The notes below the pieces were generated by a model. It was not told the DNA's origin. It ran no database searches and was given only the letters and a program-made list of their open reading frames with translations. A DNA stretch of 27,544 bases from a virus, in the IMG/VR virus record IMGVR_UViG_3300041405_000081, positions 1-27,544 of that record. One strand, 5' to 3'. Shown here piece by piece: positions 1 through 27,544 of the stretch. The translations under genes were made by a program, and so were the position numbers. How positions within the stretch are numbered: the first letter of the stretch is position 1; each line of letters opens with the position of its first letter.

Positions 1-72
1 AAGATCCACACCGCGGAGATGAAGCGCGTGCTGGCACACGTTGATTCCCTGTGGGACGAAGTGAGTTCGTAA
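1..72 (+). CDS. C-terminal end of a truncated upstream gene
   Basis: An open frame enters from the left edge and ends at TAA 70-72, giving 23 residues that end HVDSLWDEVSS. The next gene's ATG overlaps this stop by one base (TAATG), the translational-coupling pattern used throughout the window, which supports it as real coding sequence. Too little is present to assign a function. Confidence 0.6.
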   Translation, partial: KIHTAEMKRVLAHVDSLWDEVSS

Positions 73-377
73 TGTACGAGCGGGGTGAATTCATCTCAGA
101 TGTAGCTGAGGCTACCAAAGAACACCTCGAACGTGCGACTGTAGACATGACCCCTGAAACCGCTGCTATCTATAAGAGCGGTGTTCGGGGTGGCATTGAG
201 ACGATACTCAACTTAACCTACTCGGGTAGTCGGGAGGAAGGGTATCGTATCTACAAGGTTGCAGTTCAACCCGTGGGTGAACCCATTCAACAGTTTGAGC
301 GTAACCGATCTCTGGATCGATTAGGGGAGCCGTATCACCCGCTGATCCGTGAGATATGGGATGAGGTAAACACATGA
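72..377 (+). CDS. Hypothetical phage protein, 101 aa
   Basis: Not recognised. I place the start at ATG 72, which overlaps the upstream TAA, rather than the in-frame GTG at 51 that would run back into the upstream gene. The product begins MYERGEFISDVAEATKE and is soluble and mixed-charge. A central segment (about residues 27-45, ETAAIYKSGVRGGIETILN) looks helical. It ends WDEVNT, resembling the WDEVSS ending of the truncated gene before it, so the two may be diverged tandem relatives. Its stop overlaps the next ATG (ATGA), so it belongs to the same operon. Confidence 0.75.
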   Translation: MYERGEFISDVAEATKEHLERATVDMTPETAAIYKSGVRGGIETILNLTYSGSREEGYRIYKVAVQPVGEPIQQFERNRSLDRLGEPYHPLIREIWDEVNT

Positions 378-736
378 CTGATCTCCGTAAAGATTTTCTC
401 GGTCAGTGGATTGGCACCATGCAGATCTACGAGAACCTTAATGTACATGGGATCGACCCATACGGCGAAAAGATTGAAGGACACCATGGTTCATTTAGTC
501 CAGATTACATCGCTGGCTTCCGGGCAGGTCAGAACAATGCAGCACATACGCTACTCAGCATTACTGACTCGCGCGAACTCAATGAAACACGCTGGCGCCT
601 AACGGATAAAGAAGGTGAAGTTCTTACCTTCTATCCGAAAGATAACCTGGAAGGCCACCCGACTAAAGATGAAAACGGTGAATTGGTTTTCGTTAAAGGT
701 ATTATCGTTGACTATTATGACATGGTGAACTCGTGA
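374..736 (+). CDS. Hypothetical phage protein, 120 aa
   Basis: Not recognised. ATG 374 overlaps the preceding stop (ATGA) and has a GAGG ribosome-binding site 7-10 nt upstream. The N-terminal half has a helical segment around FSPDYIAGFRAGQNNAAHTLLSI (pattern SPDYIAGFRAG...AAHTLL). This resembles the YKSGVRGGIETILNLT segment of the previous gene, so the two may be related. The C-terminal half is charged and ends with a hydrophobic strand (GIIVDYYDMV). No transmembrane segment is seen. The stop overlaps the GTG of the next gene. Confidence 0.78.
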   Translation: MTDLRKDFLGQWIGTMQIYENLNVHGIDPYGEKIEGHHGSFSPDYIAGFRAGQNNAAHTLLSITDSRELNETRWRLTDKEGEVLTFYPKDNLEGHPTKDENGELVFVKGIIVDYYDMVNS

Positions 737-1080
737 GTGAAGTAGTGACGTTGTTGCGTAAGTGTCAGCTATTGTTACAGAAACCTGAGCCTTGGAATAA
801 TGCAATGGAAATCATTCCAATGCGCAAGGCTTTGGTACAAGCATCTCGCGATACCAAGCTGTCTGATCAGGAACGTTTCGATCTGTTGAGCGCGGCTGAA
901 GCTTGTAAGATGGCAGTTAACTATCGTCCAGTGATGGCTCGTGATATTAAGCCAAGGTTGTATGGTCATGAGTCACTTACCGCCAAGTGTCGTAAGGTGG
1001 TAGTGAAGTTGGCTGAACGTTTTGAGTTCAAAGCTACCCCACTCGCTCTTGGTGTTAAGCACTACTTCGCAATTAAGTAA
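733..1080 (+). CDS. Hypothetical phage protein, 115 aa (GTG start)
   Basis: Not recognised. It starts at GTG 733 in a GTGA overlap with the preceding stop. The sequence is basic and predominantly helical, with no known motif. It is the last gene of this operon: an ATAC-loop hairpin at 1101-1120 follows within 25 nt of the stop. Confidence 0.75.
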   Translation: MSEVVTLLRKCQLLLQKPEPWNNAMEIIPMRKALVQASRDTKLSDQERFDLLSAAEACKMAVNYRPVMARDIKPRLYGHESLTAKCRKVVVKLAERFEFKATPLALGVKHYFAIK

Positions 1081-1100
1081 TACTGATGATGGGTATAGTG

Positions 1101-1139
1101 TAGGAGTCATACGGCTCCTACCTAAACCTTTCATTTTTT
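1101..1139 (+). terminator. Hairpin terminator with ATAC loop and distal T-tract
   Basis: TAGGAGTC (1101-1108) pairs with GGCTCCTA (1113-1120), 8 bp including one T-G wobble, around loop ATAC. A run of six T lies at 1134-1139, 13 nt past the stem. A hairpin with the same loop and closing pairs occurs at 7021-7038. Confidence 0.6.
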
Positions 1140-1156
1140 GTCTCATAGGAAACTCC

Positions 1157-2224
1157 ATGTCTAATAATCGCACTTTCATCGTACTCGACGGCCCTGACTT
1201 CTCTGGTAAATCCACGCTGATGGAAGCCTTCGTTAAGCGCGTTGAAGCAGAAGGAATCGAACACGTTGCAATGCGTGAACCCGGTTGCCAACCTAACGTA
1301 GGTTCGGTAGCTGAAGAAATCCGTGAACTGTTGATCGCTACCCGTGATGAAGTAGTTCAACCTGAAACCGATATCCTGCTGCACATGGGTTATCGTAACC
1401 AGAACGTGAAGAACGTTATCCTCCCAGCACTGGCTGAGAACAAGTGGGTGATCTCGGATCGCTTTGTTTACTCGACTTGGTGCCTGAACGTCCAAGCTCA
1501 CCTGAATACCCATCCGCATCTGACTGAGATCTTCCATGGTTTGATGCCTTACATCCTGAACGGCCTACCTGAACCGTTGACCTTCATTCTGGATACACCG
1601 CGTGAAATCCGTGACCAGCGTGCTGAGTCTAATGCCCGTAAGAAAGATCGCTACGAGTCTCAGGGTAAAGACGTTCATGATCGCATCGAAGCTGCTTACG
1701 AGCAACTGCGTGCATCGCCAAGCTGCGTGTTCTTGGATGGTACCAAGTCTACCGAAGAACTGGTAGAACAAATGTACGAAACCGTTAAGGCTTTCTCTGA
1801 GAACATCACTCAGCAACTGACTGATCCTACTGCTGAAGATCGTGAAGCTGTTCTACAGAACGCTCCGAAGACTGCTGAAGAACACGCGCAAGCAATGCGT
1901 GATGAATTGGATGCTGATACCGAGTGGGATCTGGAAACTAAGCTGCGTGAGTATGTTAAGACTTACATCACGGATATCGCTGAGCAATTGTTCCCCGGTG
2001 CGAAAGATGAGAATCTGGAACGTCTGCGTAAAGACGGTGAAACCTTTGCATACAAGACTGCTAAGGCCGCATTCAAAATCTCTGGCGAAGACCGTACACT
2101 GTTCCACCCTTCTCGTGTTGGTCAAGTCAACCAGAAAGTTCACTCTGTACTGAACTACAGTTTCATGCGTGAAATGTGGGAAAAGCATTTCGTAGAAAAC
2201 GACATCACGGTAGTTGAGGCATAA
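1157..2224 (+). CDS. tmk: Thymidylate kinase with extra C-terminal domain
   Basis: Phosphorylates dTMP to dTDP with ATP, supplying dTTP for phage DNA synthesis. I choose ATG 1157, preceded by AGGAAAC, because the longer frame back to 1022 would run through the upstream gene and its terminator. P-loop GPDFSGKST lies at residues 12-20, the dTMP-binding REPG at 40-43, DRFVYST at 101-107 (family DR-Y/F-xxS signature) and an arginine-rich lid at about 153-168. The kinase fold is complete by about residue 215, near the usual family length. Residues about 220-355 form an additional, mostly helical charged domain (LREYVKTYITDIAEQLFPG, ending NYSFMREMWEKHFVEND) that I do not recognise. Kinase assignment is firm; the role of the extension is unknown. 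Confidence 0.93.
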   Translation: MSNNRTFIVLDGPDFSGKSTLMEAFVKRVEAEGIEHVAMREPGCQPNVGSVAEEIRELLIATRDEVVQPETDILLHMGYRNQNVKNVILPALAENKWVISDRFVYSTWCLNVQAHLNTHPHLTEIFHGLMPYILNGLPEPLTFILDTPREIRDQRAESNARKKDRYESQGKDVHDRIEAAYEQLRASPSCVFLDGTKSTEELVEQMYETVKAFSENITQQLTDPTAEDREAVLQNAPKTAEEHAQAMRDELDADTEWDLETKLREYVKTYITDIAEQLFPGAKDENLERLRKDGETFAYKTAKAAFKISGEDRTLFHPSRVGQVNQKVHSVLNYSFMREMWEKHFVENDITVVEA

Positions 2225-2273
2225 GCCTCAGCTCCACCTTACTTAAATACAAAGCGTCTAAGGAAACGAAACA

Positions 2274-2516
2274 ATGGCTGACATCCTGTCCCTCAAGCAA
2301 ACCACTAAGTACGTACGTGCTAGTGAACTTGGCAATCTTGAGGACTACGTAGATCGCACTTTTATCATTCGTAAGAATAGTGCGGTCAAAGCTTACCGTT
2401 TGGCAGAAGTTAAGAACAACACCGTTTATCTGGAATACATCGGTGATCGTGAAGATAAGTTTAGCCTTCCGCTGAACAAGTTCCGCAAATTCTACGAATT
2501 GCCACAAAAGGGCTAA
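2274..2516 (+). CDS. Small hypothetical protein, 80 aa
   Basis: Not recognised. ATG 2274 follows a good AAGGAAACG site. The C-terminal half alternates strand-like segments (FIIRKNSAVKAYRLAEVKN, TVYLEYIGDREDKFSLPL), which suggests a small beta-barrel or SH3-like fold; that is inference from pattern only. It lies 49 nt after thymidylate kinase with no terminator between, so it is probably co-transcribed with it. Confidence 0.75.
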   Translation: MADILSLKQTTKYVRASELGNLEDYVDRTFIIRKNSAVKAYRLAEVKNNTVYLEYIGDREDKFSLPLNKFRKFYELPQKG

Positions 2517-2520
2517 GTCA

Positions 2521-2853
2521 ATGTTGAAAACAGCTTCTAGCATTATCGGTTTGATTTCGGTTGTGTCTGGCGTGCATATCAACTTCACACATCGTGATCG
2601 TAACTGCGGATTCAATGTGAACATCCTTGCCGGTAACATGGCAGCTGGTGAGAACATCTTGATGACCAGTGAACGACTGGATGGTAATCTGTGGATTAGT
2701 CTACTGTCTGATACCGAACTCGCTATTGAGGTTTGGAGTACTGATGGCGTACTGGTCTATCGAGAAGTCGATGCTTGTCTTGAAGTTGATGATCGTCGTC
2801 GACTGAAGGATGTCTGTGTTCAGATTCTGAAAGGCGAGTTTAAGTTCGATTAA
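2521..2853 (+). CDS. Hypothetical protein, 110 aa
   Basis: Not recognised. It starts 4 nt after the preceding stop. The first 20 residues (MLKTASSIIGLISVVSGVHI) are hydrophobic, but the segment is weak for a membrane anchor and may be a buried strand or helix. The rest is strand-rich and acidic. It closes the thymidylate kinase transcription unit, as a strong TTCG hairpin begins 5 nt after the stop. Confidence 0.75.
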   Translation: MLKTASSIIGLISVVSGVHINFTHRDRNCGFNVNILAGNMAAGENILMTSERLDGNLWISLLSDTELAIEVWSTDGVLVYREVDACLEVDDRRRLKDVCVQILKGEFKFD

Positions 2854-2857
2854 ATAT

Positions 2858-2882
2858 AGTCCTCCCTTCGGGGAGGGCTTTA
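2858..2882 (+). terminator. TTCG-tetraloop terminator
   Basis: AGTCCTCCC pairs with GGGAGGGCT around a TTCG loop (9 bp with one G-T wobble), followed by TTATC. It lies directly after a stop codon and before the next ribosome-binding site. Confidence 0.85.
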
Positions 2883-2898
2883 TCACGTGAGGTGTAAA

Positions 2899-3120
2899 AT
2901 GGCTTTAAGTGCGCTGGACACTGTAGGTAACGGTTACATATCTGAAATGACTGATGACTTCTGCACTTACGAGATAGTGCAGTTTCCTATCTCGGCAAGT
3001 GGCTTACAAAAGTTCCTCGATGACGGTTGGGAACAGATGGGTAGCCATGTAGTAACCAGAGACCCTAGCAGTGGTCACGCTGTCTACAATTACAATTTCA
3101 GGAACATTCTCAATGCCTGA
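2899..3120 (+). CDS. Small hypothetical protein, 73 aa; paralogue of next gene
   Basis: Function unknown. ATG 2899 lies 7 nt after GAGG; the in-frame GTG at 2887 overlaps that ribosome-binding site and is rejected. The product contains LQKFLDDGWEQMGSHVV, which resembles AGYLDQQGWEVYYQPV in the following gene at a similar position in a protein of similar size, suggesting tandem duplication followed by strong divergence. Its last codons overlap the next gene's start. Confidence 0.75.
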   Translation: MALSALDTVGNGYISEMTDDFCTYEIVQFPISASGLQKFLDDGWEQMGSHVVTRDPSSGHAVYNYNFRNILNA

Positions 3121-3346
3121 TAAGTATACCTTTATGGTTGGGGAAACCCATTCGTACTTAGGTTATTGCATGGCAGCAACTGATAAGTTCCTGACCTTAG
3201 TGACCAAGAATCCACCTGGGGCTGAAACCGCAGGCTACCTAGATCAACAAGGTTGGGAAGTGTACTACCAACCCGTCCCATATTTCTGGGTTAAGATGTC
3301 CGAAACCCGAGATTCGTGGATTACTACATACCGGAGAAAAGAATGA
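3113..3346 (+). CDS. Small hypothetical protein, 77 aa; paralogue of previous gene
   Basis: Function unknown. ATG 3113 overlaps the upstream stop by 8 nt and has AGGA upstream; a longer frame from 3071 would extend well into the upstream gene. Predicted beta-alpha-beta-like pattern: hydrophobic strand, G-Y-L-D-Q-Q-G-W-E helix cap, then strand. The LD-x-GWE motif is shared with the preceding gene. It overlaps the next start (ATGA). Confidence 0.75.
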   Translation: MPDKYTFMVGETHSYLGYCMAATDKFLTLVTKNPPGAETAGYLDQQGWEVYYQPVPYFWVKMSETRDSWITTYRRKE

Positions 3347-3726
3347 GACATGATTGGGAACGTGAGATCAAAGCTACACTGTATGCTCTTGGTATGTTTG
3401 AGTTGGATCAGTGCGCCGAAGGTACAACCAAGTGCACTAGAACCATGGTTCACCGTGGTCAGCGTATGGTAGTACAAGCGCGTTACTTCAAGCATAAACT
3501 GCACCTGTTGCTTTCGATATTCGTCAAGGGTGCGGTAGTACATTACAGCTACACCGAAGGGCGACCTGTAATGTGGTTTGATAAGTCCATTGTGTTCTCG
3601 GGGTTGGACTTGCGTAAACTGGCTAAACAGCTTGAACGCTTGGTACTGCGTCATTACGCTACTGAACAAGCTGAAGACATTCTTTCACGTAAGCTGGATG
3701 TATATTGCTGGAGTAAAGCTCTGTGA
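3343..3726 (+). CDS. Hypothetical protein, 127 aa; paralogue of next gene
   Basis: Function unknown. ATG 3343 (ATGA overlap with the preceding stop, GGAG upstream) is preferred over the ATG at 3316 inside the previous gene. Layout: an N-terminal helix (EIKATLYALGMFEL), a central set of basic strands, then a C-terminal helix with KQLERLVLRHYATEQAEDILS. The same layout, with NRLERMAARVFTQTGMRQILS at the end, occurs in the following gene, so these are probably a tandem duplicate pair. Confidence 0.75.
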   Translation: MRHDWEREIKATLYALGMFELDQCAEGTTKCTRTMVHRGQRMVVQARYFKHKLHLLLSIFVKGAVVHYSYTEGRPVMWFDKSIVFSGLDLRKLAKQLERLVLRHYATEQAEDILSRKLDVYCWSKAL

Positions 3727-4118
3727 GTATCGACTATACCCTCAGGTTGAAGGCATTGGTTAGAGCGATCGGGTTTTATCCGACGTATCGTTTGCAAGAC
3801 GAAGTAAATAGCCTTACCCAATGTTACCACGTCAGAGGTACCGCTTTAACTGTAACCGGTAAGTTCAGCGCAAAGAAAGATTATATCCAGGTCCGCCACA
3901 CTGGTCGTAATCGAGTAGATGTATTCGAACTACACGACAACGTAACTCTTACAGTTAATCAGTTCCAAGGTAAGGAAGTCTCACATCGCCAGTTATGTAA
4001 TCGACTGGAGCGAATGGCTGCACGTGTATTCACTCAGACTGGTATGCGTCAGATCCTCAGTGACGTAGGGCATTACTACAACCACAACAGCTTTAAGGAA
4101 AAGAAAGATGTCGCGTAA
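3723..4118 (+). CDS. Hypothetical protein, 131 aa; paralogue of previous gene (GTG start)
   Basis: Function unknown. GTG 3723 overlaps the previous stop (GTGA). The N-terminal helix (RLKALVRAIGFYP), central basic strands (KKDYIQVRHTGRNRVDVFEL) and C-terminal LERMAARVFTQ...ILS helix match the order seen in the gene before it. The high basic content and strand-rich centre would allow nucleic-acid binding, but nothing in the sequence proves it. It overlaps the next ATG by 11 nt. Confidence 0.76.
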   Translation: MSIDYTLRLKALVRAIGFYPTYRLQDEVNSLTQCYHVRGTALTVTGKFSAKKDYIQVRHTGRNRVDVFELHDNVTLTVNQFQGKEVSHRQLCNRLERMAARVFTQTGMRQILSDVGHYYNHNSFKEKKDVA

Positions 4119-4797
4119 ACAAGTCATCTGGGGTTTAATCATTGTTCTGGCTCTGATCATCCTTGGTGCTAAGATCAATAAGGTCGAAGCAGCTCCAATG
4201 CAGTACTTCGGTACTCCGATTTATTACTCGAAGTTTACACCTAATGAATTCGATTGCGTGTATGCAAAAGATGCATCTTTCGGGTTCTGTGCCGATGCTC
4301 GGTATTACGAGGAGGCTACAATCGGTTATACCAAAGCAACTGATCCTGAAAAAGGTGAAGGTGTTCCCGTTCGCCTGTTTACTGAGGTAGTCTGCTTAGA
4401 CACGATCTGTGCCTCGAATTACAATGAGCCTTATGGTTCATCGGCTGAGCGCGGTGTGACGTACTGGTACGTTCCTGTGGGCTTCTACATGGATGCTAGC
4501 ACTGGCAAGACCCGTGTTTACAAACATGGTACTGGTCCACGGGCAGAATACTTTTTAATGAAAGGTATTAAGCTGATTCCAGGCTACCAAGATCCACCTG
4601 TAGGCAAGATGCAGAAAGATACTCCGAACCGTTACGATGTGTACTGTAATAAAGCAGACGAGTGCAGTTACATGGGTCGCATCATACTAGCCTCACAACT
4701 GCGTAACTATATCCCTAGTGTACTGACCCACAACTGTTCCGGTTGGTTCTGTTACAATCCTGATAATACAATAGCTGGACTTAATCCGAGGGCATGA
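4108..4797 (+). CDS. Secreted or membrane-anchored cysteine-rich protein, 229 aa
   Basis: Not assigned to a family. After MSRKQ comes an uninterrupted hydrophobic segment (about residues 7-21), then NKVEAAP. This fits a signal peptide cut near V-E-A or an uncleaved N-terminal anchor, so the bulk should lie in the periplasm or outside the inner membrane. The mature part has eight cysteines in four close pairs (DC...FC, VC...IC, YC...EC, NC...FC), consistent with disulfide bonds formed outside the cytoplasm. It is rich in tyrosine and glycine. Start ATG 4108 has AAGGAAAAG upstream and overlaps the previous gene. A role in the envelope during infection is plausible but unproven. Confidence 0.8.
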   Translation: MSRKQVIWGLIIVLALIILGAKINKVEAAPMQYFGTPIYYSKFTPNEFDCVYAKDASFGFCADARYYEEATIGYTKATDPEKGEGVPVRLFTEVVCLDTICASNYNEPYGSSAERGVTYWYVPVGFYMDASTGKTRVYKHGTGPRAEYFLMKGIKLIPGYQDPPVGKMQKDTPNRYDVYCNKADECSYMGRIILASQLRNYIPSVLTHNCSGWFCYNPDNTIAGLNPRA

Positions 4798-5192
4798 TGA
4801 ATAATATTTCCTGCACTTTATTGGAGCAGTTGGATAAAGACCTGAAGGTAAAGTTTATCATCATCGGACTAAACCTAGGTTATTCCGACGACGGAATTCT
4901 ACATTATCTTCGTAGTCGATATGACCATACCTATGCCATTCCAATGCATTCTGAAGTTAATCCAGTTAATGGCACCGGTTATGTACCGGCTCCAATTGAA
5001 TTGACTAAGACGCGTGAAGAGTTGACTAGAGAGATTAATGAACGTCGATTAGTATCAGAACCATTTCCGGCAGAACCTAAAGCATATCACGGTTATGCGA
5101 TGTACAAGCGAGTTACAGAAAACCCTGATCTGTTGAATCGCTTCCATCACATCTACAATACCATACGCCAACACCTTAACCAAACCGAGTGA
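4794..5192 (+). CDS. Hypothetical protein, 132 aa
   Basis: Not recognised. ATG 4794 overlaps the previous stop (ATGA) with GAGGG upstream; a second ATG follows immediately. The N-terminal 40 residues (LEQLDKDLKVKFIIIGLNLGYSDDGILHYLRSRY) resemble a helix-turn-helix-like spacing, a weak impression only. The middle is proline-rich (YVPAPIEL, SEPFPAEPKAYHG) and the C-terminus is helical. Confidence 0.75.
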   Translation: MMNNISCTLLEQLDKDLKVKFIIIGLNLGYSDDGILHYLRSRYDHTYAIPMHSEVNPVNGTGYVPAPIELTKTREELTREINERRLVSEPFPAEPKAYHGYAMYKRVTENPDLLNRFHHIYNTIRQHLNQTE

Positions 5193-5195
5193 CCA

Positions 5196-5579
5196 ATGGA
5201 CATCCTAAACGAACTCCAAGGCTACATTACAATACAAGCCTTTTTCGAACTGTTCTTCTTAATGATGGTCGGGCATGCATTCGCCGACTACGCGTTGCAG
5301 AACGATTTTATGGCTGCGGCCAAGAACCACAAGACCGAACTCGGTAAAGTGTATTGGAAGTGGGTACTACCCTCACACGGGTTAATCCACGCTGGGTTCG
5401 TTTATTTTATCGCAGGGTCGTTTGTATTAGCCCTTGCAGAGTTCGTTGTTCACACGATCACAGATTATCTTAAATGTGACGGTAAGATTGGTTTCCAAAC
5501 AGACCAATGGATTCACGTCGGATGTAAGGTGTTGTGGGTTGTGTTGATCATGCTAGAAATACCATTTGTGTTGGAGTAG
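5196..5579 (+). CDS. DUF3307-family integral membrane protein
   Basis: Small polytopic inner-membrane protein of unknown biochemical role. The family signature is clear: GHAFADYALQNDFMAAAK at residues 26-43 (family pattern GH-x-xAD-x-xLQ-x-x-x-A-x-x-K), HGLIH at 61-65 and the histidine/aspartate-bearing helix EFVVHTITDYLKC at 82-94. Hydrophobic segments at about 12-30, 62-90 and 110-126 suggest three or four helices with conserved His/Asp near the membrane face. Length, 127 aa, fits the family. It lies 85-90 nt downstream-of-start-distance from the secreted cysteine-rich gene's operon partner, with one gene between, so the two envelope-directed products may be expressed together. Confidence 0.85.
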   Translation: MDILNELQGYITIQAFFELFFLMMVGHAFADYALQNDFMAAAKNHKTELGKVYWKWVLPSHGLIHAGFVYFIAGSFVLALAEFVVHTITDYLKCDGKIGFQTDQWIHVGCKVLWVVLIMLEIPFVLE

Positions 5580-5581
5580 TT

Positions 5582-6019
5582 ATGAACCCGTTGAAACGGT
5601 CGTTTGCTGAGTACACCCTAGAGACTATCATTCCTGCGATGGATGGTTGGTCATTGGATGGTAAAGTAAGAGCGATGGTGTTAACCGCTGTTACTAAAAT
5701 GGAAACCGGCATCGGTGCTGGTCCTACATTGGAAGATGTTATCACTCACTACATCCAGGAAAACGAATACGCCAAGTTGCGTGTAATCCCTGATGAGCTG
5801 TTGCAACACTTCCTCGACAAAGCAATGCAGTACACCGACGTAGGTGCATGGAACGATACCACAGCGTGGAAACTTCCTAGCCTACGTTACCATATGGACG
5901 AGTACAACTACGGTCAGTTTAAATTCATGACCTCGCAGTACTTTATCGAAACCATTGCCCCTCAGGCTAAACATGCAAGAGCAATACTAAAGGCAGCCTT
6001 GCCTTTTATTACTGAATAA
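5582..6019 (+). CDS. Hypothetical protein, 145 aa; paralogue of next gene
   Basis: Function unknown. ATG 5582 has GGAG 6 nt upstream and starts 2 nt after the previous stop; the longer frame from 5534 lies inside the DUF3307 gene. It shares with the following gene the block G-x-GPT-x-x-DVI-x-HY-x-x-E-x-x-Y (residues about 48-65) and a second block AWKLPS...GQFKF. The pattern is mostly helical and soluble. Confidence 0.78.
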   Translation: MNPLKRSFAEYTLETIIPAMDGWSLDGKVRAMVLTAVTKMETGIGAGPTLEDVITHYIQENEYAKLRVIPDELLQHFLDKAMQYTDVGAWNDTTAWKLPSLRYHMDEYNYGQFKFMTSQYFIETIAPQAKHARAILKAALPFITE

Positions 6020-6029
6020 GGAAAGTAGT

Positions 6030-6434
6030 ATGCGAGCCACAACTGAAGAAACCCCTCTGTTCTACGACCTGTCAAAGGAAGAGATGGAGGCTCAGTGCCC
6101 TGATCATTTACGCGTGATCATCCGTAAGGCGTTTGATAATTGTCGTTCTGGTTATGGTCCTGGACCAACCATGGCGGATGTTATCCGTCACTATGAAGAC
6201 GAACAAGCTTATCGAACGATTCGCGGTTGCAGCGATGACTATGCTATCAACGAGATCTTGGACACATTGTTCGAGTTCAATGCGTTGATGGAAGGTGTCA
6301 TTGCTTGGCGATTACCGTCAATGGTATCGGGTAGTGATCAGACGTGGCATGTTGGACGATTTAGCTTTACGCATGCTAAACGTACCCATCCGAAACTCTT
6401 CGCTAAATTGCAAGAAGATGGTTGGTACAACTGA
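6030..6434 (+). CDS. Hypothetical protein, 134 aa; paralogue of previous gene
   Basis: Function unknown. ATG 6030 follows TAAGGAAAG. It carries GPGPTMADVIRHYEDEQAY, corresponding to GAGPTLEDVITHYIQENEY in the preceding gene, and AWRLPS...VGRFSF, corresponding to AWKLPS...YGQFKF. The order and spacing are the same, so the two form a tandem duplication. It is the last gene of this operon; an 8-bp terminator begins 12 nt after the stop. Confidence 0.8.
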   Translation: MRATTEETPLFYDLSKEEMEAQCPDHLRVIIRKAFDNCRSGYGPGPTMADVIRHYEDEQAYRTIRGCSDDYAINEILDTLFEFNALMEGVIAWRLPSMVSGSDQTWHVGRFSFTHAKRTHPKLFAKLQEDGWYN

Positions 6435-6445
6435 TACGCTATATT

Positions 6446-6480
6446 GCCCCAGCCTCGTGCTGGGGCTTTATGCCGTTTCT
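6446..6480 (+). terminator. Strong hairpin terminator
   Basis: GCCCCAGC (6446-6453) pairs with GCTGGGGC (6459-6466) around CTCGT and is followed by TTTATG, then a T-rich tract (TTTCTTTTTTGC, from 6476). The same arrangement of hairpin, TTATG and TTTCTTTTTTGC occurs at 21831-21872. Confidence 0.88.
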
Positions 6481-6534
6481 TTTTTGCTTAATGGTGTGAG
6501 TTGTAAGTCCTTTGGCTATTACAGGGAGGGCGAC

Positions 6535-7017
6535 ATGGTGCTTACATATAACACGGTCGACAAAATCGACATGCAAGTAACTGCCGGTCTAGCTGTTGGT
6601 TACTTCGGTGAGAAAGAGGACCTAACCAAGATTCCTAAACGTCTTGGAGATTGGTTCCTTAAAACAGTGCCAGATGAATACCGTCCTGAAGTAGGGATGA
6701 TTGTTGCTGTGCCATCTAATGGACGTACACGACTGTTGTATCGTTCTGGTCGAATGGCATGGTTGAGCGCATTGGGGTTTAACGAAGAACAAGCTTATCG
6801 TTATATGAAAGCAAGTGATAGATGTGCTAAGCGTTGGGAACATCGAGTGGCTAAGTTCGTACTCGACAACTATACTCTTGATCCATTTATTATAGATAAC
6901 ATTTTAGGTAGTGCCTTGCCACGTAAGGCGTGCCTAGACAATGGGATTTATACGACGTTGAACCATGGTAAGGTGTTGGCTGGATGCAACATTCTTAAAC
7001 GCCTGAACTCGTTCTAA
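6535..7017 (+). CDS. Hypothetical protein, 160 aa
   Basis: Not recognised. ATG 6535 sits just after AGGGAGGG and downstream of the terminator; the longer frame from 6295 would read through the previous gene and that hairpin. The product begins MVLTYNTVDKIDMQV. The second half is helical and basic (EEQAYRYMKASDRCAKRWEHRVAKFVLDN) and the C-terminus is GCNILKRLNSF. It forms a single-gene unit between terminators at 6446 and 7021. Confidence 0.78.
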   Translation: MVLTYNTVDKIDMQVTAGLAVGYFGEKEDLTKIPKRLGDWFLKTVPDEYRPEVGMIVAVPSNGRTRLLYRSGRMAWLSALGFNEEQAYRYMKASDRCAKRWEHRVAKFVLDNYTLDPFIIDNILGSALPRKACLDNGIYTTLNHGKVLAGCNILKRLNSF

Positions 7018-7020
7018 CTC

Positions 7021-7046
7021 GGGGGCCATACGGTCCCCATTTATAA
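7021..7046 (+). terminator. Hairpin terminator with ATAC loop
   Basis: GGGGGCC (7021-7027) pairs with GGTCCCC (7032-7038), with one G-T wobble, around loop ATAC, followed by ATTTATAA. The closing pairs and loop match the hairpin at 1101-1120. Confidence 0.7.
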
Positions 7047-7082
7047 TGTCTAACCATATGACTATTATGGAGCCGTAACAAG

Positions 7083-7514
7083 ATGAAATTTTTCGTAGAT
7101 GCTGAGTTCGACGTACCTACTAAGACTCTTATTAGTCTGGGTATTGTCAGTGAAGATGGAAACCGGGAATTCTACGAGGTACTCGATTATTCTCAAATAC
7201 AAGACGACTGGGTGAAAGCTAACGTTATCCCGATCTTGCAGAAAGAAGCTATCTCGCGTGAAGAGTTCCAAGACCGATTGACTAAGTTTGTCGGACAGTT
7301 TGCTGGTATGCACATCATCGTTAACCACCCTAACGATGTGATCTATTTTAGCGAAGCGCTATTGGGTGAGCGTGGTAAGTGGATTATGATCCAACCGCTT
7401 ACGTTTGAGGTTGATGATAACCTCAGTGGGAAAGGATCGAAACTACTACATAATGCTCTATTCGATGCGCGTGCCACTCGTGAAGATTGGATACGTCAGA
7501 ATGGATTTGGATAA
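7083..7514 (+). CDS. Small DEDDh 3'-5' exonuclease or exoribonuclease
   Basis: Predicted metal-dependent exonuclease of the DnaQ/RNase H-like fold. Visible catalytic residues: D6 and E8 in FVDAEFD, D85 in HPNDVIYF, and H123 with D128 in HNALFDA, giving the DEDDh arrangement. At 143 aa it is a bare nuclease domain, similar in size to the small bacterial and phage 3'-5' exoribonucleases of the Rv2179c-like group, with no polymerase attached. The ATG at 7083 has GGAG 11-14 nt upstream. The gene heads a two-gene unit after the terminator at 7021. RNA or single-stranded DNA could be the substrate; the sequence does not decide. Confidence 0.85.
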   Translation: MKFFVDAEFDVPTKTLISLGIVSEDGNREFYEVLDYSQIQDDWVKANVIPILQKEAISREEFQDRLTKFVGQFAGMHIIVNHPNDVIYFSEALLGERGKWIMIQPLTFEVDDNLSGKGSKLLHNALFDARATREDWIRQNGFG

Positions 7515-7528
7515 ATGAGGTGACCTGT

Positions 7529-8200
7529 ATGACCGTATATGAACAAATGACTGACCACAATAATCGCCGTTGCCGTCCTGAGACACTACTCCGATTGTTG
7601 ATGTCTACCAGCTACCCGCAATCTACGCTCAGTGACTTGACCTTAGCGTTTGCCGTGCAGGGTGGACAAACCGATCCTGATGAACTGGAACAAGATGCTC
7701 TAGGAATGCGTGAGGTAGAGAAGTCTTACACGCTCTTTGACTTCGTACGTTGCATTGAGATCAAACGGAGCGGTGGTACACTACAAGTCATCGCCAAATG
7801 TCTTGATGTCGATCCTACTATGCGCGCTGTTAATGATTGTGCCGAGACACATGTGCAAATGGCGGCAAGTACAATCAACCTGATTAATGGTGAATCTCCT
7901 CTAGTTGATCCTGATGCTTTAGCTGTGCAGCTCTTAGAGTTGTTTTATCGCTCTCAGATCAAGTCTAAGCGTCATAGCGATACATTAGATAAAACTATGT
8001 GGCGTTACCGCACTAAGGTACAAGACCGCTCTAAACCGCATAACAAGCGTGAGAACGTTGACACCGATGTGTGTGCTTCTCAAGCTATCCAAAAGCTGGC
8101 TAGTTCCCTGAGGAAGAAATTCTTCCATGTTGTACTTACCCAGAACACCATTCTACTGCTTGACCAGAAAGCTCGGCTTTACGGGGTTAGCATTAAATGA
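7529..8200 (+). CDS. Hypothetical protein, 223 aa
   Basis: Not recognised. ATG 7529 has GAGGTGAC upstream; the frame from 7487 lies in the exonuclease gene. The protein is mostly helical: an N-terminal section (RPETLLRLLMSTSYPQSTLSDL), an acidic middle, and a basic section around KSKRHSDTLDKTMWRYRTKVQDRSK (residues about 150-175). It ends in strand-like FFHVVLTQNTILLLDQKARLYG. It lies 14 nt after the exonuclease and closes the rightward operon at the bidirectional terminator. Confidence 0.78.
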   Translation: MTVYEQMTDHNNRRCRPETLLRLLMSTSYPQSTLSDLTLAFAVQGGQTDPDELEQDALGMREVEKSYTLFDFVRCIEIKRSGGTLQVIAKCLDVDPTMRAVNDCAETHVQMAASTINLINGESPLVDPDALAVQLLELFYRSQIKSKRHSDTLDKTMWRYRTKVQDRSKPHNKRENVDTDVCASQAIQKLASSLRKKFFHVVLTQNTILLLDQKARLYGVSIK

Positions 8201-8205
8201 CATAA

Positions 8206-8230
8206 AGCCCCTACCGATTGGTAGGGGTCT
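8206..8230. terminator. Bidirectional terminator between convergent operons
   Basis: CCCCTACC (8208-8215) and GGTAGGGG (8220-8227) form a perfect 8-bp stem with loop GATT. The rightward side is followed by TCTTATG and the leftward side reads into CTTTATG. It lies between the + strand stop at 8200 and the - strand stop at 8240, so it can serve both. Confidence 0.85.
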
Positions 8231-8239
8231 TATGACGTC

Positions 8240-8671
8240 TCAACCAATTACGGTTAAGGTAGTGGTCTTCAATCGCTTTAGTTCACCGTATGACGTAGAA
8301 TACCAAACTGTACGATTCCAAGGACTATAGACGTATCGCCCAGGTAGAACCCATGCGTCGTAACCTAATGCTACTTGATCCCATACTTGGGTAGTTTGGT
8401 TATAAGTGTCAATGGTTTTGTTGTATTGGTTAACGTAGTTGTAACCGATTGGCGATACCTGATCTAAGATGGCTTGTCTAACCGCGGTAATTCCATCGGC
8501 AGTGGTGACGATGTTATTAACCACTACGGCATAACCGTTCTTAAAGGCAAACCTACCTGTTGGGTTATCTACGTAAAGGACCATATCGGTATTACCGGCG
8601 GTACCTTTAAACAACTGATTGAGTTTAGTTAACCAGCGGGTCATTTGAGTAGTGAAATAGGTTTTATACAT
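8240..8671 (-). CDS. Predicted tail or virion protein, 143 aa
   Basis: Last gene of the leftward virion operon; its ATG overlaps the upstream stop (TAATG). The product begins MYKTYFTTQMTRWLTKLNQLF, then has beta-rich sequence typical of fibre-tip or tail proteins (GRFAFKNGYAVVVNNIVTTADG). Its C-terminal part, DTYNQTTQVWDQV followed by aromatic strands and WYSTSYGELKRL, resembles the ends of the two genes transcribed before it. The structural role is inferred from context and composition; no enzyme motif is present. Confidence 0.72.
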   Translation of the reverse strand: MYKTYFTTQMTRWLTKLNQLFKGTAGNTDMVLYVDNPTGRFAFKNGYAVVVNNIVTTADGITAVRQAILDQVSPIGYNYVNQYNKTIDTYNQTTQVWDQVALGYDAWVLPGRYVYSPWNRTVWYSTSYGELKRLKTTTLTVIG

Positions 8672-9066
8672 TACACGGTCTCACTAGTCGAGTCGATCGG
8701 GTAGAACACATGGTCGTTACCGTACAGATATAACTCCCCCGTGTTCTTAGCTAACAACAATGTGCACTGACGGACTACAGTCGACTGACCACTGAATACA
8801 GTCGCTACCCATGCACCACTAGTCTTTGACCAACGTGTATAAGTTGTCACGTTAATGAAGTCCTCTGTACCAGTTTTCAATGTAGTCTCTTCACCAGCTG
8901 TAGTAGCTACTGGATAGAAGTACATAGGTGCCCCAGGGGAGAACTTAAATCCTTTAACGTTGTCTTCCGATATGAATATAGCCGTTCCTTCTGGAGGACT
9001 ATTAATCAAGGTTACTACTTTGGTTAGGTAGGCTCTAACTAAAGCCATGCATTCAGCACTAGTCAT
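8671..9066 (-). CDS. Predicted tail or virion protein, 131 aa
   Basis: Beta-rich protein of the leftward virion operon. I choose ATG at 9066 with GGA 8 nt upstream; GTG at 9072, which overlaps the upstream stop as GTGA and adds two residues, is almost equally likely. An N-terminal helix (ECMALVRAYLTKVVTLI) is followed by strands and the module TTYTRWSKTSGAWVA...TGELYLYG. That module matches TWTKYTKSDAVWTPM in the gene upstream and TYNQTTQVWDQV in the gene downstream. Likely a small fibre or fibre-tip component. Confidence 0.72.
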   Translation of the reverse strand: MTSAECMALVRAYLTKVVTLINSPPEGTAIFISEDNVKGFKFSPGAPMYFYPVATTAGEETTLKTGTEDFINVTTYTRWSKTSGAWVATVFSGQSTVVRQCTLLLAKNTGELYLYGNDHVFYPIDSTSETV

Positions 9067-9068
9067 AA

Positions 9069-10145
9069 TCACATCCGATATAAGTTAGACTGCTTATCCA
9101 TGAAATAGAACTTCCCTAGCGTCTCGTTGGTATAAGACCAGCCTGGACTGAAAGTACCGTCTGCGATCAATGCAGCTTTAGAGGTTTGCATGGGTGTCCA
9201 TACGGCGTCAGATTTAGTGTACTTAGTCCAGGTACGTACATCAATGATCGGCAAGCTAACACTTGGACGTGAAGTAACCGCCCATGTAGCATTAGCTTGC
9301 GACTGTGCCATGTAACCAAAGGACTGTGGTCCACGGAAGATCGCTAACTGAGGGTCTGTCGCCAGATTAAATGTCGTGGTCGCTGGGTCATAGATAACAT
9401 TACTGTTAGGTTGACTGGTTTCAACCGTAATTATATCACCTCTACGAGTAACCCTTAATCGCGTACCGATACCAGTCGCTGACCAGCCGCCATTAGCCCC
9501 ATTCACACCCGCTGCGGTAGCCACCACACCATTAGCCCACGTCAAGCCATTGAATACGCTTGCAATCCGATAAACTGAAGTGCCGTAACCGTTATAGTCT
9601 TTATCAATAGTCAAAGGTGCTGGACCATTCATACCCCGCATTGCTGTGAGAGTATGTGTCTTTCCATCAGCCGGATCTACTGCATACGCGATACATAGAC
9701 CAATGAAATCATCATCGCCATTGACGGACGACAATTGGGCATCGAATATAAAGTCATCAAACTTATCAGGTGACATGAAACCAATTACAGTTCCAGAGTT
9801 GATAGTGCTCATTAGCTTATCGGTCGGGGAGTCGTAACTCCAGCCCTCAAGTTCAGCCACATTACTCACGTCACTGAAGTCGACTCCGAGTCGACTGACA
9901 CGTTTCCAATATTTAAAGATATTACCAAAGTTCTCGGTCGCTCCGCGCATGGCATTAAGTTCTGCATCAGTCTCAACAATCGATCTACGACTACAGACTT
10001 GCCGGGTAATGAACTTACCTGCTTCATCTGTACACAGTAACTCATCCATGGTATTGTTAGGTAGACGTAATCGCACATTTACTAGGTCATTGAATCTTTT
10101 AATACTCGATGTCATATATTCCAGCGAGTTGTTTGGTGTAGGCAT
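9069..10145 (-). CDS. Predicted tail-fibre or virion protein, 358 aa
   Basis: Structural protein by context and composition. The start has GGAGG 5-9 nt upstream. The N-terminal 90 residues look helical and may be an attachment segment. The middle (about residues 100-260) is a run of strands (GTVIGFMSPDKFDDFIFDAQL, GTSVYRIASVFNGLTW, TRLRVTRRGDIITVETSQ) that resembles a concanavalin/LamG-like jelly roll, which could bind surface glycan. The C-terminus has RTWTKYTKSDAVWTPMQ and ends KFYFMDKQSNLYRM, a module shared with the two following genes. The lectin-like reading is inference. Confidence 0.76.
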   Translation of the reverse strand: MPTPNNSLEYMTSSIKRFNDLVNVRLRLPNNTMDELLCTDEAGKFITRQVCSRRSIVETDAELNAMRGATENFGNIFKYWKRVSRLGVDFSDVSNVAELEGWSYDSPTDKLMSTINSGTVIGFMSPDKFDDFIFDAQLSSVNGDDDFIGLCIAYAVDPADGKTHTLTAMRGMNGPAPLTIDKDYNGYGTSVYRIASVFNGLTWANGVVATAAGVNGANGGWSATGIGTRLRVTRRGDIITVETSQPNSNVIYDPATTTFNLATDPQLAIFRGPQSFGYMAQSQANATWAVTSRPSVSLPIIDVRTWTKYTKSDAVWTPMQTSKAALIADGTFSPGWSYTNETLGKFYFMDKQSNLYRM

Positions 10146-10157
10146 TTAAACCTCCAT

Positions 10158-12104
10158 TTAGGTTATCTTAGTGGTTGAGCTGGCTCCAATAACCCAATTG
10201 GTCGCATCCAGCGTATTAACTACTTTACGATTCAGCGTGAACACCACCTGTGCTTTCTGAGCATGCTTAGTCCAAACAATCGGGAGGTCATCCCAATAGT
10301 AGACATCGTTGTTATCGGCAATGATTACAGCGTTGCCCACAACCCCTACAGCCGGTTTGTTAGCGTTCCAGTTAGCGGTAGTAGGATAGACACGAACTTT
10401 AGCTGGATCGATCTCTACGGCGTTACTGAAGGGTAACCGAGCCTTACCAATCGTCTTCCACCATTGACCATTAGTGTGCGGTCCAAGAGCCTTAGCCTCT
10501 GGATAATACTTATCGGTGAAACCGGTAAGATCAGTCATGATCACATCGTCAGTTTTACCAGTGTAGTATGGATGAGTACGAAGCTTTCCAATGAAATTCG
10601 CCACCCCACCAGATTCAACATAATAAGGCGTCGGATCAGGAACCTGAATAGTAGTTACTACAGTGTACTCAAATGGATCAGTGATTTTAAACTTCAGTAC
10701 CTGCCCGGTTGTGGATGGCATTGGAGCGCCAGGACCTGCCAGTGGCATATATGCCGTATTCCAAATACCGCCGACTTTAGTTGCGGTGAAATACCCAACG
10801 AGAGCATTCTCTACTAAAATCTGTCCATTTAGGGTATTTGTTTGTGCACCTGCATCGATCGTGTAGTCAACCAACCGTTTATAAGTAATCATCGTACCTG
10901 AGGAATCTCCTCGGTTAAATGAATCCTTGAGATTGATATCACTTGGATTGATAATGGTGAACCGCATTGGTTTGGTTACGATCGAACCATCATCGAGTTG
11001 GACTAGTACGTTTACGCGATAAGTTCCAGCCGTACTGAACGTAATCGACCATGGTTGGGTTTCGTCTACAACGTCCGAAGTAAACAACTCTGGAATGATG
11101 ATAGATTCAGAGCCACCCGCAAAGATGAATTCCGAGTCACTCATACCTGCCAATAAGGGGTGATCTTCAGGCGCCCCCGGTAACCCAATTTGTCTACGGA
11201 TCTCACTAACTTGAACTGGACTACGGTCTACGTTACCAGAGAAGTAAGCGCCGAAGTGCTGTGATACTTTTGTAGCATCCCCGCCAAACACAGAACCGTT
11301 CGCCACAGCATCTGCAACACTTGTGTAGTTTGCACCGCAGTGATCTGTGATAATAGCAACCCCATTACCAGCTGCCCGGAACTGAGCGATGTTTTGTGTG
11401 CACGCCGGGGTTATATACGATTGACCTACTGTGTTCTCGCCACGACTGGCTAAGAAAACGATCGCACAATACTGATCCATTGTGGCCAAAGACACATCAA
11501 TAGGTGTACCGCCTTGCGAAGTAACATCGAAGTAAGTTGGAACCCACCCACCGATTGCACATACGGCATCGAATGTATCTCGAAAGCCCTCGCTACCCTC
11601 GGTGTTTTGTTGTGGATCTGGGTTGTAGTGCGATTTTAGGATGTTATACTGACCAGACCGTACAGTGTTATTAAGGAACAATATTTTCCTATTACCCAAA
11701 GCTGTTTTTCTAGGGTTGGCAATGAACGTTAGCGCGTTCAGCAAATACTTACACGCTGGTGCAAGACCAGCTAGTGTGGTGGGTAAAGTAGCTGGATATG
11801 TGCCGCCATTAGCGTTCTGGATATGGACGTTGTAAAACTTAGGGAACCCGCCGTCATAAACAACGTTACCACGTCCGTCCTGCGTCACTGCCATGAATGG
11901 TCGTTCGACCTGTGGACCACTTGGGTCAGCAGCACCGTTAGTGATCGTAGTGGAACCAATATCGTACGCTAGGATCTCAGTAAGTACCGGAGAACGATCA
12001 TCACGAGTAATAATAGCCTTACGTGTACCCGGTGGAAAAGTTACGGTTAGTGCCTGGGACGTATAATACTGACCCGGTTCTAAGGAGGAGACGATCTCAG
12101 CCAT
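10158..12104 (-). CDS. Large virion or tail-fibre protein with ThuA/GATase-like domain, 648 aa
   Basis: Structural protein, start preceded by an exceptionally good GAGGTGAT site. Domains in order: residues about 9-40 (EPGQYYTSQALTVTFPPGTRKAIITR) match the pattern of chitobiase/hexosaminidase C-terminal FN3-like repeats. Residues about 138-330 have the strand-helix order of a class I glutamine-amidotransferase or ThuA-like Rossmann fold (KILFLNNTVRSGQYNIL, CAIVFLASRGENTVG, FRAAGNGVAIITDHCG), but without a G-x-C-x-G nucleophile elbow, so it probably binds rather than catalyses. A PKD/Ig-like strand set (GTYRVNVLVQLDDGSI) follows at about 360-385, then beta-rich C-terminal sequence ending in another aromatic module. 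Probably a receptor-facing fibre; enzymatic activity is doubtful. Confidence 0.8.
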   Translation of the reverse strand: MAEIVSSLEPGQYYTSQALTVTFPPGTRKAIITRDDRSPVLTEILAYDIGSTTITNGAADPSGPQVERPFMAVTQDGRGNVVYDGGFPKFYNVHIQNANGGTYPATLPTTLAGLAPACKYLLNALTFIANPRKTALGNRKILFLNNTVRSGQYNILKSHYNPDPQQNTEGSEGFRDTFDAVCAIGGWVPTYFDVTSQGGTPIDVSLATMDQYCAIVFLASRGENTVGQSYITPACTQNIAQFRAAGNGVAIITDHCGANYTSVADAVANGSVFGGDATKVSQHFGAYFSGNVDRSPVQVSEIRRQIGLPGAPEDHPLLAGMSDSEFIFAGGSESIIIPELFTSDVVDETQPWSITFSTAGTYRVNVLVQLDDGSIVTKPMRFTIINPSDINLKDSFNRGDSSGTMITYKRLVDYTIDAGAQTNTLNGQILVENALVGYFTATKVGGIWNTAYMPLAGPGAPMPSTTGQVLKFKITDPFEYTVVTTIQVPDPTPYYVESGGVANFIGKLRTHPYYTGKTDDVIMTDLTGFTDKYYPEAKALGPHTNGQWWKTIGKARLPFSNAVEIDPAKVRVYPTTANWNANKPAVGVVGNAVIIADNNDVYYWDDLPIVWTKHAQKAQVVFTLNRKVVNTLDATNWVIGASSTTKIT

Positions 12105-12112
12105 GTATCACC

Positions 12113-12481
12113 TCAAGGTTTCTTAACCGGCATAGTAATGCGTGCGTGATAAGTGACTACGCCGCTGTAGTTATTGCGGATGGTGATCTTACCATCAGCT
12201 GCAATTTCCCAACGTAGTACTGTTTCAGCATCAACCACAGGTGGGTTAGATCCAACCAGCGGATCAACCATTGCCAGTTGAACACCGATAGAATAGACGT
12301 TATGTGTAGCAGCGGTGAAGCCAAGATCGGTCGGTGCATCAAATACAACCGATCCATTTGCCGGTACCGTACCCGTCTTATAACGAAAGCTTGCGCCGCC
12401 GCCGGTCGTAATAGCCGCCTTTACCTTGGCAAAATATCCTTGCATCGCAGTGACCATATACTGCTTAGAAGTGTCACTCAT
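12113..12481 (-). CDS. Small virion-associated protein, 122 aa
   Basis: Not assigned to a family. First of the virion genes after the helicase; start preceded by AAAGGTAATCGAA. An N-terminal helix (SKQYMVTAMQGYFAKVKAAI) is followed by an all-beta section (GSVVFDAPTDLGF, VYSIGVQLAM, GKITIRNNYSGVVTYHARITM). That architecture, helix then beta sandwich, is usual for small phage tail or decoration proteins. The stop lies 8 nt before the 648-aa gene, so the two are co-translated or tightly co-transcribed. Confidence 0.72.
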   Translation of the reverse strand: MSDTSKQYMVTAMQGYFAKVKAAITTGGGASFRYKTGTVPANGSVVFDAPTDLGFTAATHNVYSIGVQLAMVDPLVGSNPPVVDAETVLRWEIAADGKITIRNNYSGVVTYHARITMPVKKP

Positions 12482-12499
12482 TTCGATTACCTTTGTTGT

Positions 12500-12515
12500 G
12501 GGGACCGAAGTCCCC
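12500..12515 (-). terminator. TTCG hairpin between helicase and virion genes
   Basis: Read on the minus strand, GGGGAC-TTCG-GTCCCC forms a perfect 6-bp stem with a stable tetraloop, 8 nt after the helicase stop and before the next ribosome-binding site. No T-tract follows, so it may attenuate transcription, protect the downstream mRNA end or mark processing rather than terminate fully. Confidence 0.6.
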
Positions 12516-12522
12516 CGTTATG

Positions 12523-14652
12523 TTAACGCATCCAAGCCGGAACCATTGGCTTCACAGGTTCTTGGAAAACGAAGTTCTTCTTGTCGATTTCGATGTCGTA
12601 TTGTTCAAACGCTTTGCTCAAGGCTTTATGCAGAATGACGAGATCATCGAATTCACCAGCATCCGCACACTCCATGGCAACCGTTTCATACTCAGTACCT
12701 TCAACCATCGGAGACTTGATACCCATAATTTCCTCAACTTGAGACTGAGACCACGCTAAGATATCAGCGCTACGGGTTGAGATGTTAGGGATTTCACCAG
12801 TATCCAGCACGCATTGATAAACGTAAGTCTGTGAGTCTTGACCCAGTCGATAGATACGTGAGATCGCTTGTTCCAGAATGTAAGCACGGAATGGTGAGTT
12901 CAACAGAATCATTGTGTCAGCCATCGTCAGACGTACACCCGTGGACAACGAGGCATAAGTAGCAATCAATGGGTTCAGTAACTGGTCGTCATCAAAACGC
13001 TTAACGGTGTTTGCAAGGTCGTGTGAGGTCTTTCCGTAAACAACCACGGGCTTCATACCTAGGTTGATCGTGTGTGCCTCAGCGGCGTCTACAGCCTCTA
13101 CAAAGCTGGTAAACATGATGGTCTTCTTCTGGGTAGACTCAACAATCCCTACCCAGTCAATATGAGGTACCATAGCTACGTTAGCTTCAATACGCATGCC
13201 ACCCACAACACGTCCCAATACTTCACCTTGGATCTTGAGGTTAACGTATTTGACGACAGACTTAACATCACGGAACCGATGCATGTATTCTTTTGGCAAC
13301 AGTTTCTCGAAGACGTTCTTCTCAAAAGCGTTAGCTCGTTTCATCTCATCACCCAAGAACCTAGGGTCAGGTGTCTTAGAGATCAAATGCACCAGATAAA
13401 GGTATTCGTCGAACTCGATCATCTTCTGACGATCTTTAATACCTGACCGTGCGATCTTAACGCAGTTGTCCCAGAACTTTAGGTCTTCCGGTCTACGGGC
13501 CTTATAGTAGTCAGCTCGTTCACGGATGAATTTCTCCATCGTAATTCGAATCGCCGGTAACGTAAAGCGTTCACCACCAGGTACCTTGATTGGATAAGGT
13601 CTCATGATTGGAGGTAATAGTTCAGCAGAAGCTTCACCTTTCTCAACCTTGTAAGACACTACACCTAATCGGTGACGGATAATATCCAGACCCTTAGAGG
13701 CTTCTTTGCCGTACATCTTGCGGAAGATAGCTTCTACCTGTGGAGTGAACATTGGGTCTACTACGCGGAGCAGCGTAATGATCTCAGCACCCAGTGCTTT
13801 AACTGGAGTGCCCGAACCCTGAAGGTTATCTTGAGAACCTAGCAACTTCACCAATGCCTGATACTGCATACTGCGTGCAGAGTTTGGGTCATTCATGTTG
13901 TGTGATTCATCAAGGATGGTCACCACGCGTTTGTTGCGATATACATTCGGATTCTGAAAGATCTCCATCAACTTAGGCATTGCATCATAATGACAGATGA
14001 TCCAACGTTGACCTTTATATTCCATCGGCTTGCCTGAGTGCCAGATCGTTTGCGGAGCTTTAAACATCTCCATGATCGATTCCACCCAAACCGATTCCAG
14101 TACGACCTTAGGACAGAACACCACTACGAGTTCTGCATCGAGCATTTCAGCGATAGCCGAAGTGATATAGGTCTTACCCGTACCAGCAGCTGCCGCAATC
14201 AAGTCCCCTTGTAAACCATACTGATCCAGACGGTACGAGTAGTTCTCGAAGTATTCCATCTGGTAAGGCTTAGCTGTAAAGGTGAGGTTACTCAACTTAC
14301 GGAAATCTAGTCGACCTTTAACCGTAGTGCGATCGATCGGCTTAGTGTTCTGTAGCCATGTGTTTTCCATCATGGCTTCGATGATGCTATTAATAGCCTT
14401 AACGCTAGTCCAACGATTGCGATACAGTTTAATGTTCTCGAGGATGTACATTATCTCAGGAGCAAAGAATTTATAGAAACTAAATGAACCACCACTGATG
14501 GTGTTGAAGATGTTCTGAGAGATACGAGTCGTCTTCCAATGCTTATCCATATCACGGATAATATCTTTGGCTCTGATGCCAGATACGACGATCTCAGTAT
14601 TAGTCTCTTTAACGGTAACATTACCGAATAGAGACCTGAATGAGTCAATCAT
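12523..14652 (-). CDS. SNF2/superfamily 2 DNA helicase-translocase, 709 aa
   Basis: ATP-dependent nucleic-acid translocase of SNF2/DEAD-like superfamily 2. Motifs in order: adenine-contact KPYQMEYF at 128-135, Walker A AAAGTGKT at 154-161, DESH at 248-251 (motif II), GSGTPVK at 279-285 (motif III), TIMFTSF-type start of the second RecA domain, then SLSTGVRLTMADTMILL (motif V) and QAISRIYRLGQ at 595-605 (motif VI with arginine finger). Residues 1-125 and the last 100 carry no known motif. Start ATG 14652 has AAGGAC upstream. It is the promoter-proximal gene of an operon that otherwise encodes virion proteins. It probably acts in phage replication, recombination or transcription; the exact role cannot be told. 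Confidence 0.92.
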   Translation of the reverse strand: MIDSFRSLFGNVTVKETNTEIVVSGIRAKDIIRDMDKHWKTTRISQNIFNTISGGSFSFYKFFAPEIMYILENIKLYRNRWTSVKAINSIIEAMMENTWLQNTKPIDRTTVKGRLDFRKLSNLTFTAKPYQMEYFENYSYRLDQYGLQGDLIAAAAGTGKTYITSAIAEMLDAELVVVFCPKVVLESVWVESIMEMFKAPQTIWHSGKPMEYKGQRWIICHYDAMPKLMEIFQNPNVYRNKRVVTILDESHNMNDPNSARSMQYQALVKLLGSQDNLQGSGTPVKALGAEIITLLRVVDPMFTPQVEAIFRKMYGKEASKGLDIIRHRLGVVSYKVEKGEASAELLPPIMRPYPIKVPGGERFTLPAIRITMEKFIRERADYYKARRPEDLKFWDNCVKIARSGIKDRQKMIEFDEYLYLVHLISKTPDPRFLGDEMKRANAFEKNVFEKLLPKEYMHRFRDVKSVVKYVNLKIQGEVLGRVVGGMRIEANVAMVPHIDWVGIVESTQKKTIMFTSFVEAVDAAEAHTINLGMKPVVVYGKTSHDLANTVKRFDDDQLLNPLIATYASLSTGVRLTMADTMILLNSPFRAYILEQAISRIYRLGQDSQTYVYQCVLDTGEIPNISTRSADILAWSQSQVEEIMGIKSPMVEGTEYETVAMECADAGEFDDLVILHKALSKAFEQYDIEIDKKNFVFQEPVKPMVPAWMR

Positions 14653-14822
14653 GGATTTGTCCTTAGTGTAAGGTCTATTTAAATAATCATAAAATTAGCA
14701 GTAAAGTACTTGGTTGTGGTATGTAATGTAAGGGGAGTTCCATAAGGAATTTATTTTAAAGAACTATTAGCGCTTAGCTAATACCCTTATCCCTATCTTC
14801 TATCTGTAACTAAGGCATTTAA
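14653..14822. promoter_or_regulatory. Divergent control region
   Basis: This 170-nt AT-rich gap separates leftward helicase and rightward membrane-protein genes, so promoters for both directions should lie here. I see an inverted repeat ATTAGC-GCTTA-GCTAAT at 14766-14782 (possible operator or hairpin). On the right there is CTATCTTC about 20 nt before the start; TATCTTC is also the 3' part of the repeated promoter-like box at 16370 and 21889. No clear sigma-70 pair of boxes is evident. Confidence 0.5.
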
Positions 14823-15275
14823 ATGATCAAAAGAATTAAAGACTGGATCAACTCGTACTCAGTAATCTTGGTGGTTATCTTCATGAGTGTATGGTCCACG
14901 TACATCTATCATAACAACACCTACATGGAGTACCGTGATGTACCTGTTACCTACATCGATAAACTTGTTACCCAAAGTTGTCATAAAGGAAGCTGTAGTG
15001 ATCGCTTCATCGGTTTGTTTAAAACTGACGTAGGTTATGTCTTCGATCGACCTATCAGTGCTTACATGTATCGTCAGATGCACATAGGGGAAAGGTTTAG
15101 CCTTAACCTGAGACAGTTTGATATTAAGCAGACAGAACGGGATAACATCTACTGGTTCTTTACCCCGATCATCGTTTACATAATCACGTTTTTTTCATGG
15201 TGTGTTTTGCTGGTTGCTTTTGGTGCTAGCCTTATGGAGAAATATAGACCCAGTAAAAAACAGCGGTGCTACTAA
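14823..15275 (+). CDS. Two-helix membrane protein, 150 aa
   Basis: Not assigned to a family. Hydrophobic helices lie at about residues 12-29 (SVILVVIFMSVWSTYIY) and 112-135 (WFFTPIIVYIITFFSWCVLLVAF), separated by about 80 polar residues containing two cysteines close together (QSCHKGSC). The basic N-terminus (MIKRIKDW) and C-terminus (KYRPSKKQRCY) fit both ends in the cytoplasm and the loop in the periplasm, where the two cysteines could pair. Start ATG 14823 has AAGG 8 nt upstream. First gene right of the divergent control region. Confidence 0.8.
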   Translation: MIKRIKDWINSYSVILVVIFMSVWSTYIYHNNTYMEYRDVPVTYIDKLVTQSCHKGSCSDRFIGLFKTDVGYVFDRPISAYMYRQMHIGERFSLNLRQFDIKQTERDNIYWFFTPIIVYIITFFSWCVLLVAFGASLMEKYRPSKKQRCY

Positions 15276-15301
15276 TGAATTATTAGAACCAATTATACCA
15301 C

Positions 15302-15309
15302 TATATTAC
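15302..15309 (+). promoter_or_regulatory. phiKZ-type early promoter-like element
   Basis: A perfect TATATTAC octamer lies in the 78-nt AT-rich gap before the nucleotidyltransferase gene. Established knowledge: this octamer is the core of early promoters in phiKZ-like phages. Whether this phage uses it is inference; I found only this one copy. Confidence 0.45.
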
Positions 15310-15353
15310 AATCTTGATATTCACGAGAATATTAACTATTGGAGTATTGATTA

Positions 15354-15776
15354 ATGGATCGTATCGCAATTGTGGAAGCTGTAAAAGCATTCTGTGAAGC
15401 TAACAACGTATCAATCGATGATATCGTGGTAGGTTATGGTGCAGCGGCTGTAATGCATGGTATTCGTCACACTACGAATGATATTGATGTAGACGTTCAC
15501 GAATCTGAGTTTGAAGCAATTCAAAAGCTTGATGGAATCATGGGTAAAGGTTTGACAGGTGAATTTGTATCGATTGGTGATATAGACTTCCATGTGGAAG
15601 AACATACCGATTTCGTACTGATTGATGGAATTTGGGTTGTTGGTGCTAGAACCCTGTTACGTCAATATCGCTGGTTGTTCAATCATCCAGAGCGTATGCC
15701 TGAAAAACGTAAGAAAGATTTGATGGTTATCAAAGCTCTTACTGTACCCGCTGCTAATACTGCGTTAGCTGCTTAA
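15354..15776 (+). CDS. Minimal nucleotidyltransferase-fold protein, 140 aa
   Basis: Predicted Pol-beta/MNT-superfamily nucleotidyltransferase. The signature runs GYGAAAVMHGIRHT then NDIDVDV (residues 27-48), matching the G-G/A-x-A...HG-x-R-x-T-x-D-I-D pattern of AbiEii/MNT-like and related enzymes. D43 and D45 would bind metal, and a third acidic position is D78 in GDIDFHV. A helical tail follows (ARTLLRQYRWLFNHPERMPEKRKKDL), where the KRKKDL end resembles that of AbiEii-type domains. Members transfer NMPs to proteins, tRNA or drugs; the substrate here is unknown. GGAG lies upstream, as does a TATATTAC element. A terminator follows, so it stands as its own unit directly before the candidate structured RNA. 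Confidence 0.82.
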   Translation: MDRIAIVEAVKAFCEANNVSIDDIVVGYGAAAVMHGIRHTTNDIDVDVHESEFEAIQKLDGIMGKGLTGEFVSIGDIDFHVEEHTDFVLIDGIWVVGARTLLRQYRWLFNHPERMPEKRKKDLMVIKALTVPAANTALAA

Positions 15777-15848
15777 TCGGTTTACCCACCTATGTCGTAT
15801 AACCGCGTAAGCTAAGGCAGGCAGTTGTGTTGTTCAATTCTGAATAAA

Positions 15849-15892
15849 AGCCCCTCCAGATGGAGGGGCTATCTTTCCTTTTATTTTTTTGT
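15849..15892 (+). terminator. Strong intrinsic terminator with T-tract
   Basis: AGCCCCTCC (15849-15857) pairs perfectly with GGAGGGGCT (15862-15870) around AGAT, followed by T-rich sequence ending in a run of seven T. It ends the nucleotidyltransferase unit and isolates the RNA candidate downstream. Confidence 0.92.
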
Positions 15893-15922
15893 TTAGGAAA
15901 GAACTACTTGAGGAATAATAGT

Positions 15923-16050
15923 ATAGTCAGAAGGCAGTCCGTGCAAAAACGCACTGCGCTCAAGGGGGTGATCCAGCCATAGATAACCTGATACGTAAAC
16001 GCATCGACGTGAGTCAACGCTAGTATCTAACTACGTGCCTTTCCGACTAT
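15923..16050 (+). ncRNA. Candidate structured RNA with 16S rRNA 3'-end complementarity
   Basis: Lies in a 352-nt protein-free gap (15777-16128) between terminators at 15849 and 16081. Seen in the sequence: a closing stem pairs 15923-15936 with 16036-16050, 13 base pairs with one mismatch and one bulged T. Inside are a hairpin GTGC-AAAAAC-GCAC (15941-15954) and a longer hairpin 15990-16027 (GATAC with GTATC, internal mismatches, GTGA tetraloop of the GNRA type). Between the hairpins, 15962-15978 (AAGGGGGTGATCCAGCC) is complementary over all 17 nt to the 3' terminus of 16S rRNA (GGCUGGAUCACCUCCUU), 16 Watson-Crick pairs and one G-U. No start codon lies at usable spacing after it. I recognise no known RNA family. 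Promoter is unclear; TATAGT at 15922-15927 overlaps the stem. Confidence 0.6.
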
Positions 16051-16080
16051 CGTAGGAGCTATTCTATCCAACGGGTATCT

Positions 16081-16104
16081 TGCTTCCCTTCGGGGAAGCA
16101 TTAT
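16081..16104 (+). terminator. TTCG-tetraloop terminator
   Basis: TGCTTCCC (16081-16088) pairs perfectly with GGGAAGCA (16093-16100) around TTCG, followed by TTATG. No protein gene precedes it after the 15849 terminator, which implies that a non-coding transcript ends here. Confidence 0.85.
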
Positions 16105-16128
16105 GCCGTCACTACCTGAGTAAAGTGT

Positions 16129-16356
16129 ATGCCAAGAAATGCAGATCGTACTAATGTTAGGATCATGTTCAATTATAACCCACGTGATCAAAATAGTGGT
16201 GCCCACCATAGTCGTGAGTTTCCAGACCGCCATCCACTTGAGTATGTGTACGCCCGTGATCCGGTAATGGACGAAGATCAATTTAGAGACGACATAGAGA
16301 CATTCGATAACTTTGCCGACCCCTGGTTGGCGAGAGAGTTCCATGAAGCAGGCTAA
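16129..16356 (+). CDS. Small hypothetical protein, 75 aa
   Basis: Not recognised. Very polar and aromatic/charged (NYNPRDQNSGAHHSREFPDRH, DEDQFRDDIETFDNF), with no hydrophobic core stretch, so it may be partly disordered. The ribosome-binding site is weak (TGAG, about 14 nt upstream). The coding assignment rests mainly on position between a terminator and the 16370 promoter-like box and on composition like that of the polar proteins at 18281-21414. Confidence 0.6.
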   Translation: MPRNADRTNVRIMFNYNPRDQNSGAHHSREFPDRHPLEYVYARDPVMDEDQFRDDIETFDNFADPWLAREFHEAG

Positions 16357-16369
16357 TACAAAAAATCTT

Positions 16370-16405
16370 AAATTTATATCATAGTTGGGTATCTTCTTTC
16401 AAGGA
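16370..16405 (+). promoter_or_regulatory. Repeated 36-nt promoter/leader box, copy 1
   Basis: Reads AAATTTATATCAT, then GTT-GGTATCTTC spacing and CAAGGA, identical at 32 of 36 positions to 21889-21924. It ends in the Shine-Dalgarno of the next gene, whose ATG is 9 nt on. The AT-rich left half resembles a promoter core; the right half would be the mRNA leader. Confidence 0.65.
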
Positions 16406-16413
16406 GTAATCCA

Positions 16414-16782
16414 ATGTTCTTCGAAATCAAACCGAATACTAGTCTGGGTAAACGTGCTCAGGAGATCGCTAACTATTATCGGAATCTGTCTGGTGCTAAA
16501 GGTCGTATTCGTCGTAGGGTGAATGACGAACCTTGCCTGTACGTCACGGTATCCAAGAATAACCTCTTGGGTATTATCTACAGCGGCGAGCTGTTGAAAG
16601 GCAAGAGTATTAGCCTGGCAGTTGAGTACGGTAAACTCGACGCTAGTGTTTATACACTGGCAACTGGGTTGGTTGATTGCCGTGATGTGCAAGCTAAAGC
16701 GTTGCTGAAAAAGTTGTTCGATAAGCATTTCAAACACGTTCCTGTAAAGGTAACACTTGATGCCGTTCTGAGGATTGCATAA
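16414..16782 (+). CDS. Hypothetical protein, 122 aa
   Basis: Not recognised. First gene after the repeated box, with AAGGAG in the box itself. Begins MFFEIKPNTSLGKRAQEIA. The middle is basic and then strand-like (CLYVTVSKNNLLGIIYSGE), and it ends with a lysine-rich helix (AKALLKKLFDKHFKHV). The stop overlaps the next start (TAATG), which indicates coupled expression with the 302-aa gene. Confidence 0.78.
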   Translation: MFFEIKPNTSLGKRAQEIANYYRNLSGAKGRIRRRVNDEPCLYVTVSKNNLLGIIYSGELLKGKSISLAVEYGKLDASVYTLATGLVDCRDVQAKALLKKLFDKHFKHVPVKVTLDAVLRIA

Positions 16783-17690
16783 TGGGTACTGATGTACATG
16801 CGTCATTCCAACATAAAGCACGTAACAAAGAAACCGGCAAAGAAGAATGGTTGTTCTGTGACCACAATTACGAAGGCAATCGTCATTACCTGTTGTTCTC
16901 TTGGTTAGCTAACGTTCGTAACGGCTATGGTTTTGCGGGTGTGGATACCGGTGATGGTATTAAGCCACTGGCTATGCCTCGGGGGTTGCCGGACGATGTG
17001 ATCTTCGCCGTCGAACCGGAACATGATTATTCGTATAACGATCCAGACTGGCGTCATTATTACGGCAATGGTGGTGAAGACTACGGTGATCACTCTAAGT
17101 CGTGGTTGACTTCTACTGAGATCCTCAATGGTGCACAGTTCCTCGAAGGTACCAACAAGCGTGGTGTGATCTCGTTAGCTGAATTCCAGAAGTGGGACCC
17201 GAGTGATGAACCTGAAACTTGGTGTGGTGGCTCGTGGGGTAAAGGTCAAGTAACTATCCCTACTGAAAAAGCGCTGAACCTCAGTCCCGATGTATTGGTG
17301 TACAGTGATGCTCTGACAGGCGAGATTACCCGTCTGCGTGACAAATGTCATTGGAAACATAATCACGTCAAGAAACGTATGTCCGCTGATAATGCCCGAG
17401 GTATCTACAGTTTCACTACGATCAATGGTCGAGCATTCTTTGACACACGTCCAGTAGAAATGGTCGACAAGTTCGTACCTGTTCGTAAACCAGTAATGCG
17501 CAAGTCTCGCCTGAAACACAAGCGTAAGCTGGAACGCTATGCTGCCCGCATCGGTAAGATCAACGTATCGATTCAATGGGGCCGATCTGGTGATCATCTG
17601 CGTAAGGAATTTGGTTATTTCATCGATGAAGTAAAACGTCTGCACAACACTTACGGTGAAGTCCGTATGGTTTTCGGTTTCGATTCTTAA
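16782..17690 (+). CDS. Conserved phage hypothetical protein, 302 aa
   Basis: The opening MGTDVHASFQHK...GKEEWLFCDHNYEGNRHYLLFSWLANVRNG is of a type found in many phage and some bacterial proteins (MGTD-x-H..., then R-x-Y-x-LF-x-x-LA-x-V-R), but no function is established that I know of. Histidines and aspartates in DHNYEGNRHY and the DPDWRHYYGNGGEDYGDHSKSW stretch could bind metal. The C-terminal third is strongly basic (RKPVMRKSRLKHKRKLERYAARIGK is split here: KPVMRKSRLKHKRKLE, residues about 242-257), suggesting nucleic-acid or ribosome contact. The start overlaps the previous TAA; GAGG lies upstream. Confidence 0.82.
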   Translation: MGTDVHASFQHKARNKETGKEEWLFCDHNYEGNRHYLLFSWLANVRNGYGFAGVDTGDGIKPLAMPRGLPDDVIFAVEPEHDYSYNDPDWRHYYGNGGEDYGDHSKSWLTSTEILNGAQFLEGTNKRGVISLAEFQKWDPSDEPETWCGGSWGKGQVTIPTEKALNLSPDVLVYSDALTGEITRLRDKCHWKHNHVKKRMSADNARGIYSFTTINGRAFFDTRPVEMVDKFVPVRKPVMRKSRLKHKRKLERYAARIGKINVSIQWGRSGDHLRKEFGYFIDEVKRLHNTYGEVRMVFGFDS

Positions 17691-17702
17691 TAGAGGTTAA
17701 CA

Positions 17703-18284
17703 ATGCATCCTTTGGCTCAACGCTTTGCAATCATCAACGTAGCGGCTAACCCACCGGTGTATCTTGATGCGAATAACAAGTTTACTGAAAAGTTGGATGA
17801 AGCACGTTTGTTCGATTCCTTGAAAGATGGTCGTGCAGCTCTCCCAGTTATGCATGAGGCTTTGCAGATCTGGGGCGACGAGCAGAAAAACTTTGCTGTA
17901 GTACCAACCGTACGCCATGAAGTTCAACCCATCCAACTTAAGGCGCTCCCGCCACCAGACTTCTACGAGGTTGGTGACGCTACTTTGGCATCTACGATCA
18001 TTGATCTGTTGAGCCATGAAACGGTAGCCTGTAGCTTCCTACCGGTTGACAACATCACTGGTGCCGGTCAGATGATGTCTGGTTTGGGTACTGACATGCA
18101 TGATGATCGTGCTGTTGGTCGTGTAGCTAAGTTCAGTTTCCCCGGTTGGATGGAAGTCAGTGAAGTTGAACTACTTCGTGAATCGGCTACTCGTTTTAAA
18201 CAGTGGAAAAACTGCCGTGTAGTAAACCGTGGTAATGGGTTTGCTAAATGGTTCATCGTTATCCTCAGTGCAGAGCTTAAATGA
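17703..18284 (+). CDS. Hypothetical protein, 193 aa
   Basis: Not recognised. ATG 17703 with AGAGG upstream, 12 nt after the previous stop. The N-terminal half is helical, with a proline stretch KALPPPDFYEVGD at about residue 80. Then comes TLASTIIDLLSHETVACSFLPVDNITGAG and a glycine-rich GQMMSGLGTDMHDD, ending in strands GFAKWFIVILSAELK. No catalytic motif identified. The stop overlaps the next ATG (ATGA). Confidence 0.78.
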   Translation: MHPLAQRFAIINVAANPPVYLDANNKFTEKLDEARLFDSLKDGRAALPVMHEALQIWGDEQKNFAVVPTVRHEVQPIQLKALPPPDFYEVGDATLASTIIDLLSHETVACSFLPVDNITGAGQMMSGLGTDMHDDRAVGRVAKFSFPGWMEVSEVELLRESATRFKQWKNCRVVNRGNGFAKWFIVILSAELK

Positions 18285-18502
18285 GAAATACCCGTCCGAA
18301 CGGCTACGACCGAGGAAAACTTGGTCGTCCTGATCAAGTGACCGATGTAAGCCAAAAGAATCAGAAGAACGCTATTCGAGCCGGAGAGCGTAACGTGAGT
18401 AATAGTGGTCGAATACGGGAATATCCGGCTGGCCGTGATGGTGAGTCGTGTTATGACCGGGGCCAAAATGAAACCGAGTGCACTCGAATACCATTAACCT
18501 GA
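18281..18502 (+). CDS. Small polar arginine/glycine/asparagine-rich protein, 73 aa
   Basis: Not recognised. ATG 18281 overlaps the previous stop (ATGA). The whole protein is polar and probably disordered (NTRPNGYDRGKLGRPDQ, AGERNVSNSGRIREYPAGRD), with no hydrophobic core. It begins a series of similar polar small proteins that continues to 21414 on both sides of the AAA+ gene. It may bind nucleic acid, but this rests only on composition. Confidence 0.62.
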   Translation: MRNTRPNGYDRGKLGRPDQVTDVSQKNQKNAIRAGERNVSNSGRIREYPAGRDGESCYDRGQNETECTRIPLT

Positions 18503-18509
18503 GGTCACT

Positions 18510-18752
18510 ATGTCCAGAGTCACTGAACCTGGATTTGAAGATGAATACTACTTCAAAGAAAGTGATATCCGTAGCATGCGGTTTGGAGAATTCAAACCTA
18601 TGTCTGAGGCCGAGTATCATGATGGTTATGGACGTGGTGAAGACATCAATACCTATTGTTGTTATGAACGTGATCCAGAAATCCATAATGGTAATCGTAC
18701 TGACATTGTTAATGAAGACCTCTTCCGTGAAATAGAACTGAGTGATTGGTAA
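18510..18752 (+). CDS. Small acidic polar protein, 80 aa
   Basis: Not recognised. ATG 18510 has GAGGTCAC upstream. Rich in D, E, R and Y (GFEDEYYFKESDIRSMRFGEF, in part; GYGRGEDINTYCCYERD). It shares the aromatic/charged composition of its neighbours. The stop overlaps the next ATG (TAATG). Confidence 0.68.
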   Translation: MSRVTEPGFEDEYYFKESDIRSMRFGEFKPMSEAEYHDGYGRGEDINTYCCYERDPEIHNGNRTDIVNEDLFREIELSDW

Positions 18753-19027
18753 TGCGCTTACTCAAATCTGAAACTGAAACACGTTATAGTGAAGGTCGTA
18801 GTGGTGGGCGTGAAGACATAGTGATGTATCCAGAGCAGTTATGTAATCACGACATCATGCTTTGGCGTCTTGAACTCAACCATGACCGAAGTCGTGGAGA
18901 AGCTCATCCATATTCTTTAATCGGGATGCCTAGAGCGAATGACATAGCTGGTCCCACCCGTGATCCACACAACCGTGTCAAAGACTTTAAAGCTGTATCA
19001 GAACAAATTCTTCGTAATCATACCTAA
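18752..19027 (+). CDS. Small polar protein, 91 aa
   Basis: Not recognised. ATG 18752 overlaps the previous TAA; the in-frame TTG at 18746 is rejected. The first third is polar (SETETRYSEGRSGGREDI), then a helical stretch PEQLCNHDIMLWRLELNHDRS, and the tail TRDPHNRVKDFKAVSEQIL. It ends 10 nt before the AAA+ ATPase, so it is probably co-transcribed with it. Confidence 0.68.
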   Translation: MRLLKSETETRYSEGRSGGREDIVMYPEQLCNHDIMLWRLELNHDRSRGEAHPYSLIGMPRANDIAGPTRDPHNRVKDFKAVSEQILRNHT

Positions 19028-19037
19028 GGTAAATACA

Positions 19038-20189
19038 ATGAACGCTGTTGCTAAAATCGATTTCAATGCCCTGCAAGCTGAAGCCAACGACAAAGAATTC
19101 GAAGGTATCTCTGACGTAGTTCGTCAAGAGATGAAAATCTTCAACTCCAATCTGGAGCTGTTGCGCGGTGACAACATCTACGACGTAGTTCGTTTGTACT
19201 TCTCCACCAAAGGTCAGCACTCCGAGCAGTATGAACTGCTGGTCGACATTCCTCACGGTGGTACCAAAGAAGAGTCGGCTCTGGAAGTTACTCGTGTGGT
19301 TTCGGAAGACATTCTGGCTAAGGCTGGTCTGCGTATGATCCGTTGCGTTATGGGTCGTGTGATCGTTTCTGATAACGCTATCGTCGGTGCTCTGGTAAAC
19401 CCTGCGGTAACTGCTACTAAGGCCACCTACGATGTACTGGGTCTGCCTGTATTCTGCGAGTGGTTCAAAGAGAAGTTTGCTGAGAAGCTGCAAGCTAACC
19501 CAACCAAGTATCTGACTCGTATCCGTGTGGATGGTCAAGGTAATCTGGTTACGGTTATGGAAACCATTCAAGGTAACCGTAGCGTTCCAGATATCAGCAA
19601 GTTTTACCCGAACTTCAATTTCACTCCAGCCGATCTGATGAAGCAGTTTGAGGAATCGAACTCGAACGTCATTTTGATCTACGGTGTACCGGGTACCGGT
19701 AAGTCGAACTGGATGATGGAAATGATCAACGCTCGCGGTTGGGACGATAAGATCTATTTGGCTGACCGTATGGACGTACTTGGTCACCCTGGGTTCCCAG
19801 ACTTCGTGCGTGAACTGCCAGCAGGGTCGATCGTATTGACTGAAGACTCTGACGTGCTGGTACAGAAGCGTACTGAAGGTAACGTGAGTATGTCCGCTCT
19901 GCTGAACGCCACTGCTGGTATCGTGGCTCGTGACGTTAAGCTGATCATCTCGACTAACTTGACCAGCACTCGTGATATCGACGAGGCTCTGTTGCGTAAA
20001 GGTCGTTGCTTCCGTACTCTGAAGTTCAAACCGATGAATGCACAGCAAGCTTGCGAGATTCGTGAGATGCTGAATTTGGACCCATTCGAGTTCAAAGCCA
20101 ACGCTACCGACATTACTCTGGCTGAGGCAGTCAATGCTCACGAAGTCAATGAAGATGAATCCACCGGCATGGGTTTCGGCGGTCGTTAA
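19038..20189 (+). CDS. AAA+ ATPase, 383 aa
   Basis: ATP-driven remodelling protein. I choose ATG 19038 after AAGGTAAATACA; the longer frame from 18960 lies inside the previous gene. N-terminal residues 1-200 form an unknown domain, probably for substrate or partner binding. The ATPase domain has Walker A GVPGTGKS at 216-223, Walker B SIVLTED at 264-270, sensor-1 asparagine N307 in ISTNLTS, and DEALLRKGRCF at 315-325, matching the arginine-finger region D-x-A-L-x-R-x-GR of classical AAA proteins (FtsH/Bcs1-type). The C-terminus ends STGMGFGGR. Codon use here is richer in GC-ending codons than in its neighbours, suggesting high expression. A strong terminator follows, so it ends its operon. The substrate is unknown. 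Confidence 0.9.
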   Translation: MNAVAKIDFNALQAEANDKEFEGISDVVRQEMKIFNSNLELLRGDNIYDVVRLYFSTKGQHSEQYELLVDIPHGGTKEESALEVTRVVSEDILAKAGLRMIRCVMGRVIVSDNAIVGALVNPAVTATKATYDVLGLPVFCEWFKEKFAEKLQANPTKYLTRIRVDGQGNLVTVMETIQGNRSVPDISKFYPNFNFTPADLMKQFEESNSNVILIYGVPGTGKSNWMMEMINARGWDDKIYLADRMDVLGHPGFPDFVRELPAGSIVLTEDSDVLVQKRTEGNVSMSALLNATAGIVARDVKLIISTNLTSTRDIDEALLRKGRCFRTLKFKPMNAQQACEIREMLNLDPFEFKANATDITLAEAVNAHEVNEDESTGMGFGGR

Positions 20190-20191
20190 TT

Positions 20192-20230
20192 AGAATAGGG
20201 GAGTCTTCGGGCTCCCCGATTCTCCCTTTT
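20192..20230 (+). terminator. Long TTCG-loop terminator
   Basis: GGGGAGTC (20198-20205) pairs with GGCTCCCC (20210-20217) around TTCG, one wobble. AGAAT and ATTCT flank it and extend the stem beyond one mismatch to about 13 bp, and CCCTTTTA follows. It lies directly after the AAA+ ATPase stop. Confidence 0.92.
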
Positions 20231-20243
20231 ATTTTGGGGTGAT

Positions 20244-20471
20244 ATGAAACCACATGACATTAAAAGAGCGGCGCACCCAACTGGACCACGCCGTATATCG
20301 GATTCTCTCCATTACATGCACCCCTCTAATGAACTGGATGTAGCCGACCGCATTAGATTTGGCGCACCGCTCTCTAAACGCACACGTGAAATTCAACTAT
20401 ACGTGGCGAAGGCTAATCGAGAAGATCCAAGACATCCTGACACTGGAGGTAACCTTGAAACGAGACAATAA
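20244..20471 (+). CDS. Small basic polar protein, 75 aa
   Basis: Not recognised. ATG 20244 sits directly after GGGGTGAT, a strong site. Basic and polar (KRAAHPTGPRRISDSLHY, RFGAPLSKRTREIQLYVAKA). Part of the polar-protein series around the AAA+ gene. Its end overlaps the next gene's TTG start by 17 nt. Confidence 0.66.
   Translation: MKPHDIKRAAHPTGPRRISDSLHYMHPSNELDVADRIRFGAPLSKRTREIQLYVAKANREDPRHPDTGGNLETRQ
20445..20450 (+). promoter_or_regulatory. Ribosome-binding site that decides a TTG start
   Basis: GGAGGT, the strongest Shine-Dalgarno in this neighbourhood, lies inside the end of the preceding gene and 4 nt before TTG 20455. It has no other start codon at suitable distance. Confidence 0.65.
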
Positions 20472-20820
20472 GGTTATGAGTTTCCCCGGTCGTAAGGCTG
20501 GACACTTGGATAGTTGTTTTTGCTATGACGCTTCAATCCGTAAAGAGCTGGCTAACACTATTCCTGATGAATGGCCCCGTAGTGATGAGATCGATCCCCA
20601 TGGAGTAGCTCGAGGTACGACGGACGCGGATTATACGGCTAGTCGACACGATCATGAATCTTGGGAACCTAGACGTTCTGGTACATCGGATGGCGATAAC
20701 TGCACCTTAGACGAACCGTGGTACATCAACGATAGTCGTAATCCAGAAGATCCCGATAAGTATGCCTTCGATGATGATGATCCAGACTTTGAGGCAGAAG
20801 ACGATGACGACGAAGAGTGA
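20455..20820 (+). CDS. Acidic-tailed polar protein, 121 aa (TTG start)
   Basis: Not recognised. I choose TTG 20455 because GGAGGT (20445-20450) lies 4 nt upstream at workable spacing, while ATG 20476 has only AAGG two bases away. Upstream frame to 20359 overlaps the previous gene. The product is polar throughout (PGRKAGHLDSCFCYDASIR, TASRHDHESWEPRRSG) and ends in an almost purely acidic tail DDDDPDFEAEDDDDEE, resembling nucleic-acid mimics or histone-like partners in charge; that is inference only. Confidence 0.68.
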   Translation: MKRDNKVMSFPGRKAGHLDSCFCYDASIRKELANTIPDEWPRSDEIDPHGVARGTTDADYTASRHDHESWEPRRSGTSDGDNCTLDEPWYINDSRNPEDPDKYAFDDDDPDFEAEDDDDEE

Positions 20821-21121
20821 TATAACTCGAGATTACTATTATAAAGCCAAGGCAGATCCAATGATCTCTCGTGGTACTGATGGTTTAACTGATCCACTCT
20901 ACTTCGAGTCAATTCTGGGTTGCCCTATATCACTTAGACAATTCATTGACATGGTTAGACGTGTGCCGGAAGATCAGCTATCGATGGATAATTGTGTAGA
21001 CAAACGACTAATGGCCGATATTGGACGTTCCACGACAGATTACTATGCTCATAATCGTGAAGGGATGGCTTACCGTGCTTTCGAGCTAGTAGACTCCAAA
21101 CAGTGTCGAGGTACGACATGA
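20804..21121 (+). CDS. Hypothetical polar protein, 105 aa
   Basis: Not recognised. Start uncertain: ATG 20804 (GAGG 9 nt upstream, overlapping the previous gene by 17 nt) or ATG 20861 (AAGG 8 nt upstream), which removes 19 residues. The body begins ISRGTDGLTDPLYFESI and includes LRQFIDMVRRVPEDQLSMDN and a tail DYYAHNREGMAYRAFEL. It shares the R/D/Y-rich style of its neighbours but has a more folded-looking centre. The stop overlaps the next ATG. Confidence 0.66.
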   Translation: MTTKSDITRDYYYKAKADPMISRGTDGLTDPLYFESILGCPISLRQFIDMVRRVPEDQLSMDNCVDKRLMADIGRSTTDYYAHNREGMAYRAFELVDSKQCRGTT

Positions 21122-21414
21122 GAAAGTTTAGCGGTAAGTGTTTCGTATACCATGCCCGCGAAAGTGATTCCGTGATCCGTACCCAGATAGCGTTAGGGGG
21201 CGAAGCTGGGTTCGATACCTCTAGAAACAAGGTGTCATGTCGCCGAGATGAACCCAACAACTACATGGCCAAAAGAGAGACCAACCAATGGACAGCTACT
21301 CGTGGTGGCGACGACCCAGCATGTCGACATACTAGCACCAGTGATCAGATGCTAAAAACATCACGGGGCGACACTACTAGACGACGCCGTGACAATGAAA
21401 ACTATGACCGTTGA
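21118..21414 (+). CDS. Arginine-rich small protein, 98 aa
   Basis: Not recognised. ATG 21118 overlaps the previous stop (ATGA) with GAGGT upstream. It begins MRKFSGKCFVYHARESDS and becomes increasingly basic and disordered toward the end (SRGDTTRRRRDNENYDR). The net positive charge suggests RNA or DNA binding; no domain supports it. Confidence 0.66.
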   Translation: MRKFSGKCFVYHARESDSVIRTQIALGGEAGFDTSRNKVSCRRDEPNNYMAKRETNQWTATRGGDDPACRHTSTSDQMLKTSRGDTTRRRRDNENYDR

Positions 21415-21452
21415 GTCAGATTCTATGAATATTAATCACGAGGCACTAACAA

Positions 21453-21821
21453 ATGGCAATTCCAACACCCGAAAGTATTATAGCTATCGTTCGTCCGGTA
21501 CCTGATACATCCGCTTCATTCATTACCAAACTATCGGCAAAGATGGCTGATACTGAGGTGGTCAAACATTCTTACCGTGGCAGTGGTCTGTTCACTTTCT
21601 ACGTTGAAGGTTACATGACTGATCTGGTTATCGCTGAAGTCAATAAAGCTTTGGTTGACGCAGGTTATCAAGTACATCGCATCGAGCAGAAAGTTGGATA
21701 CGTGCCACCTGCTTGGTATTACGATAATATTTCCGCTAGTCACAGCGATGAAGGTGTTACCGGTACTAACCAAACCCCTTGGTTCGCTGTATCTATTTCT
21801 AAGAAGAAAGTAGCTGAATGA
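21453..21821 (+). CDS. Hypothetical protein, 122 aa
   Basis: Not recognised. ATG 21453 has GAGG 9 nt upstream. It looks folded, unlike the preceding polar series: beta-alpha-beta-like order with SIIAIVRPVPDTSASFITKL, SGLFTFYVEGYMTDLVIAEVNKALVDAG (in part) and YQVHRIEQKVGYVPPAWYY. A terminator begins 10 nt after the stop. Confidence 0.78.
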   Translation: MAIPTPESIIAIVRPVPDTSASFITKLSAKMADTEVVKHSYRGSGLFTFYVEGYMTDLVIAEVNKALVDAGYQVHRIEQKVGYVPPAWYYDNISASHSDEGVTGTNQTPWFAVSISKKKVAE

Positions 21822-21830
21822 TGTCATAAC

Positions 21831-21872
21831 GCCTCTCCTTCGGGAGAGGCTTATGTCCGCTTTCTTTTTTGC
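21831..21872 (+). terminator. TTCG terminator with distal T-tract
   Basis: GCCTCTCC (21831-21838) pairs perfectly with GGAGAGGC (21843-21850) around TTCG, followed by TTATG and then TTTCTTTTTTGCC. It closely copies the arrangement at 6446-6490. Confidence 0.9.
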
Positions 21873-21888
21873 CAACTCATTTTATTTC

Positions 21889-21924
21889 AAATTTATATCA
21901 TGGTTAGGTATCTTCATCCAAGGA
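21889..21924 (+). promoter_or_regulatory. Repeated 36-nt promoter/leader box, copy 2
   Basis: Matches 16370-16405 at 32 of 36 positions, including AAATTTATATCAT and GGTATCTTC, and again ends in AAGGA. It lies directly after a terminator and 10 nt before a gene start, as expected of a promoter with a short leader. Confidence 0.68.
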
Positions 21925-21933
21925 ACTCTACAA

Positions 21934-22512
21934 ATGTCTAATTTCGATTTCATCGTTAACGACTATAGTGGTACGATGCCATCACCTGATCAAACTAAAG
22001 CGGTCATCCAATTCATGGAAGACTCACCAGCAATGGAAGAATGGGAATACGATCAGTTCTTGCGCATGCGTAAGGCGATTAATCGTATCTTCAATGATCC
22101 GTATCACGTTACATGCTTTGCCGATGACATTGGTCGTGGTTACACCGCTAACATCATGGACCGTCAAACACCAACTGATTTAGTTTGGAACATGCTTGAA
22201 GAATATATTCGTGCACACGGCTGGCAGAAGTTAATCCAACGCGGCACAGGGTTTATTAAGACCGTAACCACTAATAAGAATATGGTAACTGACCGTTCAC
22301 ACGATCAAGTTTATCAGGTGAAGCTTTATACAGCCCTAACTCGTGAGATCCAAAGCTGTCCTGAATATGACCATCAGTTTGTACCAGAAGCTCAACGTAC
22401 TGAAGTAGAACGCTTGGTCGGTACTTGTGGTTATTGCGCCGAATACGATCGTTGTATTCTTAACCAAAAGCAAGTCGACCGCTTGAAGGAGTTAGGTTAT
22501 GTTTCCGTGTAA
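21934..22512 (+). CDS. Hypothetical protein with CxxC, 192 aa
   Basis: Not recognised. ATG 21934 lies 9 nt after AAGGA of the repeated box; the frame from 21853 runs through the terminator and promoter and is rejected. Mostly helical (AVIQFMEDSPAMEEWEYDQF, TDLVWNMLEEYIRAHGWQKL). It carries CGYCAEYDRC near the C-terminus (about residues 166-175), a possible small metal or disulfide site. It heads a run of about ten overlapping or nearly abutting genes. Confidence 0.78.
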   Translation: MSNFDFIVNDYSGTMPSPDQTKAVIQFMEDSPAMEEWEYDQFLRMRKAINRIFNDPYHVTCFADDIGRGYTANIMDRQTPTDLVWNMLEEYIRAHGWQKLIQRGTGFIKTVTTNKNMVTDRSHDQVYQVKLYTALTREIQSCPEYDHQFVPEAQRTEVERLVGTCGYCAEYDRCILNQKQVDRLKELGYVSV

Positions 22513-22978
22513 CAAACCCGGTTGGACTGTTGATAACCCGCCTTACAAAATGAGTGAGGTGACACCGGAAGCTTTGGAGCGCCTAGCCGAGATAGGTAAG
22601 AACTACACTGAGCGTTACATGCACCAATGCTGGATCGAGAACGATGCCGATGGCTTCACTGGATGGCGTTGGGATAAATACAAGGTGCCGCTGATAATCG
22701 TAAGTGCGGCTAACCGTTATCGTGACATCATCGTTACAGGCCCACGTCATTACTCCAACCTGATGCATAGTGCAATCGAAGCTCACGGTGGAGTCAACTT
22801 GCTCATGGAATACGCAAATGCGCACCTCGAAGAATCAGAATACGAGCAAGGTTTTGTAGATCAGTACAGCACTTTCCATACTAGGGAAGAAGCCTATGTC
22901 ATCGCTGAAGCACGCGGGCAAATCCGTTATCCTGAAAACTGCCACAATGGTCGACTCTACTCCGAAGGAATTTGTTAA
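22499..22978 (+). CDS. Conserved phage protein of unknown function, 159 aa
   Basis: ATG 22499 has AAGGAG upstream and overlaps the previous gene by 14 nt. The block TGPRHYSNLMHSAI followed later by EQGFVDQYSTFHTREEAYVIAEARGQI (in two parts: EQGFVDQYSTFHTREEAY, then VIAEARGQI) is a combination I know from many uncharacterised phage and bacterial proteins (GPRH...QGF-x-D-x-x-x-F-x-x-R-x-x-A-x-x-x-A-x-x-x-GQ). The function is not established. The stop is followed directly by the next ATG. Confidence 0.82.
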   Translation: MFPCNKPGWTVDNPPYKMSEVTPEALERLAEIGKNYTERYMHQCWIENDADGFTGWRWDKYKVPLIIVSAANRYRDIIVTGPRHYSNLMHSAIEAHGGVNLLMEYANAHLEESEYEQGFVDQYSTFHTREEAYVIAEARGQIRYPENCHNGRLYSEGIC

Positions 22979-23404
22979 ATGGCTAAGAAAGCTAAAGTTA
23001 AATATGAACTAGTGTTGCTTGGTACCGACCTTAAGTTCGACGATATCAAACTGGTGCAAGTACCTGAGAAACCAGATGCTCAACGGCGGTTCTGGATTGA
23101 GTTCGAAGGCGACCGGGCTCGACTCATGGTATCCCAAGACGTACTGGGTGAATTAGAGGATTCTGTAACGCTTAGTATTACTCGTCACAATGAAGCGGGA
23201 ATGCCGTCTGAACTCGTTACCCCGATCGGCAATGCGCCATTCACGATGTACAACGTTATTCGAGCTGGTCGTAACTGTAAGAAGTTCTATTACATCGATG
23301 AGTATTATCCAGGTCAACTACGACTGACTCATTCAGAGAACTTCTTTGGTCGTGGTTTCGACCATAGTGAAATTAAAGGATACGAAATTCGGAAGGTGAC
23401 TTGA
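22979..23404 (+). CDS. Hypothetical protein, 141 aa
   Basis: Not recognised. ATG 22979 directly follows the previous stop; AAGGA lies about 13 nt upstream. Lysine-rich N-terminus (MAKKAKVKYELVLL), then strand-rich sequence (RFWIEFEGDRARLMVSQD, SVTLSITRHNE) and an aromatic stretch KKFYYIDEYYPGQLRL. Probably an all-beta or alpha/beta cytoplasmic protein. Confidence 0.77.
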   Translation: MAKKAKVKYELVLLGTDLKFDDIKLVQVPEKPDAQRRFWIEFEGDRARLMVSQDVLGELEDSVTLSITRHNEAGMPSELVTPIGNAPFTMYNVIRAGRNCKKFYYIDEYYPGQLRLTHSENFFGRGFDHSEIKGYEIRKVT

Positions 23405-23889
23405 TGAAAACTCCAATCGAACGCATTACCAAGTTTGCTCAAGGGATGGAACTGAGTATATCTCGCGGTAAGTGTCCCATCGATAAGCTGTTCATGATGG
23501 ACCGTTGCAACTACGGTGATTTATTGGAAGTTAAACTCCCGTTGGTTAATGACGACTTCATCGCTGACCAAGAACTCATCTACCTATTGAAAGTAGAAGT
23601 TATGGTGTTAGCGGGGAAACCTGACTATGTATCTACATGGGGCTGGGAACCTAAAGAATACGTCAAAGGTGTAGTGGCGTTCTATCATCAGGACCATGAA
23701 GCTATGTTGGAAGGGGCTGCTGAATGGTTGGAAGCTCGCATAGATCCAATTGCTCCACCGTACGAGCATAAGCGTTTTGGCATCAGCATGATCATCCCAT
23801 TGAAATGTGAACCCATTGGTCGTATTAAGCACTACACCACGACTGAAGGATTCGAAGAAGGTAACCTTGAACGTAAACGGAGTTGGTAA
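23404..23889 (+). CDS. Hypothetical protein, 161 aa
   Basis: Not recognised. ATG 23404 overlaps the previous stop by one base (TGATG) with AAGGTGA upstream; TTG 23401 is rejected. Alpha/beta pattern: DLLEVKLPLVNDDF, LIYLLKVEVMVLAG, then KGVVAFYHQDHEAMLEGAAEW (in part) and a strand SMIIPLKCEPIGRIKHY. No catalytic motif seen. The next gene begins in a TAATG overlap. Confidence 0.77.
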   Translation: MKTPIERITKFAQGMELSISRGKCPIDKLFMMDRCNYGDLLEVKLPLVNDDFIADQELIYLLKVEVMVLAGKPDYVSTWGWEPKEYVKGVVAFYHQDHEAMLEGAAEWLEARIDPIAPPYEHKRFGISMIIPLKCEPIGRIKHYTTTEGFEEGNLERKRSW

Positions 23890-24398
23890 TGAATAACACG
23901 TACGCTAATCCAGATGCACTGACCAAGTTCCGCGCTAACCTTTGGATTGATTCCCTGACTCAACTCGATCACCTACTGAAAGGTAAGGTCGAATATGACG
24001 ACGACGGTTATGTAAAACTCCTTCGGGAACATGCTGGACAGATATCTCGTACGGAAATGGTTCGACCTGTAATGGGGATGTCGTTGGAGCGTTACAAATA
24101 CTACGTCACCGAAGGTGGTGAGTTGACAATCCAACTAATGTCTAATGGTCGGGTGTGTGCACCAACCGTAAGTGATGGCCTGAATCTCACTATGTTCTTG
24201 GCTGGTACCGAAGTTAATACCGGTGGGGTATTGATTAGCCCTACTCTACCTATCCGTTATCCAGATGAGGAAGAGATGAAACTTACTCGGATGCATAACT
24301 GGTTGAATGTTCTAGTAATGTACCTACAACTGGAGTCGTTAAAATGGAATGGGAATTTAACTGGATCGAACAAAATACACACCTCTACAACTCTATAG
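23889..24398 (+). CDS. Hypothetical protein, 169 aa
   Basis: Not recognised. ATG 23889 overlaps the previous TAA; TTG 23883 is rejected. N-terminal helices (LTKFRANLWIDSLTQLDHLL) are followed by strand-rich sequence (GGELTIQLMSNGRVCAPTV, LNLTMFLAGTEVNTGGVLI) and a C-terminal helix (MHNWLNVLVMYLQLESLKW). The last 18 codons overlap a separate small gene in another frame. Confidence 0.77.
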   Translation: MNNTYANPDALTKFRANLWIDSLTQLDHLLKGKVEYDDDGYVKLLREHAGQISRTEMVRPVMGMSLERYKYYVTEGGELTIQLMSNGRVCAPTVSDGLNLTMFLAGTEVNTGGVLISPTLPIRYPDEEEMKLTRMHNWLNVLVMYLQLESLKWNGNLTGSNKIHTSTTL

Positions 24399-24523
24399 AA
24401 CACGTCGCTCTAGTGAAGTCTAATATTGCTAAGCGATATCGTCGAAATGCCATTATCGTGAAATGGCGTGAGTTGAGGAAACGCAATGAGGAAAGGTTAT
24501 GTCGCTATCGTGGGATCTCGTGA
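24344..24523 (+). CDS. Overlapping small basic protein, 59 aa
   Basis: Easily overlooked gene. ATG 24344 has GGAG 9 nt upstream, overlaps the end of the previous gene by 55 nt and the start of the next by 38 nt, and fills an otherwise empty 87-nt gap. The product opens MEWEFNWIEQNTHLYNSIEH and turns strongly basic (KRYRRNAIIVKWRELRKRN), an amphipathic helix that could bind nucleic acid or a partner protein. Function unknown. Confidence 0.62.
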   Translation: MEWEFNWIEQNTHLYNSIEHVALVKSNIAKRYRRNAIIVKWRELRKRNEERLCRYRGIS

Positions 24524-25136
24524 GGTCCCGCTAGACGAACTTGAGTTGATGATCCGTATAGGGCGCACCATGACTGATATCGGCCTTGCTGATTCCAGTG
24601 GTGACGCATTTGGTTCTGATAAGGCTGGCTGGTGGGGAGCTAAACAATCTCGTGCTTATAGCGAGGTTGGCGCTCGGATCTATCTGACCGATTCCCGTAA
24701 GGCTCGTAATCGAGCTGCTGAACACCCGTTCTTTATTATCGCTGAAGATCATCCTGAGTGCTGGGACATGGCTAAGACCTTAGCCTTTAATGCTCGGGGT
24801 AACTTCAACGGTTTGAATGATTACGGGATTGGACTGCATACTCGTAATGCTTATCAGATTCATGGTCACACCCTAGCGGAAACCGTGAAGATGTTGATCT
24901 ATTACGCTACCCCGGTTGGTGCGGTAGAACGTGAATTCGTTAGCGGTGGTACCAATACGGCACTGCGGTTGTCGGTAATGGCTGAAGTTCCGGTACGTGT
25001 CAACCTTGCAACTGAGAAGGGTCTAGAATGGGCTGAAGAGTTCCTTTCACGACACGAAGAAGATTATCCGTACGTAGAAATCGATTGGCATCAAATCCTT
25101 AAACATGATGATCCCCGACTGGAGCACTTAACTTGA
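24486..25136 (+). CDS. SLOG/DprA-like Rossmann-fold protein, 216 aa
   Basis: Predicted nucleotide- or nucleic-acid-binding protein of the SLOG (DprA/LOG-like) superfamily. Visible motifs: IVGSREVPLDE at residues 8-18 (GSR signature), SSGDAFGSDKAGWWGA at 37-52 in the place of the usual SGGA-x-G-x-D loop, and SGGTNTALRLSVMAEVPVRV at 153-172, a second glycine-rich loop before a hydrophobic strand. Members bind single-stranded DNA, nucleotides or nucleotide-derived signals; some are sensors in defence systems. ATG 24486 follows GAGGAAACGCA. The next gene starts in a TTGA overlap. The ligand cannot be decided here. Confidence 0.82.
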   Translation: MRKGYVAIVGSREVPLDELELMIRIGRTMTDIGLADSSGDAFGSDKAGWWGAKQSRAYSEVGARIYLTDSRKARNRAAEHPFFIIAEDHPECWDMAKTLAFNARGNFNGLNDYGIGLHTRNAYQIHGHTLAETVKMLIYYATPVGAVEREFVSGGTNTALRLSVMAEVPVRVNLATEKGLEWAEEFLSRHEEDYPYVEIDWHQILKHDDPRLEHLT

Positions 25137-25555
25137 GAATACGTCTAACCAAGATTGGCACTGGTGTGCACATGCGTGACATCGAACCCGAAAACCAAAT
25201 TGCTTACCACTTGGTTAAGCTGATGCGGTTTATGAATGCCGATGTTATCACCGATGCAACTGAACATGAAGCTATCATCGTAGCACAGTTGTTGGCTGGC
25301 GGTCGTATCCGCTACTCGCCAGAAGATGATCGTTACCACATCAATGGTTGCAGCTACACTGAACGTGATCCAGAACGTGATGTTGCTATCTGTTATCCGA
25401 CGTGGACTGAAGGTCATACGGAACACGCATTCTTCGGTGTACCGACTATGTTCCCCTCACCCCATTTCGAATCAGATCCAGATGACTATCAACGTTACGT
25501 ATTCAGTAGCGCCGGTGGCACGCCAGTTATGACCAAAGAGGTAGATTTTAGATGA
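25133..25555 (+). CDS. Hypothetical protein, 140 aa (TTG start)
   Basis: Not recognised. TTG 25133 forms a TTGA overlap with the SLOG stop and has GGAG 8 nt upstream; the next in-frame ATG (25172) lacks such a site. N-terminal half: IRLTKIGTGVHMRDIEPENQ (in part), then helices; the middle HEAIIVAQLLAGGRIRYSPE; the rest is rich in D, H, Y and P. The coupled start suggests stoichiometric expression with the SLOG protein. Confidence 0.74.
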   Translation: MRIRLTKIGTGVHMRDIEPENQIAYHLVKLMRFMNADVITDATEHEAIIVAQLLAGGRIRYSPEDDRYHINGCSYTERDPERDVAICYPTWTEGHTEHAFFGVPTMFPSPHFESDPDDYQRYVFSSAGGTPVMTKEVDFR

Positions 25556-25923
25556 CCCGCTTCAACAATCCAGACCGTAACAATGCTCAGGCTATTCAAA
25601 ACAAAGCTATTATCCGTGCACTGATCCCCCAGTTGTGGAAACAGGCTTTTATTGCACCAATGGCAATGGAAGGGGATTACGAGCGGATTGGAATTCAGTC
25701 ACCATTGTTGGAAGGTATGCAAATCCGACTTTGGAAAGATCACATGGAAGTTCACTATAAAGAAGATGTATGGTCGGTGACGTGGACTGTAGGGCGCCCT
25801 TGGCATATTACCGGGGGTTGGGCATTCTCATCTAACTGGCGTAATGCTGGTGTGATCATGCCTGCTTTGATCGCTACATTGGTGAAGCATTCCATTCAGA
25901 CTACACAGTTCTGCCAGTTTTAA
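25552..25923 (+). CDS. Hypothetical protein, 123 aa
   Basis: Not recognised. ATG 25552 overlaps the previous stop (ATGA) with GAGGT 9 nt upstream. It is a compact, tryptophan-rich protein (LWKQAF, RLWKDHMEV, VWSVTWTVGRPWHITGGWAF) with a beta-rich middle and a C-terminal helix (IMPALIATLVKHSI). The density of tryptophans is unusual for the window. Confidence 0.77.
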   Translation: MTRFNNPDRNNAQAIQNKAIIRALIPQLWKQAFIAPMAMEGDYERIGIQSPLLEGMQIRLWKDHMEVHYKEDVWSVTWTVGRPWHITGGWAFSSNWRNAGVIMPALIATLVKHSIQTTQFCQF

Positions 25924-25965
25924 AATACTCAGCGGGCCTATCGAATATAGACATTGGAGGCTCAC

Positions 25966-26331
25966 ATGAGTTTTGAAACCACACATAAAGGTAATCTCTG
26001 GACCCATAGCAAAACAGCGAAAGGGAAAGGAGGTCGTCGTGATCTGGTAAAGAAAGGTGTGTATGTAATCGACCACCGTCCAACTGGTCGTTTCATTATA
26101 GGTGCATCTACGGACGTATCTAAAGAAGTGGATAAGCAACTAGCCTTACTGGAGAAGGGTAAGTTCCCGATCAAGTTAATGCAGCGGTTATATGACACAG
26201 CTGATGACAATAAGGGTAACCCACCAGCAATGGTTGTCGTTGAGTATCCACTCAAGTCTGACAAAGACATTAAACTCACGATGGAAGAAATCCGTCGTTC
26301 CAACACTACCCCGTATTGCTTACTGAATTGA
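25966..26331 (+). CDS. GIY-YIG-like protein lacking catalytic arginine, 121 aa
   Basis: Probable GIY-YIG-fold domain. ATG 25966 has GGAGG upstream. After a basic N-terminus (KTAKGKGGRRDLVKK), GVYVID at 31-36 and GRFIIGASTDVSKEVDKQL at 41-59 match the GIY...YIG-x-S-x-x-x-x-x-R-x-x-x-H pattern in order and spacing. The catalytic arginine and histidine positions are occupied by non-matching residues (around K53-E54). The helix LLEKGKFP and a later strand/helix (MVVVEYPLKSDKDI, EEIRRSNTTPYCLLN) fit the rest of the fold. It could bind DNA or RNA without cutting it. The family call is moderate, the loss of activity an inference. Confidence 0.6.
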   Translation: MSFETTHKGNLWTHSKTAKGKGGRRDLVKKGVYVIDHRPTGRFIIGASTDVSKEVDKQLALLEKGKFPIKLMQRLYDTADDNKGNPPAMVVVEYPLKSDKDIKLTMEEIRRSNTTPYCLLN

Positions 26332-26338
26332 GGTTACA

Positions 26339-27145
26339 ATGAACGATGCACTTGGCGATCGGATGAAGCTATACGAAGGGACTTACGCTCAACAGCGCTT
26401 CCTTCCAGGCTTGCCGATTGTAGCTCGAATTGATGGACGTGGTTTTAGCAAGTTTACCCGTGGTATGAATCGTCCGTTTGATCAGACAATGTCCGACGCG
26501 ATGATCCACACAACCAAAGAACTAGTGAAACATACTCAGGCTTCGGTTGGTTATACCCAGAGTGATGAGATCACTTTGATTTGGTATTCGGACGACTTCA
26601 AGTCCAAAGTATGGTTCGATGGCCGTGTACAGAAGATGACTAGCCTGCTGGGTGCTCACGCTACTCTGTACTTCAACCAGTTCGTTAACAAGCACATGCC
26701 TCAGTACGCTAAACGTAACCCGACGTTTGATGCACGAGTGTGGAATGTACCCACGTTGCAAGAAGCTTTGAATGTGTTGATCTGGCGTGAATGGGATGCT
26801 ACCAAGAACTCCATTCAGATGGCTGGACACAACTATTTCTCTAACAAGCAACTGCACAAAAAGAACACTAGTGAAATTCAAGAGATGTTGTGGTCTCAAC
26901 ACAATGTCAATTGGAATGATTACCCACGGTTCTTCAAACGTGGTACTTATGTGGGTTGGCAAGTGATGTCAGGTGATCGTCAACTGACTGAAGCCGAAAT
27001 TAAGTTATTGCCGCCGAAACACAATGCCCGTAAGACAGGTGGTTACATCAGTAAAGAAACCCGAGCATTGGTAGAATTCGACATTCCGCCACTCACCCAA
27101 GTTGTTGGTGCCATCGATCTGTTCTTTAACCGGAGTGAGAAGTAA
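26339..27145 (+). CDS. Thg1-like tRNA-His guanylyltransferase, 268 aa
   Basis: 3'-5' nucleotide-adding enzyme of the Thg1/Thg1-like family. Family motifs: VARIDGRGFSKFT at about 28-40 with metal-binding D32, YTQSDEITLIW at 72-82 with D76 and E77, QKMTSLLGAHATLYFNQF at 98-115, and VWNVPTLQEALNVLIWRE...NSIQ at 134-159. Length is close to the family norm. Eukaryotic members add G-1 to tRNA-His; bacterial and phage Thg1-like proteins are known mostly for repairing 5'-truncated tRNAs by templated addition, so repair of tRNAs cut by host defence nucleases is a reasonable inference. ATG 26339 has TGAGG upstream. Confidence 0.93.
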   Translation: MNDALGDRMKLYEGTYAQQRFLPGLPIVARIDGRGFSKFTRGMNRPFDQTMSDAMIHTTKELVKHTQASVGYTQSDEITLIWYSDDFKSKVWFDGRVQKMTSLLGAHATLYFNQFVNKHMPQYAKRNPTFDARVWNVPTLQEALNVLIWREWDATKNSIQMAGHNYFSNKQLHKKNTSEIQEMLWSQHNVNWNDYPRFFKRGTYVGWQVMSGDRQLTEAEIKLLPPKHNARKTGGYISKETRALVEFDIPPLTQVVGAIDLFFNRSEK

Positions 27146-27544
27146 ATGGAATGTAATCATAATCCACAAGTGGTCACTATCGCCGTAGAGATGTATAACG
27201 AACTAGTGGCCATGGCTAAGTCACCTGAACGGCACTATACACCAAAGCGTATTGAACGCCATGCTCGTAAATTCAACCCACATCTTCAACCAGAGCACCA
27301 AAGGCGAGTACTAGAGTTTGAAAGCCGACGCACTAAACGTATCAGCCAGTGTCGTGATGTTTTGAATGCAAGTAAAGGGAAGTTGGTATTTGTTGAAACC
27401 TCTGTGAATTTCAGTTCAAAGAAACTTGAAGATCTGGTGTTTACACCGATGATCGTCAAGCGTATCAACAAAGAGAATCGGGGATGCTTGGATGTATACA
27501 AGCAGGATGAAACTAAATTTGGTTTCTATTCCAAGTCAGTAGTT
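27146..27544 (+). CDS. N-terminal part of a gene cut by the window edge
   Basis: ATG 27146 directly follows the Thg1-like stop; GGAG is about 11 nt upstream. The frame stays open for 133 codons to the right edge with no stop. It begins MECNHNPQVVTIAVEMYNEL, has a strongly basic helical stretch (PKRIERHARKFNPHLQPEHQ, then RRTKRISQCRD) and then strands (KLVFVETSVNFSSKK). Not recognised. The abutting start suggests co-expression with the Thg1-like enzyme. Confidence 0.75.
   Translation, partial: MECNHNPQVVTIAVEMYNELVAMAKSPERHYTPKRIERHARKFNPHLQPEHQRRVLEFESRRTKRISQCRDVLNASKGKLVFVETSVNFSSKKLEDLVFTPMIVKRINKENRGCLDVYKQDETKFGFYSKSVV

What the first reader, a model, noticed from the sequence alone, without database searches (positions are those of the whole stretch)
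26339..27145. Phage-encoded Thg1-like 3'-5' polymerase
Thg1-like proteins are rare in phages. Here the enzyme is intact at all metal-binding positions and no tRNA gene is present in the window, so it must act on host tRNAs or on phage tRNAs elsewhere. Repair of tRNAs damaged by anticodon or acceptor-end nucleases of host defence is an attractive role.
Basis: partly seen in the sequence, partly recalled or inferred. Interest (0 to 1): 0.5.

Follow-up and report, generated by a model that had tools for sequence, protein, structure and literature searches.

The report
Jumbo-phage Thg1-like tRNA-end repair enzyme
A large Pseudomonas-type phage carries an intact, previously noted kind of enzyme that builds RNA backwards, probably to mend the front ends of host tRNAs during infection; related phages carry it in two different places or lack it, as expected of an optional tool in the phage-host arms race.

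Summary
Window 26339-27145 (+) encodes a 268-aa Thg1-like protein (TLP) with intact metal-binding carboxylates (D32, D76, E77); its predicted structure (pLDDT 94) matches Bacillus thuringiensis TLP best (Z 27.7). The window is a fragment of a relative of Pseudomonas phages 201phi2-1 and Viktualia (Chimalliviridae).

New here: (1) no tRNA-His and no 5'-mismatched tRNA was identified in three TLP-bearing relatives, so host RNA is the likelier substrate. (2) The gene is optional: relative G030 has an exact empty site, and TLP occupies two alternative sites three or four genes apart. TLP sequences disagree with the phage backbone, which implies exchange or old paralogy. (3) The lysine that positions the activating ATP is Arg, and the hairpin arm carries an insert; most close relatives share both.

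Most likely role: templated rebuilding of 5'-truncated host tRNAs. Anticodon cuts alone would give it no template. Counter-defence is plausible but untested; gene-neighbourhood support is moderate (RlaP) to weak (RNA ligases).

The parts
26339..27145 (+). Thg1-like protein (TLP), 268 aa, predicted 3'-5' nucleotidyltransferase/polymerase
26432..26434 (+). codon of metal ligand D32 (BtTLP D30, hTHG1 D29)
   Evidence: alignment; identical in 21/21 and 73/73 rows; roles from PMC3701042
26471..26473 (+). codon of R45, aligned with the activating-ATP lysine K43 of BtTLP (Arg in place of Lys)
   Evidence: R in 67 of 73 A3 rows, 11 of 21 A2 rows
26564..26569 (+). codons of D76 and E77 (BtTLP D75, E76), in the motif QSDE
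26972..27046 (+). insert (about residues 212-236, two short helices) between the two long strands of the hairpin arm; in archaeal MaTLP that arm holds the T arm of the tRNA
   Evidence: secondary structure of the model, hairpin lengths, MaTLP role in PMC6471195 passages
25954..26331 (+). upstream gene, PHROG 13862 'endonuclease', homing-endonuclease-like by a weak match; 7 bases lie between its stop and the TLP start codon
   Evidence: E 0.0054; 'putative homing endonuclease' in Phabio
27146..27544 (+). downstream gene (PHROG 18482, unknown); its start codon directly abuts the TLP stop (TAAATG); cut by the end of the window
24486..25136 (+). DprA-like gene; TLP lies upstream of its homologue in G033 (directly) and 201phi2-1 (one small gene between): the second site

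Best explanation
The gene encodes a TLP-type member of the Thg1 superfamily. Shown here: gene, predicted fold, intact catalytic residues, accessory behaviour. Inferred from characterised relatives: it activates a 5'-monophosphorylated RNA end with ATP or GTP and adds nucleotides 3' to 5', templated by the 3' strand of the acceptor stem, thereby rebuilding the 5' ends of truncated tRNAs. Inferred from the tRNA survey: the substrates are mainly host tRNAs damaged or mis-trimmed during infection, not a phage tRNA-His and not phage tRNAs with 5' mismatches. Because translation for nucleus-forming phages takes place in the cytoplasm (recalled), the tRNA pool stays exposed to host nucleases even though the phage DNA is shielded. 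The gene is kept as an optional module, as expected of a conditional benefit such as counter-defence.
For: Fold: AlphaFold2 model with mean pLDDT 94.4; best match BtTLP 4kgm_B, Z 27.7, 225 residues, rmsd 1.5; ranks 1-14 are all Thg1 or TLP, rank 15 drops to Z 7.2. TLP-type residue M161 where eukaryotic Thg1 has Asn. Bacterial and archaeal TLPs tested so far prefer 5'-truncated tRNAs (PMC6471195 and PMC3701042, passages). tRNAs of TLP-bearing relatives: 201phi2-1 has one tRNA-Leu in an ARAGORN scan of all 16 pieces; Viktualia has Leu, Ser, Asn, Tyr plus one unidentified match below the gathering score in a scan of the whole record; G033 has Tyr, Asn, Trp, the three matches of its whole record. 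All 8 acceptor stems read are paired at positions 1-7 counting G-U. G030, without TLP, has the same three tRNA species as G033. Accessory state: exact empty site in G030; of the 80 Pseudomonas-named records with the backbone helicase I identified TLP in 3 records of 2 phages. RNA-repair genes in relatives: Viktualia RtcB and an RNA ligase, 201phi2-1 an RNA ligase; 39 of 49 TLP records have at least one RNA-ligase family match, and RlaP lies within 5 kb of TLP in 6 of 25 cases, 1.0 expected.
Against: No activity, substrate or phenotype was tested. The window holds no tRNA gene, and none of the window proteins I scanned matched a ligase or RNA kinase family (not every ORF was scanned). RNA ligases are not tied to TLP: Phabio and G030 lack TLP yet have ligase matches, and TLP phages PMBT8 and 2L372D have none. 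RtcB (0 of 14 within 5 kb) and CCA enzyme (1 of 26) show no clustering with TLP, and Rnl1 (3 of 22, p 0.057) and Rnl2 (4 of 45, p 0.065) are weak. I have no ligase base rate for TLP-less jumbo phages. The activating lysine is replaced by Arg, so ATP use may differ. G030's lack of TLP shows that the gene is dispensable at least for some phages.
Confidence: 0.55

Rival explanations
1. [quoted passage not shown]
For: PHROG and record annotations say tRNA-His guanylyltransferase. The authors of phage CBB proposed that it assists the phage's own tRNA (PMC5259590, passages).
Against: No tRNA-His was identified in three TLP-bearing relatives of the window. In 11 other TLP phages with 12 tRNA-His genes, 8 genes encode G at -1, CBB included, and the 4 of alphaproteobacterial phages lack it like their hosts (recalled). 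Pseudomonas encodes G-1 itself (recalled).
Confidence: 0.1
2. 5'-editing of phage-encoded tRNAs with mismatched 5' ends, as in protist mitochondria.
For: Some TLP phages have tRNAs with a mismatch in the first three acceptor pairs: 15 of 315 by ARAGORN, 3 of them tRNA-Met(cat) and one the tRNA-His of CcrPW. The one tRNA found in the stretch of 2L372D held, tRNA-Pro, has C1 opposite A72.
Against: 8 of 8 tRNAs read in Viktualia, 201phi2-1 and G033 are paired at positions 1-7. 300 of 315 tRNAs in 18 TLP records show no 5' mismatch, though my script took the best-pairing 3' offset, which leans to pairing. Some of the 15 may be false or decayed tRNAs, and phiKZ (0 of 7, no TLP) is the only control.
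Confidence: 0.06
3. 5'-end activation rather than polymerisation is what matters: TLP makes 5'-AppRNA (or GppRNA) ends that the phage's RNA ligase can join or that mark or protect RNA.
For: Adenylation is the first step of the reaction, and ligation through a 5' App was proposed for the family (PMC2904730, passages). 201phi2-1 and Viktualia carry an RNA ligase of the PF09414 type.
Against: Ligases occur without TLP and TLP without ligases. R45 replaces the lysine that positions the activating ATP; K43A in BtTLP cut adenylylation about tenfold and left guanylylation virtually unchanged (PMC3701042, passages).
Confidence: 0.1
4. The gene is a passenger moved about by the neighbouring homing-type endonuclease, with little effect on the phage.
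For: It abuts a homing-endonuclease-like gene in the window and Viktualia, occurs at two sites and is absent from G030.
Against: In 201phi2-1 and G033 the TLP is not next to that gene, and G030 keeps the endonuclease without TLP. 21 columns, the catalytic ones among them, are invariant over 73 sequences (the search patterns favoured some of them), which suggests selection for function.
Confidence: 0.12

Closest known systems
201phi2-1 gp319 (Thg1), Pseudomonas chlororaphis phage, Serwervirus, Chimalliviridae
   Same: 72% identical over the whole length, same gene region, same domain
   Different: Sits upstream of DprA, with one small gene between, rather than after the endonuclease gene; groups with G033's TLP
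Viktualia TLP (XYH45631.1)
   Same: 84% identical, same site between the endonuclease gene and the PHROG 18482 homologue
   Different: Its phage backbone is closer to 201phi2-1: helicase and DprA 84% and 88% identical to 201phi2-1, against 78% and 58% to the window
Bacillus thuringiensis TLP (PDB 4kgk, 4kgm)
   Same: Fold (Z 27.7), three carboxylates, Ser, Lys and Arg positions of the two active-site parts, Met in place of eukaryotic Asn161
   Different: K43 is Arg here; the hairpin arm has an insert of about 20 residues not seen in the BtTLP-like phage proteins PMBT8 and BSP36
Methanosarcina acetivorans TLP (PDB 5axk-5axn; the name MaTLP for these entries is recalled)
   Same: Fold, Z 23.3-23.5; the hairpin arm of MaTLP binds the T arm of tRNA (PMC6471195, passages)
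   Different: 28-29% identity over the aligned part

Membership tests
Thg1/TLP superfamily (PF04446) | Thg1 palm domain above the curated cut-off | tested here: met
   103.1 bits against 29.2
Thg1/TLP superfamily (PF04446) | Three catalytic carboxylates | tested here: met
   D32, D76, E77
Thg1/TLP superfamily (PF04446) | Fold of solved Thg1/TLP structures | tested here: met
   model pLDDT 94.4; Z 27.7 to BtTLP, 23.3 to 25.0 for the best chains of human and yeast-type Thg1
Thg1/TLP superfamily (PF04446) | 3'-5' nucleotide addition activity | not testable with these tools
   needs an enzyme assay
Bona fide (eukaryotic) Thg1 | Asn at the N161 (yeast) position, used in adenylation | tested here: not met
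   M161 in the window, as M158 in BtTLP
Bona fide (eukaryotic) Thg1 | Specificity for tRNA-His | not testable with these tools
   not assayed; no tRNA-His identified in three TLP-bearing close relatives
BtTLP-like subgroup (my label) | Activating lysine K43 | tested here: not met
   R45; Arg in 67 of 73 A3 rows, Lys in 9 of 21 A2 rows. It varies inside the family, so it does not define the family
BtTLP-like subgroup (my label) | Short hairpin arm (length taken from the two BtTLP-like phage proteins PMBT8 and BSP36, not from BtTLP itself) | tested here: not met
   48 residues between the two anchor columns against 25 in PMBT8 and BSP36
tRNA 5'-editing system | Encoded tRNAs with 5' acceptor mismatches in the same genome | tested here: inconclusive
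   none among 8 tRNAs read in Viktualia, 201phi2-1 and G033; the window's own phage is only a fragment and could not be tested
Phage tRNA-repair system of T4 type (kinase plus RNA ligase) | RNA ligase and polynucleotide kinase in the same phage | tested here: inconclusive
   RNA ligase present in Viktualia and 201phi2-1; no genome-wide search for a kinase was made; the window is a fragment

The most novel reading that the evidence does not exclude
In nucleus-forming Pseudomonas phages TLP is a swappable counter-defence module: two alleles at two sites are exchanged between phages, and each rebuilds the 5' ends of host tRNAs that a host nuclease has trimmed in the cytoplasm. The Arg-for-Lys change and the insert in the hairpin arm would tune nucleotide use and substrate choice.
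Probability: 0.2. Interest if true: 0.65.

Novelty: new member of a known kind. Interest (0 to 1): 0.36.

Why it matters
According to a 2019 review the function of bacterial and archaeal TLPs in their own organisms had not been fully addressed (PMC6471195, passages). A phage gene with natural presence/absence pairs (G033 with, G030 without), in relatives where no tRNA-His and no mispaired phage tRNA was identified, gives a clean setting in which to ask what a TLP repairs in a living cell. If it answers a host nuclease, that would also point to a defence that damages tRNA 5' ends, which I cannot name from these data.

Tried and rejected
G-1 addition to a phage tRNA-His: not supported in the window's relatives nor in 11 other TLP phages. 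5'-editing of phage tRNAs: not supported in the window's relatives; left open elsewhere because only phiKZ served as control.

RNA-repair gene clustering: I expected strong clustering with RNA ligases and found little. Within 5 kb of TLP: Rnl1 3 of 22 (0.9 expected), Rnl2 4 of 45 (1.5), RtcB 0 of 14 (0.6), CCA enzyme 1 of 26 (1.0), RlaP 6 of 25 (1.0, p 0.0004; 5 of 24, p 0.0025, with two near-duplicate records dropped); the control, ribonucleotide reductase, 2 of 31 (1.5). At 10 and 15 kb only RlaP stays below p 0.05. Six families at three distances were tried without correction, and CBB, GAP32 and XaC1 show RlaP at nearly the same distance, so the RlaP cases are probably not all independent. 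Records: 20 TLP phage records and 29 of the 80 IMG/VR contigs, mostly the larger ones. Before the count I dropped phiKZ, rows under the family cut-off, Rnl2 rows on the same gene as an Rnl1 row, and merged split rows. PF09414 is broad; E. coli and B. subtilis controls also ring.

Synonymous-site dating of the TLP exchange: fourfold sites look saturated (0.31-0.42 identical in TLP), so they say nothing about age. TLP and helicase trees were seen before the clades were tested, so the AU p-values are after the fact.

Around TLP, promoter-like and terminator-like sites are at shuffle level, and only short two-copy repeats and one long-range inverted pair were found, for which no control was run. 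PADLOC: no match for TLP. A plain-sequence IMG/VR scan with the window TLP found no relative, although 201phi2-1 is in that collection. Literature: eight searches were answered; I saw listings, and passages of eight papers, no whole paper and no supplement. I noticed no biochemistry or genetics of a phage TLP in them; the library holds only open-licence PubMed Central papers.

Full report
OBSERVATION. The ORF at 26339-27145 (+) is real and intact: 268 aa, PF04446 Thg1 at 103.1 bits, PHROG 4717 at 295 bits, nearest solved structure B. thuringiensis TLP at E 4.6e-39. It sits in a tight run of + strand genes: 7 bases lie between the stop of an endonuclease-annotated gene and its ATG, a Shine-Dalgarno-like GAGG overlaps that stop, and its own stop TAA directly abuts the ATG of the next gene. 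No tRNA is in the window, which is a 27,544-base virus record, about a twelfth of the genomes of its relatives.

WHERE IT COMES FROM. The TLP is 84% identical to that of Pseudomonas phage Viktualia and 72% to 201phi2-1 gp319; the helicase at 12523-14652 (-) finds the same two first, then Phabio and PhiPA3 at 67%. 201phi2-1 is genus Serwervirus, family Chimalliviridae, the nucleus-forming phages (recalled).

ENZYME. BtTLP D30/D75/E76 align with D32/D76/E77; R30, S75, K99, R133 and E13 also match residues with roles described in PMC3701042 (passages). These eight are identical in 21 of 21 rows of A2, except E13 which falls in a gap of one row, and in 73 of 73 of A3. The position of the eukaryotic adenylation Asn161 is Met, as in BtTLP. 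The lysine that contacts the activating ATP (BtTLP K43) is Arg45 here; Arg in 67 of 73 A3 rows and 11 of 21 A2 rows. In BtTLP, K43A slowed adenylylation about tenfold and left guanylylation virtually unchanged (PMC3701042, passages), so nucleotide use for activation is a specific open question. The AlphaFold2 model has mean pLDDT 94.4. VIA-align gives Z 27.7 over 225 residues to BtTLP; the 14 best entries are all Thg1 or TLP, followed by a drop to Z 7.2. Between strands 203-215 and 236-247 the model has an insert with two short helices; 113 of 133 sequences in a wider set have the long form (38 residues or more between anchor columns), of which 104 also have Arg at the K43 position. Most of that set was chosen by similarity to the window, so the share is inflated; among the 20 phage-collection proteins 9 are long. 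In archaeal MaTLP the hairpin arm holds the T arm of the tRNA (PMC6471195, passages); that the insert here touches tRNA is inference.

SUBSTRATE: WHAT THE tRNA GENES SAY. Of 20 TLP phages taken from the phage collection, 17 have Rfam tRNA matches (18 of 21 records, phiKZ being the TLP-less control; none in 201phi2-1, PMBT8 and 2L372D under strict filters). ARAGORN adds one tRNA-Leu in 201phi2-1, scanned whole, and one tRNA-Pro in the 8.6-kb stretch of 2L372D held. For the other phages I read the stretches around the listed tRNA matches, not whole genomes, so tRNAs outside them may be missed. tRNA-His was found in 11 phages, 12 genes. In 8 of 8 genes from six phages of non-alphaproteobacterial hosts and one metagenomic phage of unknown host (LR745206) the base at -1 is G; the 4 from phages of Brevundimonas, Caulobacter, Sinorhizobium and DSS3_MAL1 (name suggests Ruegeria DSS-3, recalled) have no G there, in line with the loss of G-1 in alphaproteobacteria (recalled). 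So none plainly needs G-1 addition. In the window's own group, Viktualia (Leu, Ser, Asn, Tyr), 201phi2-1 (Leu) and G033 (Tyr, Asn, Trp) show no tRNA-His, and 8 of 8 acceptor stems are paired at positions 1-7, G-U included; a fifth Viktualia match, below the gathering score, is unidentified. TLP phages at large: 15 of 315 ARAGORN tRNAs in 18 records carry a mismatch in the first three pairs, 3 of them tRNA-Met(cat), one the tRNA-His of CcrPW. This leaves host RNA as the likelier substrate in the window's group. Characterised TLPs rebuild 5'-truncated tRNAs on the acceptor-stem template, with little regard to tRNA species (PMC6471195, PMC3701042, passages).

AN OPTIONAL MODULE AT TWO SITES. Of 197 records with the backbone helicase, 80 bear the name Pseudomonas. 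In the TLP list I identified 3 Pseudomonas records, of 2 phages (Viktualia; 201phi2-1 twice); the tally by name ranks Pseudomonas below the ten names shown, the last of which has 4, so at most one more can be hidden. In IMG/VR, G033 (320,858 bases) has TLP and its close relative G030 (324,912 bases) has no match anywhere in the record. In G030 the endonuclease gene is followed at once by the homologue of the window's 27146 gene; TLP is missing with both borders intact, and only about 50 bases separate DprA from the homologue of ORF 23401 at the other site. TLP lies after the endonuclease gene in the window and Viktualia, but upstream of DprA in G033 (directly) and 201phi2-1 (one small gene between); the sites are three or four genes apart. 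The backbone disagrees with this pairing: Viktualia and 201phi2-1 are sisters by helicase (84% identity; branch 100/99), as are G030 and G033 (87%; 100/99), and holding window with Viktualia is rejected by the helicase (AU p 4e-7). In the TLP tree 201phi2-1 joins G033 (95/98); holding Viktualia with 201phi2-1 (AU p 0.017) or window with G033 (p 0.019) is rejected; the fork of window and Viktualia is itself open in that tree and has 0.88 support in FastTree. Identities: window-Viktualia TLP 83%, DprA 58%; Viktualia-201phi2-1 TLP 73%, DprA 88%. Thus the TLP history differs from the backbone and fits the site. Either TLP was exchanged between phages, or an ancestor had two copies and each line kept one; the data do not separate these. 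The clades were named after the trees were seen.

NEIGHBOURHOOD. Viktualia encodes RtcB about 14 kb and a PF09414 RNA ligase about 23 kb downstream of TLP; 201phi2-1 a PF09414 ligase; G030 and G033 both RtcB and a ligase match, so ligases do not follow TLP presence. Over 49 TLP records, 39 have at least one RNA-ligase family match (26 of 28 records of 200 kb or more), and RlaP lies within 5 kb of TLP in 6 of 25 cases with 1.0 expected; ligases and the CCA enzyme show weak or no clustering, the control gene none. One contig (G010, locus L082) has TLP between an Rnl1 and an Rnl2 match with RlaP next, and Vibrio phage D69 has TLP near genes annotated RNA ligase, polynucleotide kinase and nucleotidyltransferase. 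Support for an RNA-repair context is therefore real in places and modest overall.

LITERATURE. [quoted passage not shown] they also found polynucleotide kinase and RNA ligase neighbours in bacteria. [quoted passage not shown] the window, Viktualia, 201phi2-1 and G033 are carriers in that group.

VERDICT. A well-preserved TLP in a nucleus-forming phage lineage: a new member of a known kind. Identity as a Thg1-superfamily protein is near certain (0.97), 5' repair of host tRNAs is likely (0.55), a counter-defence role is plausible (0.35) and untested.

Noticed in passing
L020 289-363 (-) (Aeromonas phage 2L372D): The only tRNA found in the 8.6-kb stretch held, a tRNA-Pro(tgg) about 3.6 kb from TLP, has C1 opposite A72 while the rest of the stem pairs. 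A possible 5'-editing substrate of a phage TLP, or a decayed tRNA.
   Followed up: partly
L082 (contig record G010), around its centre: TLP lies between an Rnl1 and an Rnl2 match with RlaP next and a CCA enzyme about 20 kb on: a compact RNA-repair cluster.
   Followed up: no
window 15354-15776 (+): 140-aa ORF whose sequence looks like a minimal nucleotidyltransferase (motif judged by eye); PHROG 12854, unknown function; no Pfam match at E 0.01. Homologues in G033 and 201phi2-1, none found in the Viktualia, G030 and Phabio stretches.
   Followed up: no
window 18960-20189 (+): AAA-type ATPase (PHROG 14322) with homologues in G030 and G033 (76-78%) and Phabio (54%) but none found in the Viktualia and 201phi2-1 stretches: another gene of patchy presence or place.
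   Followed up: no
window 1022-2224 (+): Thymidylate kinase domain at residues 55-250 with a C-terminal extension of about 150 aa; the true start is probably an internal ATG, since PHROG 16057 begins at residue 46.
   Followed up: no
L014 4001-4804 (Salicola phage SCTP-2): The TLP match begins 63 bases upstream of the annotated start of gene 418, over small gene 417, so the annotated protein probably lacks its N-terminal region.
   Followed up: no
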